The notes below the pieces were generated by a model. The model ran no database searches and had not been told where the DNA came from. It worked only from the letters and a program-made list of their open reading frames with translations. Below, piece after piece: positions 1 to 64,000 of a stretch of DNA of 64,000 nucleotides (its first letter is position 1; every line of letters starts with the position of its first letter). Position numbers and translations under genes: made by a program. Origin of the DNA: Olleya marilimosa CAM030 (GTDB lineage: Bacteria > Bacteroidota > Bacteroidia > Flavobacteriales > Flavobacteriaceae). The stretch is from the NCBI RefSeq assembly GCF_000518485.1, contig NZ_JADR01000001.1, positions 62,001-126,000 on the forward strand, in the 5' to 3' direction.

Positions 1-224
1 TGCGTTTTAAACCAATGAGTTTTGATAATCGTATGCATAATTTTAGACGTTTATGGTTGTCTAAAACTATGATTAAGATTTTGGCTGAAGCTTATGCCAA
101 ATTGTATAACAAGTCGTATCAAGATACCTATGATTTAATGCTTAAGCATAGTCGAGCATTTCAACTAAAAATTAATAGTAAAAAATTAAGACGTAGCGGA
201 AGGAAAATGCAGTTTAAGAAATAA
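1..224 (+). CDS. C-terminal end of an unidentified protein (cut by left edge)
   Basis: The reading frame is open to the left edge. A methionine at base 15 lies inside it, so this is probably the last 70 or so residues of a longer protein rather than a complete small gene. The visible part is rich in Lys, Arg and aromatic residues and ends in a very basic tail (KKLRRSGRK). No domain is recognisable. A strong hairpin with a T-run follows 12 bases after the stop, which supports this as a true gene end. Function unknown. Confidence 0.5.
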   Translation, partial: RFKPMSFDNRMHNFRRLWLSKTMIKILAEAYAKLYNKSYQDTYDLMLKHSRAFQLKINSKKLRRSGRKMQFKK

Positions 225-235
225 ATTTTAAATAC

Positions 236-272
236 AAAAAAGCCTCTAAATTTTAAATTTAGAGGCTTTTTA
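236..272. terminator. Bidirectional rho-independent terminator
   Basis: A near-perfect inverted repeat (AGCCTCTAAATTT and its complement) is flanked by an A-run on the left and a T-run on the right. It sits between two convergent genes, so it can end transcription of both the left-edge gene and dapD. Confidence 0.85.
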
Positions 273-299
273 CATTTTATAAACGGTTGCTTTTAATTT

Positions 300-1115
300 T
301 TAAACAGCAACATCATACTCTCTTAAAGCATCATTTAAAGATGTTTTTTTATTTGTACTTTCTTTACGTTTACCAATAATTAAAGCACAAGGGACTTGAT
401 ACTCTCCAGCTGCGAATTTTTTAGTATAACTTCCCGGAATTACTACAGATCTTGCAGGCACACGACCTTTCATCTCTACAGGAGTGTCTCCAGTAACATC
501 TATAATTTTAGTACTCATGGTTAACACCACGTTAGCACCTAAAACAGCTTCTTTTTCTACATGTACACCTTCAACAACTATACATCTTGATCCTATAAAA
601 GCACCATCTTCTATAATAACAGGAGACGCTTGTAAAGGTTCTAATACACCACCAATACCAACACCACCAGATAAGTGTACATTTTTACCAATTTGTGCAC
701 AACTACCAACAGTAGCCCAAGTATCAACCATAGTACCTTCGTCCACATAGGCACCAATATTAACGTAACTAGGCATTAAAATTGTACCTGCAGATATGTA
801 AGCACCATGACGTGCAACAGCATTTGGTACTACTCTAATTCCTTTTTCTTTATACCCTCTTTTTAGTGGAATTTTATCATGATATTCAAAAATACCAGCT
901 TCTAAAGTTTCCATTTTTTGAATAGGGAAATATAAAACAACCGCTTTTTTAACCCATTCGTTAACCTGCCAGCCATCAGTTGTAGGTTCTGCTACTCTAA
1001 GTTTTCCTAAATCTAAAAGGTTAACCACTTCTCTAATAGCATCAATAGTTTTTGCGTCAGTTAATAAGTCTCGGTTGTCCCAAGCAGTCTCAATAGTTTT
1101 TTGTAATTCTGTCAT
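300..1115 (-). CDS. dapD: 2,3,4,5-tetrahydropyridine-2,6-dicarboxylate N-succinyltransferase
   Basis: This cytoplasmic enzyme transfers succinyl from succinyl-CoA to tetrahydrodipicolinate in the succinylase branch of lysine and meso-diaminopimelate synthesis. The 271-residue length is typical for DapD. An N-terminal helical part is followed by a left-handed beta-helix of hexapeptide repeats (roughly residues 110-220, for example IGAYVDEGTMVDTWATVG and ISAGTILMPS) and a C-terminal tail. It is a single gene transcribed away from ruvX; dapB, another enzyme of the pathway, lies at about 20 kb. The start ATG is followed directly by a typical MTELQ N-terminus. Confidence 0.95.
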   Translation of the reverse strand: MTELQKTIETAWDNRDLLTDAKTIDAIREVVNLLDLGKLRVAEPTTDGWQVNEWVKKAVVLYFPIQKMETLEAGIFEYHDKIPLKRGYKEKGIRVVPNAVARHGAYISAGTILMPSYVNIGAYVDEGTMVDTWATVGSCAQIGKNVHLSGGVGIGGVLEPLQASPVIIEDGAFIGSRCIVVEGVHVEKEAVLGANVVLTMSTKIIDVTGDTPVEMKGRVPARSVVIPGSYTKKFAAGEYQVPCALIIGKRKESTNKKTSLNDALREYDVAV

Positions 1116-1196
1116 GTCAATTTTAATTTAAGACAAATATAATTCGTAAAAATTAAAATATGGCACAATATTTAAGGTGTTAAGAGTATAAAACTA

Positions 1197-1204
1197 TAAA
1201 TTTG
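1197..1204 (+). promoter_or_regulatory. Probable -7 element for ruvX
   Basis: TAAATTTG matches the Bacteroidota -7 consensus TAnnTTTG exactly and lies 13 bases before the ruvX ATG. That predicts a very short 5' leader. I see no clear TTG -33 element at ideal spacing. Confidence 0.55.
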
Positions 1205-1217
1205 CACAAAATTTATT

Positions 1218-1628
1218 ATGGCTCGCATTTTAGCAATTGATTACGGAAAGATTAGAACAGGATTAGCAGTGACTGATGAGATGCAGATTATTGCTTCTGG
1301 ATTAACCACAGTTAATACTAAAGAGCTTATTACATTTTTAAAAGACTATCTAAGTAAGGAGCAAGTCGAATTATTTTTAGTTGGAGAACCAAAGCAAATG
1401 GATAATACGCCAAGTGAAAGCGAAGCTCTAATTATTCCGTTTTTGGTTAAATTAGAAAACACATTTCCTAACGTGCCAATTAAGCGTGTGGACGAACGTT
1501 TTACCTCTAAAATGGCGACGCAAACCTTAATAGATAGCGGATTAAAGAAAAAACAAAGACAAAATAAAGCGCTTTTAGATGAGGTTAGTGCAACCATAAT
1601 CTTACAAAGCTACCTTTATAATCAATAA
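1218..1628 (+). CDS. ruvX: Holliday junction resolvase-like protein RuvX (YqgF family)
   Basis: This is an RNase H-fold protein of the YqgF/RuvX family. Members are implicated in pre-16S rRNA 5' end processing and were earlier proposed as alternative Holliday junction resolvases. The 136-residue length fits the family. Conserved acidic residues are visible: Asp8 in AIDYG, Glu93 in VDERF and Asp121 in LLDEVSA. The peptide deformylase gene follows 9 bases downstream in the same direction, so the two are probably co-transcribed. Confidence 0.92.
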   Translation: MARILAIDYGKIRTGLAVTDEMQIIASGLTTVNTKELITFLKDYLSKEQVELFLVGEPKQMDNTPSESEALIIPFLVKLENTFPNVPIKRVDERFTSKMATQTLIDSGLKKKQRQNKALLDEVSATIILQSYLYNQ

Positions 1629-1637
1629 AAAATTAGT

Positions 1638-2231
1638 ATGATATTACCAATTGTTGCCTATGGCGATCCCGTTTTAAAGAAAAAAGCGACAGACATTACA
1701 AAGGATTATCCAAAATTAAAAGAGCTAATTGCAAACATGTACGAAACCATGTATGGATCGTTTGGTGTAGGTTTAGCAGCTCCTCAAATAGGATTGTCAA
1801 TCCGTATGTTTATAGTCGATGCGACTCCATTTGCAGATGATGAAGAAGTAATGAGTAAAGCGGAAAGTGACTTTTTAAAAAGCTTTAAACATACATTTAT
1901 TAATCCTGTAATTTTAGAAGAATCTGGAGATGAATGGGCTTTTAACGAAGGTTGTTTAAGTATTCCAGATGTTAGAGAAGACGTATTTAGAAAGCCTAAC
2001 ATTAAAGTAGAATATTTTGATGAAGACTTTAATAAACAAACTATGGCATTAGATGGTTTGGCTGCTAGAGTATTTCAGCATGAGTATGATCATATCGAAG
2101 GGATTTTGTTTACAGACCATTTATCTGCTTTAAAAAAGCGTTTGATAAAAGGAAAATTAACTAATATCTCTAAAGGAAAAATTAATGTAGATTATCGCAT
2201 GAAATTTCCATTAATGAAAAAGAAACGTTAA
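1638..2231 (+). CDS. def: Peptide deformylase
   Basis: The enzyme removes the N-formyl group from the initiator methionine of new proteins. All three family motifs are present: GVGLAAPQIG at 43-52, EGCLSIP at 104-110 (metal ligand Cys106) and QHEYDHIEG at 147-155 (His148 and His152 as ligands, Glu149 catalytic). The 197-residue length is normal for Bacteroidota. It sits directly behind ruvX. Confidence 0.97.
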   Translation: MILPIVAYGDPVLKKKATDITKDYPKLKELIANMYETMYGSFGVGLAAPQIGLSIRMFIVDATPFADDEEVMSKAESDFLKSFKHTFINPVILEESGDEWAFNEGCLSIPDVREDVFRKPNIKVEYFDEDFNKQTMALDGLAARVFQHEYDHIEGILFTDHLSALKKRLIKGKLTNISKGKINVDYRMKFPLMKKKR

Positions 2232-2336
2232 ACGTTTGGAAAACCCAAACTAACATAAGATATTTGCCATCCAATTTTTGAACACTATGCAGCGTCATAG
2301 TGAAAGATAAAAGGATAATTAAAAAGAATAAACTAT

Positions 2337-2759
2337 ATGGCTTTAGATAAAGTATTAGCAATTGCAGGTAAACCTGGATTATATAAATTAGTAACTCAAA
2401 CAAGAGGTGGTTTTATTGCCGAATCTTTAATTGATAACAGACGTATGTCTGTTGGAATACAACAAAACGTTAGTATTTTAAGTGAGATTGCAATTTATAC
2501 TTTAACAGAAGAAGTACCATTAAAAGACGTCTTAAGTAAAATTAAAGACAAAGAAAATGGTGCACAAACTAGTATTAGTCATAAAGACTCAAAAGATAAA
2601 TTAGAAGAATACTTTTTTGAAGTATTACCAGACTATGATGAGGATAGAGTGTACCCAAGTGATATCAAAAAGGTAATACAATGGTATAATATGTTACAAA
2701 AAAATGACATGTTGGACTTTGGTACTGCTAAGACTGAAGCAGCTAACGAAGAAGAATAA
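2337..2759 (+). CDS. DUF5606 family protein
   Basis: A 140-residue protein starting MALDKVLAIAGKPGLYKL matches the small DUF5606 family that I know from Flavobacteriia and relatives, usually encoded after def. The N-terminal half looks like a small beta-rich domain, and a charged, mostly helical C-terminal half ends in an acidic tail. Function is unknown. It follows def by about 100 bases and has its own downstream terminator, then mazG. Confidence 0.8.
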   Translation: MALDKVLAIAGKPGLYKLVTQTRGGFIAESLIDNRRMSVGIQQNVSILSEIAIYTLTEEVPLKDVLSKIKDKENGAQTSISHKDSKDKLEEYFFEVLPDYDEDRVYPSDIKKVIQWYNMLQKNDMLDFGTAKTEAANEEE

Positions 2760-2784
2760 ATTGATTTAATTTATAGATATTAAA

Positions 2785-2810
2785 AATCCAGCTTTTGCTG
2801 GATTTTTTTG
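2785..2810 (+). terminator. Rho-independent terminator after the DUF5606 gene
   Basis: The 8-bp perfect stem AATCCAGC/GCTGGATT with a TTTT loop is followed by a run of T. It separates the ruvX-def-DUF5606 unit from mazG. Confidence 0.85.
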
Positions 2811-2866
2811 TTATCATTTTTTAAGATGAAACAAATCAACGTACTTTTACAAAAACCTTTTTTTAT

Positions 2867-3640
2867 ATGAATTCTAGAGCAGACCAATTAAAAGCATTTG
2901 ACCGTTTATTGACTATTATGGACGAACTACGCGAGCAATGTCCATGGGATAAAAAGCAAACCATGGAAACCTTACGTCATTTAACCATTGAAGAAACGTA
3001 CGAGTTAGGTGATGCTATTTTAGATAATGATTTGGAAGAAGTTAAAAAGGAAATTGGAGATCTTATGTTGCACATGGCTTTTTATGCCAAAATTGGAAGT
3101 GAGAAAAAGGCATTTGATATTGCAGATGTATGTAATGGTATCTGTGAAAAACTAATCCATAGGCATCCACATATTTATGGAGATGTGACTGTAAAAGATG
3201 AAGCAGAAGTCAAGCGTAATTGGGAAAATTTAAAATTAAAAGAAGGCAGAACCAGTGTTTTAGAAGGTGTGCCCAAAAGTTTACCTGCATTAGTTAAAGC
3301 TAGTAGGATCCAAGAAAAAGTAGCAGGAGTAGGTTTTGATTGGGAAAAACCAGAGCAAGTATGGGAAAAAGTAGAGGAGGAGTTAAATGAATTTAAAGCT
3401 GAGGTTGATAAAGGTGATACTGACGCTATGGAAGACGAATTTGGAGATGTTTTGTTCTCTATGGTAAACTACGCTAGATTTTTAAAAATCAATCCAGAAA
3501 ACGCTTTAGAGCGTACTAATAAAAAATTTTCTAAGCGCTTTCAGTATTTAGAGTCAAAAGCAAAAGCGTTAAATAAAGATTTAAAAGACATGACTTTGGG
3601 TGAAATGGATGTTTTTTGGGAGGAAGCCAAAAAACAGTAA
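2867..3640 (+). CDS. mazG: Nucleoside triphosphate pyrophosphohydrolase MazG
   Basis: MazG hydrolyses (d)NTPs to monophosphates and pyrophosphate, cleaning the nucleotide pool. The 257-residue protein has two MazG-type domains, each with the acidic metal-binding helices: EETYELGDAI with EEVKKEIGDLM in the first half, and EEELNEFKAE with MEDEFGDVLF in the second. The conserved CPWDKKQT sits near the N-terminus. The last 28 bases of the gene are the first part of a 58-bp unit that is repeated three times in tandem, continuing past the stop codon. Confidence 0.94.
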   Translation: MNSRADQLKAFDRLLTIMDELREQCPWDKKQTMETLRHLTIEETYELGDAILDNDLEEVKKEIGDLMLHMAFYAKIGSEKKAFDIADVCNGICEKLIHRHPHIYGDVTVKDEAEVKRNWENLKLKEGRTSVLEGVPKSLPALVKASRIQEKVAGVGFDWEKPEQVWEKVEEELNEFKAEVDKGDTDAMEDEFGDVLFSMVNYARFLKINPENALERTNKKFSKRFQYLESKAKALNKDLKDMTLGEMDVFWEEAKKQ

Positions 3641-3787
3641 TTAGAAAATCTGTGATTTTCACATACTCAGTTTTTGGGAGGAAGCCAAAAAACAGTAATT
3701 AGAAAATCTGTGATTTTCACATACTCAGTTTTTTGGGAGGAAGCCAAAAATCAGTAATTAGAAAATCTGTGATTTTCACATACTCAG
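3613..3787. repeat. Three tandem copies of a 58-bp unit spanning the mazG stop
   Basis: The copies are 3613-3670, 3671-3728 and 3729-3787. Copies 1 and 2 are identical. Copy 3 has one extra T at its start and one A-to-T change. Each copy holds the final mazG codons, the stop and a 7-bp perfect hairpin (GAAAATC TGT GATTTTC). The first copy is part of mazG, so the others look like duplications of the gene end. Confidence 0.95.
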
Positions 3788-3856
3788 TTTTTTTTTGATA
3801 GATAGCTATGAGACATTAAGCTTAGTTTTGTAGCTAAAAACTTAAAACATAAATAG

Positions 3857-3882
3857 AAATTCCTGCTTTTGCAGGATTTTTT
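3857..3882 (+). terminator. Terminator-like hairpin
   Basis: The stem TCCTGC/GCAGGA with a TTTT loop is extended by A/T pairs and followed by a T-run. It may end the mazG transcript after read-through of the repeats, or a short RNA starting near 3830. Confidence 0.65.
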
Positions 3883-4156
3883 ATTTATTAATTATTTAAA
3901 GTGTAAATAGCTCTCAAAGCGCATTATTGTTTAATTGTGCGCTAAACGCTTTGCAATATATTAAAGTAGTTTTGTAGTTTTTTTATTTTTTTTTCGATTT
4001 AAAAAGTCCAAAACTATAAATGTGTCGTATATACTTATAAATGACATAATCTTTTCAAGATAATATAGTTGATTAATAGCATACATCACTTTGATGTCAT
4101 TAAATAAAATTATTTCTTACAAGCGAAGAGAAGTAATTGGTTAGTTTAGTTAGGAG

Positions 4157-4197
4157 CCAAAATCCTACTTCTTTTTAGGAGTAGGATTTGGTTTTTT
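4157..4197 (+). terminator. Strong hairpin with T-run, possible end of a small RNA
   Basis: A long stem pairs about 4157-4171 (CCAAAATCCTACTTC) with 4178-4191 and is followed by TTTTTT. There is no protein gene on the plus strand for 500 bases upstream, so the hairpin may end a non-coding RNA. Confidence 0.6.
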
Positions 4198-4236
4198 ATA
4201 AGGTTTTATCTCTATTATAAAATTATTTACATAAAA

Positions 4237-4265
4237 AAAAGCACTCATTAAGAGTGCTTTTTTTT
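4237..4265. terminator. Terminator for the immunophilin gene
   Basis: AAAAGCACTC/GAGTGCTTTT with an ATTAA loop is flanked by A and T runs on either side. It lies just beyond the stop of the minus-strand immunophilin gene and could act in both directions. Confidence 0.8.
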
Positions 4266-4284
4266 ATGTAAAAACTGAAATAAT

Positions 4285-5493
4285 TTATTTGATTGATACA
4301 ATTACTAAATCAAAAATAAGATTTGCATTTGGTGGTACTGGACCACGACCTGAAGCACCATAACCTAAATAACCAGGTACAAATATTCTAGCTTTGTCAC
4401 CAACATTCATATTTAGCATAGCTTCTCTAAAACCTGGAACTAAAGTTGCAGATTCGTTATATGGCATTGCAAAAGGTTGATATGCACCTTGTTTTGCAGC
4501 ATCTTCATTAAATTGGTCATATCTTTTAGCATCAGATTCCATTGTAGAAAAGAAGAAACGTCCATCTTCAAATAATCCAGTACAATCAATTAATACTTGA
4601 TCTGACGGTTTTGGTGTAACTCCGTTTGGATTTGCTTCAAGAATCATTACTAATCCAGTAGGAAATTCTTTTACTTCACCTGGTATATCAGCATTAGCTT
4701 TTTTAAAGTTGTTAGCAGCTTCTTTAGCTTTTTCTTTCAAAATTTCTTGAGCTTTTACTTCTAAATCTTTTAATTTTTGTGGTAAAAGAGGCTCTTGCTC
4801 TGTAAATACTTTAGCAGCATCAAATGCTTTAGCATCTTTACCTTTACGGATGATATTTAATTGTTGGATAACAACATCTTCAATTGGTTTGTTGCTTCCA
4901 GGTGTAACTTTAACGTTAGAGATTGTGTCTTGTACTTCAATACCTTTAACTAATTCTCCAAATACAGAGTGACAACTTACCCTTGGTGCACCACAGTTTT
5001 TTAAACTTCCGTCTGCGTAAAAAGCATCTAGGTTTTGCTTAGGTATTTCGGTAATAAAAAATTGACTTCCATTTGTGTCTAATCCACCAGAATTAGCCAT
5101 AGATAAAATCCCTGCTTTGTCATGACTTAAGTCTGTATCAAATTCGCTAAAAAATTTATATCCAGCACTTCCAGTTCCTGTTCCGGTTGGGTCACCACCT
5201 TGAATCATAAATTTATCCATTACTCGGTGAAAAGTAACACCATTGTAAAAAGGTTTTCCTTTTAAAGAGTCATCTAGTTTTGGGTGAGTACCTTCTGCTA
5301 AACCAACAAAGTTAGCAACCATTACAGGCACTTTGTCGTAAAATAACTTGGCAACCATTGTACCTTTATTTGTAACAAATTCGGCATATAATCCGTCTTC
5401 CAAATCTGGATATTTATCTTGGCAAGATGTGTTAGCCATACTAACCAAAAGAGCAATCAATAATAGTTTCATTGTTTTAATTAATTTGTTCAT
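4285..5493 (-). CDS. Cyclophilin-FKBP fusion peptidyl-prolyl isomerase, lipoprotein
   Basis: This 402-residue protein joins two unrelated peptidyl-prolyl isomerase families. A cyclophilin domain occupies about 35-205 (GVTFHRVMDKFMIQGGDPTG, NGSQFFIT), a charged helical linker about 210-275, and an FKBP domain about 280-402 (ending GYGASGRGPVPPNANLIFDL). The N-terminus is a lipoprotein signal with the acceptor Cys24 (NTSCQD), implying attachment to the outer or inner membrane on the periplasmic side. Such dual-family immunophilins are known from flavobacteria. It sits 19 bases after gldI, itself an FKBP lipoprotein, so both are likely made together. Confidence 0.9.
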   Translation of the reverse strand: MNKLIKTMKLLLIALLVSMANTSCQDKYPDLEDGLYAEFVTNKGTMVAKLFYDKVPVMVANFVGLAEGTHPKLDDSLKGKPFYNGVTFHRVMDKFMIQGGDPTGTGTGSAGYKFFSEFDTDLSHDKAGILSMANSGGLDTNGSQFFITEIPKQNLDAFYADGSLKNCGAPRVSCHSVFGELVKGIEVQDTISNVKVTPGSNKPIEDVVIQQLNIIRKGKDAKAFDAAKVFTEQEPLLPQKLKDLEVKAQEILKEKAKEAANNFKKANADIPGEVKEFPTGLVMILEANPNGVTPKPSDQVLIDCTGLFEDGRFFFSTMESDAKRYDQFNEDAAKQGAYQPFAMPYNESATLVPGFREAMLNMNVGDKARIFVPGYLGYGASGRGPVPPNANLIFDLVIVSIK

Positions 5494-5512
5494 TTTAATA
5501 TTGGGTTTGTTT

Positions 5513-6058
5513 CTATTCTTTTTTAGTAATTGTGTTAACTGTAACTTTGCAGATTAGTGGTGTATTTGTTCCTATTCTGTTTTCGTCTCCATAATAGCCA
5601 TAAGCTTTATGTGATGGAAACAAAAAAGTTACCGTTTCTCCTGCTTGCATTAGTTTTAGACCTTCACGTAAACCTGTAAAAAGTTCTTGTTGGTCCATTG
5701 CATAATTTTGTGTTTTTAATTCTTCTTCAGTATAAATGGTTTTTCCATCTAAAGCTTTTATGTCATAATTAAAGTTTACAATGTCTGCAAAATCAGGTTT
5801 TACAATGCTATCTGTTTCAATTTTAGTATTGTAATAGTACCAAAATCCATTGCCTGATGTTTTATAATCATTTTGTGGTTGACTTGCTATTACTGTTTCA
5901 ATTGCTTTAATTTCTTTTTTGTTTAACGCTTTGTTTCTAGCAACAGATTGGTCGATAAAAGATCCCGAACTAACCGATTTTGGTTTTCTAGCTTCAGGTG
6001 TTTTACAACTTAAAACAGTAATTAATATTAGTAATAGTATGGCTAAATTACGCTTCAT
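5513..6058 (-). CDS. gldI: Gliding motility-associated FKBP lipoprotein GldI
   Basis: GldI is a lipoprotein with an FKBP-type peptidyl-prolyl isomerase domain, needed for gliding in Flavobacterium johnsoniae. The 181-residue protein has a signal peptide ending in the lipobox LSCKT (Cys18). The FKBP domain in the last 110 residues includes FTGLREGLKLMQAGETVTFLFPSHKAYGY. The start overlaps the end of nrnA by 11 bases. Presence of gldI suggests, but does not prove, a gliding or type IX secretion-competent host. Confidence 0.88.
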   Translation of the reverse strand: MKRNLAILLLILITVLSCKTPEARKPKSVSSGSFIDQSVARNKALNKKEIKAIETVIASQPQNDYKTSGNGFWYYYNTKIETDSIVKPDFADIVNFNYDIKALDGKTIYTEEELKTQNYAMDQQELFTGLREGLKLMQAGETVTFLFPSHKAYGYYGDENRIGTNTPLICKVTVNTITKKE

Positions 6059-7067
6059 GTAGTGCTGTGTTGTATTGTGGTAATATACTAATAAATTTTT
6101 CTGTGGTTTCCTCTAAGTTTACATCACTTTTTCCTCCTGCAGCATTGGTGTGTCCACCACCTTGAAAGTAAGCTCTAGACATTTCGTTAACAGAGAAATC
6201 ACCTTTAGATCTTAATGAAATTTTAATGATACCTTGTTGTAAATCTTCGATAAATATAGCAGCAAGTACCACATTATTTAACGATAAAGCATAGTTTACA
6301 AAACCTTCTGTATCTCCTTTTTTGTAATCAAATTGTTGTAATTCTTTTTGAGATAGCGTTATGTAGGCAGCTCTAGATTCTGGTATAACTTTTAAATTAC
6401 TTAATGCACAACCTAATAATTGCAAGCGGTTATAGCTGTTAGTGTCGTATACTTGATTATGTATCATGGTATTATCGGCACCTTTATCAATAAGATTAGC
6501 TATTATTCTATGTGTTGCACTAGTAGTGGATCTAAATCTAAACGATCCTGTATCTGTCATAATACCTACATAAATTGCTGTAGCTATATTAATGTCAATA
6601 ATGTGTGTGTCCTCTAGTATGTCAATAAAATTATACACCATCTCGCAAGTCGAGCTCATGCTAACATCACTGTACATATATTTAGCAAAATCATCTGGTT
6701 GTTGATGATGGTCTATCATTATTTTTAATGCTTTGCTGTCTGTTAACACGTGTTCCATGTCACCAGTTCTGTGAAACGCGTTAAAGTCTAATGCAAAAAT
6801 AATATCTGCTTCATTTAGTATTTGTTCGCTTTCTTCTTTTTGGCTTTCATATTTTAAAATCAAATCCTGTCCAGGAATCCATTTTAAAAAATCAGGATAA
6901 TCGTTTGGTACAATAACCGTTGCTAAGTGGTTGGTTTTTGTTAAATAATGGAATAAGGCTAGGCTAGAACCAATAGCATCTCCATCAGGATTTTTATGGC
7001 TTACAATTACAATTTTTTTAGGTGTTTCTAATAACTGTTTAATTGCTGTAATGTCTTGTTTTGTCAT
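6048..7067 (-). CDS. nrnA: DHH-family phosphoesterase (NrnA-like oligoribonuclease/pAp phosphatase)
   Basis: NrnA-type proteins degrade very short RNAs and can dephosphorylate 3'-phosphoadenosine 5'-phosphate. The 339-residue protein shows the metal-binding residues His24, Asp28 and Asp30 (SHKNPDGDAIG), Asp94, and the DHH triad at 119-121. The DHHA1 substrate-binding domain near residue 304 has GGGHTNAAGG. The frame overlaps gldI, so nrnA, gldI and the immunophilin gene form one unit. Confidence 0.88.
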   Translation of the reverse strand: MTKQDITAIKQLLETPKKIVIVSHKNPDGDAIGSSLALFHYLTKTNHLATVIVPNDYPDFLKWIPGQDLILKYESQKEESEQILNEADIIFALDFNAFHRTGDMEHVLTDSKALKIMIDHHQQPDDFAKYMYSDVSMSSTCEMVYNFIDILEDTHIIDINIATAIYVGIMTDTGSFRFRSTTSATHRIIANLIDKGADNTMIHNQVYDTNSYNRLQLLGCALSNLKVIPESRAAYITLSQKELQQFDYKKGDTEGFVNYALSLNNVVLAAIFIEDLQQGIIKISLRSKGDFSVNEMSRAYFQGGGHTNAAGGKSDVNLEETTEKFISILPQYNTALHEA

Positions 7068-7105
7068 AGCCCACGAAGATACAATTTTTTAATATTCGAA
7101 TATAT

Positions 7106-7135
7106 TGTTTTTCTTAATAAATGGCGTACTTTTGC
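7106..7135 (+). promoter_or_regulatory. Bacteroidota-type promoter of ndk
   Basis: TTG at 7106-7108, a 19-base spacer and TACTTTTG at 7128-7135 match the TTG-N19-TAnnTTTG consensus. Transcription would start near 7142 and give a leader of about 65 bases before ndk. This is the best full promoter match in the window. Confidence 0.75.
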
Positions 7136-7209
7136 ACAAAATTAACAAGCACTTTTAACTATAAAAGGATTGTTGTTTTAAATAAATTAGATAACATTAA
7201 AATAAAAAA

Positions 7210-7629
7210 ATGGCAACTAACAGAACATTTACAATGCTTAAGCCTGACTCTGTTGAAAAAGGGTACATTGGCGCAATCTTAGAAAAAATTAACGCTTCAG
7301 GTTTTAGAATCGTTGCAATGAAATTAACCCATATGACTAAGCAAGATGCTGAGGCATTTTACGCTGTACATAGTGAAAGACCTTTTTATGGTGAGTTAGT
7401 TGAGTACATGACACGTGGACCAATTGTAGCTGCTATTTTAGAAAAAGATAACGCTGTTGAAGATTTTAGAACTTTAATTGGTGCTACTAATCCTGCTGAT
7501 GCAGCAGAAGGAACTATCCGTAAATTATATGCAGCGTCTATTGGCGAGAATGCAGTACATGGAAGTGATAGTGATGAAAACGCAGCTATTGAAGGTGCTT
7601 TCCACTTTGCTGGACGTGAAATGTTTTAA
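7210..7629 (+). CDS. ndk: Nucleoside diphosphate kinase
   Basis: The enzyme transfers the gamma-phosphate between nucleoside tri- and diphosphates through a phosphohistidine. The 139-residue protein has Lys11 in MLKPD, Arg residues in RGPIVAA and TIRKLY, and the active-site motif VHGSDS with His117. It stands alone with its own promoter and terminator. The length and all catalytic residues are normal. Confidence 0.97.
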
Positions 7630-7653
7630 GTTTTAAAACTATATAAATTAGAA

Positions 7654-7681
7654 AAATCCAGCTTTTAGCTGGATTTTTTTT
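7654..7681 (+). terminator. Terminator of ndk
   Basis: AATCCAGC/GCTGGATT forms an 8-bp stem followed by eight T. The same stem sequence is used in the terminator after the DUF5606 gene. Confidence 0.88.
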
Positions 7682-7728
7682 ATGCTAAAATTAAAGTCTA
7701 TCATGTGTTTAAGACTTTTAAGCAAAAA

Positions 7729-7758
7729 AAAGCCTCTCTAAATAAATAGAGAGGCTTT
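7729..7758 (-). terminator. Terminator of the first cold shock gene
   Basis: The 12-bp stem AAAGCCTCTCTA/TAGAGAGGCTTT has a 6-base loop and a T-run on the minus strand. It lies 25 bases past the cold shock gene stop. Confidence 0.85.
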
Positions 7759-7782
7759 AATCTTAAAGATATATGGTAGTTG

Positions 7783-7974
7783 TTAAATTACTTTAACGTT
7801 AACTGCGTTTAATCCTTTTTTACCTTCTTGTAAGTCGAATTCAACTTCGTCACCTTCGCGAACTTCGTCGATTAATCCTGAAATGTGTACAAAATGGTCT
7901 TTGTTTACACCTTCTTCTGTTATGAATCCAAAACCTTTAGCGTCATTGAAGAATTTTACTGTGCCTTTACTCAT
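7783..7974 (-). CDS. Cold shock domain protein (first copy)
   Basis: A 63-residue single OB-fold protein binding single-stranded RNA and DNA, probably an RNA chaperone. RNP-1 (KGFGFI, 13-18) and RNP-2 (HFVHIS, 27-32) are intact. It is closely similar to the next gene, differing mainly at residues 2-3, 12 and 22-25. The untranslated leader carries ATTTTATTACA directly before ATG, as in the second copy. Confidence 0.95.
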   Translation of the reverse strand: MSKGTVKFFNDAKGFGFITEEGVNKDHFVHISGLIDEVREGDEVEFDLQEGKKGLNAVNVKVI

Positions 7975-8084
7975 TGTAATAAAATTTAATATTAATTATT
8001 TTAATTATTGCAAAGATGATACCATTAATTTTAATAAAGCACTTTTATTTTATTTATTTTCAATTATTTAGAAAATTTAACTAA

Positions 8085-8113
8085 AAAAGCCTTTCCGTAT
8101 GGAAAGGCTTTTT
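8085..8113 (-). terminator. Terminator of the second cold shock gene
   Basis: The stem AAAAAGCCTTTCC/GGAAAGGCTTTTT has a GTAT loop and T-runs on both strands. It lies 30 bases beyond the stop and separates the two cold shock genes. Confidence 0.88.
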
Positions 8114-8142
8114 TTGTAAAGATTTAAATAGAAAATATATAA

Positions 8143-8334
8143 TTATACTACTTTTACATTTACTGCGTTCATACCTTTTCTTCCTTCTTGTAAGTCGAAT
8201 TCTACAACATCACCTTCACGAACTTCGTCGATAAGTCCAGAGATGTGTACGAAATGGTCTTTGTCTGATCCTTCTTCAGTAATAAAACCGAATCCTTTAG
8301 AATCATTGAAAAATTTTACTGTGCCTTGAGCCAT
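8143..8334 (-). CDS. Cold shock domain protein (second copy)
   Basis: This is a paralogue of the gene at 7783, also 63 residues, with RNP-1 KGFGFI and RNP-2 HFVHIS. Each copy has its own terminator and probable promoter, so they are separate transcription units rather than an operon, allowing different regulation. Single-stranded nucleic acid binding is expected. Confidence 0.95.
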   Translation of the reverse strand: MAQGTVKFFNDSKGFGFITEEGSDKDHFVHISGLIDEVREGDVVEFDLQEGRKGMNAVNVKVV

Positions 8335-8363
8335 TGTAATAAAAAAATTTGTTAATAATGTCT

Positions 8364-8371
8364 CAAAGATA
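8364..8371 (-). promoter_or_regulatory. Probable -7 element of the second cold shock gene
   Basis: Read on the minus strand this is TATCTTTG, a match to TAnnTTTG, 30 bases before the ATG. The first copy has CATCTTTG at 8011-8018 in the equivalent place. Confidence 0.5.
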
Positions 8372-8443
8372 TAATATTTAATAATATCTAAAAGTTTATT
8401 TTAATTTATTTTGAAAAATTTATTTTGGCAGTATAAAATTTAA

Positions 8444-8740
8444 TTATCTCAATATCAGTTTTTTAATTATTTCTTTACCAAGTTCCTCGTTTAATAAGGT
8501 GATAATTTTTTGGTTACCATAACTAAGCTCTTCTCTTAATGCGCTTGAGCTAAGTTGTACATATAGTATGTCTTTTTTAAGCTCGATTGCTGTAGTGTAA
8601 TTGTTAATTCCGTTACCCATTAATTTTGCCCAAGCGTCCTTAACATTAACTTTATCCAATCCTTTTTCTAGATTGTTTTCTGTAACAAAGTTTTTTAATG
8701 CGTCAGATATGTTTAGTAAGTCGTTATTTCGTTTTGCCAT
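8444..8740 (-). CDS. DUF721 protein (DciA-like)
   Basis: This small 98-residue protein fits DUF721. The DciA branch of that family is the ancestral loader or operator of the replicative helicase DnaB. The pattern DAWAKLMGNGINNYTTAI and the following SSALREELSYGNQKII matches the family. It shares its first base with the last base of the lipoprotein gene upstream, downstream of recF, a neighbourhood often seen for DUF721. The DciA role is inferred from the family only. Confidence 0.8.
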   Translation of the reverse strand: MAKRNNDLLNISDALKNFVTENNLEKGLDKVNVKDAWAKLMGNGINNYTTAIELKKDILYVQLSSSALREELSYGNQKIITLLNEELGKEIIKKLILR

Positions 8741-9153
8741 TAGTCTATTGTTATAGGTGTGTAGCGTTTATATAAATATAAATCTTTATTTTGATTCATT
8801 ATTTGTAATTTGTCTTTGCTTGCATGTAAAACGGTTTCTTTCCAAGTAGCAAAAGGTGTTTTGTAATAAAGATTTAAACTGTCATTTTCTATTTTAAAAA
8901 CAAAATGTTCTACATCTTTAGAGGTTTGGTAAGTCCCATTAAAGTTTGGTTTTAGTTTTTTTCTAAATCCGACAGTGTCTTTGTCTATATTGATATAATC
9001 TATAGTTTCATTTACATTATACACTTTTTTAGTACCATTACTTAAGGTTACTTCATTTATTTCCCAATATCCAGAAAGATGTTGTTTTAAATCTTCAGGA
9101 TTTTTTGAGCATCCAAAAAATACTATTAATAATAAGTAATACGCCTTTTTCAT
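8740..9153 (-). CDS. Small lipoprotein of lipocalin-like type
   Basis: I chose the ATG at 9153 because it gives MKKAYYLLLIVFFGCSK, a lipoprotein signal with the acceptor Cys15. A longer frame would run inside recF. The mature part (about 120 residues) is beta-rich, with GYWEINEVTLSNG and a LYLYKRY end, as in lipocalin-like cell-surface lipoproteins of Bacteroidota. The start lies one base beyond the recF stop and the stop touches the DUF721 start, so the three genes are one operon. The cargo is unknown. Confidence 0.7.
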   Translation of the reverse strand: MKKAYYLLLIVFFGCSKNPEDLKQHLSGYWEINEVTLSNGTKKVYNVNETIDYINIDKDTVGFRKKLKPNFNGTYQTSKDVEHFVFKIENDSLNLYYKTPFATWKETVLHASKDKLQIMNQNKDLYLYKRYTPITID

Positions 9154-9154
9154 G

Positions 9155-10234
9155 TTATAGTTTAAATATTTCATACGATTGATGTACTTGTTTAACTGCA
9201 TTTTCTGTGCGTTCGGCATGAGTATCACTAATAAAAATTTGTCCAAAATTTTCATCATTAACTAATTTAATAATTTGTGCAACACGTGTTTCGTCTAATT
9301 TATCAAAGATATCGTCTAGTAATAAAATTGGATTATCACCACTAATGGCTTTTATACTGTCAAACTGAGCTAGTTTAAGCGCAATTAAAAATGATTTTTG
9401 TTGACCTTGACTTCCAAATTTTTTAATTGGATAATCACCAATATTAAATTCTAAATCATCCTTATGTACTCCAACACTAGTATATTGTAACGCCTTGTCC
9501 TTATTAATTGTTTTTTTTAAAAGTTGCTCCAAACTATCCTCAAACAAGTCACTTTTATAATTTAAACTAACTTCTTCATTATTATTGCTAATGGCTTTAT
9601 ATCTAGCTTTAAATAAAGGAATAAACGATTCTAAAAATTGTTTTCTCTTTTCAAAAATGTGTGTACCATATTGTTGTAGTTGTTGGTTGTAAACATCTAC
9701 AGTGTCATTGTTATAAGTGTGATTAGCAGCAAAATATTTAAGCAATGAGTTGCGTTGAGACAGTATCTTGTTGTAATTAATTAAATTATTTAAGTAGCTT
9801 TTATTGCTTTGACTAATTACACTATCAATAAATTTTCGTCTGGTATCACTTCCTTCAATAATTAAATCTCTATCTGCTGGACTTATTATTACTAAAGGTA
9901 AAAAACCAATGTGATCACTAAACTTGTCGTAAGCTTTACTGTTTCTTTTAATAATTTTTTTTTGTCCTTTTTTTAGACTTACTACAATGTTTTCTGTTTT
10001 TTCATCTTTGTCATATTCACCATTAATTACAAAAAACTCTTCGTCATATTTAATATTCTGTGATGCTACAGGATTAAAGTAGCTTTTACCAAAGGATAAA
10101 TGGTAGATTGCATCCAATACATTGGTTTTTCCAACACCATTATTACCAACAAGACAGTTAATAGTGTGGTTAAACTCGAATGATTTTGAGTCGAAATTTT
10201 TATAGTTTAAAAGCGCTAAAGATTTTAAAATCAT
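9155..10234 (-). CDS. recF: DNA replication and repair protein RecF
   Basis: RecF is an SMC-like ATPase that helps load RecA at single-strand gaps. The 359-residue protein has Walker A GNNGVGKT at 30-37, a signature region around [18 protein letters not shown], and Walker [13 protein letters not shown] near 305. The length is normal. It heads the recF-lipoprotein-DUF721 operon. Confidence 0.96.
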
Positions 10235-10339
10235 GTAGTTATTGCTAAAAGATAGGGTTTTAATTAAGGTAGTCTAATAAGGATGTGCAAATTATTGAAA
10301 ATTATCAAATAATAACCTTTTATTTCTGAAGAAAAATTA

Positions 10340-10347
10340 TATTTTTG
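10340..10347 (+). promoter_or_regulatory. Probable -7 element upstream of the TPR gene
   Basis: TATTTTTG fits TAnnTTTG. It ends at the first base of an upstream in-frame GTG (10347), so that GTG cannot be within the transcript. This decides in favour of the ATG at 10368. Confidence 0.6.
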
Positions 10348-10367
10348 TGCGCATTAATAAAACTAAT

Positions 10368-11138
10368 ATGGCGACTTACAAGAAAAGAGGATACAAACCA
10401 AATACTAAAGTAGAAAAGGAAATAGAAGTTGAAGAAAGCTCAACAACTGCTGAAGTTTTTAATACATTAGACGAATCTGCAAACAAAGCAGAAGAGTTTG
10501 TAGAAAAAAATCAGAAAAACATTTTTATAATTATTGGTGTTGTAGCTGCATTAGCTTTAGGTTATTTAGTATACCAACAATTTATTGTTAAGCCTAAGCA
10601 AGGTGAAGCAATGAATGAAATGTACCAAGCACAAAAATTCTTTAATGAAGCAGTTACATCTAGTGTAGCACAAGATTCATTGTATAATTTAGCTTTAAAA
10701 GGAGGAGAAGGTAAATTAGGTATGATTGACATTGCAGACCAATATAGTGGTACTGCAGCAGGAAACTTAGCTAACTATTATGCAGGAATGGCTTATTTAA
10801 ATATTAAAAACTATGAACAAGCAATTGTTTATTTAGATAAGTTTGAAAGTGAAGACGAAGCTCTAGCACCTATGGCAAAAGGCGCAATTGGAGATGCTTT
10901 TGTACAATTAACAGACAAAGAAAACGCATTAGATTATTACACACAAGCTGCTAACTTACGTCAAAACCAATTTACAGCTCCAACATACCTATACAAAGCA
11001 GGAATTACTGCTTTAGACTTAGGTAAAGCATCTAAAGCATTAGACTTTTTTAATAAAATTAAAGACAACTATCCAAACTCACCAGAAGCTACTCAAGCAG
11101 AAGTGTTTATTGGAAAAGCGCAAGCAATGTCTAACTAA
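10368..11138 (+). CDS. Membrane-anchored tetratricopeptide repeat protein
   Basis: The 256-residue protein has a basic and then acidic cytosolic N-terminus, one membrane segment (about 53-73, FIIIGVVAALALGYLVYQQF) and a periplasmic region of TPR repeats (for example MAYLNIKNYEQAIVYLDKFE and AGITALDLGKASKALDFFNK). The layout resembles YfgM-type proteins, which act with periplasmic chaperones, but the exact partner here is unknown. It lies 8 bases before ribH. Confidence 0.85.
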   Translation: MATYKKRGYKPNTKVEKEIEVEESSTTAEVFNTLDESANKAEEFVEKNQKNIFIIIGVVAALALGYLVYQQFIVKPKQGEAMNEMYQAQKFFNEAVTSSVAQDSLYNLALKGGEGKLGMIDIADQYSGTAAGNLANYYAGMAYLNIKNYEQAIVYLDKFESEDEALAPMAKGAIGDAFVQLTDKENALDYYTQAANLRQNQFTAPTYLYKAGITALDLGKASKALDFFNKIKDNYPNSPEATQAEVFIGKAQAMSN

Positions 11139-11146
11139 ATAAGCTT

Positions 11147-11626
11147 ATGGCAACAACAAATTTATCTGCATACGATAAAGCATCAATCCCAAACGGAAAG
11201 CAATTTCGGTTTGGGATTGTTGTTTCAGAATGGAATGACAATATCACTCAAGGGTTGTTAGAAGGTGCTAAAAGCACACTTTTAGAACATAATGTGCAAC
11301 CAGATAATATTTTGGTTTGGGATGTACCAGGAAGTTACGAGTTAATTTACGGTTCAAAAAAAATGATAGCACAAAACGTTGATACTGTAATTGCAATAGG
11401 AAGTGTAATCCAAGGTGAAACTAAACATTTTGACTTTGTTTGTGATGCGGTAGCCCAAGGTATTAAAGACCTTAATGTTACAACAGATACACCTGTAATT
11501 TTTTGTGTATTGACGGATAATACAATGCAACAAGCTATTGATCGTTCTGGCGGTAAACATGGTAATAAAGGTGTTGAGGCAGCAGTTGCAGCTTTAAAAA
11601 TGGCGACTCTACGTAAAAACGCCTAA
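11147..11626 (+). CDS. ribH: 6,7-dimethyl-8-ribityllumazine synthase
   Basis: The enzyme makes the lumazine precursor of riboflavin from a pyrimidinedione and dihydroxybutanone phosphate, and forms large icosahedral or pentameric shells. The 159-residue protein has SEWN at 27-30, PGSYE at 61-65, and the catalytic His94 in GETKHFD. Other riboflavin genes are not in the window. It follows the TPR gene closely and is probably co-transcribed. Confidence 0.95.
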   Translation: MATTNLSAYDKASIPNGKQFRFGIVVSEWNDNITQGLLEGAKSTLLEHNVQPDNILVWDVPGSYELIYGSKKMIAQNVDTVIAIGSVIQGETKHFDFVCDAVAQGIKDLNVTTDTPVIFCVLTDNTMQQAIDRSGGKHGNKGVEAAVAALKMATLRKNA

Positions 11627-11716
11627 ATTCTGTTAACATTTTTTAGCATTCTTAAACAGTCTTTCTGTAGTATTTTCAGTATTTTTGGATATTAATCACA
11701 TTAAAACTGTAAAGGC

Positions 11717-11935
11717 TTGTTTAGTCAAAAGAAAAATAAAAAATTTAACTACCAATCCCGTTTTTCTAAAGAAGAAAACTCAGCTGTAAAGCTAAAAGAG
11801 AGTTTAAATACTAGCTGGAATGGTTCAAGAAAATCTAAGACTAATTCTAAAAAAAGTAATACATTATTTTTTCTAGTTGGAGTATTACTTTTTTTGGCTG
11901 CTTTAATGTATTATTTAGAAACTAAAATAAAGTAA
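11717..11935 (+). CDS. Small single-pass membrane protein, unusual start
   Basis: About 72 residues, with a basic N-terminus (KKNKKFNYQSRF) and a C-terminal membrane helix (about 48-66). It is a short paralogue of the next gene, whose N-terminus is MGFLSKRKNKKFDYTPRF. Aligning the two puts AAA (11711-11713) where the paralogue has ATG, so only a TTG at 11717 is left as a start. Either TTG is used or the gene has lost its start. Such proteins are sometimes labelled riboflavin synthase subunit beta; nothing in the sequence supports that. Confidence 0.55.
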   Translation: MFSQKKNKKFNYQSRFSKEENSAVKLKESLNTSWNGSRKSKTNSKKSNTLFFLVGVLLFLAALMYYLETKIK

Positions 11936-11945
11936 ATCTTTTACT

Positions 11946-12227
11946 ATGGGATTTCTCTCCAAACGAAAAAATAAAAAATTTGATTACACACCTCGTTTTT
12001 ATAAAGGAGAAGGTAATCCATTTGAAATAAAACACAAGTTTGACGAGCACAGAACTACAGTTGGTGATAATCCTAACTTAAAACAGAAATTTAATAATGC
12101 TATTGAAGATTTAAAAAACAATACAGATAAAACAGCCAACCGTAGAATTGTGTTGATTGTTGCTGTTTTAGTGTTTTTATTTTTATTAATTATAGGTTTC
12201 GATTTATCTATTTTCTTCCCTAATTAG
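11946..12227 (+). CDS. Small single-pass membrane protein
   Basis: A 93-residue protein with a basic N-terminus (MGFLSKRKNKKFDYTPRF), a charged middle (FEIKHKFDEHRTTVGDNP) and a C-terminal membrane helix (RIVLIVAVLVFLFLLIIGF, about 68-86). This family is common between ribH and mutL in Flavobacteriaceae. Function is unknown. It is likely in one unit with mutL, whose ATG follows 4 bases after the stop. Confidence 0.75.
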   Translation: MGFLSKRKNKKFDYTPRFYKGEGNPFEIKHKFDEHRTTVGDNPNLKQKFNNAIEDLKNNTDKTANRRIVLIVAVLVFLFLLIIGFDLSIFFPN

Positions 12228-12231
12228 ACTT

Positions 12232-14082
12232 ATGGCAGATATTATTCAACTATTACCAGACCATGTTGCCAATCAGATTGCAGCAGGAGAGGTTGTACAA
12301 CGTCCAGCGTCTGTTGTAAAAGAGCTGTTGGAAAATGCAATTGATGCAGATGCTACAGTTATTAAGTTAATAATTAAAGATGCTGGTAAAACCTTAATCC
12401 AAGTTATAGACAATGGTAAAGGGATGAGTACTACTGATGCTAGATTAAGTTTTGAGCGTCATGCCACATCAAAAATTAAATCTGCAGAAGATTTATTTCA
12501 ACTACATACCAAAGGATTTAGAGGAGAAGCTTTAGCAAGTATTGCTGCAATTGCACATGTCGAGCTTAAAACTAAGCAAGAGAATGAGGATTTAGGGTCT
12601 TCAATTATTATTGAAGGTAGTGAGGTTAAGTCGCAAGAAGTTGTTGTGACACCAAAAGGAACATCACTATCCGTTAAACATTTATTTTTTAATATTCCAG
12701 CAAGACGTAATTTTTTAAAGTCAAATACTGTAGAATTACGACACATTATTGACGAGTTTCATCGTGTCGCTTTAGCACATCCATCTATTAGCTTTTCTAT
12801 GTTTAGTAATGGAAGTGAGACTTTTAATCTTCCTGAAAGCAATTACAGACAGCGTATTGTAAATATATTTGGGACTAAAACTAATGAAAAGTTAGTACCT
12901 GTTGAGGAAGCTACCGAAGTGTTGACCATTTCAGGTTTTGTTGGTAAACCAGAGTTTGCCAAAAAATCTAGAAACGAACAGTTTTTCTTTGTCAATAACC
13001 GATTTATTAAAAGTGCCTATTTAAATCATGCTATTAATTCAGCTTTTGAAGGCTTACTTAAAGATGGTGCGCAACCTAGTTATTATTTAAATTTGACGGT
13101 AAATCCGCAAACTATTGATATTAATATTCATCCTACTAAAACCGAAATTAAGTTTGATGATGAGCATACATTATACGCTATCTTAAGGTCTGCTGTTAAG
13201 CATAGTTTAGGACAGTTTAATATTGCTCCAGTACTTGATTTTGACAGAGATGCTAATTTGGATACACCATATAGCTATCAACAAAAAGGGATGCCAAGCG
13301 TGGAAGTGGATCGCTCATTTAATCCATTTAAAGAGGATACACCTAAAGTTAAAAATGTAACTAATTATAAAAAAGAACCAGTAACTACTGCAAGTTGGGA
13401 AAGTCTGTATGTTGGGTTAGAGTCTAAAGGCACTAAAACCAATACAGAATTTAGCGAAGTGCATTTTGAAAGCGAACCAAATACCGAAAGCTTTTTTAAA
13501 AATGAAAATGAAGTAGAAACTAAGCAATCTACCTACCAATTAAATAATAAGTTCATAATAAGTACAATTAAATCAGGAATGTTAGTCATTGATCAACATC
13601 GTGCACATCAACGTGTACTGTATGAAGATTATTTAAGACACATTACAATTAAAGAAGGGGTTAGCCAACAATTATTGTTTCCGTTGGAGTTACACTTCTC
13701 AATGCAAGAAATAGCACTGATTAATCAATTAAAGGATGATTTAGAGTCTACAGGGTTTGTTTTTCAGTCTATTAAAAATGAAACAGTAGAAATAACAGGT
13801 GTACCAGTTAATGTTCCTGAAAGCGAAGTATCTATTATTTTAGAGCAATTAATAAGTGATGTTGAAAACGAAGTACCAGATAGTAACTTTTCTGCAACAG
13901 ACTTATTAGCAAAATCTATGGCTAAAAGTTTAGCTATAAAAACAGGACAATCATTAACCAACACAGAGCAAGAACATTTAGTAAACCGTTTGTTTGCTTG
14001 TAAGGAACCTAATGTGTCACCTACTAACCGAACCACATTTATTACAATGTCTGTGGATGAGTTAGAGAAAAAATTTATGTAA
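12232..14082 (+). CDS. mutL: DNA mismatch repair protein MutL, endonuclease motifs degenerate
   Basis: MutL couples MutS mismatch recognition to strand nicking and removal. The 616-residue protein has the GHKL ATPase motifs (ENAIDADA at about 36, DNGKGM, FRGEALASIAAIA) and a C-terminal dimerisation domain. In nicking MutLs the C-terminal motif is DQHA-x2-E-x4-E; here residues 454-465 read DQHRAHQRVLYE, with Arg for Ala and Gln460 for the first Glu. The late CPHGRP motif is replaced by SPTNRT (596-601). Nicking activity is therefore doubtful. It is followed at once by two rhomboid genes. Confidence 0.94.
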   Translation: MADIIQLLPDHVANQIAAGEVVQRPASVVKELLENAIDADATVIKLIIKDAGKTLIQVIDNGKGMSTTDARLSFERHATSKIKSAEDLFQLHTKGFRGEALASIAAIAHVELKTKQENEDLGSSIIIEGSEVKSQEVVVTPKGTSLSVKHLFFNIPARRNFLKSNTVELRHIIDEFHRVALAHPSISFSMFSNGSETFNLPESNYRQRIVNIFGTKTNEKLVPVEEATEVLTISGFVGKPEFAKKSRNEQFFFVNNRFIKSAYLNHAINSAFEGLLKDGAQPSYYLNLTVNPQTIDINIHPTKTEIKFDDEHTLYAILRSAVKHSLGQFNIAPVLDFDRDANLDTPYSYQQKGMPSVEVDRSFNPFKEDTPKVKNVTNYKKEPVTTASWESLYVGLESKGTKTNTEFSEVHFESEPNTESFFKNENEVETKQSTYQLNNKFIISTIKSGMLVIDQHRAHQRVLYEDYLRHITIKEGVSQQLLFPLELHFSMQEIALINQLKDDLESTGFVFQSIKNETVEITGVPVNVPESEVSIILEQLISDVENEVPDSNFSATDLLAKSMAKSLAIKTGQSLTNTEQEHLVNRLFACKEPNVSPTNRTTFITMSVDELEKKFM

Positions 14083-14085
14083 AGT

Positions 14086-14913
14086 ATGATGAGAATAACA
14101 GATACTGTAAAACATTTAATTATCATAAACGTACTTATGTTTATTGGTACTATGACTGTTGGAGATGGTCGTTTGTTTTACGATTTATTTGCAATGCATT
14201 TTCCTGCTAGCGATACTTTTAGACCTTGGCAAGTTGTAACACACATGTTTATGCATGGTGGATTTACGCATTTATTATTTAATATGTTTGCGTTATGGAT
14301 GTTTGGTGGACCTGTTGAGGCGCGTTTAGGACGAAATAAATTTTTATTCATTTACTTCTCTGCTGGATTAGGAGCTGTATTGTTCCAGTTAGCAGGTTAT
14401 TATTGGGATTATCTTCCTGCTTTAAAAAGTTTGATGGAATCTGGTTTAAGTAAAACAGCAATTAATGACATTATTAATTTTAATATCTTAGATGGTAATC
14501 AATATACTGGACAGCTTTTAAAGGAGCAATTATTCGCTTATTTAGCTGAAAATAACATTAATGCTAGCTTAATTAATCAAGCATCATATCAAGCATTATT
14601 TGAAACCAATGTCTTAATCCACAATAGTACAATGGTTGGTGCATCAGGATGTATTATGGGTATTCTTGCAGCGTTTGGTATGATGAATCCAAATGCAGAG
14701 CTAATGATGATCTTTTTACCAATCCCTATAAAAGCTAAATATTTTATTCCAGGAATAATACTTTTAGATGTTATTTCAGCGTTTACAGGACAGTCCTTTT
14801 TTAGCCCAAGTAATACAGCTTATTTGGCTCACGTTGGTGGAGCAATTATAGGTTTTATAATTATGTGGTATTGGCGTAAAACACAATTTAATAAAAACCG
14901 TTGGGATAGATAA
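14086..14913 (+). CDS. Rhomboid family intramembrane serine protease (first)
   Basis: A 275-residue polytopic membrane protein. The catalytic dyad is visible: Ser187 in GASGCIMG and His249 in AHVGGAIIG. The first-loop motif MFMHGGFTHLLFNMFALWMFG and the WR-type loop (GGPVEARLGRNKF) are also present. An insertion of about 70 residues lies between the third and fourth membrane segments. Substrate unknown. The start is 3 bases after the mutL stop and the stop is one base before the second rhomboid. Confidence 0.92.
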   Translation: MMRITDTVKHLIIINVLMFIGTMTVGDGRLFYDLFAMHFPASDTFRPWQVVTHMFMHGGFTHLLFNMFALWMFGGPVEARLGRNKFLFIYFSAGLGAVLFQLAGYYWDYLPALKSLMESGLSKTAINDIINFNILDGNQYTGQLLKEQLFAYLAENNINASLINQASYQALFETNVLIHNSTMVGASGCIMGILAAFGMMNPNAELMMIFLPIPIKAKYFIPGIILLDVISAFTGQSFFSPSNTAYLAHVGGAIIGFIIMWYWRKTQFNKNRWDR

Positions 14914-14914
14914 A

Positions 14915-15772
14915 ATGAACCAAATAGAACAACTTAAATATAAATACGCTAGGCTTAATGTCTTAGAAAAAATTATAGCAGTAAATGTTATTGTTTTTCT
15001 GTTTGCAGTTCTATTTAGAAAAGTGATACCTACTGTTTTTTCTTATATTTATTTGCCAAGTAATATTTGGGCCTTTTTAATTAAACCATGGACTATTGTG
15101 AGTTATGGTTTTTTGCACTTTGATTTTTTACACCTTTTATTTAATATGTTATGGCTTTACTTTTTAGGTCGTATGATGTTAAACCTATTTAGTCCTAAAA
15201 TGTCTTTAAATATCTATTTTATGGGTATTATAACAGGTGGATTAGTGTTTTTATTAGGCTACAATGTTTTTCCTAATATATTTTCTGCTAATGCTTATGT
15301 TTTAGGCGCATCAGCAGGTGTTAGAGCCTTACTAATATTTATTTGTGCTTATATGCCTAATAAAGACATAAGGTTTTTTACATTTAATCTAAAGCTTTGG
15401 TGGATAGGAGCGGTTTTAGTTGGTTTAGATATCTTAGGTATAGTAAATGGTAATAACCAAGGAGGAAGTTTAGCACACATTGGAGGAGCTATTTTAGGTT
15501 ATGTGTATGCTAAACAATTAGTCAAAGGTCAAGATATTGGGACTGGATTTGGACGTTTTATGGATTGGTTTAGTGCTTTGTTTAAAGCTAAACAAAAAGT
15601 GAAAATGAAAACGGTTCATAAAAAAAGTAAAGTAGCAGGTTATAAAAAAGAAGAATTTAATCAATTTAATAACCAGAAAAAGATTGATACTATTTTAGAT
15701 AAAATAAGTAAAAGTGGTTATGATAGTTTGTCTAAAGAAGAAAAAGAATATTTATTTAAAACAGGAAAATAG
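14915..15772 (+). CDS. Rhomboid family intramembrane serine protease (second)
   Basis: A 285-residue relative of the previous gene without its large insertion. Ser133 (GASAGV) and His188 (AHIGGAILGY) form the catalytic dyad, and HFDFLHLLFNMLWLYFLG is the early conserved segment. After the sixth membrane segment comes a basic cytosolic tail of about 90 residues with a helical end (LDKISKSGYDSLSKEEKEYL). Tandem rhomboids after mutL may work on different substrates; this is inference. Confidence 0.92.
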   Translation: MNQIEQLKYKYARLNVLEKIIAVNVIVFLFAVLFRKVIPTVFSYIYLPSNIWAFLIKPWTIVSYGFLHFDFLHLLFNMLWLYFLGRMMLNLFSPKMSLNIYFMGIITGGLVFLLGYNVFPNIFSANAYVLGASAGVRALLIFICAYMPNKDIRFFTFNLKLWWIGAVLVGLDILGIVNGNNQGGSLAHIGGAILGYVYAKQLVKGQDIGTGFGRFMDWFSALFKAKQKVKMKTVHKKSKVAGYKKEEFNQFNNQKKIDTILDKISKSGYDSLSKEEKEYLFKTGK

Positions 15773-15788
15773 TCACTAATTAGTGCTT

Positions 15789-16805
15789 ATGAAAAACTTA
15801 AGATTTTTCGAAAAAGTTGTTTTTATCATCAATTCCATTGTGGCTTTTTTGTTATTACTTTCCTATGTTTTGCCCAATATACCACCAAATACTTTTGCAA
15901 CACTTTCTGTGTTAAGTTTAGGTGTACCATTATTAATATTACTTAACGTTTTATTTTTTGTGTATTGGTTGTTTAAAATTAAAAAGCAACTACTATTATC
16001 TTTAGTGGTTATTTCTATTGGTTATTTTTTATTTGGATCATTGTATAAGTTTTCTAATTGGGAAGAAGTTGGAGAGGAAAGTCTTTCCATAATGAATTAC
16101 AATGTGCGTTTATTTAATCTCTATGATTGGATTCCAGAAAAGGATATAGATTTAAAGATAGTCCAATTTATTAAGGAGCAAAGTCCTCAAATTTTATGTA
16201 TTCAAGAGTATCATCCTCAGGATAATATTGATTTTTCGTTTTATAAATACAATTATCAAAAATTAGAAGGTAAAAAGACTAAATTAGGTCAAGCTATTTT
16301 TTCTCAGTTTCCTATTATAAATTCAGGTTCTGTTAACTTCCCAAACACAGCTAATAATGCCATTTTTGCAGATATAGTTAAAGGAAAAGATACTATAAGA
16401 GTTTATAATTTACATCTTCAATCGCTAAGGATTGACCCTAGAGTGCAGAGTTTAACAACAGAAAATTCAGAAAAATTATTAAACGGAATAGGTAAAACGT
16501 TTAAGCTTCAACAAGCACAAACCGAATTATTTTTAGAACATAAAAACAATAGTCCTTATAAAGTGATTATATCCGGAGATTTCAATAATTCTGCTTTTTC
16601 ATATGTATATAATGCTATAAAAGATGACATGAAAGATACGTTTAAGCAACAAGGTAATGGTTTTGGACGTACTTATAATTTTAAGTTTTTTCCGTTAAGG
16701 ATAGATTTTATATTGGTAGATAAATCGTGGACTGTCAATAGTTTTAAAACCTTTGATGTGCAATATTCTGACCATTATCCAATAATGACTAAAGTTAGTT
16801 TTTAA
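15789..16805 (+). CDS. Membrane-anchored endonuclease/exonuclease/phosphatase family protein
   Basis: I prefer the ATG at 15789 to an in-frame GTG two codons earlier. Three N-terminal membrane segments (about 10-95) are followed by an EEP-fold domain with MNYNVRLFNLYDW, IQEYHP, NLHLQS, SGDFNNS and a final SDHYPI containing the catalytic Asp-His. Members hydrolyse phosphodiesters in nucleic acids, lipids or sugars, and the substrate here cannot be told. It is the last gene of the mutL-rhomboid run. Confidence 0.85.
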   Translation: MKNLRFFEKVVFIINSIVAFLLLLSYVLPNIPPNTFATLSVLSLGVPLLILLNVLFFVYWLFKIKKQLLLSLVVISIGYFLFGSLYKFSNWEEVGEESLSIMNYNVRLFNLYDWIPEKDIDLKIVQFIKEQSPQILCIQEYHPQDNIDFSFYKYNYQKLEGKKTKLGQAIFSQFPIINSGSVNFPNTANNAIFADIVKGKDTIRVYNLHLQSLRIDPRVQSLTTENSEKLLNGIGKTFKLQQAQTELFLEHKNNSPYKVIISGDFNNSAFSYVYNAIKDDMKDTFKQQGNGFGRTYNFKFFPLRIDFILVDKSWTVNSFKTFDVQYSDHYPIMTKVSF

Positions 16806-16838
16806 CTGTTTTCAATAAAGTTGAACTGTAATCAAGCG

Positions 16839-17153
16839 TTACCAAGTCATCATCATGCAGTCTGTAAAATCTGCAATAATATGTATTACTAAGCCTAATC
16901 CAATAAGTCTTGTTTTTTTAGGTAATAGTAAAGCGATATAAAGGACTATAGCGTAATAGGAGTGTAGTGGATGGAAATTAATACTACACCTATTAGGCGC
17001 AAATATAGGTGTTGCTAGTAGGTGGTCTAAGTCAATTAACATGCCTAGTAACATAATCCCTAAAGCGTACTTCCAATGCTTTTTAAAAAACAATAATGCA
17101 ACGATTACAGGAACTATAAAATGAATACCATAATGTATAATATCTTTATACAT
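16839..17153 (-). CDS. DUF6122-like small membrane protein
   Basis: This is a 104-residue protein with four hydrophobic segments and conserved His and Asp residues: IHYGIHF, LIDLDHLLATP, HPLHSY and HIIADFTDC. The pattern suggests a metal-binding membrane protein similar to YdjM-type families, and I believe it matches DUF6122. No function is established. It follows the WbqC gene with no gap, sharing its transcript. Confidence 0.65.
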   Translation of the reverse strand: MYKDIIHYGIHFIVPVIVALLFFKKHWKYALGIMLLGMLIDLDHLLATPIFAPNRCSINFHPLHSYYAIVLYIALLLPKKTRLIGLGLVIHIIADFTDCMMMTW

Positions 17154-17771
17154 TTAGGGTTGTATTTGGTTTTCTAAATAGGGTAACGCATTTGTACCTT
17201 CATTAAAAAGTAAGTCTAAAATACTTAGGTTGTTAATGTAGCCATGTTTTTCAGTAAAAACCTGATTGTAGGTTTCAAATACTTTAGGCTGTTCTTGTCT
17301 TGCGTTAGTTAAAAACCTTAAATCTGTTAGAGTTTCTGGAACTTTTTCATACAAGGTAGTAAATTGAGGCTTTATATCTAATTGCAAACACTCAGTTATT
17401 ACCTCAAAACATTTTAAATTATGGTCAAATATAAAATCAGAATTTAATTTAAAAAGCGGTCGTAATTCATCTTCATAAAACTCGAAAAAAGGAGAGGTAC
17501 GATAGGCAGATTCTAAGCTTTTCCAGTGCAATAACTGCCATTTTTCGCGATCACTTATTTTTACATCCTTGTATAACTGACGTTCTTTATGACTATGTAT
17601 TACTGGTACGCTTAATTGTAATTTACCATTAGCTGCATAAATGTAGGCTCTGTTTCGGTAGGATTGTTTTTGGTAATTATCATTAATTTCAAACGTCACA
17701 CTATTAGCATTTACTATAGCAGTAAACTGCGCAATGCATGGAAAATATGTAGGATGAAGTAATATGTCCAT
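17154..17771 (-). CDS. WbqC family protein
   Basis: A 205-residue cytosolic protein of the WbqC-like family. The family signature is the N-terminal PTYFPCIAQF with NRAYIYAANGKLQLSVPV, plus the middle DREKWQLLHWKSLESAYRTSPFFE. WbqC relatives occur in polysaccharide gene clusters, but their activity is not known. Gene order lepB-wbqC-DUF6122 is a compact minus-strand unit. Confidence 0.85.
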   Translation of the reverse strand: MDILLHPTYFPCIAQFTAIVNANSVTFEINDNYQKQSYRNRAYIYAANGKLQLSVPVIHSHKERQLYKDVKISDREKWQLLHWKSLESAYRTSPFFEFYEDELRPLFKLNSDFIFDHNLKCFEVITECLQLDIKPQFTTLYEKVPETLTDLRFLTNARQEQPKVFETYNQVFTEKHGYINNLSILDLLFNEGTNALPYLENQIQP

Positions 17772-17820
17772 TAATTAGTACAATCTATTTTAAAATTTAG
17801 AAAATTTTCTAATATTTTAA

Positions 17821-19512
17821 TTATGCTTTTTTACGTTTTCTGTATTTATTAAATCCAATAACTAAACCTAATAACACTAAAAACGGAATGAAGTATGAGG
17901 TTAATTTTCCATTACCACCAACAGTAGTAAATAATCTATTCCAACGTATTTTGTTAATACCTTTAGCGTTAGAGTCCCAACTCATCCAAACTAATACAGG
18001 TTTTCCAACGACATGATCAAAGGGTACAAATCCCCACATTCTAGCATCTTGCGAGTTGTGTCTGTTGTCTCCCATCATCCAATAATAATCTTCAGTAAAG
18101 GTATAAGAGTCTACAACTTTGTCATTAATCAAAATTTGATTCCCTTTAACTTTAAGTGTATTGCCTTCATAGGCTGTAATAGCACGTTTATAAAGCGGTA
18201 AATTGTCTAAGTTAAGTGCTATAGTTTTTCCTGCTTCAGGAATGTAAATTGGACCAAAAAAGTCACGATTCCAAGTGTAACCTTGTGATTTTGGAAAAAT
18301 GTTTTCGGTAGTACTATTTGATAGGTCTTTGGTTACAGTTAAAACATCTGGATCGCTAGTCATTATGTTAGCTAAATCCTCTGTTAAGTTAACGTATAGT
18401 GCTTTTTCAGCAATTTCTAATTTTAGTAAATCAAACGATTTTTGATCTAAATTTGATAAAAACCTAACCTCAGTTGAATCTTGTTTAAGTACTTCTGTTC
18501 CAATCTTTTTTACTTTTAAGTAATTCTGAAATTCAGATTTATTCCAATTATTAGCAGAGGTTTTAAAGACGTAACGCTCATACTTTTCAGTAATACCGTA
18601 TTTTTGGTAAATAGATTCAGCAGAAACATCATTAAGAATAACTTTATAAAAAAACTGCAATTTAGCTCTGTCTGGTAATTCATTTTTCTTACCATTTATA
18701 TATACATAACCCTCTTTAATTGATAGTGTATCACCTGGTAATCCAACACAACGTTTTACGTAATTGGTTCTTTTGTCAACTGGTTTATATCTAACACCAC
18801 CATTTTCATTATTTATATCAACTAACGTATCTACAGGCCAATTAAAAACTACAATATCGTTGCGTTTAATGGATTGAAATGCAGGAAATCTAAATTTAGG
18901 TAATTGTGGAAATTTAAAATATGAAGGTGTTGATGTGCCAGGAATAGCATCATGAATCATTGGTAAAGCAATAGTTGTTTCTGGTGTACGTGCACCATAG
19001 TGTACTTTACTAACAAATAAAAAATCACCTACTAATAATGTTTTTTCTAAAGATGAAGTAGGAATAACAAAAGGTTGTATAAAATAAGTGTGTACAATGG
19101 TAGCAGCCACAACTGCAAATAATATAGAACTTACCCAATCACCTAACTCTGTTCTTGGTTGTAAACTACGGTCTTTAACGTGATGTAGGTCTTTAGCAGC
19201 ATAGTTTAAGTAAAAGCTATAAAAACCTAGACTAAAAATAGCTAAAAAGGTGTCTAAAGCAGTATTCTTTTTAAAGCTTCTAGCAATCTCAACCCAAACA
19301 ACTGGAAACAAAATTAAATTAACAATTGGTAAAAATAGTAAAATGGTCCACCACCAAGGTCTATTTATAATTTTCATTAAAACAATAGCATTGTAAACAG
19401 GTACAAAAGCCTCCCAAGCTTGTCTTCCTGCCTTAATGTATAGTTTCCAAGTTGCTAATCCATGTAATACTTGAATGACAAAGAAAAATATAATCCACTG
19501 TGTTACGTCCAT
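17821..19512 (-). CDS. lepB: Signal peptidase I, long form
   Basis: The enzyme cleaves signal peptides from exported proteins. At 563 residues it is much longer than E. coli LepB, as is usual in Flavobacteriia. The first 120 residues hold three or four extra membrane segments. The catalytic Ser154 is in PTSSLEKTLLVGD and the Lys253 in NYVKRCVGLPGDTL. A large insertion (about 270-440) precedes box E, MMGDNRHNSQDAR. A C-terminal membrane helix and basic tail end the protein. Confidence 0.93.
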   Translation of the reverse strand: MDVTQWIIFFFVIQVLHGLATWKLYIKAGRQAWEAFVPVYNAIVLMKIINRPWWWTILLFLPIVNLILFPVVWVEIARSFKKNTALDTFLAIFSLGFYSFYLNYAAKDLHHVKDRSLQPRTELGDWVSSILFAVVAATIVHTYFIQPFVIPTSSLEKTLLVGDFLFVSKVHYGARTPETTIALPMIHDAIPGTSTPSYFKFPQLPKFRFPAFQSIKRNDIVVFNWPVDTLVDINNENGGVRYKPVDKRTNYVKRCVGLPGDTLSIKEGYVYINGKKNELPDRAKLQFFYKVILNDVSAESIYQKYGITEKYERYVFKTSANNWNKSEFQNYLKVKKIGTEVLKQDSTEVRFLSNLDQKSFDLLKLEIAEKALYVNLTEDLANIMTSDPDVLTVTKDLSNSTTENIFPKSQGYTWNRDFFGPIYIPEAGKTIALNLDNLPLYKRAITAYEGNTLKVKGNQILINDKVVDSYTFTEDYYWMMGDNRHNSQDARMWGFVPFDHVVGKPVLVWMSWDSNAKGINKIRWNRLFTTVGGNGKLTSYFIPFLVLLGLVIGFNKYRKRKKA

Positions 19513-19581
19513 ATTGTTTTAGTTATGTAATGGTCTAAAAGACTATTGGTTAGTTGTTAGTTACAAATGTTATTAAAATTA

Positions 19582-20292
19582 TTAAAGTGACCCAATATTT
19601 AACACATCTTTCATAGTAAATACACCACTTTTATCTATAATCCATTCTGCAGCTATCACAGCACCTAAAGCAAAACCTTGTCTGTTATGTGCTTCGTGTT
19701 CAATTTTTATGGTATCTATTGGACTAGTGTAGCTAATAATATGTGTTCCAGGTACATCTGTTATACGTTTTGCTTCTATAGCAATGGTTTTAGCGTCCTT
19801 AGCTTTATCAAGTTCCCAATTGTTGTAAGCCTTATTGTTTTGTATGATACCTTCGGCTAAAGTAATAGCTGTTCCGCTTGGTGCATCCAGTTTTTGTGTG
19901 TGATGAATTTCTTCAATATCTACTTTGTAATCTTCCAATTTAGCCATCATTTTGGCCAAGTATTGATTAAGTTCAAAAAAAATGTTTACTCCTAAACTAA
20001 AGTTTGAAGCATAAATAAAAGCTCCTTTTTGTTTTTCGCAAAGCGAAACAATAGCGTTGTATTTTTCTAACCATCCAGTAGTTCCGGATATAACAGGAAC
20101 ATTGTGGTTTAAACAATTGCTAATATTATTATATGCAGCTGATGGTACACTAAAGTCAATTGCAACATCTGCAGTGGTAATATCGTAATCTTTATCTTGA
20201 GATGTTTTTATTACTATGGTGTGTCCACGTTGTAATGCAATAGCTTCTATTGCTTTTCCCATTCTCCCATAGCCTAGTAAAGCGATTTTCAT
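19582..20292 (-). CDS. dapB: 4-hydroxy-tetrahydrodipicolinate reductase
   Basis: The enzyme reduces the dapA product to tetrahydrodipicolinate, the substrate of DapD. The 236-residue protein has the N-terminal nucleotide-binding GYGRMGKAIE, VISGTTGW, and the substrate loop IEEIHHTQKLDAPSGTA. It lies in a run of minus-strand genes with lepB and parB and is slightly shorter than E. coli DapB, typical for Bacteroidota. Confidence 0.95.
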   Translation of the reverse strand: MKIALLGYGRMGKAIEAIALQRGHTIVIKTSQDKDYDITTADVAIDFSVPSAAYNNISNCLNHNVPVISGTTGWLEKYNAIVSLCEKQKGAFIYASNFSLGVNIFFELNQYLAKMMAKLEDYKVDIEEIHHTQKLDAPSGTAITLAEGIIQNNKAYNNWELDKAKDAKTIAIEAKRITDVPGTHIISYTSPIDTIKIEHEAHNRQGFALGAVIAAEWIIDKSGVFTMKDVLNIGSL

Positions 20293-20305
20293 GAAATAGT
20301 TTTTT

Positions 20306-20953
20306 TTAAAATTGAAAATTTAAAGATAGACCAACGCGTCCAACGTTGTCAAATTCTTCAATTTTATAATGAGGTCTTAAACTTAAGTCATTACTAATGT
20401 TATATTGCAGCAAGTGTGCGTCAACATTGGCATCAATAATATTTAAAGCGTATAAGCCAAAGGTTACTAATAAAGATAGTTCTTTATTTCTTCTATAACC
20501 TTTTTGTGCTTCACGTAAACCATCATCTGTTAGTCTGTTCTGGAACTCGTCGTCGCTAAAACCTGCTAAACGTCTTTTGTAAGCATCTCTAACACGATTG
20601 TACTGCTTATTGTTATCTAAATAAAAATATACACCTGTTCCTATTGCAGCATATACGATAGGAATTTTCCAATATTTTTTATTGTATGCTTGACCTAAAC
20701 CAGGTAAAATAGCTGAATAAAAAGCAGCTTTAGAAGGAGCCAATGGGTCATACTCTTTAACTTGTTTTAAGACAGTAGAGTCTATTATGACAGCTTTTTC
20801 TTTTTTACTTTTCTTCTTTGTTTTTAATACTTTGGTATCAGGTAGGTTTTCTATTTCTACTTTCGTAGAATCCGAGCCTTCTTGTGCAAAAGATAGTGCA
20901 CAAATAAAACAGCATATAATAACAAGTATGTGTGACTTATTTATCACCTTCAA
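20306..20953 (-). CDS. DUF5683 family protein
   Basis: A 215-residue secreted or membrane protein. It has a signal peptide (VIICCFICALSFAQ), a lysine-rich linker, then the conserved block PSKAAFYSAILPGLGQAYNKKYWKIPIVYA typical of DUF5683. It ends in an outer-membrane-like final strand (GRVGLSLNFQF). No ATG is available; the start is TTG (20953) or GTG (20947), overlapping the parB end by up to 17 bases, so translational coupling is likely. Function unknown. Confidence 0.8.
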   Translation of the reverse strand: MKVINKSHILVIICCFICALSFAQEGSDSTKVEIENLPDTKVLKTKKKSKKEKAVIIDSTVLKQVKEYDPLAPSKAAFYSAILPGLGQAYNKKYWKIPIVYAAIGTGVYFYLDNNKQYNRVRDAYKRRLAGFSDDEFQNRLTDDGLREAQKGYRRNKELSLLVTFGLYALNIIDANVDAHLLQYNISNDLSLRPHYKIEEFDNVGRVGLSLNFQF

Positions 20954-21845
20954 CTAACTTTTTAATACGATTAAAATCTTCTTCAGAATGAAACGGAATG
21001 GTTATTTTCCCTTTTCCGTTACTAGCTACTTTAACGTCAATTTTATGACCAAAGTATTCTGAAAATGCTGCAACCCCTTTTTTAACATATTTTGGTAATT
21101 CTTCTGCTTCTTTTTTAACAGGCGTCTTTACTTCGTTAGTTGTATTGTAGTTTCGTACTAAGGTTTCAGTGTCCCTTACAGATAATTTATTACTTAATAT
21201 TTTTTCGTAAATCTCTAACTGAATATTTTGGTCTTCAATATTTATAATTGCACGACCATGTCCCATGGATAAAAATCCATCCCTCATTCCGGTTTGGATG
21301 ATTGGATCTAGTTTTAATAAACGTAAATAGTTAGCAATAGTACTACGCTTTTTACCAACACGTTCGCTCATTTGCTCTTGTGTTAATTGTATTTCGTCAA
21401 TTAAACGTTGGTAGCTTAAAGCAATCTCAATTGGGTCTAAATCTTGGCGTTGTATGTTTTCAACCAATGCCATTTCTAGGCTTTCTTGGTCGTTTGCTAT
21501 TCTAATGTAAGCAGGAACTGTTTCTAATCCTATTAATTTTGAAGCACGAAAACGACGCTCTCCAGAAACTAATTGGTAGCTTTCAAAACCTAATTTTCTT
21601 ACAGTAATAGGTTGTATGATACCTAACTCTTTAATAGAAGATGCTAATTCACGTAAAGCTTCTTCGTTAAAATTTGTTCTAGGCTGAAATGGATTCATTT
21701 CAATAAAGTCTAAATCTAACTCGACTATATTACCTATTACTTTGTCTGCGTTTTTATCTTTTGCAGATTGTATATCGTTTTCTGGATCTTTTAGTAATGC
21801 TGAAAGTCCACGTCCTAAAGCCTGTTTTTTGGTTGCCTTCGCCAT
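20937..21845 (-). CDS. parB: Chromosome partitioning protein ParB
   Basis: ParB binds parS sites and spreads using CTP to build the segregation complex. The 302-residue protein has the N-terminal GRGLSALL box, the ParB/Srx-type domain (NPFQPRTNFNEEALRELA, SGERRFRASKLIG with the CTP-binding arginines), a helix-turn-helix region (TQEQMSERVGKKRSTIANYLRLL) and a C-terminal dimerisation part. It follows parA by 3 bases. I found no clear parS palindrome nearby. Confidence 0.95.
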   Translation of the reverse strand: MAKATKKQALGRGLSALLKDPENDIQSAKDKNADKVIGNIVELDLDFIEMNPFQPRTNFNEEALRELASSIKELGIIQPITVRKLGFESYQLVSGERRFRASKLIGLETVPAYIRIANDQESLEMALVENIQRQDLDPIEIALSYQRLIDEIQLTQEQMSERVGKKRSTIANYLRLLKLDPIIQTGMRDGFLSMGHGRAIINIEDQNIQLEIYEKILSNKLSVRDTETLVRNYNTTNEVKTPVKKEAEELPKYVKKGVAAFSEYFGHKIDVKVASNGKGKITIPFHSEEDFNRIKKLVEGDK

Positions 21846-21848
21846 AAA

Positions 21849-22613
21849 TTAGGAGTTTTTTGTGATAATTTCTTTAGCTAAACTTAAATAGTTACTTGCA
21901 CCTTTACTAGAAGCATCATAATTTATAATGCTTTCTCCATAACTTGGTGCTTCACTTAGTTTAACGTTACGTTGTATAATGGTTTTAAAAACCATGTCAT
22001 TAAAATGTTTTTGGACCTCTTCCACCACTTGATTAGATAAACGTAAACGCGAATCGTACATGGTTAACAACAAGCCTTCAATATCTAATTCTGGATTGTG
22101 TATTTTTTGAACACTTTTTACTGTATTTAATAATTTACCTAAACCTTCCAGTGCAAAATATTCGCATTGGATTGGTATAATTACAGCGTCTGCAGCTGTT
22201 AAAGCGTTAAGGGTTAAAAGACCCAATGATGGTGCGCAATCAATAAGGATGTAGTCATAATCATCCTTAATCTCTGCTAATGCTTTTTTAAGCATATATT
22301 CTCTCTGATCCTTATCCACTAATTCAATCTCAATAGCGACTAGGTCAATATGAGCTGGAATAATATCAAGATTTGGTGTTTCAGTTTTAACAATAGCTTC
22401 TCTTGCAGAGTTTGTGTGTTCTAATAATTGATAGGTACCAATGTCTACATTTTCAACATTTATTCCTAAACCAGACGTTGCATTAGCTTGTGGATCTGCA
22501 TCAATTAAAAGCACTTTTTTTTCTAAAACACCTAAAGATGCAGCTAAGTTAACAGAGGTTGTTGTTTTACCAACACCACCTTTTTGATTGGCAATTGCTA
22601 TTATTTTACCCAT
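21849..22613 (-). CDS. parA: Chromosome partitioning ATPase ParA
   Basis: ParA/Soj-type ATPase of 254 residues. The deviant Walker A KGGVGKTTT is at about 11-19, DADPQANATSG follows, and Walker B DYILIDCAPSLG near 122. It forms DNA-bound dimers whose ATPase is triggered by ParB. It heads the parA-parB-DUF5683 operon. A perfect inverted repeat sits just upstream. Confidence 0.96.
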   Translation of the reverse strand: MGKIIAIANQKGGVGKTTTSVNLAASLGVLEKKVLLIDADPQANATSGLGINVENVDIGTYQLLEHTNSAREAIVKTETPNLDIIPAHIDLVAIEIELVDKDQREYMLKKALAEIKDDYDYILIDCAPSLGLLTLNALTAADAVIIPIQCEYFALEGLGKLLNTVKSVQKIHNPELDIEGLLLTMYDSRLRLSNQVVEEVQKHFNDMVFKTIIQRNVKLSEAPSYGESIINYDASSKGASNYLSLAKEIITKNS

Positions 22614-22919
22614 TAATTTAAATTGGTTTTAATTGAAATTTAGCTTTTAACTAAAGCTAAAAGTCCAGCGTAAAAATACAATTATTTATGAGGAAATGAA
22701 ATGTTAGTTGTTAACACTTAATCAAACTTTAAAACTAACAGTTGTATCTACTATAATACTTGTTCTTTTTAAAGTTTTAAATTGAAGATATAGAGTGGCT
22801 TAGCGCTTTAGTAGCTTTTTATTTTTTGGATAAGACACAATTAAACTTATGTATATTTATCTTTATATTGTATTACGCTAAGATAACTTTATAAAGTTTA
22901 AATATTTATTATTTGGTTG
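22614..22919. other. Intergenic stretch upstream of parA
   Basis: The 306 bases hold no gene. Two inverted repeats are visible (22639-22661 and 22702-22740), both within 130 bases of the parA start, as expected of a regulated leader. The remainder is AT-rich with nothing I can name. Confidence 0.6.
22639..22661. promoter_or_regulatory. Perfect inverted repeat in the parA leader
   Basis: TTTAGCTTT and AAAGCTAAA form a 9-bp perfect repeat around TAACT, 26 bases before the parA ATG. It could be an operator for autoregulation by ParA/ParB or a leader hairpin. A second 8-bp repeat TGTTAGTT/AACTAACA lies at 22702-22740. Confidence 0.45.
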
Positions 22920-23509
22920 TTAGTCAACTTTTAAAAAATCTTTAATTTTAGTATAATAATCTTCGCCATAATATTTTAAGAATTTTCCGTCTGGTTTAAT
23001 AATAATGAAGGCTGAACACATTTCGCGTTCAGTAAAAATATTATTTGAGAAGAAACCAGAATCCATGATGAAATTCTTTTTCATGTTTATTTGATCTAAT
23101 AAATAAGCATCTTTAGTAAATATAAAAAAGTCCGATAAACCTTGACCTTTTGAAATTTTAGAAGACATTTTTAAATTAAATTTAAACTTTTTAAATAATT
23201 TGATCCATTTTCATACATGGAAATGCAGTTATTTGCTTGTTGTCTAAAATGGATTAAAACAGCGTTTTGTGGTGAAATTTGATATGGTAATTCTTGCTCT
23301 ATTTTTTTACGTATGACTTCATATTCGTTACTTTCAATTTGGCCATAATACTCTTTTACATGACGCTTGTACTCACTATTAAAAGTTGTATTTATGTTAT
23401 TAGTTGAAATAACAGAAGCACGCTTATTGCCAGTAACATTACTAATTCAACATGAAATTATTAAAACTAACGTGAATATGGCTAAACAGGAATTTTTTAA
23501 AAGACTCAT
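22920..23509 (-). pseudogene. Broken lipoprotein gene
   Basis: From the ATG at 23509 the frame reads MSLLKNSCLAIFTLVLIISC, a classic lipoprotein signal, and is then stopped by TGA (23447-23449) directly after the Cys20. The same frame continues open for about 90 codons to a TAA at 23171-23173. An 82-codon frame in another register starts at 23168 and ends at 22920, with FIIIKPDGKFLKYYGEDYY near its end. The pieces look like one lipoprotein of about 200 residues broken by a nonsense change and a frameshift. The 82-residue part might still be translated. Function unknown. Confidence 0.6.
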
Positions 23510-23515
23510 ATTATT

Positions 23516-25639
23516 TTAATCGATTAAAATTTCTAAAATTTTAATCGCAGCTTCGCTAATCTTAGTACCAGGTCCAAAAACAGCAACAGCTCCAGCATCA
23601 AATAAATATTGGTAATCTTGTTTAGGTATAACACCGCCTACAATTACCATAATATCTTCGCGACCATAATTTTTAAGTGCTTCAATAACTTGAGGTACTA
23701 AAGTTTTATGTCCAGCAGCTAATGATGATACACCAAGTATATGTACATCATTTTCTACTGCTTGTTTAGCTGCTTCCTGTGGTGTTTGAAATAAAGGTCC
23801 AATATCCACATCAAAGCCAACGTCTGCATAGCCAGTAGCAACCACTTTAGCACCACGATCATGACCATCTTGTCCCATTTTTGCAATCATAATACGAGGT
23901 CTACGACCATCTTGCTCTGCAAATTGATCTGCTAGTGCTTTTGCTTTTGCAAAAGATTTGTCGTCTTTAATTTCTTTACTATACACGCCTGAAAAAGATT
24001 TAATTTGTGCTTTATAACGTCCAAAAACAGCTTCTAATGCGTCACTTATTTCGCCTAAAGTAGCGCGTTCTCTGGCTGCTATTACTGCTAAAGCTAATAA
24101 ATTTTCTTCACCTGTTTTTGCAGCTTCGGTTAAATTTGCTAACGCTTTGGTAACTTTAGCAGTATTTCTCTCGGCTTTAATTTTTTCTAAACCCTCAATT
24201 TGTTGTAGACGTACAGTTTGATTATCTACTTCTAAGGTTGTAATAGCATCCTCTTCTTCTAAAACATATTTATTAACACCTACAATTATGTCTTGACCTG
24301 AGTCAATACGTGCTTGTTTACGTGCTGCAGCTTCTTCAATACGAAGTTTAGGTATACCAGCTTCAATAGCTTTTGTCATACCTCCAAGTGCTTCGACTTC
24401 TTCAATTAAAGACCATGCTTTTTCTGTAATATCATGAGTTAGTTTTTCTACATAATAACTTCCAGCCCAAGGATCTACTGTTTTTGTAATATTAGTTTCT
24501 TCTTGTAAAAATATTTGAGTGTTTCGTGCAATACGTGCCGAAAAATCTGTTGGTAAAGCTATAGCTTCATCCAAAGCATTGGTGTGTAAACTTTGCGTCC
24601 CACCAAATGCAGCTGCAGCAGCTTCAATAGTTGTACGTGCTACGTTATTAAATGGATCTTGCTCTGTTAAACTCCAACCACTTGTTTGACAATGTGTACG
24701 TAAGGCTAAACTTTTTTCGTTTTTAGGATTAAATTGACTGACTAGTTTTGCCCAAAGCATACGTGCTGCACGCATTTTTGCTATTTCCATAAAATGGTTC
24801 ATGCCTATTGCCCAGAAAAATGATAGTCTTGGTGCAAAAGTGTCTATATCCATTCCAGCAGCTAAGCCTTTTCTAATATATTCTAAACCATCTGCTAATG
24901 TGTAAGCTAACTCAATATCACAAGTAGCACCTGCTTCTTGCATGTGGTATCCTGATATACTTATACTATTAAATTTTGGCATATTTTTGCTGGTGTATTC
25001 AAAAATATCCGAAATAATTTTCATTGATGGTGTAGGAGGGTAGATGTACGTGTTACGTACCATAAACTCTTTTAAAATATCGTTTTGTATGGTTCCTGCT
25101 AACAACTCTGGCTTAACGCCTTGCTCTTCTGCAGCAACAATATAAAATGCCATGATTGGTAATACTGCACCATTCATAGTCATAGAAACCGACATTTTGT
25201 CTAGCGGAATCTGGTCAAATAAAACCTTCATATCCTCAACGGAGTCTATTGCAACTCCTGCTTTACCAACGTCACCAACAACACGTTCGTGATCGGAATC
25301 ATAACCTCTATGTGTGGCTAAGTCAAAAGCTACGGATAGTCCTTTTTGACCAGCTTCTAAATTTCGTCTATAAAATGCATTGCTTTCTTCTGCAGTACTA
25401 AAACCAGCATACTGACGTATGGTCCATGGTCTTCTAACATACATTGTACTGTAAGGTCCACGAAGGTTTGGTGCTAATCCAGCAACAAAATCTAAATGAT
25501 TAACCTCATTCAAATCATCTTTAGTATATTTTGATTTAACAGGTATATCTTCAGCAGTTAAAAAAGGGATATTAGCTAAAGGCTTATCGCTTTTATTATC
25601 TGTTTTTAATTGTATATGTTGAAGGTCTTTTCTTGACAT
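23516..25639 (-). CDS. Methylmalonyl-CoA mutase, large (catalytic) subunit
   Basis: This B12 enzyme interconverts methylmalonyl-CoA and succinyl-CoA. The 707-residue protein (ATG at 25639; a GTG three codons earlier is possible) has the substrate-binding barrel with [18 protein letters not shown] and the C-terminal cobalamin domain with the DxHxxG motif at 591-596 (DGHDRG; His593 is the cobalt ligand). The small subunit gene lies upstream, separated by one lipoprotein gene. Confidence 0.95.
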
Positions 25640-25694
25640 ATTTGACACTGTTTATTGGATTTGCACTATTATATTAAATCATTTACAATGATTT

Positions 25695-26378
25695 TTAATC
25701 GTGGTCATGACCAGTATGATCAACTTCCTTTGTACTTTTTGCAGGAGCAGTTATTGGTCTTTTATTAAAATCTACTGGTTGATCCTTAGGTTGATTTACT
25801 GTTAGGTCCAATGTTGTAAAATCAATAGAATTAAATTTTGAAAAATAAAGCTCCAAAGCTACTATTGTTGCTAAATTAGTATCTCTAGAGTAGGAGGTGT
25901 TGCTTCTTAAAGGAGCAGCAAATATTTGAGAGTCCATACTATTAGTGCTTATCAAAGCATTTAAGGTTTGTTGTAAACCTTTATCCTTCATGTTGTCTAT
26001 AATACATTTTACAACCGTATTATTATAATTTAATTGGTTGTTATTCCATAAATCTTGTTTAGATTTTAATACATCATAAACTGCTTTTGAGTGTGGAGTT
26101 ATGGTTTCTTCTAAGGCAATTCTGTTTGAAATAAAATTGCTAATGTAGGCTCTGTATGCTCTTAACTTGTTTTTGTTTTTAGAATCGTATTTATTAACGA
26201 TATCTTCCTCAAATGTATAAAGCGCTTCTTTTAATAAGTTGTCATAGCCAGAATTACAAGTTATAGTTTCTGGAAGGCTTTCGTATTTATATTCAGCTAG
26301 TTTTACCTCAGTTTTTTTACAACTAACATTTAAAGTTATAATCAATACTAATACTATTTTAAAAATACGTGTGTTCAT
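25695..26378 (-). CDS. Uncharacterised lipoprotein with histidine-rich tail
   Basis: A 227-residue protein with a lipoprotein signal (LNVSCKK, Cys20), a helical middle and a short C-terminal HTGHDHD tail that might bind metal. I do not recognise the family. It lies inside the mutase operon, 14 bases after the small subunit gene and 55 bases before the large one, so it is transcribed with them. A role in the mutase pathway is not implied by its sequence; it would be periplasmic while the mutase is cytosolic. Confidence 0.7.
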   Translation of the reverse strand: MNTRIFKIVLVLIITLNVSCKKTEVKLAEYKYESLPETITCNSGYDNLLKEALYTFEEDIVNKYDSKNKNKLRAYRAYISNFISNRIALEETITPHSKAVYDVLKSKQDLWNNNQLNYNNTVVKCIIDNMKDKGLQQTLNALISTNSMDSQIFAAPLRSNTSYSRDTNLATIVALELYFSKFNSIDFTTLDLTVNQPKDQPVDFNKRPITAPAKSTKEVDHTGHDHD

Positions 26379-26392
26379 AATTAAATAATAAT

Positions 26393-27715
26393 TTATTCTG
26401 TTTTTAATCTGTTTTGTTCTAATGTTTCGGCTAATCTTTTTTCTATTATAGGAATAATTAGAGTTTTTCTTGGATTGGTTTTTAAAAACGGAAATAACTC
26501 TAATTCATCTTTCATTCTGTCATTTTTATTAGGATGCTTATTTGTTCCTAATAATGTGATTTTTCCACTGTCAAACAATTCTTGTTCTTTGTTAGCACTT
26601 TCTTTTATTTTTTTCTGAATTGTGCCTTCTTTTAACTGAGCAAGAAAACCTCCATTGGCTTCAATATCTTTAAAAAGAACTAATGCTTTTTCTGCTAGTT
26701 GAGATGTTAATGTCTCAATGTAATAACTTCCATCTGAAGCATTGTTAACCGCATCAAAATAGCTTTCGTTTTTTAAAATTAATAATTGGTTACGTGCAAT
26801 GCGTTCTCCAAACTCGTTGTCTTTATGGTAGATTGCATCATATGGTAAGTTAAAAACAGTGTTGGCTCCACCTAATATAGCACTCATACACTCCGTAGTA
26901 GTACGTAACATATTGGTGTTATAATCGTAAATAGTTTTATTACGTTTAGTTGGTATTACATTAACAAATAGTTGCGCTTGACAATCATACTCTAAAGCTA
27001 AAGTATTATACAAAGCACGTAAAGCTCTAAGTTTAGCGATTTCAAAAAAGTAATTAGTGCCTACAGCTATGTTAAAATGCACAACTTCTAAATTTGTACT
27101 ATTATTAGAGTTGTCGTTAAAATACTCATTTAAATGTGCTAATCCATAAGCCAGTTGTTGTACGATTGAAGCGCCAGCATTTTGGTAAGTTGTGGTGTTA
27201 ACAGTAATTTGACTTGATAAAACCAAGTTGTTATTAGTGGTTTCAAACCAATTTCCGGTGGTTGCTAAATGTCCTACGGGATCTACTAATACTTGTATTG
27301 TAGATGAAATTGTGTTTAAATTGTTAATATATTCTGAATCTGAAAAAAGTAATTCAAACTGAATGTTAGTTGTATTAACATCAATATTATCTAATGTATT
27401 TACTGCTGAAATATCTTTATTCGGAATAATAAACTTGATAGTTTCTGCACCTCTTTCAATTGCATCTAAAGCTTTAATGTTAGATGCTTTTTCATTTTGA
27501 ACAAAAATAATTTGACCGACCGACCATTGTTGTGGTTGTAATTTTATTGTCTCTACCATTTCATCTTGATGATAAAATGGGCGCACATCTATACCTTCGG
27601 TCGTTTTCCAAATAAGTGTATCGTTGTAATCAGCACCTTTAAGATCAACCTGAATTTTTTGTTTCCAAGCTTTAGAGGATACTTTTTCAAATGCCGAAAA
27701 AAGTGATTTAGTCAT
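26393..27715 (-). CDS. Methylmalonyl-CoA mutase, small subunit
   Basis: The 440-residue protein is related to the large subunit's barrel (AFEKVSSKAWKQKIQVDLKG at the N-terminus, ERIARNQLLILKNESYFD, DGSYYIETLTSQLAEKA) but shows no cobalamin DxHxxG domain. Small subunits are commonly non-catalytic partners in the heterodimer, and at 440 residues this one is shorter than many, apparently lacking the C-terminal domain. The ATG overlaps the divIC end by 8 bases. Confidence 0.92.
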   Translation of the reverse strand: MTKSLFSAFEKVSSKAWKQKIQVDLKGADYNDTLIWKTTEGIDVRPFYHQDEMVETIKLQPQQWSVGQIIFVQNEKASNIKALDAIERGAETIKFIIPNKDISAVNTLDNIDVNTTNIQFELLFSDSEYINNLNTISSTIQVLVDPVGHLATTGNWFETTNNNLVLSSQITVNTTTYQNAGASIVQQLAYGLAHLNEYFNDNSNNSTNLEVVHFNIAVGTNYFFEIAKLRALRALYNTLALEYDCQAQLFVNVIPTKRNKTIYDYNTNMLRTTTECMSAILGGANTVFNLPYDAIYHKDNEFGERIARNQLLILKNESYFDAVNNASDGSYYIETLTSQLAEKALVLFKDIEANGGFLAQLKEGTIQKKIKESANKEQELFDSGKITLLGTNKHPNKNDRMKDELELFPFLKTNPRKTLIIPIIEKRLAETLEQNRLKTE

Positions 27716-28007
27716 TGTTTTTGGTCTTTAAACTGTCTTCATATTCGATGATATAAATATCTTCGTTTTCTTTTTTCATATAATATTTTTCTCTTGCAAA
27801 AGTCTCTAAGCCATCTTCAGTACTTAATTTTTTTATAGCTTTTTTATCTTTAGCAATTTCTTTTTTATAGTACTCTTTTTCGTCTTCCAGTTTGTTAAAT
27901 TCTTGGTTGACTTCATGATGACTAATTAATGAATTGGTGTCAAAAAAAATCATCCATACACAAAAACTGATAAGGATAATGATATATATGTTTTTGTACC
28001 ACTTCAT
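27708..28007 (-). CDS. Septum formation initiator (DivIC/FtsB-like)
   Basis: A 99-residue single-pass membrane protein with an N-terminal helix (IYIIILISFCVWMIFF) and a periplasmic coiled coil (about 35-65, NKLEDEKEYYKKEIAKDKKAIKKL). It ends in the family motif FAREKYYMKKENEDIYIIEYED. DivIC/FtsB proteins bridge early and late division proteins at the septum. It sits between udk and the mutase genes on the minus strand, 8 bases after udk. Confidence 0.88.
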   Translation of the reverse strand: MKWYKNIYIIILISFCVWMIFFDTNSLISHHEVNQEFNKLEDEKEYYKKEIAKDKKAIKKLSTEDGLETFAREKYYMKKENEDIYIIEYEDSLKTKNND

Positions 28008-28015
28008 TATAAATA

Positions 28016-28624
28016 TTATTGTAGTTTTTCGTTAATTATAGTTTTAACAATATCCACAGCGACAGTGTTATATTTGTTGTTTGGTATTATTATATCAGCA
28101 TACTCCATCATAGGTTGGATAAATTGCTGGTGCATTGGTTTTAACGTGTTTTGATAACGAGCTAAAACTTCGTCAATATCTCTTCCGCGTTCAGAAATAT
28201 CTCGCTTTAATCTTCTAATTAATCGCTCATCACTATCGGCATGAACAAATATTTTAATGTCAAACATCTCTCTTAATTCAGGATGTGTTAATATCAAAAT
28301 ACCTTCTACTATCATTACTTTTCTGGGTTTTGTTTTGATAGTATCACCTGTCCTATTGTGCTTTACAAAAGAATATACAGGTTGTTCAATAATTTGCCCA
28401 TCTTTTAATTCTTTAAGGTGTTGTTCTAATAAATCAAAATCTATTGATCTTGGATGGTCAAAGTTAATTTTTATTCGTTCGTCATAGGATAAATGACTTG
28501 TGTCTTTATAATACGAATCTTGAGAAATTATCCCAACTTCGCCTTCAGGCAATTGATTTAAAATTTGATTAACAACGGTTGTTTTTCCACAACCAGTACC
28601 ACCTGCAATTCCAATTATAAGCAT
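28016..28624 (-). CDS. udk: Uridine kinase
   Basis: The enzyme phosphorylates uridine and cytidine to their monophosphates in pyrimidine salvage. The 202-residue protein has a P-loop GGTGCGKTT at 8-16, SQDSYYKD, the FDHPRSIDF substrate motif and the RLKRDISERGRD lid. It is the first gene of the udk-divIC-mutase run. Confidence 0.95.
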   Translation of the reverse strand: MLIIGIAGGTGCGKTTVVNQILNQLPEGEVGIISQDSYYKDTSHLSYDERIKINFDHPRSIDFDLLEQHLKELKDGQIIEQPVYSFVKHNRTGDTIKTKPRKVMIVEGILILTHPELREMFDIKIFVHADSDERLIRRLKRDISERGRDIDEVLARYQNTLKPMHQQFIQPMMEYADIIIPNNKYNTVAVDIVKTIINEKLQ

Positions 28625-28946
28625 ATTCTTGTATTAAATCTTAGAGGACAAATTTAATAATTCTAAGTTATCTAATTGTCATTTTTATAACGTATTAATT
28701 GTCAAATTTAAAATGAACCTAACTTAGTACTAATTATGGTTATTTAATGAACAAATATGAATTTGTGTTTGATTTATTATGTTAAAATTAAAATTAAAAA
28801 TAAAGTGTAATGTTTTGGTCTTTAATAGTTTTTAAGTGTTGTAGCAGGCTTTTTTAAAATTTAATTGAAATTTTAGTTTTAGTTTAAAGAAAAGATATAT
28901 ATTTGCACCTCCAAAAAGTAGTCCTTTTAGGAAATGATAATCAATT
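28625..28946. other. Intergenic stretch between udk and tRNA-Pro
   Basis: The 322 bases are extremely AT-rich with no gene. They hold the divergent promoters for udk (not resolved) and tRNA-Pro (see the -7 element at 28898). Nothing else stands out. Confidence 0.6.
28898..28905 (+). promoter_or_regulatory. Probable -7 element of tRNA-Pro
   Basis: TATATTTG fits TAnnTTTG and lies 41 bases before the mature tRNA 5' end. A TTG -33 element at the usual spacing is not evident. Confidence 0.5.
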
Positions 28947-29021
28947 CGGGGTGTAGCGTAGCCCGGTTATCGCGCCACGTTTGGGACGTGGAGGCCGCAG
29001 GTTCGAATCCTGCCACCCCGA
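28947..29021 (+). tRNA. tRNA-Pro (anticodon UGG)
   Basis: The 75-base cloverleaf has a 7-bp acceptor stem CGGGGTG/CACCCCG and discriminator A. The anticodon stem CCACG/CGTGG has loop TTTGGGA (anticodon TGG), and the T arm is CAGGTTCGAATCCTG. CCA is not encoded. It is intact and lies directly beside a tyrosine recombinase gene, so it is the likely integration site of the element to its right. Confidence 0.95.
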
Positions 29022-29045
29022 CAAATTATAGTATCAATCTATAAC

Positions 29046-29083
29046 AAAAACCTGTTAATCGTATGATTTTCAGGTTTTTCTGT
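29046..29083 (+). terminator. Terminator after tRNA-Pro
   Basis: A 9-bp stem AAAAACCTG/CAGGTTTTT with a 16-base loop is followed by C and then more T. It would end the tRNA transcript. Confidence 0.7.
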
Positions 29084-29230
29084 TTTTAAGAATATCATAA
29101 GAATTGATATGTTTTGATTAAAAATGTCAACAAATCGGATAACAAATTAAAATTTCAAAAAGTGTTGACCAGATTTATGACCAACGGTCTGCTAATCAAT
29201 AAATAAATGTATCTTTATAAGTGATTTGAC

Positions 29231-29273
29231 TTTCGTCTGATAACAACGAATTATTGTTAACTAAAAGACGAAA
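29231..29273 (+). promoter_or_regulatory. Nested inverted repeats in the integrase leader
   Basis: TTTCGTCT (29231-29238) pairs with AGACGAAA (29266-29273), enclosing a second pair AACAA (29242-29246)/TTGTT (29254-29258). The outer repeat ends two bases before the integrase ATG, so a folded leader could hide the start. It could also be a protein-binding site. Confidence 0.5.
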
Positions 29274-29275
29274 TA

Positions 29276-30541
29276 ATGAAAACATCTACCACCTTCAGTA
29301 TTTTGTTCTGGGCGGACTTCTCCAGGGCAAAAAATGACCAAGCATCTATTTACGCAAGAATTACGGTAAATGGCAAGCGAGCTACCATCAGTCTAAAACG
29401 AAAAGTTTTAGTGTCTGATTGGGATGTCCATAAAAACAGAGCTCGGGGAACAAATCAGAAATCAAGAATTCTAAACAGTTATTTAGATGAAACTTACAAT
29501 CATCTGTTTAAATGTTATCGCGATTTAATGAATGAGCATAAATTGATTACCGCACAGGTCGTTAAGGCTCGATATTTCGGTAATGACGAAAATAATCGTT
29601 CCATTACAGATATTATCAATTACCATAATGAAGATATGGTAAACAAATTAAAGTGGGGAACACAAAAAAATTATTACACTACACAGAGTTATATCTCCAA
29701 ATTTTTATCGAAATCCTATAAGACCACAGACCTTTATTTACGGGAACTTGATTATCACTTTATCATAAAGTTTGAGAAATATCTCCGGGACTACATACCA
29801 GAAGACCATCAAAAGCCAATGGGCAACAATACCGTAATGAAGCATATCGAGCGTTTTAGAAAGATGATAAATTTATCGTTTAAATTGGGTTGGATTCAAC
29901 GCGACCCATTTATCAATTTCAAATCTAAATTCATTAAAAACGAAAGAGGCTTTTTAAGTCTCGAAGAGCTTCAAGAGATAGAAAATAAACAATTTAGCAT
30001 TCCAAGATTGGAATTGGTAAAGGATTTGTTTGTTTTTAGTTGCTATACCAGTTTAAGTTATATCGATGTCATCCATTTAACTGCGGATAATATCTGTATT
30101 GGCATCGATGGCGAACTTTGGATTTATTACAAACGGGAAAAGACGACAAAGCCCATACGAATACCTTTGTTGCCAAAGGCGATGCAAATTGTTGAAAAAT
30201 ACAAGAGCAACCGTAAATCAATATCACAAGGAAGTATATTTCCTAAAATCTCAAATCAAAAACTAAATTCTTATTTAAAGGAAATTGCTGATGTTTGTGG
30301 TATTAAAAAGAACCTTACTTTCCACATTGCCCGACATACATTTGCTACAACGGTTACATTAAGTAATGGTATGCCCATTGAGACGGTTTCAAAATTGTTG
30401 GGTCACTCCCGAATATCTACAACCCAAATTTATGCTAAAGTCATTGAACGTAAAGTAAGTGATGATATGCAAAAATTAAGGGCTCAATTCAATGAGATAG
30501 AAAATGAATCTATCTCTAAAGTGGTTTCTCAAAATTCATAA
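29276..30541 (+). CDS. Tyrosine recombinase / integrase (IntDOT-like)
   Basis: The enzyme integrates and excises the element by strand exchange. The 421-residue protein has an arm-binding N-terminal domain, a SAM-like core-binding domain (about 105-205) and a catalytic domain. Visible active-site residues are His350 and Arg353 (HIARHTF), His377 (LLGHSRISTTQIY) and nucleophile Tyr386. The position of the first catalytic Arg holds Ser261 (YTSLSYIDV). The same change is known in IntDOT of Bacteroides CTnDOT. It lies 255 bases after tRNA-Pro, pointing into the element. Confidence 0.94.
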   Translation: MKTSTTFSILFWADFSRAKNDQASIYARITVNGKRATISLKRKVLVSDWDVHKNRARGTNQKSRILNSYLDETYNHLFKCYRDLMNEHKLITAQVVKARYFGNDENNRSITDIINYHNEDMVNKLKWGTQKNYYTTQSYISKFLSKSYKTTDLYLRELDYHFIIKFEKYLRDYIPEDHQKPMGNNTVMKHIERFRKMINLSFKLGWIQRDPFINFKSKFIKNERGFLSLEELQEIENKQFSIPRLELVKDLFVFSCYTSLSYIDVIHLTADNICIGIDGELWIYYKREKTTKPIRIPLLPKAMQIVEKYKSNRKSISQGSIFPKISNQKLNSYLKEIADVCGIKKNLTFHIARHTFATTVTLSNGMPIETVSKLLGHSRISTTQIYAKVIERKVSDDMQKLRAQFNEIENESISKVVSQNS

Positions 30542-30562
30542 TTCCAGTTAATTAAAAATACA

Positions 30563-31084
30563 ATGGAACTATCTATAATAAAAAATAAAATCCATAATAT
30601 TCAAGGAAACAAAGTTATTCTTGATTTTGACCTTGCTGAACTCTATGAAGTAGAAACTAGAGTACTAAAACAAGCGGTTAGACGTAATCTTAAACGTTTC
30701 CCCGATGATTTTATGTTTCAGCTTTCAAAAGATGAGTGGAAAGAGGTTATCACAAATTGTGACAACCTTCCAGAGAACATTAAATTTAGTCCTGCCACTC
30801 CGTTTGCCTTTACCGAACAGGGCGTGGCAATGCTTTCTAGCGTACTTAACAGCGACAAGGCCATTGACGTAAATATATCTATTATGCGTGCATTTGTAGC
30901 GTTACGGCAGCATCTTACAGATTATAGCAACCTTAAAGAACATATAGCCCAACTTGAAAAAGAAATGAATATCAAATTTAAGGACATTCATCAGGCTTTG
31001 AATTATTTACTGCAAAAGGACAAGGTACAGATTGAACAGCATAACAGGGAACGAATTGGTTTTAAAACGGATAGGAAAGATTAG
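30563..31084 (+). CDS. ORF6N domain protein
   Basis: A 173-residue protein with an ORF6N domain in the first 90 residues (IQGNKVILDFDLAELYEVET, NLKRFPDDFMFQL, PFAFTEQGVAML) followed by a helical, coiled-coil-prone C-terminal part. ORF6N is a DNA-binding-related domain related to KilA-N and found in phages and mobile elements; many are thought to be regulators or antirepressors. It lies 21 bases after the integrase and is probably co-transcribed. Confidence 0.85.
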   Translation: MELSIIKNKIHNIQGNKVILDFDLAELYEVETRVLKQAVRRNLKRFPDDFMFQLSKDEWKEVITNCDNLPENIKFSPATPFAFTEQGVAMLSSVLNSDKAIDVNISIMRAFVALRQHLTDYSNLKEHIAQLEKEMNIKFKDIHQALNYLLQKDKVQIEQHNRERIGFKTDRKD

Positions 31085-31137
31085 TAACTTTTCTTTGCTT
31101 ATCAGAATAGACAATTTTTATGAATATATTGCTTTTA

Positions 31138-32004
31138 TTAATTCGGTTCAATATGAATTAGTATGTGTCCTAAATTCGGTATTTCTTTTTGTAAATGGTC
31201 TTTTAACTTATGAGCAATGTCGTGACCAGATTTTACCGAAATTTCATTATTCACAATTGCGTGTAAATCCACGTGGAATTTCATTCCGGATTTTCTAATA
31301 AAACATTTCTCTGTTCCTAAAACACCTTGAACTTCTGTTGATTTTTCTCTAATTTCAATTATCAGTTCGTCATAAAGTTGTTCGTCCATAACTTCTCCTA
31401 AAGCTGGACGTAATATTAAATAACTATTATATAAAATGAATCCAGAAGCGAATAAGGCAGCCCAATCATCTGCTGTTTCATAACCTTTTCCATATATGAT
31501 TGCTATCGAAATACCGATAAAGGCCATTACCGAAGTTATGGCATCACTTCTATGATGCCAAGCATCTGCTTTTAATGATGAACTATTTGTTTGTTTACTT
31601 TTTTTAATTACAATTTGAAATGAGATTTCTTTCCAAGCTATTATTAGACCTAGCACAATCAAAGTCCAAGATTTCGGGATTTTATGAGGTGTTTGAATGT
31701 TTTGAATACTTTCATAGGCGATTATTGTGGCAGAAACAACAAGGAATGTAACAACTCCAAAGGTAATTAATGGCTCAATTTTGCCGTGTCCATAGGGATG
31801 ATTTTCGTCCGCTGGTCGTTTTGCATATTTAAAACCTAATAAAACTAAAAATGAAGCAAAAATATCCGTTGTCGATTCAATCGCATCTGCAATTAAAGCA
31901 TAAGAATTTCCAAAAAATCCCGCAAGTCCTTTAATTAAGGCTAAAGCAGTATTCCCAATTATGCTGAAATAAGTTGTTCGTATTGCGGTTTGTTCGTTAT
32001 TCAT
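31138..32004 (-). CDS. Cation diffusion facilitator family transporter
   Basis: CDF proteins export divalent cations such as Zn2+ in exchange for protons. I prefer the ATG at 32004 (288 residues) to an in-frame TTG six codons earlier. Six membrane segments carry the metal-site motifs ALIADAIESTTD and ADAWHHRSDAITS; the C-terminal cytosolic domain has the usual FHVDLHAIVN and HILIHIEPN. It lies between the ORF6N gene and the end of the tra operon, apart from the metal region at 49-64 kb. Confidence 0.93.
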   Translation of the reverse strand: MNNEQTAIRTTYFSIIGNTALALIKGLAGFFGNSYALIADAIESTTDIFASFLVLLGFKYAKRPADENHPYGHGKIEPLITFGVVTFLVVSATIIAYESIQNIQTPHKIPKSWTLIVLGLIIAWKEISFQIVIKKSKQTNSSSLKADAWHHRSDAITSVMAFIGISIAIIYGKGYETADDWAALFASGFILYNSYLILRPALGEVMDEQLYDELIIEIREKSTEVQGVLGTEKCFIRKSGMKFHVDLHAIVNNEISVKSGHDIAHKLKDHLQKEIPNLGHILIHIEPN

Positions 32005-32063
32005 TCTAATTTTAGTTGTCAATAAATTTGTTATATTTATAACAAAGATACTTTTTTAATCAC

Positions 32064-32090
32064 AAAAAAAAGAGGTGATAAACACCTCTT
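32064..32090 (-). terminator. Terminator at the end of the tra operon
   Basis: AAGAGGTG/CACCTCTT with a 5-base loop overlaps the traN stop. On the minus strand a T-run follows, closing the tra transcript. Confidence 0.8.
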
Positions 32091-32889
32091 AAATTTTGGT
32101 TTCCAAAATCATTTTTCTGCTCCCTTTTAGCTCCTTCAGCTCCAGCATTAACTTTTCGTTGTCGCCTAAAACAAACTTTGGAACTACATACACAAAGCAT
32201 TGACTTTCTCCATCAGTAATGGAATATGGCATTTTGTGTTTGTAAATAACTTCTTGTTGTAATCTTTGGTAAGAGGCTTTACGCTTTTTGTTTCCGTTGG
32301 TTCTATAAACTTTAATGTAGTCAATTTCAAAATCGATTCCAGACCTGTTCTTGACCTCTATAACCAAATACACTTCAGAAGCATCATACGCTATTTTTTG
32401 TAATTGGACTTTAATTCCTTTTTTGCGTTTGGTTTCAATACGCTCAAAGTTGGATTTTAATAAATACTCGCTGAATTTTTGAAAATGTGTTATTCTATTT
32501 GCATATTCGTTCAACGGTTTAACTTCTGGCTTCTGCTTAATCTTTTCCGGAAGTTCACTGCCAATGCTTTCATTTTCATTGATAAAATAATTCAGTTCTG
32601 GAAGTTTTTCAGAATATTTCAAAATATAAGAATAAACGCGACCATCACTTGTAACGGTCAATAGGTTGCTTTCTGTTCCAGGCTTCGCCTGTAACAAACC
32701 GAAATACTGCTCTTTCTCACGATTATAGGTGAATACAAAATTGGAAGCTCCTGTAATTCCTTGTCGAATAGGGTTTGGAAAAAACAGGGCAACGTTTTTC
32801 TGGTCGTTGGCGTAAATAGTGTCAAGGGGTTGCTGTGCTGAAATTGACATTGAACAAATCAATAACAGTAATGTGATATATGTTTTCAT
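32089..32889 (-). CDS. traN: Conjugative transposon protein TraN
   Basis: A 266-residue secreted protein with a signal peptide (LLLICSMSISAQ) and the pattern ANDQKNVALFFPNPIRQGITG of TraN (DUF4138) proteins. TraN is a periplasmic/outer-membrane component of the Bacteroidota conjugation machine, often compared with VirB9. It is the last gene of the tra operon, 13 bases after traM. Confidence 0.9.
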   Translation of the reverse strand: MKTYITLLLLICSMSISAQQPLDTIYANDQKNVALFFPNPIRQGITGASNFVFTYNREKEQYFGLLQAKPGTESNLLTVTSDGRVYSYILKYSEKLPELNYFINENESIGSELPEKIKQKPEVKPLNEYANRITHFQKFSEYLLKSNFERIETKRKKGIKVQLQKIAYDASEVYLVIEVKNRSGIDFEIDYIKVYRTNGNKKRKASYQRLQQEVIYKHKMPYSITDGESQCFVYVVPKFVLGDNEKLMLELKELKGSRKMILETKI

Positions 32890-32902
32890 AAGAGTGAGTT
32901 TA

Positions 32903-33877
32903 TTAATTGCCCATTATGGGCTTTCCTTGATATTTTGTTTTAGGAAGTCTTAAAATGAGTTTGTAATTATCGGTTATCGTAACCTTTACGTTTTTATGGT
33001 TACGTTGGAATATTTTCTTGAAACCGCTTACTTGCGGAACACCAGTAATATTAATGTCGTCCACCATATCGCCAACAATTTCATTGGTAACTTCTGCTCT
33101 AAAACTGTTTTCAACATAAATGCCTTCGCTACCATCCTGAAAATCATAGGCTTTCAATTTTACTGGTTGATGATTGATATTCTCAATGTCTATGATGGTG
33201 CGATTGGGTTTAAAATTGACAAATCCATAAATAGGCGTATTCTTGGAATAGCGTTGTCCATAAATGGTAGCATCTTTTATCAACCGCATTTGTAAGCGAT
33301 AATTGGTTTTAACTGTTTGTGTGCCATCTACTCGTACATAAATGAAATCATCGGTATTTTTTGAATTCAAATCCTCATTTTCAATAGGATGCGAAGCAAA
33401 AAAGAGTTGATGCTCCAAAGCACGTTCTTTGGCTTCCACGTTCGTTTCTTGCTCTTCAATAGCATCCGTTGTGTCTTTTTCCTTCTTAACAGGTGGTTTT
33501 GGTGGATAGTATCTTGGATTAATATTTTCAAACGTTCTATCTGAATATCGAATCTGCCCTTGTTGGTAAATGCTATCTACCATCTGCATTTTTTTCTTGT
33601 CCAATAAATCAGGGTCATATACGCCTGTGGAATCCAACAGCCGTTCATCATAAATGCTGGGTGCGTTGGTTTCCCTAACTTCCTTTAAGTCGTTTAGGGC
33701 ATCCAATTTGGAATCGTATTCCTTTTGGTCGTCTTCCAGTTCCGGTACAGGAATCTGGTTGTTCTCAATGGTCGGTTCTTCGTCCTCGCCCAATATAAGC
33801 ATTGCATAGCCACCTATAAAAAGCAGGATGCATACCAACACGATGGCAAAGACTATTTTATTTTTTTCTACTTTCAT
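32903..33877 (-). CDS. traM: Conjugative transposon protein TraM
   Basis: A 324-residue protein with one N-terminal membrane helix (IVFAIVLVCILLFIGGYAMLIL), a long charged linker with Pro-Pro-Lys-Pro, and a C-terminal beta-rich domain (RLQMRLIKDATIYGQRYSKN), the design of VirB10-like proteins spanning the periplasm. It is shorter than many TraM proteins, mainly in the linker. The start overlaps the traK end by 20 bases. Confidence 0.9.
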   Translation of the reverse strand: MKVEKNKIVFAIVLVCILLFIGGYAMLILGEDEEPTIENNQIPVPELEDDQKEYDSKLDALNDLKEVRETNAPSIYDERLLDSTGVYDPDLLDKKKMQMVDSIYQQGQIRYSDRTFENINPRYYPPKPPVKKEKDTTDAIEEQETNVEAKERALEHQLFFASHPIENEDLNSKNTDDFIYVRVDGTQTVKTNYRLQMRLIKDATIYGQRYSKNTPIYGFVNFKPNRTIIDIENINHQPVKLKAYDFQDGSEGIYVENSFRAEVTNEIVGDMVDDINITGVPQVSGFKKIFQRNHKNVKVTITDNYKLILRLPKTKYQGKPIMGN

Positions 33878-34484
33878 AATTTTCTAATTTTCGTAATGTG
33901 CTTTCAAAAAAGTTGGTAATTAGCAGTCCGTGGGTATTGTTTGGAAAGTTTCTATCTACGTGAATCAAATTTCCAATAGTGGTCAACTCATAAGTATCTG
34001 TGATAGTACCTCTATTGATTTCAAAAATGGTTTTCGTTTCAAACTTGTAGGGTTCGTTTTGAATATCAACTTTGGATTCGATATTCAATACTTTTTGAAC
34101 CAACGAGTATTGCAACAAACGGTTATAAACTCCATCGGCTTTTTTCTGTCGGTACAGAGCATCTACAGAACTATTACCCAACCAAAGGGCTTTCTCCAAG
34201 TTCTTTTCGTAATTGCTGGCATCAATGTTATAGAAATAAGTGTGAAACAACTCCAATTGTGCCAAGACTTCTACTTTTAAATTTTCTTGTTGAGATACCA
34301 GTTTCAAGGGAATAACACTTCCGTCCGAATTGACTACAAAAGCATTATTAACTGTTTCTTTATGCAGCTTTATGACCATCAAAACGGAAATGACGCACGT
34401 GAGCACAGCTCCAATAACGACGGTCAATACTATAAAGCGATTGAGCTTTAAGATGTTGTAAATATTCTTATATGGTGTTTTCAT
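33858..34484 (-). CDS. traK: Conjugative transposon protein TraK
   Basis: A 208-residue VirB8-like inner-membrane protein. It has a short cytosolic N-terminus (TPYKNIYNILKLNRF), one membrane helix (about 18-38) and a periplasmic domain with LELFHTYFYNIDASNYEKNLEKALWLG. VirB8-type proteins help assemble the channel. It is coupled to traM by overlap and preceded by traJ. Confidence 0.92.
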   Translation of the reverse strand: MKTPYKNIYNILKLNRFIVLTVVIGAVLTCVISVLMVIKLHKETVNNAFVVNSDGSVIPLKLVSQQENLKVEVLAQLELFHTYFYNIDASNYEKNLEKALWLGNSSVDALYRQKKADGVYNRLLQYSLVQKVLNIESKVDIQNEPYKFETKTIFEINRGTITDTYELTTIGNLIHVDRNFPNNTHGLLITNFFESTLRKLENYESRKK

Positions 34485-34505
34485 CTGTAAATTATTATTG
34501 CTTTA

Positions 34506-35345
34506 TCAGCCTATAAAGAGTTTAAAAGTGAACGAGGTCGCTCGTTTATATAATTTGAATTTCAGCAATACAATAAATCCGATAGACCCTAACTGTAAAA
34601 GCGGTGCGAAAAAATTACTCCCCCAATCCGTACCAAATAAGTCGCTCCAGAAATTTGTATTGATTTCGGTATAAAGATTATTCACGAAAACATTGACCAG
34701 AAAGAAGGCAGGAACTAACATATATACGCCAGCGTAAAGCTTAAAAAAGTTGTATGCCAACGACCTGAACTTTTCAAAAACCGCCAAGCTGATGACCAAA
34801 GGGAAAAAGGCTTGCATTATGCCCAGCAAAAAGAATCGTTCTGCAAGGAATAAGGGGTAAATAAACAAATCCAATAGCCAGAGAAATATTCCGGCAATAA
34901 AGGATAGTATTTTTAAGCCGTATAAAGGTGTTACTAATGCTTCATAAAGCATTGCCATTGCTTTTTTGGTGGCATCCCAAGCACTTACATCCTGTTCGAT
35001 GTCAATATCTTGCATCTGTAAAGGAAGAAGTGCGGGTGCCGTGTCCCGATATTGGTTTTCAATGGCCACCAAAATGGTGTCGAAAACACTTAATACCTGT
35101 GTGGAAAAAATGACTAAAATCACTATTGCAAAGTTTTTGGCCAGTTCCGCAGGGGTCAATCCCCACGTATAACCCTCATTATTGGCTACACCTTCATTGT
35201 ACTTTTTTAGGATGTTGATGAGAAAAAACAAGAGGGCGAGTGTCTTCATTCCTACAATAGTGTATTGTGAGAAATCACTATTTTTTATCGTTTGAAAAAT
35301 AGTGTCCACAAACTCTAACCCTATGCCTAAAAAAATACCTGACAT
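34506..35345 (-). CDS. traJ: Conjugative transposon protein TraJ
   Basis: A 279-residue polytopic membrane protein with about seven hydrophobic segments, including PLYGLKILSFIAGIFLWLLDLFIYPLFL, resembling VirB6-type channel subunits. Its start codon shares bases with the previous gene's stop, so translation is coupled. It is a little shorter than Bacteroides TraJ. Confidence 0.88.
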   Translation of the reverse strand: MSGIFLGIGLEFVDTIFQTIKNSDFSQYTIVGMKTLALLFFLINILKKYNEGVANNEGYTWGLTPAELAKNFAIVILVIFSTQVLSVFDTILVAIENQYRDTAPALLPLQMQDIDIEQDVSAWDATKKAMAMLYEALVTPLYGLKILSFIAGIFLWLLDLFIYPLFLAERFFLLGIMQAFFPLVISLAVFEKFRSLAYNFFKLYAGVYMLVPAFFLVNVFVNNLYTEINTNFWSDLFGTDWGSNFFAPLLQLGSIGFIVLLKFKLYKRATSFTFKLFIG

Positions 35346-35926
35346 TAGTAATCGGTTTCTCGGTTATTGATTTTGTACTGCATTTCTCGAAATTGAATAA
35401 TCTCTCGATAGCGTCTGGTTTTTGCCTCAATTTCCGCTACCATTTCCTTGGATTCCAGCTCTTTTTCTTTAAGGACTTCGGCACGTTCGGCATCGGTCAT
35501 TTTCAGATTGTCGCTGGACAATATTTGGTCGATATATTCCATACCAGCCATAGAGTTCTGAAGGATGGCATCAAAGGAATCTGAAATGCGTGTAACTTCA
35601 TTTGGTTTAATAAAAGGGGAATTGAGGATTTCCCTCAAATCATCCTGTACAACATCAAACAATCGTTGGTTGTTTCTTGCCAGTTCCCTGACTGCTTGAA
35701 GTTGTTTGATGACATTGTTTACCTTATCGATATTCTCTTTTTGGGTTTTAAGGAATTTTACCGTCTTCATTAAATTGGCGGTTTGTTTACCTGATTCCAA
35801 TAATGATTTTATAAAAGAGATAAAGTTTGTGTTGTCATACACAGGCATCCCCTGGGCCGAAGCCTTACTTCCAATTAGCACTACAAATAGTGCGGATAAC
35901 ATTAGATTTCTGATAGTGTGTCTCAT
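35345..35926 (-). CDS. Conjugal transfer protein, TraI position (DUF4141-like)
   Basis: A 193-residue protein with a signal peptide (SALFVVLIGSKASAQ) and an otherwise almost fully helical, coiled-coil-prone body. In CTnDOT-type operons this slot between traG and traJ is taken by TraI, a periplasmic protein comparable to VirB5. The position and architecture fit; I did not see a diagnostic motif. Confidence 0.78.
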   Translation of the reverse strand: MRHTIRNLMLSALFVVLIGSKASAQGMPVYDNTNFISFIKSLLESGKQTANLMKTVKFLKTQKENIDKVNNVIKQLQAVRELARNNQRLFDVVQDDLREILNSPFIKPNEVTRISDSFDAILQNSMAGMEYIDQILSSDNLKMTDAERAEVLKEKELESKEMVAEIEAKTRRYREIIQFREMQYKINNRETDY

Positions 35927-35937
35927 AATTTTTATTT

Positions 35938-38340
35938 TTAAGAATTAATAAATATTTTAATGGCTTTCTCCATATTTTGGTATTCTTCAAAATGTTTCAT
36001 AATGTCTTCGTTTTCTTTGCCATCCGTGAGGTAAGCAGCAAAGACTTCGGGCGGTACTTCCAATCGGAAAATGTTGCTTTCCTTTCCGATTTTGATGAAC
36101 ATTTCGGTATATTTTCGTGTTCCTGTAAGGTTGTTACGAATGGATTTTAACTGGTTTAAATCGTGACTGGTAAGGTTGAGCCTGTTTTTTAATTCGGCAT
36201 AGCCTTTTTCATTACGAAGGCTGTAAATTACTTGGGTGTTTTCAAGAATACTCGCCGATGTGGAATTGTTGGGCAATTGGTTAATGGATTGCAGTATAAT
36301 CCCAATCGCTCCATTTTGTTTTCTAATGGCTTGATAATAGAATTCTACACTTTCGAGTACATTTCCAAATTTGAGCTGTTTGGCAAACTCGTCGAATAGG
36401 ATGATTCCCCTCTCGGCTTTATTTCTCCAAATGGTTCTTTGAATGGCAGATTTAATCAGCTTCAACATTACGGAAAGGATTTCCTTATTGTCCTTTACTT
36501 CATCAAGTTCAAAAACAATCAGTCTTTTATCCTCAATTTTATAGGTCTGGTCTTCACTTACATTGAACAGGAAGCTGTACAAGCCATCATCCACATATTC
36601 AGAGAGAATGTGCAGAAAATCGTAGATGTTGAAATGTTGCTCTTGAATATGTAGTTCTTCTAAAAAGGTGTCTTTTTTTGTATCAACGAACTGGTATAAA
36701 TTTTCCAAAGAATGTGTACCACCCACATTTTGTAGATAGTAGTACCGAAGTACTTTTTTGACCGCCACTTCTTCAGCTTTAGTCGTTGCTTTGCCCGAAG
36801 CCAAGAGCTCTAAAAGGAAGATTGCCAAATCTTCCAATCGCTCTGGTGTCAAATCATTGACATCAGAGATATAGAATGGATTGATACCCAAATTTTTTCC
36901 CTGTTCATAGCGAAGGATGATATGGTCGTCTGGATAGAGCTTGGCAAATTTTGAATATGAACCACCTAAATCAATAATGACCAATCGAACATTTTGTTCA
37001 AAATATTGGCGTAGAATATTGTTTGCCAAAAAAGATTTTCCCTCTCCAGTAGGTGCGAAAATGGCAAAGTTCCTTGCCTTGATGCGTTTCTTCTTTTCAT
37101 CCCAGACATCTTTAAGTACAGGAATGTTATGTTGTCTGTCATTAAAGATGACACCTGTGGCATCTGACTGATAGTTGGTATTGTTAATGTACAGGCAAAG
37201 AGCGTGTTTTAAATCGGTTACGTATAAATCCTCATTAGAAAAATTGGAAGTAAAACAGCAATATGAGTTTAAGAAATATTGCTTGCGTTCTTCGCCTTTT
37301 GGATAATAAGGCACTATATCCAATTCTTTGAATTCGGTTTTTATTTTGGAAGCAATTCTTTCTAATTGTGCTTCATCTTTATCCCAGAATATAATATTTA
37401 GATGACCCCTAATAATTCTTGAACTATCGTCCTCATTGATTTTGGTAACAATGTCTTCAATCTTCTTTAAGATGACTTTGTTCTGTGTTCCAAAATTGGA
37501 ACTCTTTTTGAGTTCTTCAATTTTCTTGTCCAACAGCTTTCGCCATTTGTGCTTATCATCCAAATAAATGATTTGGTTGACAATATGATTTTCATTGAGA
37601 TTCAACCCTAATCCGTCAATAAATCCTTGGTGGAATACAAAGTCGTCCGAAGTAAATTTATCATTGGTCTTGCTACTCTGAACCACATCGCCATAACACA
37701 ATTCGCTATTGATGGCCAGCACATCAAAATGATGGTCGCCAATTTCAATATTCGCTTTTTTCAATAGAATGTCGGTATCAAATCCTTCGTTGAATCCATT
37801 AAAATAAGCATTGGTCAATGACAAGACTTTATCGATACCCAAAGGTATCAATGACACTTTCCGGCTGTTATTTACAAAGGAAACGGCATCGTTAACAGAA
37901 GCAATAAATTCCTGAACGTTATGGTCCATTTGCTTATGAATACCCTTTTCGACCTTGCGGAATGGGTTGGTAAACTTCGGTGCGTTCAAAGCTTTGTTGT
38001 GCGGAAGTATAAAGAATAGGTAAGAAGAATGTTTAATGAATTCCCGACCTTTAAAATAATCGTGTGTGGCACGTTGCAAAAAGCTTTTGTTCGGAAGTTC
38101 TTCCGCCAAATATTCAGCTTTCTGATAGATGTCCTGTTTGTGGATAACCGTGGCAATAGGCAATGATTTAAACGCTTGAAACCACGAACCGTGAATATCC
38201 TCAAAATCTTTTTCCGCGAGGGAATAGATTTCAGGATTGTCCACTTGATAGCCCAATACCACATTGCCGTTATTAGCGAACACGATATGGTCTTGAATAT
38301 CCAAAATAGGATGATATGCCGATAGGTTAATTTTCTTCAT
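35938..38340 (-). CDS. traG: Conjugation ATPase TraG (VirB4-like)
   Basis: An 800-residue ATPase powering assembly of the type IV secretion channel. Walker A APTGEGKSFLAN is near residue 416, Walker B GIILFDEFAKQ near 645, and QSINQLP follows. The N-terminal half matches VirB4/TraG proteins (HPILDIQDHIVFANNGNVVLGY). Only this VirB4-type ATPase is present; it is not the VirD4-like coupling protein. The start overlaps the traF end by 14 bases. Confidence 0.95.
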   Translation of the reverse strand: MKKINLSAYHPILDIQDHIVFANNGNVVLGYQVDNPEIYSLAEKDFEDIHGSWFQAFKSLPIATVIHKQDIYQKAEYLAEELPNKSFLQRATHDYFKGREFIKHSSYLFFILPHNKALNAPKFTNPFRKVEKGIHKQMDHNVQEFIASVNDAVSFVNNSRKVSLIPLGIDKVLSLTNAYFNGFNEGFDTDILLKKANIEIGDHHFDVLAINSELCYGDVVQSSKTNDKFTSDDFVFHQGFIDGLGLNLNENHIVNQIIYLDDKHKWRKLLDKKIEELKKSSNFGTQNKVILKKIEDIVTKINEDDSSRIIRGHLNIIFWDKDEAQLERIASKIKTEFKELDIVPYYPKGEERKQYFLNSYCCFTSNFSNEDLYVTDLKHALCLYINNTNYQSDATGVIFNDRQHNIPVLKDVWDEKKKRIKARNFAIFAPTGEGKSFLANNILRQYFEQNVRLVIIDLGGSYSKFAKLYPDDHIILRYEQGKNLGINPFYISDVNDLTPERLEDLAIFLLELLASGKATTKAEEVAVKKVLRYYYLQNVGGTHSLENLYQFVDTKKDTFLEELHIQEQHFNIYDFLHILSEYVDDGLYSFLFNVSEDQTYKIEDKRLIVFELDEVKDNKEILSVMLKLIKSAIQRTIWRNKAERGIILFDEFAKQLKFGNVLESVEFYYQAIRKQNGAIGIILQSINQLPNNSTSASILENTQVIYSLRNEKGYAELKNRLNLTSHDLNQLKSIRNNLTGTRKYTEMFIKIGKESNIFRLEVPPEVFAAYLTDGKENEDIMKHFEEYQNMEKAIKIFINS

Positions 38341-38611
38341 AGTACAGACGACTTCCTTTTTTGTTACTAATTGTTTGTGGGAATACCTTTTTGATGTGCA
38401 TCAATGCAGGGTTTTTGGTAATGTGAGTCAATACGATATACAGTGCACCGTTCAATAGAAATACTGAAATGATAACAGTAAAGCTGAACGAAAAGATGAT
38501 GAACAGCAATGAACCGATAACAACGGTCATCATTAAAGCGAACAATGATATGGGCAGACCCATAATCACGGCTCGCTTGCGTATGTTTTTATAGACCTCG
38601 AATCGTTTCAT
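38327..38611 (-). CDS. traF: Conjugative transposon protein TraF (DUF4133)
   Basis: A 94-residue protein with two membrane segments and the DUF4133 pattern of a basic start (FEVYKNIRKRAVIMGLPISLF) and a short basic tail. It is VirB3-like and lies between traE and traG in the standard order. Confidence 0.9.
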   Translation of the reverse strand: MKRFEVYKNIRKRAVIMGLPISLFALMMTVVIGSLLFIIFSFSFTVIISVFLLNGALYIVLTHITKNPALMHIKKVFPQTISNKKGSRLYYEEN

Positions 38612-38898
38612 TACACTACGATGCTAATGAGGTACGTAAAGATGCCCACGACTGCTCCCGCAATCAATACAAAGACCAGTACGCGGGTAATCCCTTTTTT
38701 TAAATCGGCATTTTCGCCAAAGAAATGTCCAGCATTAAATAGGAATCCAATTAAAAAGATAACGCCCAAAATAATGGGGAAAATGGTTCGGATAGTATCA
38801 GAAACATCGTTTACGGAATCTTCGATACCTCCAATTTGTGCAAAAGTTGTACTTGAAATAAGTAATGATAAGATGGTTACATAATGTGATTTTTTCAT
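38611..38898 (-). CDS. traE: Conjugative transposon protein TraE (DUF4134)
   Basis: A 95-residue pilin-like protein comparable to VirB2, with a signal peptide (VTILSLLISSTTFAQ) and two membrane helices. I take the ATG at 38898 rather than an in-frame TTG two codons earlier. It is the first gene of the tra operon in this window; the usual upstream genes traA-traD are absent. Confidence 0.9.
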   Translation of the reverse strand: MKKSHYVTILSLLISSTTFAQIGGIEDSVNDVSDTIRTIFPIILGVIFLIGFLFNAGHFFGENADLKKGITRVLVFVLIAGAVVGIFTYLISIVV

Positions 38899-38966
38899 AA
38901 TCAAAGTGATTTAGATTTTACGTCAATTTTGATATTTGAAAAATAGTGTATATTGCAATACAAAGA

Positions 38967-38979
38967 ACTGATAATCAGT
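38967..38979. promoter_or_regulatory. Palindrome upstream of traE
   Basis: ACTGAT A ATCAGT is a perfect 6-bp dyad in the space between the divergent traE and amidase genes, about 70 bases before traE. It is a candidate operator for the tra operon, with no known protein assigned. Confidence 0.35.
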
Positions 38980-39064
38980 AAATTGTGAATAAAATAAGTT
39001 TTGATGTCAATTGTTTTTATTTGATGCGAATTGGTATCAAATTTTATGAAAATTGAAAAGTGCG

Positions 39065-39730
39065 ATGTTGATAACTCTAAAATTTTGGAAGTGGGTAACG
39101 CCCAAAAACGTCAGTTTTGTGATTTTGATGCTACAATTCTGTGTGATTTTCGGTCAACAAAAAGTCATTATCATCGACCCTGGACACGGTGGAAAAGATA
39201 CTGGTGCAATCGGTACAAATAGTATTCAAGAAAAGGATGTATCGTTAAGTATTGCCAAAGAGATTATAAGGCTAAATGAAACCCTCTTAAATAACGAGTT
39301 TGATATGTATTCGACCAGATATATGGACACTTTAATTTCTTTATCCGATAGAAGTCGATTAGCTGAAAGCTTAAAGGCTGATGTGTTTGTATCGTTACAT
39401 TGCAATGCCTCTAACACATCGGCAAAAGGAATGGACATTTACGTGCATAATACCAACGATGAAGAAGTACTTATAAAGAAATCTATCGGAATGGGATTGT
39501 CCATTTTGGAAGAAAGCACTCTGAAATTGGACTTTAAAAAACGAGCAGTTCGATTCGCAAATTTTCAAGTGCTACGTGAAAATATCGAAATTCGCCCTGC
39601 TATACTCATCGAAATGGGCTTTATTTCGAGCACCGATGAAGCAGATTATTTTTTAAAGCCCAAAAATATAAGAGCAATGGCATTGGCCATTTTAATGGGA
39701 TTGTATAACTATTTAAATGTTGGGTTATGA
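39065..39730 (+). CDS. N-acetylmuramoyl-L-alanine amidase
   Basis: A zinc amidase (Amidase_3 fold) cleaving the sugar-peptide bond of peptidoglycan. I choose ATG 39065 (221 residues), which gives a signal peptide (VSFVILMLQFCVIFGQ). The family motifs IDPGHGGKDTGA, SLHCNAS and EMGFIS, with His and Glu metal ligands, are present. Divergent from traE in a conjugation element, it may open the cell wall for the transfer channel; this role is inferred. Confidence 0.9.
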   Translation: MLITLKFWKWVTPKNVSFVILMLQFCVIFGQQKVIIIDPGHGGKDTGAIGTNSIQEKDVSLSIAKEIIRLNETLLNNEFDMYSTRYMDTLISLSDRSRLAESLKADVFVSLHCNASNTSAKGMDIYVHNTNDEEVLIKKSIGMGLSILEESTLKLDFKKRAVRFANFQVLRENIEIRPAILIEMGFISSTDEADYFLKPKNIRAMALAILMGLYNYLNVGL

Positions 39731-39822
39731 AGGAAATATTTATGGAAATTGTAAAAAGCATTAGAAAGATTATTATAACTATCTTCAAAGAGATAATTAA
39801 AACTAAAAATCCTCAATCCTAA
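39727..39822 (+). CDS. Possible 31-residue peptide overlapping the amidase stop
   Basis: ATG at 39727 overlaps the amidase TGA (ATGA). The 31-residue peptide is Ile/Lys-rich and would form an amphipathic helix (MEIVKSIRKIIITIFKEIIK). It overlaps the convergent nuclease gene's end by 20 bases. It could be a real coupled small membrane-active peptide or a chance frame. No homologue is known to me. Confidence 0.3.
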   Translation: MKEIFMEIVKSIRKIIITIFKEIIKTKNPQS

Positions 39823-41512
39823 ATTTTAGTTTTTTGTCAAAATATAACTTGTCAAAATAATTTTGTAGGGTTGGGTCAGTAAAAACAACATATTCACTTT
39901 CACATATTTCTTTGAAGTTCTTTGGGTCTTTTAGGAACATAGCACATACATCCAATTCATCATTGGTTATTAATCTTCCGTGTAGTAATTCTCTATGCTC
40001 CAAAAAGTTAAAAATCTTTCTGGATGGATTACTGAAACTATTGTAAAGCACTTTCAAAAAAGTTTCTAAATCATCGACATATATTGACCAAGGGTAAGGG
40101 TCTTCATTATTTTTCCTTTTAAGCATTAATCCTAAATCGGTTTGTATGGAAGCAAATCTTTCTGAAGTAACTACAATGCAAAAAATCTCGTGAATTTCAT
40201 TCGTGATAATTACCTCCGATTTATTTTTCAAGCTAACAATAACCTTTTCATTGTTTAACAATTCCTGTTCAACCTGATAGCATTGGTCATAACCTTTTTG
40301 AATACAGTCGTTAAAGTCAGATTTAATTCTTTGGTATGCTTGTTCCGTAACCCTTCGTGGTTCTCTATATCTTGAAGCCTTACATTCAATGATATAGGCG
40401 TTATTATCCACAAGGATTAATATATCTTTTTCTTCTGGCTCGTTGTTTATGTAATAGTTGGTGAAAATTTTAATCCTTTTTGATTTTTTGAAGAATTTTT
40501 TAAATATATCCAAAGTATGGCTTTCCAAAACAACTTTTCCTCTACGGAAATTTACTTGTTCTTTTTCCTTTTTTGTTTGAGTAAGCGTGGTATAAAGTAA
40601 ATCATATAGAGCTGAAGGCAATTGTTTTTGATATACGTTTAAATACTGATTATCACTAATTCTTATAATCGGTTTATTTTCTAAAGGATTTTGTTGGGAA
40701 TAAAATAAATTACTATGATTATCTTTAATATCAATTGAAAATAAGCCACAGAAAATATCAATATGTTTTTCTTCAAAAGAGAGGTGAAAATCTTGTTTGG
40801 CAAAAAGTAAACATTGGTGGGGTTTCTCAAAAAAATTCAAAAAACTTTCTTGGGTCTCATTCGAAAGTTCTAACAGCTTATCTGTAAACTCATTCTCTGC
40901 TAATAATCCATTTGCAGATTGTCGAGCCAGTTTGTCAAAGCCTTTGTCTAAAATAAATGACTTTGAATTTATTGACTTTGCACGATAAATTAATTCAGAA
41001 TGATTGCATAAATTAATTAAGGTTTTTAAATCGATTTCTAATCTTTCCTGTATTTTATCTTGATAAGGTTTAAACATCCTAATAACCTTATTTACCTCTT
41101 GTTCTCTATAATTTAATATTCCGTTTTGAAAGTAATTTTTGAATGCTAATTCGTGAACAAGTAATTTTTGTCTTTTATCAGAAATCTCATCAAATTCATT
41201 TCCCTCATAATTTTCTGATAAATAGAAACTAACTATCTCTAAAAGAATGTCAGCAACTTGCTGAAGTACTAAATCATTTTTTTCTGAATAATGAAGTTCT
41301 TCCTTGCCTGCCAATGGTGTAGAGAGTCTTAACATTATCAGATATAAAGAATCTTTTAATTTTGACTTGAATTTTTTTGAAAATCCAATATTGCTTCTTT
41401 CTGGATGGTGTCTAATAAAATCAGCAAAAAAACATACAAAGCTCTCTTTTGTATAACGAGAGATTATTTTTTGAATTTCTAATGATTTTTTCTCTAAATC
41501 TATTTTCTTCAT
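39803..41512 (-). CDS. PD-(D/E)xK nuclease-like protein downstream of the Gabija pair
   Basis: A 569-residue protein with no domain I can name over the first 320 residues (mostly helical). The segment 361-380 reads as a PD-(D/E)xK core: Asp363 in EKDILILVD followed by Glu376-x-Lys378 in IIECKAS, with a further Glu330 on the preceding helix. This suggests a restriction-type metal-dependent nuclease. It is the third gene of a minus-strand run after gajA and gajB, 60 bases beyond the helicase stop. The nuclease call rests on motif and spacing alone. Confidence 0.6.
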   Translation of the reverse strand: MKKIDLEKKSLEIQKIISRYTKESFVCFFADFIRHHPERSNIGFSKKFKSKLKDSLYLIMLRLSTPLAGKEELHYSEKNDLVLQQVADILLEIVSFYLSENYEGNEFDEISDKRQKLLVHELAFKNYFQNGILNYREQEVNKVIRMFKPYQDKIQERLEIDLKTLINLCNHSELIYRAKSINSKSFILDKGFDKLARQSANGLLAENEFTDKLLELSNETQESFLNFFEKPHQCLLFAKQDFHLSFEEKHIDIFCGLFSIDIKDNHSNLFYSQQNPLENKPIIRISDNQYLNVYQKQLPSALYDLLYTTLTQTKKEKEQVNFRRGKVVLESHTLDIFKKFFKKSKRIKIFTNYYINNEPEEKDILILVDNNAYIIECKASRYREPRRVTEQAYQRIKSDFNDCIQKGYDQCYQVEQELLNNEKVIVSLKNKSEVIITNEIHEIFCIVVTSERFASIQTDLGLMLKRKNNEDPYPWSIYVDDLETFLKVLYNSFSNPSRKIFNFLEHRELLHGRLITNDELDVCAMFLKDPKNFKEICESEYVVFTDPTLQNYFDKLYFDKKLKFRIEDF

Positions 41513-41572
41513 TTTATCCTAAAAACACTATCCTTAATTTTTCAAATCGTTACAAATGGATTACAACATTTT

Positions 41573-43348
41573 TTATATTTCATCAAATTCAAAATTAAGA
41601 TTTTGCAATTCTGGGGTAATCTCTAACGGGTTTCCTTTTTTGGTTTGTCTGCCAGTTTCTGATATCAAGTGTAAATTGGTTTTGGCTCTTGAACAGATAA
41701 CATAAAGTAGTTTTTTTGAAGCGGCAACAGGGTCTCCAGTAAAAATGTCATTCCAATGTGGGATATACCCATTTAGCAAACCATAAGCAATAACGGTTTC
41801 AAATTCTTCTCCTTTAACACCAACGCAAGTATTGATGACGACGCCTGACATTTCTCTATAAAAACTCATAAATGATGCTATGTCACTTGGAACTTGAAAC
41901 GTTGGGTCTTCAAGACGGCTCTTTATTACATCGAAAAAGGTCTTCCTATTTATAAGAAGTTGTGCGTAAATAGTTTGGTCAATCCCAACAGCCTCTAAAA
42001 ACTGGTCAAAACAATCATTAAGATAATCGATACCTTCAGTTTCATTGGATGTTATCGAGTTAATCAATTTCAATACATTTCGCTCTGTTTGATATTGTTC
42101 GCTGAATTCAGTATTGGTATGTTCTTTAAAGTTTTCAATTACTTCAGAACACCATTTGTATCGCAATGAATATATTTTTGGTTGTGGCTGCGTTAAGAAC
42201 AACCTCGATAACTTATACCAAATGTTATTTCGATTTTTTGACATTGGTGCTAAACCTGAAGCATCAAAATTTACATCTGGTAGTTTAGCTCTCAACTGTT
42301 TTGTGATAGTAGTTATTAACCACCATTGCGGAACCAATACGCATATTTCATCTTCTGGAATTCCATTATCTAAACTATGCTCTATAAGTCGTCCAATTTC
42401 ATCTACTAAATATCCTTTGTCAATGGTGTTATTGTACGTTATTATACTATCAACGTCTTTATTAGTACCAATAGCTTCAATTTTAATTGGGTTTGTCTGG
42501 AATATAGAGTAAAAGTCGATAATTCTTTGTGTGGACCTATAATTTCCAGAAAGCGTAAGTTGCTCAATAGGTAAAGTGTTTAACTCTTCCTGTATTTCTT
42601 CCAAACTTTTGGCAATGCCACCCAAAGATGCATAAATTGCTTGGTCTGTATCTCCTACTAAAAATAGATTTGAGCTACCTTCCCCAGTTGTTACAATCGA
42701 CGAAATAATTGCGTAAAGCAAATCTTGCGTGTCTTGATATTCATCAACACATATAAGGCTAAAAATGTTCGATAACGTTTTTTTTATTTTAGGATGCTTG
42801 GTTAAGAGTTTGTATGAATAGTATAGTAGAAGCTCAAAATCAATTAACTTCTCTGTTTGTAGCCTTTCGTGATAATCCTTAAGGACTCTTTTTTGAATTG
42901 TTTTTGGTTCGGCAAATGTGCCGTCCCTATTGAATCTGAAATTAATCGGGTCAATAGGTTTTAACTTATGCTTTTCTTTAAGTTCACTTATGATATCCGA
43001 GGCATAAGTTTCATCGGCAATTAAATAGCCGTTTTCAAGTTCAGGTAAATAACAGGAATAGGGTTTTATAATCCATTCGAGACAAAATGAATGCAAAGTG
43101 CCAGACCAAACCCGATTACTATTAATTCCCATTGCGTTTAATCTGCGATATATTTCTTCGGAAGCCCTTACGGTAAAAGTTAGAGCGACAATCCTTTGTT
43201 TACTGTTTACATCAATATTTTTTAGAGCATAAGCGAGTTTATGAATAATCACTCGTGTTTTTCCACTTCCTGGGCAAGCTGTAAGAAGTACATTTCCATC
43301 TTTAACAACGGCATCTTTTTGTTGGTCGCTTAAAGTATCTAAAATCAT
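41573..43348 (-). CDS. UvrD-like helicase, GajB of a Gabija-type system
   Basis: A superfamily 1 helicase of 591 residues. Motif I is CPGSGKT (25-31), motif II VDEYQDTQ (201-208), motif III GDTDQAIYASLGG (232-244), motif IV NYRS (269-272), and a late GVKGEEFETV supports UvrD-type ATPase activity. In Gabija the helicase partner GajB works with GajA in anti-phage defence. The ATG overlaps the gajA stop by 4 bases. It is longer than the founding GajB (about 490 residues). Confidence 0.85.
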   Translation of the reverse strand: MILDTLSDQQKDAVVKDGNVLLTACPGSGKTRVIIHKLAYALKNIDVNSKQRIVALTFTVRASEEIYRRLNAMGINSNRVWSGTLHSFCLEWIIKPYSCYLPELENGYLIADETYASDIISELKEKHKLKPIDPINFRFNRDGTFAEPKTIQKRVLKDYHERLQTEKLIDFELLLYYSYKLLTKHPKIKKTLSNIFSLICVDEYQDTQDLLYAIISSIVTTGEGSSNLFLVGDTDQAIYASLGGIAKSLEEIQEELNTLPIEQLTLSGNYRSTQRIIDFYSIFQTNPIKIEAIGTNKDVDSIITYNNTIDKGYLVDEIGRLIEHSLDNGIPEDEICVLVPQWWLITTITKQLRAKLPDVNFDASGLAPMSKNRNNIWYKLSRLFLTQPQPKIYSLRYKWCSEVIENFKEHTNTEFSEQYQTERNVLKLINSITSNETEGIDYLNDCFDQFLEAVGIDQTIYAQLLINRKTFFDVIKSRLEDPTFQVPSDIASFMSFYREMSGVVINTCVGVKGEEFETVIAYGLLNGYIPHWNDIFTGDPVAASKKLLYVICSRAKTNLHLISETGRQTKKGNPLEITPELQNLNFEFDEI

Positions 43349-45459
43349 ATAAACGATAAAAATTTAGTAAATTGGTCATTAGGAAAGTTGGCTATATAGT
43401 CATCAATAACCTGTTGGTCTTCTTTATCCTTAAAACTAATTTTTGTTGCTACATCGTAATAACTATCATTTTTACTACGACTAATTTTTCGTAACCTGTA
43501 TTTAGCGGTTTTAGCTTTAGAGGCATTATTTAAATGCGAAGATGCAAAAGCAACGGCTTTCAAAATATATTCAGGAATATAAGTATTGTAAACTAAATTA
43601 TCTGCAACAACCAACGCCAGCCAACCTTTGCCTTTTTTATCAGCCAATCGTAAAACTTCTACACCTGCAATCGAAACTGATTTTTCTTCTAACTTTTTCT
43701 TTGAAGAATCAATAGCTGCTTGTTGTTTGAAAATTTCAGGAAGTGATTGTACGTATTCGTGGCTATTCCCATTCAAAAGGAAATCAACTTCAAAGGTGTA
43801 TTTAGAGTAAAAAGGAATCAAGAAGTCGTTTTTGTCACAAAATTTATCCAATTCCTTTTTTCTTTCAGCTCCACTAATTTGCGATGCCCTACAATGTTTT
43901 TCATAAGCAGAATCATCAACTTCATTTGCAGGTAAATTGACAATACTGGCATCCAAGTCAGTTAGTATGGCACAGTTTTTCTGAATTCTATCCTTATGGA
44001 AAAGCCTTGCAACATTTTTAAAACCTGTACTTCCAATGTTTACGAGACTTATCCCAATTTCATCGAGCGAAATTCCAAAGACTTTTTTAAACATTTGAGG
44101 AATGAGAATCTGTTCTGCATCGCCTTCAACCAAAACAACGCCTTTCGCGAAAAGCAAGTTGCTTCTTATGGCGTCCAAGTACCTTTCGGCTCTTGTTATA
44201 TAATCATCATCAAGATTGTTAGATGGTTGATATACCAAAGTCTGCATATTTCCTCGGCTTAAAATATTTACTGAACTTATTCGGCTTACAGATGAAATGT
44301 GAGTAGAATGCGTTGAAATAATAACCTGTGTTTTATTGGTTTGCACATTATCAAAAAGGGTTTTTTGAATATGCGTATGAATATGTGCTTCTGGTTCTTC
44401 TATTAAAAGAAAATTTGCAATTCTATCCGTTCTGATTTTTTCATACTCCAATAGCTTTAGTGATAGGTAAATCATATTTGCACCTCCCAAACTCAACTCC
44501 CATATTTTACCCATATAACCTTCTTCATCTGGGTCGCCAACCCATAGTTTGAGTGATTGCAGTAGTTTTTCCATATCATTTGGAAGTTCTGATTTGACAT
44601 CTATATTAGGGCCGTAAGTAGTACCCACAGCTTCCTTAATACTTTTGTCAATTCCATCTTTCACATCCTTTACTTCTTTGAGAGAACTAATTTGGTCGTT
44701 AAGTTTGTTAACGCTATCAATGATGTCCGTTTGTTTTGAAACTTCAATAGTTTTTTCCTTTCCTCGTAATAAATTAATCAATGGATTAGTAGAATAGGAA
44801 CGTAAGTCGCTTTCGACATCTCGAAGTGCTTTAATGAACGTACAAGAAACCTCGTTGTGCACACTTATTTCCCTCGGCAGAAACGTTCCAAAAATCAATT
44901 CTTCTTTATCATCTGGGTTTGGGAATTCAACAGCATCAAAATCGCCAACATACTTTTTATAGGTAGTGTCATCACTAAAATCTCCAGAGCCTCTGCATAA
45001 GTAAGACGTTTCATAATCATCAATCGTAAGTTTATCAAAAAAAAGCTGAAGCCCTGCTACACTTTTACCTGCGGTTTGTGAATAATCATATAATTCTTTT
45101 CTAAACTGATATTTTGGTCTAAAGTACACCGAGTAACTTCCAGTCTTTTTGCTGCCTTCCATATCTCCCGAAGATTGTACTGCCAGTACCTGTGCTTCTT
45201 CACTCGCATCCAGTTCGTCAAAAGTAACCGATAAAATTATCCAATGTCCAGCCCATTTACCCAGACCTCGGTTAAAGTCAGACTCATTAAATCTTATATA
45301 TCTTGGAAGTTTATCATCAATTAAAACTCGTAAAGCAAAAAAGAGATTGGTTTTACCTGAACCGTTTTCTCCTAAAATAGTATTTATACCTTTTTTAAAA
45401 ATGAATTTTGATTTATAGAAATTTCTAAAATTCCTAATGGATAGTGAACTTATATGCAT
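43345..45459 (-). CDS. OLD-family ATPase/TOPRIM endonuclease, GajA of a Gabija-type system
   Basis: I choose ATG 45459 (704 residues), which starts the SMC-like MHISSLSIRNFRNF; an upstream extension adds an unlikely leader. Walker A is GENGSGKT (30-37), the ABC signature LSLGG (322-326), Walker B LLIEEPEAH (351-359) and the H-loop STHS (382-385). The TOPRIM domain has VLVEGDAE (Glu445) and LTDLDAS (Asp501, Asp503). OLD/GajA proteins cut DNA when nucleotide levels fall during phage attack. The gene opens the defence operon and is longer than typical GajA (about 580). Confidence 0.88.
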   Translation of the reverse strand: MHISSLSIRNFRNFYKSKFIFKKGINTILGENGSGKTNLFFALRVLIDDKLPRYIRFNESDFNRGLGKWAGHWIILSVTFDELDASEEAQVLAVQSSGDMEGSKKTGSYSVYFRPKYQFRKELYDYSQTAGKSVAGLQLFFDKLTIDDYETSYLCRGSGDFSDDTTYKKYVGDFDAVEFPNPDDKEELIFGTFLPREISVHNEVSCTFIKALRDVESDLRSYSTNPLINLLRGKEKTIEVSKQTDIIDSVNKLNDQISSLKEVKDVKDGIDKSIKEAVGTTYGPNIDVKSELPNDMEKLLQSLKLWVGDPDEEGYMGKIWELSLGGANMIYLSLKLLEYEKIRTDRIANFLLIEEPEAHIHTHIQKTLFDNVQTNKTQVIISTHSTHISSVSRISSVNILSRGNMQTLVYQPSNNLDDDYITRAERYLDAIRSNLLFAKGVVLVEGDAEQILIPQMFKKVFGISLDEIGISLVNIGSTGFKNVARLFHKDRIQKNCAILTDLDASIVNLPANEVDDSAYEKHCRASQISGAERKKELDKFCDKNDFLIPFYSKYTFEVDFLLNGNSHEYVQSLPEIFKQQAAIDSSKKKLEEKSVSIAGVEVLRLADKKGKGWLALVVADNLVYNTYIPEYILKAVAFASSHLNNASKAKTAKYRLRKISRSKNDSYYDVATKISFKDKEDQQVIDDYIANFPNDQFTKFLSFI

Positions 45460-45694
45460 AATAATTATTTTGAAACAATAAAAAAGCCAATGATTTCCCA
45501 TTAGCTTTTTAAACATTAATATTTTAAGCGTAATCGCCTATAAATATACTGAAATGTCTTTTTAAATTCTTACGGTTTCCTACAAATTGTTAAAATTTTA
45601 TTAAGAATATATCTTTACTTCTGGAAGTCAAAATTTTGGTTTTTTTTCGTAAATTAAGCCTAATTAGAGTGTTATAAACTCTAGTGCAAATAAA

Positions 45695-46120
45695 ATGAGA
45701 GCAATTGCAATTTTCTTTTTGAACGTACTTCAAAATACTTTGGGGATGACTTTTGGATGGTTGTTTAAACCAAAAACCAAACGAAATTCATTTAAGGCCT
45801 TATCTGATGTTGAAATGGTAAAATATCTTGAAAAAAGAAGGCAATACAAAGGCTATAAAAAACAATGGCTGTATTACAGGTGTAGAGAAGAAGGTTTATT
45901 AGAAACCTATTACAAATTGTTCGATACTGAAGTTGAGGGACAAGATTCTGGAACGAAATTTAGTTTCGGTAAATATAGAGGGGAATATGTTGAAGCTATT
46001 TGGGAATCTGATAAAGAGTATATCAATTGGCTTTCCCAACAAGAATGGTTGGCTCAATATTTGGATGAAAGCGATATGATACACGAACTACTTCTTTTAG
46101 AGGAAGAAAACCAAAATTAG
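45695..46120 (+). CDS. Hypothetical protein with an exodeoxyribonuclease X C-terminal-like segment
   Basis: A 141-residue protein with a hydrophobic N-terminus (MRAIAIFFLNVLQNTLGMTFGWLF, cut here), a basic helical middle and a C-terminal segment FSFGKYRGEYVEAIWESDKE followed by YINWLSQQEWL. That segment resembles the putative quorum-sensing/ExoX C-terminal motif FGKYKG..W. The exonuclease core itself is absent. It is divergent from gajA across 235 bases and convergent with the DnaC-like gene. Function unknown. Confidence 0.55.
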   Translation: MRAIAIFFLNVLQNTLGMTFGWLFKPKTKRNSFKALSDVEMVKYLEKRRQYKGYKKQWLYYRCREEGLLETYYKLFDTEVEGQDSGTKFSFGKYRGEYVEAIWESDKEYINWLSQQEWLAQYLDESDMIHELLLLEEENQN

Positions 46121-46122
46121 AT

Positions 46123-46785
46123 TTAATCCCTTTTATCACGACTGCTTTTATCAAAGGCAATTAAATTGAACAGTTGTCGCATCCTTGAACGTACCCTATT
46201 CCCATAACGTTCCTCCAGTTCTTTAGCATTGAGGTTTGTAGTTGCGTGTGTTTTAGTTTTATGACTTAAAAATAAATCATAACGTGAAAGTAAGATTTCG
46301 CCCATTACATTACAATCTTTTCCAAAATGCCTTCCGGTGGGTTCTACACCCAAATCATCAAAACAATAAAACTTTTTGTCGCCGTAATTTTCAATGATGG
46401 TGTACCCAATATTATTAAAGGCAAAGGCAATGTTTCGTGTGGGTATAACCTCATACGATTTCTGATGTGGCACAATATGGCGTAACAGTTTCATTAAACT
46501 GGTTTTTCCACAACCAACAGGACCAGAAAGCAAAATCCCTTTATCGCGGTCGATGTCTAATTTTTTGCAATTAGCTTCATCCCTGATAAAATAATTACAG
46601 AGCTTGAATATAATATCACGGTCTTCTTCAAAAATTTTGAATTTCTTGCCAAAAAGTAGTTTTCCTTTGGCATTGAGATAAATTAGCATTTTATCAAAAT
46701 CATAAAGCATTTGATTGTCTTTCAGTTCTCCCAAGGTGTATTGAACGCTACCCTCGGTAATGATATGTGGTTTGTGGGGATTCAT
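46123..46785 (-). CDS. DnaC/IstB-like ATP-binding protein
   Basis: A 220-residue P-loop ATPase with Walker A SGPVGCGKT at 87-95, Walker B FYCFDDLG near 140, and a late arginine-rich RYGNRVRSRMRQLFNL typical of helicase loaders. It probably loads a replicative helicase during replication of the excised element. Its start overlaps the upstream gene by 4 bases, which makes the two a functional pair. Confidence 0.8.
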   Translation of the reverse strand: MNPHKPHIITEGSVQYTLGELKDNQMLYDFDKMLIYLNAKGKLLFGKKFKIFEEDRDIIFKLCNYFIRDEANCKKLDIDRDKGILLSGPVGCGKTSLMKLLRHIVPHQKSYEVIPTRNIAFAFNNIGYTIIENYGDKKFYCFDDLGVEPTGRHFGKDCNVMGEILLSRYDLFLSHKTKTHATTNLNAKELEERYGNRVRSRMRQLFNLIAFDKSSRDKRD

Positions 46786-47468
46786 AATGGTTCATTATAA
46801 TTTTTGTTGGAACTTGTCTTTAGGTTGTCCGTATTTTGGCTAACTGCAACCATTGTTTTTTCTTCTTTTAGCTCTTCGGCCTTTATCATCCAGTTTCGAG
46901 CTGTGGCGTGCCAATCGACAATTTTTGTTTTTCCACCTACTTTCCAACCGATGCCTTGGTAGTGGTTGTAAAATTTTTTGGCTTCCAATTCTGGCCAATT
47001 TTCCTTTTCAAAAAAATCAATGACTTCATTTTCATTTTTTGGCTTGTCAAGTTTAGTATCATTTGCTTTGTTTTTTCCTGTTTGTATATGTTTGTTTATA
47101 GATACCACCGCTTGTCCATTGCTTGTCCCGATATTGGTAGGGTTTGGGTACAGAGCTTGTCCATCACTTGTCCCAAAATTGAACATCTTGATTCTGCTGC
47201 CTTTAAATGGATTATGTGAGGGTTCGTATAATAGGTATTTCCAATGATGTAGTTCTTTGATGCAGCGATGGTAGGTAGTTTTTGAACCAATCTTGGAAAA
47301 CCGCATCGCTTCTTCTCGATTGATATAGAATTCTGTCGGAAAGTGATAGTTGTTCCATAATTGAAACAATGCCACGTACAAACTTATGTGCGTGGGATTT
47401 AAACGGCTATCCTTTGAGAATTGTAAGAATACAGCGTTTAGGTGCTTAATGTAATTGACCTGCTCCAA
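46782..47468 (-). CDS. Replication-initiation-like protein, non-ATG start
   Basis: A 228-residue protein whose first 100 residues look like a winged-helix DNA-binding domain (RLNPTHISLYVALFQLW, EEAMRFSKIGSKTTYHRCI) and whose C-terminus (VIDFFEKENWPELEAKKFY, DWHATARNWMIKAEEL) resembles DnaD/primosome-type tails. The only usable start is TTG at 47468 (or the adjacent GTT/ATC), six bases after the helix-turn-helix gene stop in the same frame. With the DnaC-like gene it forms a replication module. Confidence 0.65.
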   Translation of the reverse strand: MEQVNYIKHLNAVFLQFSKDSRLNPTHISLYVALFQLWNNYHFPTEFYINREEAMRFSKIGSKTTYHRCIKELHHWKYLLYEPSHNPFKGSRIKMFNFGTSDGQALYPNPTNIGTSNGQAVVSINKHIQTGKNKANDTKLDKPKNENEVIDFFEKENWPELEAKKFYNHYQGIGWKVGGKTKIVDWHATARNWMIKAEELKEEKTMVAVSQNTDNLKTSSNKNYNEPL

Positions 47469-47474
47469 AACGAT

Positions 47475-47753
47475 TTAGAATTTGTTATGAACTTTATTAT
47501 TTTCCATTACGCTAATTATTTCTTCGTAATCGTAATAGAGTACACCCCCTACTTTGGTGTAGGGCAATGTGCCATTAATTCTTAAATTCTGTAACGTGCC
47601 AGAAGAGATTCCCAAAAGCTTTTTTACTTCAGGGGATTTTAGCCACCTTTTGGTAATATGACCAGATTGGCTATTGAGTAGTTCCTTGATATCATCGAGC
47701 AGTTCCATTTTGAATTCTCGAAGGTCGTCTGTGGTAATAATACTTGTGGGCAT
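47475..47753 (-). CDS. Helix-turn-helix DNA-binding protein (excisionase-like)
   Basis: A 92-residue protein with a MerR/Xis-type winged helix (KRWLKSPEVKKLLGISSGTLQNLRINGTL, cut into segments here; the core is about 36-75, ending PYTKVGGVLYYDYEEI). Such proteins in CTnDOT-type elements control excision and transfer genes. It leads the transcript of the replication pair. A 15-base sequence upstream (47818-47832) also occurs in the integrase leader. Confidence 0.8.
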   Translation of the reverse strand: MPTSIITTDDLREFKMELLDDIKELLNSQSGHITKRWLKSPEVKKLLGISSGTLQNLRINGTLPYTKVGGVLYYDYEEIISVMENNKVHNKF

Positions 47754-47817
47754 AATAGAACGGATTAAAAGAAAGGGACTACCGTTTTGCTTTCATCTAA
47801 AATGATAGCCCCTGACC

Positions 47818-47832
47818 TGATTTGACTTTCGT
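47818..47832. repeat. 15-base sequence shared with the integrase leader
   Basis: TGATTTGACTTTCGT is identical here and at 29222-29236, 40 bases before the integrase. Here it lies 65 bases upstream of the helix-turn-helix gene in inverted orientation. It may be a binding site for a shared regulator or chance. Confidence 0.4.
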
Positions 47833-47999
47833 TCTACAAAATTGGGGTAGTTTGCTGGATTTTATTCACAAGTTAGGCCTACTTGGGTGTTTTTCTTCTC
47901 TCATTTTCAATGTAATACAATAGAGGGTTTTGGTACTTCTTCAGAAAAAATACCCTATCTAAAAACCACCAAATAAAATGAGATTTTCCATAAAACAAG

Positions 48000-48030
48000 A
48001 AACACCCAAGTTGAAGCATCTTGGGTGTTT
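48000..48030. terminator. Terminator of the rteC gene
   Basis: AAACACCCAAG/CTTGGGTGTTT, an 11-bp perfect stem with a 9-base loop, overlaps the rteC stop. The flanking T/A runs are modest. Confidence 0.65.
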
Positions 48031-48881
48031 TATTTTACGTTATCAGTATCATCCATCCGTTTGGTCAACTGCTTTTTCAGAATATCCAAAAATTTGGTTC
48101 TGCCATTTTTACGCATCCGTATTTCCAAAAAAGCTCTGTAATAATCGCCCAAGTCCACTTTAAATGTTTTTTCAACAAAATAGGCAATATCTTTAATGTC
48201 AACAGTACCATTATTAATGACATCTGTACTGTGCAAAGCGTATATCAGTTCAATTAAATATATTTTGTGGGCTGTCCAGGTAATTTTGGTTTTACTTTGT
48301 AACAATCTTAAACTTGCATAATTTCCATTATTCTCCAATTTATCAATTTCCCGTTTTAAGTGTACAATCAAAAGGTCGTAGGCTAAAATTGAGGCCACGG
48401 TACTATCGTGGCTTGTTGCAAATTCTTCATCAACAAAAAAGTGAAATGAGTCTGGGAACAACCGAATATCTGCCTTGCCTCTTAAAAAATATTGCTCATC
48501 AAATACAGTAGCTTCCCTGCGGTAATAATGGTAAAAATCAAGATTGTCGTTAAAGTAGGTTTGAAGTTTCTCAATATAATTGTTCAAATACTTTACTTGC
48601 GATTTATTGCTTCCCCTGGGTCTTTTACTTTCAATGTTAAATAATTTTACGTAATAAATAAGTTTGCTATAAATTTTTGGTTTAGTACATTTAAAGAAAT
48701 GAATTTCCTCTAATTTGGTTTCAAATTCATAATCAACTACGATACTTCTAACTGATTTAAGGGTCTGTTTTGCAAGTTTAATCCCTTTTTCAGCTTTGAG
48801 TAAAATATCTTGTTCTTCTATTTCAAGAATATCTAATTTATTGTCTAATTTTTTTAATATATCGTCGTAATTTGTCGTCAT
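48030..48881 (-). CDS. rteC: RteC family regulator
   Basis: A 283-residue protein of the RteC family. In CTnDOT, RteC activates the excision operon in response to tetracycline through RteA/RteB. The region FFKCTKPKIYSKLIYYVKLFNIESKRP and the winged-helix part near the C-terminus (KTKITWTAHKIYLIELIYAL) are typical. RteA, RteB and tetQ are not present, so what triggers it here is unknown; metals would be an obvious guess but nothing shows it. Confidence 0.9.
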   Translation of the reverse strand: MTTNYDDILKKLDNKLDILEIEEQDILLKAEKGIKLAKQTLKSVRSIVVDYEFETKLEEIHFFKCTKPKIYSKLIYYVKLFNIESKRPRGSNKSQVKYLNNYIEKLQTYFNDNLDFYHYYRREATVFDEQYFLRGKADIRLFPDSFHFFVDEEFATSHDSTVASILAYDLLIVHLKREIDKLENNGNYASLRLLQSKTKITWTAHKIYLIELIYALHSTDVINNGTVDIKDIAYFVEKTFKVDLGDYYRAFLEIRMRKNGRTKFLDILKKQLTKRMDDTDNVK

Positions 48882-48947
48882 TCATTCTGGGTATCATTAT
48901 TTTCACTTAATCTTCTGCAATAGCGTTGCATTTAAAATTGTAATTAA

Positions 48948-49121
48948 TTAAATAGATATAAAGTACTTTAGGAATTGCAAGAACAGTACAAAGAAGATTA
49001 ACACAATAACAACGATTAGAATACTAATCCAAATTATTTTATCTTTTTTGGTAATACTATTTTTTACAGAGGGTACTTTATTGCTTTTTTTATTTCGTCT
49101 ATTCCGTCTATTTTCCGACAT
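48948..49121 (-). CDS. Tiny basic single-pass membrane protein (57 residues)
   Basis: ATG at 49121 gives MSENRRNRRNKKSNKV, a short linker with TKKDKI, and one membrane helix of about 25 residues (IIWISILIVVIVLIFFVLF) before a short end. It is a clear paralogue of the next gene: both share the R-R-N-R-R-N-K-K start and T-K-(K/R)-D-K before the helix. The conserved design argues that both are real. Function unknown; they flank the P1B-2 ATPase gene. Confidence 0.65.
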   Translation of the reverse strand: MSENRRNRRNKKSNKVPSVKNSITKKDKIIWISILIVVIVLIFFVLFLQFLKYFISI

Positions 49122-49210
49122 AGAATATCATTTTTACTATATATCAATCATTTCCACTTCAATTTTTGTAGCCACACAAACCACTTGGAATATTTTATTA
49201 TCTTAATTCA

Positions 49211-49378
49211 TTAATGCTTATGAATATTTCCTTTTAGCACAAAAAAATAAAGCAGAAATGCGGCTATTACCATAAGGATTATCATAAGAATACCTTTGAC
49301 CTTATCTCTTTTTGTGATGTCGGTATTCGATGATTTCCGATTTTTTTTGTTTCTTCTATTTCTTCTTTTTTGAGACAT
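49211..49378 (-). CDS. Tiny basic single-pass membrane protein (55 residues), paralogue
   Basis: ATG at 49378 gives MSQKRRNRRNKKNRKS, then ITKRDKV and a membrane helix (GILMIILMVIAAFLLYFFVL), ending in NIHKH. It begins 9 bases after the P1B-2 ATPase stop at 49388, so it may be translated from the same transcript. A small-protein regulator or partner of the ATPase is one possibility, by analogy only. Confidence 0.65.
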   Translation of the reverse strand: MSQKRRNRRNKKNRKSSNTDITKRDKVKGILMIILMVIAAFLLYFFVLKGNIHKH

Positions 49379-49387
49379 TCTTTTATA

Positions 49388-51346
49388 CTATTTCCAATTC
49401 ATCTTCTGTAATCGAACCGCATTCAGAATGGCTAACAAGGCCACGCCTACATCGGCAAAAACTGCTTCCCACATCGTTGCCAGACCACCTGCGCCCAAAA
49501 CCAAAACCACTGCTTTTACACCAAAGGCCAACCCAATATTCTGCCAAACGATGCGTCTTGTAGAACGTCCTATTTTTATGGCTCTAGCTATTTTACTTGG
49601 TTGGTCTGTTTGGATAATGACATCTGCGGTCTCAATGGCGACATCGCTACCTAAACCACCCATTGCAATACCTACATCACTTACTGCCAAAACTGGCGCA
49701 TCGTTTATGCCATCGCCAATGAACGCAACTTTGTTATCGTTTTCGGACATTAGTTTTTCGACTTCCTTCAATTTATCTTCTGGAAGCAAACCGCCTTTTG
49801 CCCAATCTACACCCATTTCTTTGGCAACTTGTTGCGTAATTGAATCCTTATCGCCCGAAAGCATTATGATTTTTGAAATACCAGATTCCCGAATTTGTTT
49901 AATGGCATCGTGTGCATCATCCTTTAACTCGTCTGCAATGATTACATAGCCTGCAAATTTGCTTTCAATGGAAACCATCACAATGGATTCTACAATGTTG
50001 TCGGTTTCAGATGGAACTTCGATATTATTTGAAATCATCAATGGTTTATTCCCAACTAAAACAGTTTTGCCATTGACCATTCCCTTTAATCCTTTTCCTG
50101 CGACTTCGGTTACTTCTGTTGCCTGAAAATCTTCGCCATCGGCTTTATATTCCATAATTGCCTTGGCAATGGGATGAGTGGATTGTTCTTCCATCGCCAT
50201 TAGGTATTTCATCATTTCGGCTTCGCTCAATGACCCATTGTTTACAACGACATTTTTGATTTTAAAAACCCCTTTGGTCACGGTTCCGGTTTTGTCCATT
50301 ACAACCGTAGTTACCTTTGTCATTTCGTCCAAAAAGGAAGCTCCCTTAAAGAGAATTCCATTTTTTGAAGCTGCTCCCAATCCACCGAAATAACCCAACG
50401 GAATAGAGATAACCAATGCACAAGGACAGGAAATAACCAAGAAAATCAAGGCTCTATACAACCAATCGCTAAAGACATAATCGTCCACAAAAAAGTAGGG
50501 TATAAACGTCAATCCAATCGCAAGAAAGACAACGATTGGTGTATAGATTCTTGCGAACTTTCTAATGAACAATTCGGTTTTTGATTTCCGTGCGGTGGCG
50601 TTTTGCACCATATCAAGAATTCTTGCAATGGAACTATCCTTAAATTCTTTGGTCGTTTCAATTTCAATAACGCCATCCAGATTGATGCTTCCTGCAAATA
50701 CTTTTTCTCCTTTTGCAATGGTGTCAGGTTTGCTTTCGCCCGTTAATGCTGCGGTATTGAACGAGCCTTTTTCGGACAATAAAATACCATCCAAAGGGAT
50801 TTTTTCGCCCACACGGACTTGCACTTTTTCGCCAATAGCAACGGTTTCGGGATTTACAGAAACATAATTGTTGTTCCTATAGACCAAGGCTTCATTAGGT
50901 CTTACATCCAGTAATGCCTTGATGCTTCTCTTGGCTCTTTTAACGGCGGCACTTTGGAACAATTCGCCTACGGCATAAAAAAGCATTACCGCAACGCCTT
51001 CAGGATATTCGCCAATGGCAAAAGCTCCTAAGGTTGCAATGGACATCAAAAAAAATTCGGTAAAGAAATCCCCCTGTTTAATACTTTCCCAACCCTCTTT
51101 TATTACAGGAAATCCAACTGGGATATACGCAACCACGTACCAGAGGATGCGGATCCAGCCCGAAAATTGGAGAAATGTTTCAAAATAGTCAAAAAGGATG
51201 CCTGCTATCAGCATTACAAAACTGAATATGGAAGGTATATATTCCCTAATGCTCAGCTGTGATGAAACTTTGTTATTCATAGAATTTTCCTTTTTGCCGC
51301 TATCATCGACCTTGAGATCCCTTAAGTTTAATTTTTTCTTTTTCAT
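49388..51346 (-). CDS. P1B-2-type heavy metal ATPase (Zn/Cd/Pb export, CadA/ZntA-like)
   Basis: A 652-residue metal-pumping ATPase. The sixth-helix motif CPC is at 307-309, followed by SIP; the phosphorylation site DKTGT is at 351-355; HP is in STHPIAKA; and the last helices carry an Asp-x-Gly (DVGVAL). CPC with DxG marks the P1B-2 group, which exports Zn2+, Cd2+ and Pb2+. No N-terminal heavy-metal-binding domain is present, only a short charged head. It lies after the second lspA and before the two tiny membrane protein genes. Confidence 0.92.
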   Translation of the reverse strand: MKKKKLNLRDLKVDDSGKKENSMNNKVSSQLSIREYIPSIFSFVMLIAGILFDYFETFLQFSGWIRILWYVVAYIPVGFPVIKEGWESIKQGDFFTEFFLMSIATLGAFAIGEYPEGVAVMLFYAVGELFQSAAVKRAKRSIKALLDVRPNEALVYRNNNYVSVNPETVAIGEKVQVRVGEKIPLDGILLSEKGSFNTAALTGESKPDTIAKGEKVFAGSINLDGVIEIETTKEFKDSSIARILDMVQNATARKSKTELFIRKFARIYTPIVVFLAIGLTFIPYFFVDDYVFSDWLYRALIFLVISCPCALVISIPLGYFGGLGAASKNGILFKGASFLDEMTKVTTVVMDKTGTVTKGVFKIKNVVVNNGSLSEAEMMKYLMAMEEQSTHPIAKAIMEYKADGEDFQATEVTEVAGKGLKGMVNGKTVLVGNKPLMISNNIEVPSETDNIVESIVMVSIESKFAGYVIIADELKDDAHDAIKQIRESGISKIIMLSGDKDSITQQVAKEMGVDWAKGGLLPEDKLKEVEKLMSENDNKVAFIGDGINDAPVLAVSDVGIAMGGLGSDVAIETADVIIQTDQPSKIARAIKIGRSTRRIVWQNIGLAFGVKAVVLVLGAGGLATMWEAVFADVGVALLAILNAVRLQKMNWK

Positions 51347-51409
51347 ATTTCTGTATTATTATTTGCCCGAATCCAATGAAATAGCCTCAAACTGATTTAA
51401 ATACGTTCA

Positions 51410-52093
51410 TTATTGATCGTTGTTTAAAACTGTTCCGTTACCTTCAATATATTTCGACTTTTTCTTATTCGATATTTTTAGGTCTTTACGCCGTTTATTT
51501 TGAAAAATCAGGAGTGAAATCACGCCCGTACTGATCCAAACATCCGCAGTATTGAATACCGGGTCAAAAAACGTAAATTTGTTACCTCCCCATTGCGGTA
51601 ACCAATCCGGAAGCCTTGTATCTATAATCGGAAAGAACCACATATCCACTACATTGCCATTTAAAAATCCAGAATAACCACCGCCTGACGGGAATATTTT
51701 TGCAATGTTCTGAAGCGCTGGATCGCTTTTTTCAAAAATAATCCCGTAGAAAGCTCCATCAATCAAATTGCCCAGCGCACCTGCGTATATAAATGCTGCA
51801 CAGATTATAAAAATCTTGGCATATCCCTTGCTAATCATCTTTTTGATATAAAAAGTTCCCCAAACAATGGCGGCTAATCGGAATAAGATTAAAACAACCT
51901 TGGCTAGATATCCTTCACCAAACTTTAATCCCCAGGCCATCCCGGGGTTTTCCAAGAAATGTAAGCGAAACCAATTCTGGCCAAATACATAGTATTCCTC
52001 TCCATAATAGAAATGGGTCTTCACATATATCTTTATTGCCTGGTCTATAGCCAACAACAGTAAAATCAATAAGATTGTATTTCTTTTCTTCAT
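51410..52093 (-). CDS. lspA: Lipoprotein signal peptidase II, element-borne copy
   Basis: A 227-residue membrane aspartic protease that removes signal peptides of lipoproteins. The catalytic aspartates are in GNVVDMWFFPII and FNTADVWISTG. It has four membrane segments and a longer basic tail than most (KRRKDLKISNKKKSK). The host should have its own lspA, so this is an accessory copy. Such copies often travel with CDF and P-type ATPase genes in metal resistance regions. Confidence 0.93.
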   Translation of the reverse strand: MKKRNTILLILLLLAIDQAIKIYVKTHFYYGEEYYVFGQNWFRLHFLENPGMAWGLKFGEGYLAKVVLILFRLAAIVWGTFYIKKMISKGYAKIFIICAAFIYAGALGNLIDGAFYGIIFEKSDPALQNIAKIFPSGGGYSGFLNGNVVDMWFFPIIDTRLPDWLPQWGGNKFTFFDPVFNTADVWISTGVISLLIFQNKRRKDLKISNKKKSKYIEGNGTVLNNDQ

Positions 52094-52139
52094 ACTTGTC
52101 TTGGTGTAACTCTATGCTTTGCAAAAACGCACATTTAAA

Positions 52140-52931
52140 TTACTTGGACAATTTTAAAATCTTAATCGCTCCCTGCATAACAAACGTGAAAACAATAGCG
52201 CCAATAACCAAATCTGGCCATTTACTATCTAAAAAATATACCAAGGTTCCGGCTAAAATGACACCTCCGTTCACTATAATATCGTTGGAGGTAAAAATTG
52301 CGCTCGCCTGCATATGCGCTTCCTTACTTTTGGCTTTGTTAATCAACCAAAGTGAAATAAGATTACCAAGTAAGGCAAATATGGAAACAATGATCATCCA
52401 TTGGAATAAAGGTGTTTCGCTTTCAGTAAAAAACCTTCTCAATACTTCCATAAATCCAAGTGTCGCTAGGGCCATCTGAAAGTATCCGCTGAATTTCGCC
52501 ACTTTCTTTTTTCTAGCAATAGCACCGCCGACCGCAAAAAGACTCAACGCATACACGATGGAGTCTGCCAACATATCCAACGAATCTGCAATAAGACCCA
52601 TAGAAGAAGAAATCCAACCCGTGGTCATTTCGATGACGAAAAAGCCAAAATTGATTCCTAAGACCCACCAAAGAATCTTTTTTTGTTTGGATTGGTCTTC
52701 CATTACAGGAGGTTCGGCTTCTTCGGTTCCCTGAAGTGTTTCATTGAACTTTAATTCGGCAATTGATGAACGTATCTCTTCGATCGCTTCTAAATGGTAC
52801 ACTTCCAACTTTCTGTTGGGTATATCAAAATCCAAGTATTTAACTTGGGTGTAAGTCTCTAATTTCATCCGAATCATCTGCTCTTCTGATGGACAGTCCA
52901 TTTTACTTATTATGAAAGTGCTTTTCTTCAT
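52140..52931 (-). CDS. CDF-type cation transporter with N-terminal metal-binding domain
   Basis: A 263-residue transporter. The first 70 residues resemble an HMA/MerP-like fold with a single-Cys site (KMDCPSEE) instead of CxxC. The CDF membrane part follows (IADSLDMLADSIVY in the second segment and the fifth-segment Asn-Asp TSNDIIVN), and the cytosolic C-terminal domain usual in CDFs is missing. It probably exports Zn2+, Cd2+ or Co2+. The gene is 47 bases upstream of lspA on the same strand. Confidence 0.9.
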   Translation of the reverse strand: MKKSTFIISKMDCPSEEQMIRMKLETYTQVKYLDFDIPNRKLEVYHLEAIEEIRSSIAELKFNETLQGTEEAEPPVMEDQSKQKKILWWVLGINFGFFVIEMTTGWISSSMGLIADSLDMLADSIVYALSLFAVGGAIARKKKVAKFSGYFQMALATLGFMEVLRRFFTESETPLFQWMIIVSIFALLGNLISLWLINKAKSKEAHMQASAIFTSNDIIVNGGVILAGTLVYFLDSKWPDLVIGAIVFTFVMQGAIKILKLSK

Positions 52932-52960
52932 TATTATGTGCTACTGGGTTATTTAATTTA

Positions 52961-52996
52961 AAACTTGATTACTTGCTATTTGAAATATTCAAGTTT
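52961..52996. promoter_or_regulatory. Inverted repeat upstream of the CDF gene
   Basis: AAACTTGA (52961-52968) and TCAAGTTT (52989-52996) form an 8-bp perfect repeat with a 20-base gap, 30 bases before the CDF start. It may be a regulator site or an RNA hairpin. Confidence 0.35.
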
Positions 52997-53008
52997 GCTC
53001 CACTTTTG

Positions 53009-53257
53009 TTAAGATCTACTATTTTTAATTTTTTCTTTAATATATGTCTCGGCTTCGCCTAGGGTAGTTATTTTTTCTGCTTCATCATCTGAAATGGCTA
53101 TATTAAACTCATTTTCAAACTCCAGCATCAATTCCACCATATCCAAAATATCCGCCCCGAGGTCTTCACTAAAATTTGCTTCTGGTCTCAACAAGTTTGG
53201 ATGTCTTCCAAATTTATCGGTCAGGAGCTTGTTGAACCTTTTTTTAAAATTTTCCAT
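53009..53257 (-). CDS. Acyl-carrier-protein-like protein lacking the attachment serine
   Basis: An 82-residue protein with the overall acyl carrier fold: FSEDLGAD at 29-36, DMVELMLEFENEFNI at 39-53, and the IxDxEAEKI helix. The invariant Ser of the D-S-L motif, to which phosphopantetheine is attached, is Ile37 here (GADILD; codon ATT at that place). It cannot be a normal carrier. It sits with a 68-residue gene and lpdA. A structural or regulatory use is possible; unknown. Confidence 0.85.
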   Translation of the reverse strand: MENFKKRFNKLLTDKFGRHPNLLRPEANFSEDLGADILDMVELMLEFENEFNIAISDDEAEKITTLGEAETYIKEKIKNSRS

Positions 53258-53268
53258 TAGTGCTTCAT

Positions 53269-53475
53269 TTATTTATGTGATTCTATATATCTTTCCAAGA
53301 TTGACTTCAAGCTATCCAAATATTCCACAAACGAGCTGACGGAAATCTTTGGCGTTTCGCAATCAGGGATTGTAATAGGGTTTTCATCAAGATATTGGTA
53401 TAGTTCGGGGTAGTCCTGTTCAATTCTCAATGTCAGTTCATTAATTTCCTTGGTCAATTGCTGAAGCTTCTTCAT
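53269..53475 (-). CDS. Small hypothetical protein
   Basis: A 68-residue, acidic, mostly helical protein (KEINELTLRIEQDYPELYQYL, KSILERYIESH). It lies 11 bases upstream of the acyl-carrier-like gene and 35 bases after lpdA. I do not recognise it. Its place between two conserved genes makes it likely to be real. Confidence 0.65.
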   Translation of the reverse strand: MKKLQQLTKEINELTLRIEQDYPELYQYLDENPITIPDCETPKISVSSFVEYLDSLKSILERYIESHK

Positions 53476-53510
53476 TCTTTTTAATTTTATTGTGCCAGTT
53501 TTTGTAAAAA

Positions 53511-54914
53511 TTATATATGCAATGCCCTATCATCGGTAGCAGCCAGACACGCCTCCTTAAAAGTCTCTGAAAAAGTAGGATGCCCGTGTGACATTCTTGC
53601 AATGTCTTCGGCAGATGCCCTAAATTCCATAGCTACCACCGCTTCGGTATAACTGTCTGCAATGCGTGGGCCTATCATATGCACCCCCAATATCTCATCG
53701 GTCTGCTTATCTGCGATTACCTTGATAAAACCATCGGTATCCATACTAATTTTTGCTCGTGCATTAGCCTTAAATGGAAAAGAGCCTGTTTTTATACTTC
53801 TATTGTCCTTCTTTAGTTCTTCTTCTGTTAAGCCTACTCCGGCAACCTCTGGCTGGGTGTAAATAATGTTGGGTATCAGCGAATAATTGATATGTGGCTT
53901 TTGGCCGACAATTTTTTCGGCTACAAAAACACCCTCTTCACTGGCCTTATGGGCAAGCATTGCTCCCCGAATTACGTCTCCTATGGCATATACCCCTTTG
54001 ACATTGGTTTCAAGGTTTTCGTCTACTGATATCTGTCCTTTTTCATTGATTTCCACTCCTATATTCTCAAGTCCTAAATTGGCGGTGTACGGGTTACGAC
54101 CAATGGCCATAAGACAAAAATCGCCTTCTAAACTCATTTCTTTTTTATTGGAAAGGTTTTCCGCTTTCAATTCCACTTTGTCGTCCATTGTTCTTGCTTC
54201 CGTGACCTTGTGTTCCAAATAAAATTCGATACCCTGTTTTCTTAAGGAACGGTGCAATTGATGTCCCAAAGAGCTATCCATACTGGCTATGAGACTTTCA
54301 AAATATTCTACAATAGAAACCTTTGAACCCAAGCGGGCGAAAACGGAACCTATCTCAACACCGATAACCCCGCCGCCAACGACCATTAAATGTTTGGGGA
54401 TTTCTTTTAAGGCAAGGGCTTCGGTAGAAGAGATAATCCTCTTTTTGTCGATTTTGATATTAGGTAGCGAAGCGGGTTTGGATCCGGTGGCAATAATGAT
54501 TTTATCGGTTCCTATGGTTACCGTTTTATCTTTACCCTTAATTTCAATCGTATTTTTGTCCTTAATACTGCCGTGGCCTTCATATACGGTAACTTTGTTC
54601 TTTTTCATCAAATAGTCAACTCCATTGATGATTTCCTTTACGACGTCCTGAACCCTTTGGTTCATTTTTACGATATCGACATTTGCTTCTTTTACATCAA
54701 TCCCAAAATTTTCAAATTGATGTTTGAGTTTGTAATAATGTTCAGAGGCTTCCAACCAGGCTTTTGATGGAATACAGCCCACATTAAGGCAGGTACCGCC
54801 CAACGTGCTGTACCTTTCAACAATGGCCACTTTCAAACCTAATTGGGCGCAACGGATGGCACTTACATACCCGCCCGGGCCAGATCCTATAATAGTTACA
54901 TCAAATTTTTCCAT
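53511..54914 (-). CDS. lpdA: Dihydrolipoyl dehydrogenase
   Basis: A flavoprotein disulfide reductase of 467 residues. FAD-binding IIGSGPGGYVSAIRCA, the redox pair in GGTCLNVGCIPSKA, NAD-binding VVGGGVIGVEIGSVFARLG and the active-site HGHPTFSE are all present. It matches true dihydrolipoyl dehydrogenases more than mercuric reductases, as no MerA N-terminal domain or C-terminal Cys pair is present. No lipoyl enzyme is encoded nearby; the element copy probably serves redox defence. Confidence 0.93.
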   Translation of the reverse strand: MEKFDVTIIGSGPGGYVSAIRCAQLGLKVAIVERYSTLGGTCLNVGCIPSKAWLEASEHYYKLKHQFENFGIDVKEANVDIVKMNQRVQDVVKEIINGVDYLMKKNKVTVYEGHGSIKDKNTIEIKGKDKTVTIGTDKIIIATGSKPASLPNIKIDKKRIISSTEALALKEIPKHLMVVGGGVIGVEIGSVFARLGSKVSIVEYFESLIASMDSSLGHQLHRSLRKQGIEFYLEHKVTEARTMDDKVELKAENLSNKKEMSLEGDFCLMAIGRNPYTANLGLENIGVEINEKGQISVDENLETNVKGVYAIGDVIRGAMLAHKASEEGVFVAEKIVGQKPHINYSLIPNIIYTQPEVAGVGLTEEELKKDNRSIKTGSFPFKANARAKISMDTDGFIKVIADKQTDEILGVHMIGPRIADSYTEAVVAMEFRASAEDIARMSHGHPTFSETFKEACLAATDDRALHI

Positions 54915-54941
54915 ATTTGCACATTTTTTTTAAGTTAAAGA

Positions 54942-55004
54942 AGGTGGAAGAAACCTGAACCAGACCATTGGGCGCAAGGGTTCAGAGTTCTGGAACTCCC
55001 ACCT
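54942..55004. other. Structured three-stem element between fur and lpdA
   Basis: An outer pair AGGTGG (54942-54947)/CCACCT (54999-55004) encloses a 7-bp stem CTGAACC (54955-54961)/GGTTCAG (54979-54985) and the palindrome AGTTC..GAACT (54986-54997). A three-way junction could form. It may be a terminator-like element for fur, a leader of lpdA, or a palindromic repeat remnant. Confidence 0.5.
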
Positions 55005-55005
55005 G

Positions 55006-55440
55006 TTATTTTTTTCTGCATTTTTCACATATTCCTTTCAATACCAGATTTACATCATTCACTTCATAATCGTCTGGCAGGCTTTCTTCCGATATTTTAT
55101 TTGGTAAACAGATTGTTTTTCTGCATTCGGTACAATGAAAGTGCATATGTAAATCTGTACCGTATTTATCTCTGGCATTTTCATCAGAAATCGCATATTT
55201 TACCACTCCGACACCATCAGTAATCTGATGAATCAACCCTTTATCCTCAAAAATTTTGAGATTGCGATAAAAGGTCGTTCTGTTTGCTGTTTTATTGGTT
55301 TCACTCTTTTGAACAAAGGCCTTTTTCAAATCGGAAAAGGACACGGCACTTTGTTTCCTTTTTAGGAACTTGTATATCTTCGACCTCATTTTAGTAGGTC
55401 GAATCCCTTTAGCCAATAATGTTTTTTCCGTCTTTGTCAT
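55006..55440 (-). CDS. Fur-family transcriptional repressor
   Basis: A 144-residue metal-sensing repressor. The winged helix is in the N-terminal half (KKAFVQKSETNKTANRTTFYRNLKIFEDKGLIHQI), and the sensing domain has HMHFHCTECRKT with a second CEKCRKK pair, the structural zinc site. It follows the P1B-4 ATPase gene by about 45 bases on the same strand, so it may control the ATPase. Whether it senses Fe, Zn or peroxide cannot be told. Confidence 0.9.
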   Translation of the reverse strand: MTKTEKTLLAKGIRPTKMRSKIYKFLKRKQSAVSFSDLKKAFVQKSETNKTANRTTFYRNLKIFEDKGLIHQITDGVGVVKYAISDENARDKYGTDLHMHFHCTECRKTICLPNKISEESLPDDYEVNDVNLVLKGICEKCRKK

Positions 55441-55485
55441 TTAATATTCTTTCAAAAAACCAGGTTCTTCTATGTCCCAATTTTT

Positions 55486-57996
55486 CTAATCTTTTTTATA
55501 AGCCAAAAGGCGCAGAGCATTGGCCACGACTACCAAGGTAGACCCCTCGTGAAACGCAACGGCAACCCCTATATTTGCCCAACTCAAAATGGTAGCCGGT
55601 ATCAGAAGTGCCACAACCCCAAGGCTTACCCAAAGGTTTTGCTTAATAATGGTTTTTGCCTTCCTGCTCAAACCTATGGCAAAGGGCAGGGTTTCCAGTT
55701 TATCGGCCATTAGGGCAATGTCAGCTGTTTCCAATGCTACATCACTGCCCGCAGCACCCATTGCGATTCCTACGGTGCTGTTTGCCATTGCAGGGGCATC
55801 GTTCACACCGTCGCCTACCATTGCGACTTTGGATTCCTGTTCTTTTAATTTTTTAATGGCATCAACCTTTTCCTCTGGCAACAGGCTTCCCCAGGCATCG
55901 GTCAACCCAATTTCTTTAGCAACGGCATCGGCAACCTTTTGATTATCCCCGGTTAGCATTATCATCCGTTTGATGCCGATTTCCTTTAATTTTTTCAGTG
56001 TTTCCTTGGCCGCTTCCCGTGGGGTATCCATCAGGGCGATGATACCGATATATTCTTTGTTCCTTCTTATGAGCATTGTGGTATTTCCACCACCTTCAAG
56101 TTCTTTTACTTTATTCGATATTTCTTCGGGTGGTTTTGCTTCATCGAGGTCTTCGTACAAGTCAAGGTTTCCAATATAGATTTTATCCTTGCCCAAAGAA
56201 GCTTTGATACCTTTTCCAAGAACAGCTTCCAAATCGGTCGCATCGGGTATTGAAGTGCCTTCCAGACGTTCTTTTCCATCCCTTACAACGGCTTTTGCCA
56301 AAGGGTGGTCGCTCAAATTTTCAACAGCTACGGCTATTTTTATAAGTTCATTTTCTTCTATATCCCCAAGTGGAACAACTTGGGTAAGTTTAGGCTTTCC
56401 TTCGGTAAGCGTGCCTGTTTTGTCAAAAGCAAGGGCGGTCAATTCGCCCAAGTCTTCCAGAGGTCGCCCACCTTTAATAAGTACACCGCCCCGTGCTGCC
56501 CGTGCCACACCGCTCAATACGGCGCTTGGTGTTGAAATGGCCAATGCACAGGGACTTGCTGCGACCAATACCGCCATCGCCCTATAAAAGCTGGCACTAA
56601 ATGGCTCGTCGATGACCAAAAAGGCAAAGAGTAGGATACCCACCAATATCAGTACGGATGGTACAAAGTATTTTTCAAACTTGTCGGTCAACAGTTGGGT
56701 TGGGGATTTCTGGGTCTGTGCCTCGTTGACCAATTTGACCAGTCGGGACAGCGTAGAGTCTTTGGCTTCTTTGATTACCTTTATTTCCAGCGTGTTATTA
56801 CCGTTGATAGTTCCGGCGAACACGCGGTTTTCATCATTTATATCATCATCTGCGGAATAGTCCCTGCTCGTATCTTCCACGGGAATTTTGTCCACGGGTA
56901 CACTTTCCCCGGTAATAGGTGCCTGGTTGACGCTGCTTTTTCCATTGACCACGACGCCATCTGCGGATATTTTACTATTGGGCTTGACCACTATAATATC
57001 GCCAATACTCAATTCCTCAATTCCAACTTCTTCGGTCTTGCCATCTTTTTTGAGCAATGCCGTTTTTGGTGCTAAATCTGCCAGTGCCGCAATGGACTTT
57101 CGGGCCTTTTCCATTGCATAATGTTCAAGGGCGTGACCCAAACTAAACAGGAACAGCAACAAGGCACCTTCTGCCCATTCTCCCAAAATGGCTGCCCCAA
57201 TGGCTGCAACAAGCATTAAGAAGTCAATTTCAAAACCGCCTTTGGCGACGGTCTGTACTGCTTCCTTGGCCGTAAAGAAACCACCGAAAAAGTAAGCACC
57301 AATATATAAAGTAAGACTGACCCAATCTGGGATGGATTCTACATAGGAAAGTCCGAAACCTATTCCGAGAAGTGCCCCACAGATAATGGAAAAAATGAGC
57401 TCCGTATTTTTACCGAAAATACCACCGTGGGCGTGATCTTCTCCTTCATCGTGGGTCTCGCCCTCTGTGGAAGTTTGTTCTTTAGTATCTTCCTTCTTTG
57501 AACGCTCCTGTTTTTTGGATGCTTTGGTGTAATCATTTTCGTTTGAAGAACTCCGCTGAATCTGAAGCTCTTCTTTTTCAATTTGTTTACTTATTTCATC
57601 AAAATTCGTTTGCTTTTTATCAAATTCAAGTCGTACCATTCCAGAGCCTGAAACGGAAACTTCCAAAACTCCATTGATTGTCAAAAGGCTTTTCTCTATG
57701 GAACGAGCCTGCCTTGTGTGTCTGATTCCTTTAACTTCAATGAGCAAATGCCCGTATTTTTCGGTAATCTCGGCACCAGTACTTTCGGCGAGGGATTGAA
57801 TGCGGTCAATGGAAATGATATCTGGGTCATAATGAAAACAGAGCTGCGGCACATCATCTCCGTTTGCATCGGCAATGTGCACTTTTTCGATGCCCTCTTT
57901 AGCTTGTAGTTTTTGAATAAGCCTTTCAACACAAGAATCTTTTTCGTTAGGAACTTGCGGAAGGATGACCGGTATTTTTAGTTGTAGTTTTTCCAT
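55486..57996 (-). CDS. P1B-4-type heavy metal ATPase with degenerate metal-binding domains
   Basis: An 836-residue P-type ATPase. The sixth-helix motif is SPC (481-483, AASPCALAISTP), and the last helix has HEGST starting at His816, together diagnostic of the P1B-4 group (Co2+, Fe2+ and sometimes Zn2+). The DKTGT site is at 525-529. The first 150 residues look like two HMA-type domains lacking CxxC (Gly-Ile-Arg-His-Thr-Arg in the second), then a charged linker with EGEDHAHGG. It is flanked by two Fur-type genes, which fits iron or cobalt export. Confidence 0.93.
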   Translation of the reverse strand: MEKLQLKIPVILPQVPNEKDSCVERLIQKLQAKEGIEKVHIADANGDDVPQLCFHYDPDIISIDRIQSLAESTGAEITEKYGHLLIEVKGIRHTRQARSIEKSLLTINGVLEVSVSGSGMVRLEFDKKQTNFDEISKQIEKEELQIQRSSSNENDYTKASKKQERSKKEDTKEQTSTEGETHDEGEDHAHGGIFGKNTELIFSIICGALLGIGFGLSYVESIPDWVSLTLYIGAYFFGGFFTAKEAVQTVAKGGFEIDFLMLVAAIGAAILGEWAEGALLLFLFSLGHALEHYAMEKARKSIAALADLAPKTALLKKDGKTEEVGIEELSIGDIIVVKPNSKISADGVVVNGKSSVNQAPITGESVPVDKIPVEDTSRDYSADDDINDENRVFAGTINGNNTLEIKVIKEAKDSTLSRLVKLVNEAQTQKSPTQLLTDKFEKYFVPSVLILVGILLFAFLVIDEPFSASFYRAMAVLVAASPCALAISTPSAVLSGVARAARGGVLIKGGRPLEDLGELTALAFDKTGTLTEGKPKLTQVVPLGDIEENELIKIAVAVENLSDHPLAKAVVRDGKERLEGTSIPDATDLEAVLGKGIKASLGKDKIYIGNLDLYEDLDEAKPPEEISNKVKELEGGGNTTMLIRRNKEYIGIIALMDTPREAAKETLKKLKEIGIKRMIMLTGDNQKVADAVAKEIGLTDAWGSLLPEEKVDAIKKLKEQESKVAMVGDGVNDAPAMANSTVGIAMGAAGSDVALETADIALMADKLETLPFAIGLSRKAKTIIKQNLWVSLGVVALLIPATILSWANIGVAVAFHEGSTLVVVANALRLLAYKKD

Positions 57997-58005
57997 TTTT
58001 TATTT

Positions 58006-58353
58006 TTATTTTATCCACTCTTTGGCATCGTCTTTTTCTTCGGTCTTATAAAATTTTATATGAGCTTCTGAAAAAGGAAGCAATACCTCGGTAAATTGCT
58101 CCTGCCATTTAACGCTACCCACCAAAGCAACACGCTTTAAATGCTTTTCATTCGGAAGGTCTAATTCAATTCCCTTCCAATGTGCCTCTGCTGTCCAACC
58201 TTCAAAATTTTCCATCTCGATGTACCAGAAAACTTCCGGATGGGCAGTTATATGTTCTGTTAAGACTGGTATCAAGTTTTCATAATCCTTGGCATCCAGC
58301 TTTTTCTCTGCCACCATATATACAGTAGCTTCTTTTTTATAGATTGACATCAT
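58006..58353 (-). CDS. SpoIIAA-like (STAS-type) protein
   Basis: A 115-residue protein resembling SpoIIAA-like/STAS domains: AEKKLDAKDYENLIPVL, HPEVFWYIEMENFEGW, KRVALVGSVKWQEQF and SEAHIKFYKTEEKDDAKEWI. Family members often accompany membrane transporters, but their ligand is not established. It lies 9 bases upstream of the P1B-4 ATPase gene and 50 bases after the second Fur gene. Confidence 0.8.
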   Translation of the reverse strand: MMSIYKKEATVYMVAEKKLDAKDYENLIPVLTEHITAHPEVFWYIEMENFEGWTAEAHWKGIELDLPNEKHLKRVALVGSVKWQEQFTEVLLPFSEAHIKFYKTEEKDDAKEWIK

Positions 58354-58403
58354 TACTCACTATTTATAAATGATAATTAAATTTAAAAACCAAACGTTTA
58401 ATC

Positions 58404-58820
58404 CTAATTGCCACTGCATTTTTCGCAAATGCCCTTTACCACCAAGTTGATATCCTCGGTAATATAACCATCAGGTAAGTTGATGTGAGGGATTTTATGC
58501 TCTGTTAAACAGACCGTTTCATTACAATTGTTGCAATGAAAGTGCAAATGAAGGTCGTTGCCGACCTCGCATTCACAATTTTCTTCGCAAAGGGCGTATT
58601 TTATAACTCCCGTACCATCCTCGATTTGATGCACAATACCTTTTTCTTCAAACGCTTTCATAGTCCTAAATAGGGTACTTCTTTCACTGACCTTAAAATC
58701 CTTTTCCAAGTCGCCAAGGCTGATGGCCACATTCAACTCTGCCAACCGCTTATATGTCATAAGGCGCATAGCTGTAGGTCGTATTCCTTTGCTTTCTAAA
58801 AATTGAACTATTTTTTCCAT
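58404..58820 (-). CDS. Fur-family transcriptional repressor (second)
   Basis: A 138-residue paralogue of the gene at 55006, with the same structural zinc pairs (HFHCNNCNET, GICEKC) and similar winged helix (VSERSTLFRTMKAFEEKGIVHQIEDG). An extra CECEV segment before the sensing site may add ligands. Two such regulators bracket the P1B-4 ATPase and the SpoIIAA-like protein. It follows the PII-like gene by 16 bases. Confidence 0.9.
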   Translation of the reverse strand: MEKIVQFLESKGIRPTAMRLMTYKRLAELNVAISLGDLEKDFKVSERSTLFRTMKAFEEKGIVHQIEDGTGVIKYALCEENCECEVGNDLHLHFHCNNCNETVCLTEHKIPHINLPDGYITEDINLVVKGICEKCSGN

Positions 58821-58836
58821 TTGTTTAAAAAGAGAT

Positions 58837-59175
58837 TTACAGGTCGTGCCGTTTTAAGGAATCTCCTGTTTTAATCTGAAAGGCATCTTCAATATTTGCT
58901 ATATAAATAATACCATCTCCAGGCCCGTCGGTTTTGGCGTTGGCTATAATTGTTTCAATGGCCGCTTGGGCTTCCTCATTTTGACAGACCAATTCCAATT
59001 TTACCACAGGACTATCTGTTACGTGAAAATCTAGCGACGGTCTTGCACCTTTTGCCTTGAATGCGCCCGTGCCTTCTGCTTGTGAAAGGGTCATACTTTC
59101 AAATCCATTGTCAGAAAGTGCTTCAATGACTCTTTGGATTCGGTTTGGTTTTATAAATGCTTTTATTTCTTTCAT
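58837..59175 (-). CDS. PII-like protein of the metal-efflux-associated type
   Basis: A 112-residue GlnB/PII-fold protein: the start MKEIKAFIKPNRIQRVIEAL, the late GPGDGIIYIANIEDAFQIKTG with the C-loop and the B-loop region are typical. The T-loop is altered and has no uridylylation Tyr in the usual place (ARPSLDFHVTDSP). PII-NG proteins are known to sit beside heavy-metal RND pumps, as here downstream of a CzcA-CzcB pair, so a role in controlling metal efflux is likelier than nitrogen control. Confidence 0.85.
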   Translation of the reverse strand: MKEIKAFIKPNRIQRVIEALSDNGFESMTLSQAEGTGAFKAKGARPSLDFHVTDSPVVKLELVCQNEEAQAAIETIIANAKTDGPGDGIIYIANIEDAFQIKTGDSLKRHDL

Positions 59176-59223
59176 CTGTTGATATTTATTTGTTTTTTAA
59201 TGGTCATATGTAATTCCCCAATC

Positions 59224-59250
59224 AACATTGTGGTTGGTATCCACATTGTT
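59224..59250. promoter_or_regulatory. Inverted repeat upstream of the PII-like gene
   Basis: AACATTGTGG (59224-59233) and CCACATTGTT (59241-59250) form a 10-base repeat with one mismatch and a 7-base centre, 50 bases before the PII-like start. A Fur-type or other metal regulator site is possible. Confidence 0.45.
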
Positions 59251-59282
59251 ATAGCTCATTTCATATTTTTAAATTTTTAATC

Positions 59283-59355
59283 GATTTTGAACCGAGCCTG
59301 TTTTTTAATTTTTAACTAACTAATTAAGACGATAAACAAACTCGGAATCAAAATC
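59283..59355. terminator. Long stem after czcB, possible terminator
   Basis: GATTTTGA (59283-59290) and CCGAG (59292-59296) pair with CTCGG (59341-59345) and TCAAAATC (59348-59355). It forms a 13-bp stem with a small internal bulge downstream of the czcB stop. The T-run on the minus strand is weak, so it could instead be a processing or leader structure of the PII operon. Confidence 0.4.
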
Positions 59356-59371
59356 TTTGATTGTTATTGAA

Positions 59372-60628
59372 TTAATGTCCGTGTTCCAGTTCGCCCTTGA
59401 CCATTTCCGAAGACAGGTTATAAGCTCCGTTTATCACGACTTTGGCATCCTTTGAAACTTCGGCAGGCAGGTTGACTTCAACAAAGCCTAAATCAGTAAT
59501 ACCAACCGTTACGGGTATCATTTTAAATTTCATTTTGTCCGCTTCCATTTCTTCATCTTCATCCAAAATAAAAATAAAGGATTGCTCGCCTTCTTTTATA
59601 ATGGCAGCTTCCGGTACGGCAAAACCCTTTTTCTCGCCTTGCACTATTCGCCCTTCCACATACATACCCGGCAATAGGTTTTTATCCTTGTTTTCAATAT
59701 CTGCCAGAACTTCCAAAGCTTTTGGGTCTGTATTGAAGGTTTTACCAACAGACCGAACGGTTGCTTTAAGCAGTTCATCTGGACGAGAGGCCGTGGAAAA
59801 ATATATCTGTTGCCCTTGCTTGATTTGCTTTATGTCCTTCTCATATACTTTGAAGTTGACATAAATTTTTGAGTTGTCGCTTATCGAGAACATTTTGGAT
59901 TGTTGTGCCACGTAATCGCCAAGGCTAATCATTACTTCATCCACATACCCACTTATAGGCGAGGTAATGGGAACAGCGGAATATATCTGTCCTTCCGCCA
60001 CTTTGTCCGGGTTAATGCTCAACAGTCTCAATTGGGACCGCAAACCATTGACGCTGGATGTTGTAGAACGAAATTTTGACTGTGCCATTTGAAATTCCTT
60101 GCCAGAAGAAACACCTTTATCATAAAGAGTCTGCTTGCGCTCAAAATCCTGTTTCAAAAAGACCAATTCATCATTTTTTTCCTGATAATCTTGTTGCATT
60201 GCAATGATATCAGGGTGTTCTATATATGCCAACACCTGTCCTTTGCTTACGTTATCTCCGGGTATTACTTTTATGGAACTCACATTTCCACCAACAAAAG
60301 GACTTATGTTCGCCTTGTCCTGTGGGAAAAGTTCCAGCGTTCCTGTTACCTTAATGTTGTTCCCTAAATTGCGTTCCTCCAAAAGTTTCATTTCCAAACC
60401 TATGGTTTCGGCCTGTTGCTTTGTGAGTTCCACAACGCCTTCTTCCTCGCTGTGACCTTCTTCTTCTCCTTCACTGTGGCCTTCCTCGCCGTGTGCATCT
60501 TCTCCAGCTTCATTGGTTTTTGATACGCCTTCGGCTTCGTTATGCCCAAGTTCAGATTTTGGGGCATCATTACAACTCATAAACATAAGTGTAAATAATA
60601 CGGTACTTACTAATAGTATATTCTTCAT
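59372..60628 (-). CDS. RND efflux periplasmic adaptor (CzcB/CusB-like lipoprotein)
   Basis: I choose ATG 60628 (418 residues), which starts a lipoprotein signal MKNILLVSTVLFTLMFMSC (Cys19). A His/Glu-rich stretch follows (GHSEGEEEGHSEEEG), likely metal-binding. The adaptor fold has the lipoyl-like half (SPFVGGNVSSIKVIPGDNVSKGQVLAYI), a helical hairpin and a beta-barrel end. It links the RND pump to the outer-membrane channel. The gene lies 16 bases after the CzcA-type pump on the same strand. Confidence 0.93.
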   Translation of the reverse strand: MKNILLVSTVLFTLMFMSCNDAPKSELGHNEAEGVSKTNEAGEDAHGEEGHSEGEEEGHSEEEGVVELTKQQAETIGLEMKLLEERNLGNNIKVTGTLELFPQDKANISPFVGGNVSSIKVIPGDNVSKGQVLAYIEHPDIIAMQQDYQEKNDELVFLKQDFERKQTLYDKGVSSGKEFQMAQSKFRSTTSSVNGLRSQLRLLSINPDKVAEGQIYSAVPITSPISGYVDEVMISLGDYVAQQSKMFSISDNSKIYVNFKVYEKDIKQIKQGQQIYFSTASRPDELLKATVRSVGKTFNTDPKALEVLADIENKDKNLLPGMYVEGRIVQGEKKGFAVPEAAIIKEGEQSFIFILDEDEEMEADKMKFKMIPVTVGITDLGFVEVNLPAEVSKDAKVVINGAYNLSSEMVKGELEHGH

Positions 60629-60644
60629 TTCTCTTTTTTTAAGG

Positions 60645-63600
60645 TTATAAATTGCCCAATTGATATTGCATATCAATGGTCTGCTGGTTAAACTGATTGA
60701 TGTATTGTAAATGGTTTTGTTTAATGCGGATGGCACTATTGAGAATCGTGATGTAATTGACGTAATCTATTTCGCCTTCTTTAGATGCCAATTGTGCGGT
60801 GGTAATTTGTTCTTCTGCCAAGAGTAGTGCGCCTTCTTCGTAATATTGCAAAATCTTCTTTGTTTTTTCAAGGGATTTGGTCAATTGCGACACACGACTT
60901 TCCGTGACCGCCTTTTGTTCCAAATATTGATTCTCTGCTACCATTGCGTCTGCCTTGGCTGCCTTGACCCTCGACTTCTGGGGAAAAAACCATAACGGAA
61001 TGCTAATACCTGCCTGATAGGTGTTGAAGCCTGACACTTCATCCACAACCTGTCTGCCATACGATAAGCTGAATTTCGGTAGGAATTGTGATTTCTCAAC
61101 GCCCACGTTTGCTTTACTTACTTCGGCATTTTGCAAGGCATATTGCAACATTGGGTTATTCGCTACCGAAGTGGAATCTAATGTCGCCATAAAATCCAAT
61201 GTTTTGTATGGTTCACTAATCGTTTCAATGGATTCATCCGTTCCCAAATATTGTTTTAAGGCACGTTTGGCTATTTCAATATCATCAAAGGCTTGTTGCC
61301 TTAATACTTGAATCTGTTGAAATTCGGAAGAGGCTGAAATAAATTCCAATTTGCCTGTTTCTCCCGTATCATACCGAAGTTGGGCAGCGGTCTTAAAATT
61401 GGCATAAATACTGTCCAGTTGGTCTGCAAAGCGCAACTGCGCCTTATAATAATTTATTTGGTCATACGCTTGCATCACATTACGCACCAATTGTTGTTCA
61501 CTGGCCACATAAAACTTTTCTCCCAAGGCAATACGCTCTTTGTAAAACTTCGATTTTGAAAAACCGGAAAGCAAATCAATGTTGCCCTGTTGCACACCAA
61601 CGGTTGTCTGCACTCCAGGAAGATTATTTCCATATTCTTCTTTGCCCGTGAAAACTTGAGTGCTACCAAGGTCAAAACTCGTTCCCTTTAGTGCCTTTTC
61701 CCGTTCAATAAATGCTTGGCTCTCTTTAAGTGATGGATAATTCTGTTTAGCCATAGCAATAGCCTCATCAATGGTCAAGGTCTTTGGGATTGTACCATCT
61801 TGATTGGTGTCTTGGGCAAATGAAGTACCAGAAGCCATCAAACCTCCAACCATCAATAATACGGTTACAATATTGGTTGATTTTTTAATATAACTTACAT
61901 CTCCACCATTGTCCTTCTTTTCTTTTCGGGATTCCAGCCAATAATAAAGAATAGGAATAACCACCAAGGTCAGAAATGTTGCCGTAAGCATTCCTCCAAT
62001 GACTACTGTCGCCAAAGGTCGCTGTACTTCTGCACCACCAGAGGTAGAAATCGCCATTGGGATAAAACCCATAATTGTTGTAATGGCTGTTAATAAAATT
62101 GGACGTAAACGTTCGTGCGTTGCTTCGTATATACGTTTTTTTAAATCTGTCATTCCACTGTCTTTTAATTCATTGAATTTGTTTATGAGTATGAGTCCGT
62201 TTAATACGGCAACTCCGAAGAGCACGATAAACCCGACTCCGGCAGAAATACTGAAAGGCATTCCACGAATCAACAAAACGAAAACACCACCAATGGTCGC
62301 CAAAGGCACTGCCATATAGATCATCAAGGCCTGTGTAACTGAATTTAAAGCAAAGTAAAGCAGAACAAATATTGTTAATAGAACGATTGGAACTACAATC
62401 ATCAATCGGTCTGAAGCACGTTGAAGGTTTTCGAAAGAACCTCCGTAGGTTACAAAATAACCTGGTGGCAGTTTCACGTCCGTTTCCAATTTTTGTTGAA
62501 TTTCCTCGACCATCGATTTTACATCGCGCCCACGAACATTGACCCCTACCGAAATACGACGGGAGGTATTGTCCCTTGAAATCTGCATCGGACCTGGCTT
62601 ATAGCTGATATCTGCAACCTCCTTTAAAGGTACTTGTGCACCGTTTGGCAGGTCTATGAAAAGGTTTTTTAAGCTATTGATGTCTTGTCGATATTCCTCT
62701 GCCAAACGAATGACCACATCGAATCGTTTTTCCCCTTCAAAAATGACTCCTGCCTGTTCTCCAGAAAATGAAGCACTTACATAATCATTCAGCTTGTCAA
62801 CGGTTACACCGTATTGTGCCATTTTTGCCCGGTTATACACCACTGTCATTTGTGGCAAACCGCTTGTAGCTTCTACATTGAGGTCAGCCGCTCCGGGAAC
62901 GGTTCTGATGACCGCTGCGATTTCCTGTACCTTGTCTGCCAAAACGCCTAAATCTTCTCCGTACAGTTTGATTGCCACGTCCTCACGAACCCCTGTAAGC
63001 AATTCATTAAAACGAAGTTCTACAGGTTGGGTAAACACGAAATTTACGCCGGGAACTACTGAAATTTTTTCCTGTATTTTTTCTATCAGTTCTTCTTTAC
63101 TATCTGCGGAAGTCCATTTACTCTTATCTTTTTCAAGAATAATATAACTATCGGCAATATCCATAGGCATCGGGTCTGTCGGTATTTCGGCCACACCAAT
63201 CCTAGAAACTACTGTTTTTACTTCCGGAAACTCATTGATTAACTTCTGAAGTTTCTCTGAAGCCTCAATAGATTCTGTAAGACTGCTCCCCGGTTTTATC
63301 AATGCTTGAAATGCAATATCGCCTTCATCAAATTTAGGGACAAATTCTGCTCCCATATTGCTGAAAATAAATCCTGAAATCAAAAGCAAGGAAACCGCGC
63401 CTATAACCACACCTGCCCGAAAGCGAAGTGCAAAATTTAATATAGGCAGATAGATACGATTCAGAACATCCATAATTTTATCACTGAACCTATCAATCTT
63501 GTTTTCAAACTTGGCGAACCAACTATTTTGATTTTTAGCAGGTTTTAAAAATAATGATGACATCATTGGCACGTAGGTAAGACAAAGGATAATCGCTCCT

Positions 63601-64000
63601 AAAACGGCAAAACCAAATGTAAATGCCATTGGCCGGAACATTTTCCCTTCCACACCGGTCAAAAAAAGAATCGGTGTAAAAACTATAAGAACAATTAGTT
63701 GACCGAAGAAGGCAGAATTCATCATTTTACTTGAAGAATCATAGGCGATTTCATCCATTTCAGCTTGGTTGATGGCGGTTGTGGATTTTTTCATCCGTTG
63801 ATGAATGTGGAAAACCGCTCCTTCCACGATAATCACCGCTCCATCTACAATAATTCCAAAATCGATCGCACCCAAGGACATTAAATTTGCCCAAATGCCA
63901 AATTGTTTCATCAAAATAAATGCAAATAATAGACATAAAGGGATTATCGAAGCTGCTATCAAGCCACCACGGAAGCTTCCCAAAAGTAAGACCAAAACAA
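60645..64000 (-). CDS. CzcA/CusA-type RND metal pump fused to a TolC-like outer-membrane factor (N-terminus cut)
   Basis: The frame is open to the right edge, so only about 1,117 C-terminal residues are seen. The pump part has the proton/metal relay DFGIIVDGAVIIVE in the fourth membrane helix and typical CzcA features (SRIGVAEIPTDPMP, DLNVEATSGLPQM). At about residue 740 of the visible part a second signal-peptide-like stretch (VLLMVGGLMASGTSFAQ) begins a TolC/CzcC-type domain (LTIDEAIAMAKQNYPSLKES) to the end. So inner-membrane pump and outer-membrane channel are one polypeptide, as in some Bacteroidota. Substrates likely Co, Zn, Cd or Cu. Confidence 0.92.
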   Translation of the reverse strand, partial: VLVLLLGSFRGGLIAASIIPLCLLFAFILMKQFGIWANLMSLGAIDFGIIVDGAVIIVEGAVFHIHQRMKKSTTAINQAEMDEIAYDSSSKMMNSAFFGQLIVLIVFTPILFLTGVEGKMFRPMAFTFGFAVLGAIILCLTYVPMMSSLFLKPAKNQNSWFAKFENKIDRFSDKIMDVLNRIYLPILNFALRFRAGVVIGAVSLLLISGFIFSNMGAEFVPKFDEGDIAFQALIKPGSSLTESIEASEKLQKLINEFPEVKTVVSRIGVAEIPTDPMPMDIADSYIILEKDKSKWTSADSKEELIEKIQEKISVVPGVNFVFTQPVELRFNELLTGVREDVAIKLYGEDLGVLADKVQEIAAVIRTVPGAADLNVEATSGLPQMTVVYNRAKMAQYGVTVDKLNDYVSASFSGEQAGVIFEGEKRFDVVIRLAEEYRQDINSLKNLFIDLPNGAQVPLKEVADISYKPGPMQISRDNTSRRISVGVNVRGRDVKSMVEEIQQKLETDVKLPPGYFVTYGGSFENLQRASDRLMIVVPIVLLTIFVLLYFALNSVTQALMIYMAVPLATIGGVFVLLIRGMPFSISAGVGFIVLFGVAVLNGLILINKFNELKDSGMTDLKKRIYEATHERLRPILLTAITTIMGFIPMAISTSGGAEVQRPLATVVIGGMLTATFLTLVVIPILYYWLESRKEKKDNGGDVSYIKKSTNIVTVLLMVGGLMASGTSFAQDTNQDGTIPKTLTIDEAIAMAKQNYPSLKESQAFIEREKALKGTSFDLGSTQVFTGKEEYGNNLPGVQTTVGVQQGNIDLLSGFSKSKFYKERIALGEKFYVASEQQLVRNVMQAYDQINYYKAQLRFADQLDSIYANFKTAAQLRYDTGETGKLEFISASSEFQQIQVLRQQAFDDIEIAKRALKQYLGTDESIETISEPYKTLDFMATLDSTSVANNPMLQYALQNAEVSKANVGVEKSQFLPKFSLSYGRQVVDEVSGFNTYQAGISIPLWFFPQKSRVKAAKADAMVAENQYLEQKAVTESRVSQLTKSLEKTKKILQYYEEGALLLAEEQITTAQLASKEGEIDYVNYITILNSAIRIKQNHLQYINQFNQQTIDMQYQLGNL

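Follow-up and report, generated by a model that had tools for sequence, protein, structure and literature searches.

A Gabija gene pair followed by a probably separate, predicted PD-(D/E)xK nuclease gene among the cargo of a flavobacterial conjugative element

The cargo slot of a conjugative element in Olleya marilimosa CAM030 carries a two-gene Gabija system and, behind it, a third gene that encodes a 569-residue protein with a predicted PD-(D/E)xK nuclease fold; this third gene is probably an autonomous nuclease gene of predicted function, of a kind that often stands last in defence operons. The genes lie in a window of 64,000 nucleotides, the whole stretch of DNA analysed (contig NZ_JADR01000001.1, positions 62,001 to 126,000), and their coordinates within this window are given in Table 1. 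A preliminary description of this DNA had reported all three genes on one strand, with a 4-base overlap between gajA and gajB and a 60-base gap before the third gene, and the open reading frame coordinates agree with this layout in every respect.

Table 1. Features of the Gabija locus and its surroundings (positions in the window)
Feature	Coordinates	Strand	Description and basis
TraG-type conjugation ATPase	35938..38340	-	element backbone; Pfam P-loop_TraG (PF19044), 209 bits
N-acetylmuramoyl-L-alanine amidase	39053..39730	+	converging neighbour, transfer side of cargo slot; Pfam Amidase_3, 136.9 bits
Third gene (569 aa)	39803..41512	-	helical N-terminal half and NERD-like PD-(D/E)xK nuclease; probably a separate module
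Third protein, residues 314-449	40166..40573	-	predicted PD-(D/E)xK core; model m1001a29653f9, conserved residues
E376-C377-K378 codons	40379..40387	-	E-x-K motif of third gene; conservation
D363 codon	40424..40426	-	third gene; conservation
Third protein, residues 1-313	40574..41512	-	mostly helical, proposed sensor (inferred role); predicted secondary structure
gajB / third gene gap	41513..41572	-	60 bases, module boundary; ends of DNA homology to L027, L031 and L076
gajB (591 aa)	41573..43348	-	UvrD-like helicase; PDLC00127, 754.5 bits; Pfam UvrD-helicase; GSGKT, DEYQD
gajA (704 aa)	43345..45459	-	OLD-type ABC ATPase and TOPRIM nuclease; PDLC00072, 954 bits; AAA_15, OLD-like_TOPRIM; motifs

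GajA and GajB matched the PADLOC Gabija profiles PDLC00072 and PDLC00127 over nearly their full lengths (residues 1-702 of 704 and 2-590 of 591, respectively), with scores far above chance, and the pair has the composition that defines Gabija, i.e., a GajA with an OLD-type ATPase and a TOPRIM domain adjacent to a GajB that is a UvrD-like helicase. The motifs are intact in both proteins; in GajA, Walker A begins at residue 30 and is followed by LSLGG (322), LLIEEPE (351), VEGDAE (444) and DLD (501), and GajB carries GSGKT (27) and DEYQD (202). PADLOC, Pfam and motif evidence thus uphold the initial identification of a genuine Gabija pair. While both proteins had also been described as longer than the founding members, this holds with respect to the best-matching solved chains (575-598 aa, with one of 675 aa, for GajA, and 493-499 aa for GajB); the PADLOC profiles are equally long (709 and 594, respectively), and the long forms are therefore already catalogued rather than new. 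An upstream ATG at 45516 represents an alternative gajA start that would yield a protein of 723 aa. The locus differs from Gabija as catalogued in that an unrelated nuclease gene follows the pair; the third protein matches no PADLOC Gabija model.

The core of PD-(D/E)xK nucleases follows an alpha-beta-beta-beta-alpha-beta pattern, in which the second strand carries D and the third E-x-K. In the structure model of the third protein (m1001a29653f9), the predicted core (pLDDT of 88.6, with a confident core topology) comprises a helix at residues 314-340, strands at 347-355, 362-368 and 371-378, a helix at 389-420, and strands at 423-428, 431-436 and 442-449; D363 is located on the strand 362-368 and E376 and K378 at the end of the strand 371-378, and the predicted secondary structure hence shows both the order of elements and the placement of residues expected for this fold. 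E330, D363, K378 and Q410 are conserved in all 33 relatives of the third protein and E376 in 32 of these, which led us to reject the view that D363, E376 and K378 form a chance motif. The nuclease signature first noticed in the letters alone is thus present at D363 and E376-x-K378, conserved and on the expected strands, and structure prediction, which had been suggested as a check, returned a fold of PD-(D/E)xK type. Against the Pfam family NERD (PF08378), the third protein scored 21.9 bits, just under the curated cut-off of 22.1; this family was matched at E up to 1 by 31 of its 33 relatives, the lowest E being 1.9e-6. As judged from sequence, the third-protein family is without a convincing PADLOC match.

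In the search of solved structures, in which similarity to solved nucleases was weak, the best match was Upx (PDB 9wuf; probability 1.00, 579 alignment columns), which we take to be a PD-(D/E)xK defence protein; however, this match has an E of 1.5e-3 and a TM-score of 0.30 on the query, and Upx has 1212 residues as compared to 569. The third-protein family profile matched none of the PDB sequences, with E values of up to 10 considered. Identity as a CARF or Card1-like nuclease was rejected, with weak local matches only (for the third protein, E of 0.09 against PADLOC and 0.15 against Pfam; best 0.001 among its relatives). Membership in Shedu was also rejected; at an E of up to 1, the 33 relatives matched 22 Pfam families, and DUF4263, the Shedu family, is not one of these, while no Shedu model occurs among the PADLOC matches of the third protein or its relatives. 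The third protein does appear to share the general plan of SduA, a variable N-terminal region joined to a PD-(D/E)xK nuclease, a plan described in part in PMC12839542. NERD domains are listed for proteins of Mokosh type I and Nhi-like systems (PMC10952713) and for PglW of type 2 BREX (PMC12839542); the third protein differs from a typical NERD match in its score below the cut-off, and neither a helicase nor a kinase nor a PLD domain was found in its Pfam scan.

The genomic distribution of the third gene carries our main reading. Among 40 third-gene loci, gajAB is directly upstream in 7, from three Gabija subfamilies; other loci have Wadjet JetABCD (L037-L039), IetAS (L029, L031, L032), a type I restriction enzyme (L052, L058) or an OLD-like ATPase (L035) upstream, and in some the gene stands alone. 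In the clade that includes the third gene of the window, a known or likely defence operon precedes the gene in 13 of 17 rows, and the gaps are short (-8 to 80 bases). As it is found behind several unrelated antiviral systems, the third gene resembles an independent defence gene that has been added on rather than a third component of Gabija. Conversely, of 108 plasmid records that contain a GajA relative, at least 106 are without a third-gene match (E up to 1e-3), and the gene is missing from all 13 plasmid Gabija loci inspected. Against this reading, a search that started from GajA found five genomes in the window's family that carry this GajA clade, and the third gene is present in four of them (G000, G398, G598 and G707) and absent from one (G654); three of the four carriers, though, are approximately 99% identical copies of one element.

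Closely related elements also show where the modules begin and end. In 8 of the 40 loci (L023-L027, L029, L031, L032), the third gene occupies the same slot of related elements, and within this slot the upstream module varies while the third gene is retained; the DNA of L027, which carries a different Gabija, is homologous to the window from the third-gene start (41513) onwards, and that of L031, which carries IetAS, from 41502, within about 10 bases of that start. By contrast, L076 is a related element with a related intact gajAB and without the third gene; its homology to the window ends at the gajB stop (41571), and the 1016 bases that follow contain no trace of the third gene. Further loci have one module broken, although these breaks could be sequencing errors; gajAB is intact and the third gene split into two frames in L033, and ietS is split and the third gene intact in L029 and L032. 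A point against separate modules is that in some elements the three genes have moved jointly; the proteins of L026 are 91% (GajA), 91% (GajB) and 85% (third) identical to those of the window, compared to 59-82% for flanking proteins.

This joint transfer bears on the proposal, made in the preliminary description, of an expanded Gabija variant, here taken as one in which the third protein would serve this Gabija clade as a functional subunit or an obligate effector. The shared strand and 60-base gap are consistent with such a variant, as are the joint movement of the trio, with 85-92% identity between the proteins, across element backbones that have diverged further (L025, L026), the presence of the third gene behind three different Gabija subfamilies, and a Priestia plasmid whose long-form Gabija has a Shedu-domain gene 6 bases after gajB. 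However, in most loci the third gene has Wadjet, IetAS or restriction genes in front of it or stands alone; intact gajAB occurs in L076 without a third gene and in L033 beside a broken one; and the inspected plasmid loci lack it altogether. The survey of recurrence next to gajAB thus found the gene mostly apart from the pair, without the consistent linkage that would mark a three-gene Gabija type, and the variant, not supported by the 7 of 40 linkage, L076 and the Wadjet and IetAS partners, is rejected as the main reading and considered quite unlikely.

We also weighed whether the third protein could be an effector nuclease common to OLD/SMC-type ABC ATPase sensors and triggered by the upstream DNA sensor, a portable effector that, if real, would be compatible with several immune systems not related in other respects. 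Of the 13 defence-linked rows of the 17-row clade, 10 have an OLD or SMC/MukB-type ATPase (three Gabija subfamilies, Wadjet, a MukB-like cluster and an OLD-like ATPase); a shared effector would likewise predict the 13 of 17 linkage, and the short gaps fit it. Three of the 13 partners are nevertheless IetAS, where IetA is an AAA ATPase, four of the 17 rows are without an operon partner, and two of the 10 ATPase calls are weak (the MukB of L028 is below the cut-off and L035 has a lone OLD-like ATPase); the grouping is, in addition, post hoc and without a background rate, with such ATPases common in defence systems, and we regard this explanation as unlikely. That the nuclease instead serves the conjugative element, for instance by acting on rival plasmids or in processing of the element's own DNA rather than in phage defence, seems very improbable; the recurrence at one slot in 8 of 40 loci and the ORFs resembling mobilisation genes that adjoin L037-L039, as judged by eye, would fit, but neighbouring ORFs of, for example, L041, L042, L053 and L055 include no transfer genes by eye, and some third-gene relatives are near BREX or restriction genes.

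Under the preferred reading of a two-gene Gabija beside an autonomous nuclease, the slot would hold two separate defence modules head to tail. The long-form Gabija, with its GajA ATPase-TOPRIM nuclease and GajB helicase, would be expected to act on invader DNA like other Gabija systems. In the single-gene module, the helical N-terminal region of about 310 residues probably senses a feature of the invader or keeps the enzyme inactive, and the C-terminal NERD-like domain, once triggered, probably cuts or nicks DNA, with an antiphage or anti-plasmid outcome; such a gene would be added behind, and perhaps co-transcribed with, any defence operon in the slot. The nuclease family has a conserved catalytic set and is repeatedly found at the end of defence operons of different kinds, a warning that such a gene should not be taken for an additional subunit of the system next to it. 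Natural exchange within one slot, which places the same nuclease beside different partners and leaves related Gabija either with or without it, provides ready pairs for asking whether co-travelling defence modules act together.

A Bacteroidetes-type promoter pattern is absent from the 60-base gap, an absence that is uninformative because the pattern is no more common in the window (6 found) than in shuffles (7.4 expected). Homologues of the third protein were found neither in IMG/VR by a pattern scan, which detects close relatives only, nor in phage records by tblastn; the pattern scan of IMG/VR also found no GajA homologues, and a structure search of viral models found nothing at an E of 0.001 or below. 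No report of gajAB with a third nuclease gene came up among the open-access literature matches listed. With regard to the element itself, the initial placement between transfer and replication genes was partly justified; a conjugative element is a fair description given the TraG-type flank, where VirB3- and VirB2-like Pfam matches, both below cut-offs, also occur, but replication genes are without Pfam support in the flanks, the opposite side of the cargo containing an ORF with an ExoX-like C-terminus, a small P-loop ATPase (weak matches only) and an HTH_17 protein. The three genes do occupy a cargo position within the conjugative element, as had been proposed.

The preliminary description had placed three open reading frames (ORFs) on one strand here, with gajA and gajB overlapping by 4 bases and the third gene following gajB after 60 bases; all of this was borne out, the strand being the minus strand (see table), as was the identification of gajAB as a Gabija pair, with GajA matching PADLOC PDLC00072 at 954 bits and GajB matching PDLC00127 at 754.5 bits, both in nearly full-length alignments, and with ATPase, TOPRIM and helicase motifs present. 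That both proteins exceed the founding members in length is correct insofar as chains in solved Gabija structures are mostly shorter (GajA 575-598 aa, with one of 675 aa; GajB 493-499 aa), but this length is not a novelty because the PADLOC profiles are equally long. Gabija action as proposed for PA14 concerns linear DNA on which RecBCD does not act (preprint PMC12407980), and the Gabija in the window would presumably act likewise. On the opposite strand, an ORF lying between gajA and the gene for the small ATPase carries an ExoX-like C-terminal domain.

Positions of the features discussed, in the window or in the fetched locus (L-handle) named
Feature	Sequence	Positions	Strand	Length
gajA	window	43345-45459	-	704 aa (723 aa if start at 45516)
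gajB	window	41573-43348	-	591 aa
third gene	window	39803-41512	-	569 aa
ORF with ExoX-like domain	window	45695-46120	+	141 aa
ORF near end of shared segment	window	49388-51346	-	652 aa
neighbouring ORF	window	51410-52093
third-protein relative, Exiguobacterium acetylicum plasmid	L014	10486-12282
distant third-protein relative	L018	8409-10766
distant third-protein relative	L021	9301-10932
MukB-like cluster	L028	3634-9973
Shedu SduA-domain gene, Priestia megaterium plasmid	L086	8923-9798
Shedu gene, Citrobacter plasmid	L087	3486-4895

The third protein fits no PADLOC family (best E 0.09) and scores 21.9 bits against Pfam NERD, for which the cut-off is 22.1, while of 33 relatives, 31 hit NERD with an E of 1 or less. 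The signature D363..E376-x-K378, for which this gene had been called nuclease-like, is well conserved: in a 33-row alignment (the window protein plus 32 of 40 loci, excluding L023, L024, L033, L050, L056, L059, L060 and L062, whose copies are identical, broken, partial or at an edge), E330, D363, K378 and Q410 are kept in every row and E376 in 32, the exception being L035, with A at that position. The predicted fold agrees; the AlphaFold2 model (mean pLDDT 88.6, pTM 0.86) has a helix at 314-340, strands at 347-355, 362-368 and 371-378, a helix at 389-420 and strands to 449, and in this model the order of elements is that of the PD-(D/E)xK core pattern, D363 and E-x-K falling on the strands where they are expected. 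Comparison with solved structures gave nothing at E 0.001 or better; the best match, at E 1.5e-3 with probability 1.00 and a query TM-score of 0.30, was to 9wuf, an entry titled Upx, which we take to be a PD-(D/E)xK defence protein, and the next matches, Hjc, VRR-NUC, Cdn1 and MGME1, are only suggestive because they lie at E 1.7-4.4 among unrelated folds. Searching the PDB sequences with a profile of the family gave no match at E up to 10. Two distant relatives (L018 and L021) have Q replacing E in E-x-K and a cysteine-rich C-terminal end resembling a SEC-C motif.

The further proposal that the third gene belongs to gajAB is not supported, since gajAB is directly upstream in just 7 of 40 third-gene loci (L023-L027, L033 and L034), as collected with a four-row profile, one genome per species, from a scan relying on two short peptide patterns, which favours close relatives. 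In L023 and L024 all three proteins are identical to those of the window. The upstream Gabija pairs fall into three subfamilies: PDLC00072/00127 (called from window proteins), PDLC00079/00135 (L027) and PDLC00086/00104 (L034). Elsewhere, the upstream genes include type I Wadjet JetABCD (L037-L039, gaps -8 to 10; PADLOC scan of L037), IetA-IetS (L029, L031 and L032; scan of L031) and an OLD-like ATPase (L035); L052 and L058 have type I restriction enzymes in this position, L045 has a DUF4365 protein, and L044 has a type IIG restriction gene three genes away. BREX genes lie near L030 and L057, without a common operon. In L028, a 1072-aa MukB-like protein (Pfam 20.2 bits, below the cut-off of 23) forms a co-directional cluster with proteins of 216, 316, 101 and 378 aa, and behind this cluster lies a third-gene relative; among four of these proteins scanned against PADLOC, only the 216-aa neighbour matched, weakly, HEC-02B. 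PADLOC scans around the loci covered 30 selected proteins, which included some of the upstream neighbours; the five from L046, L047, L049, L051 and L054 gave no match. The third gene tends to end operons, because a co-directional gene lies within 100 bases upstream in 23 of 38 loci and downstream in 8 of 38 (mechanical ORFs, redundant loci counted, contig-end loci L061 and L062 omitted). All 32 loci in the tree are labelled Bacteroidota. A relative outside this phylum, 29% identical, adjoins an IS3 transposase on an Exiguobacterium acetylicum plasmid, with gajAB absent from the 24 kb fetched.

Samples drawn blind to the third gene partly overlap the named loci (e.g., G707 is L025 and G091 is L039). 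GajA (E up to 1e-40) was found in 4 of 397 genomes of the window's family, taken as Flavobacteriaceae, three with the third gene, and in 2 of 10 genomes of its genus, both with it, genome G000 being counted in both samples. Conversely, the third-gene profile matched 8 of the 397 family genomes and adjoins gajAB in three of these eight; the remaining copies include L081, whose upstream side is off the contig, and L075/L084, a broken fragment. Among 395 phylum genomes, nine matched, with gajAB directly upstream solely in the window's own genome, as judged from resemblance to GajA and GajB of the window, a criterion that remote Gabija types may escape; the other eight contexts were checked, and in L107 there is one weak match to a helicase, at a distance of about 5 kb. 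On plasmids, GajA relatives occurred in 108 records and third-gene relatives in two, with gajAB absent from the stretches fetched around both. According to incomplete gene tables, none of 13 plasmid Gabija neighbourhoods holds the third gene, and in four an annotated gene of the same orientation lies within 100 bases past gajB, one of these with a Shedu domain.

The backbone of the element (amidase, VirB2/VirB3-like, TraG and small ATPase genes) recurs at several loci. By blastn against window positions 38001-47000, homology in L025 and L026 covers all three genes. In L027 it runs through the third gene (41513 to 39800) into the backbone, and the gajAB pair there comes from a different subfamily (28% and 26% identical along part of the length); in L031 it spans 41502-39896, with IetAS upstream; and in L076 it spans gajA-gajB (45494 to 41571), the third gene being untraceable in the next 1016 bases. 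The third gene is in two frames in L033, whose GajA and GajB share 100% and 99.8% identity with those of the window, and ietS is split beside an intact third gene in L029 and L032, although sequencing error is possible in all three. These comparisons argue that either module can be kept, lost or exchanged independently of the other. Two loci, one titled Arenibacter sp. ARW7G5Y1 (L023) and the other Gelidibacter mesophilus DSM 14095 (L024), are about 99% identical in DNA to window positions 29806-51157, suggesting recent intergenus transfer. By eye, the 652-aa ORF looks like a heavy-metal P-type ATPase and its neighbour looks signal-peptidase II-like.

Some linkage is nevertheless evident: the three genes moved together in L026, because GajA, GajB and the third protein (91%, 91% and 85% identical to the window's) exceed the flanking backbone proteins (59-82%). 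An unlikely alternative to a separate module, that the nuclease is a portable effector common to OLD/SMC-type systems, derives from clade counts. In the window's clade, 13 of 17 rows are downstream of a known or likely defence-type operon, 10 of these 13 operons having an OLD or SMC/MukB-type ATPase, a pattern spotted post hoc and standing without a background rate; in the other clade, with neighbours scanned in part, 4 of 16 rows likewise have a known or likely defence-type partner (L045, L052, L058 and, on account of its operon, L044).

Literature on this family was absent among the matches listed. NERD domains are listed for Mokosh type I and Nhi-like systems (PMC10952713) and for PglW of type 2 BREX (PMC12839542), and modular defence hotspots are described in Pseudomonas islands (PMC12629846). 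The present analysis adds a description of the family, of the conservation of its catalytic residues and of its position behind varied defence operons. As a separate module, the third protein would most likely be a nuclease that acts on DNA and is normally latent, and its helical N-terminal half may sense an invader cue; we infer its target, trigger and regulation. Shedu, cited as an end-sensing nickase in preprint PMC12407980, resembles it by analogy alone. Shedu genes were also seen beside Gabija, starting 6 bases past gajB of a long-form system on the Priestia megaterium plasmid and directly upstream of gajA on the Citrobacter plasmid.
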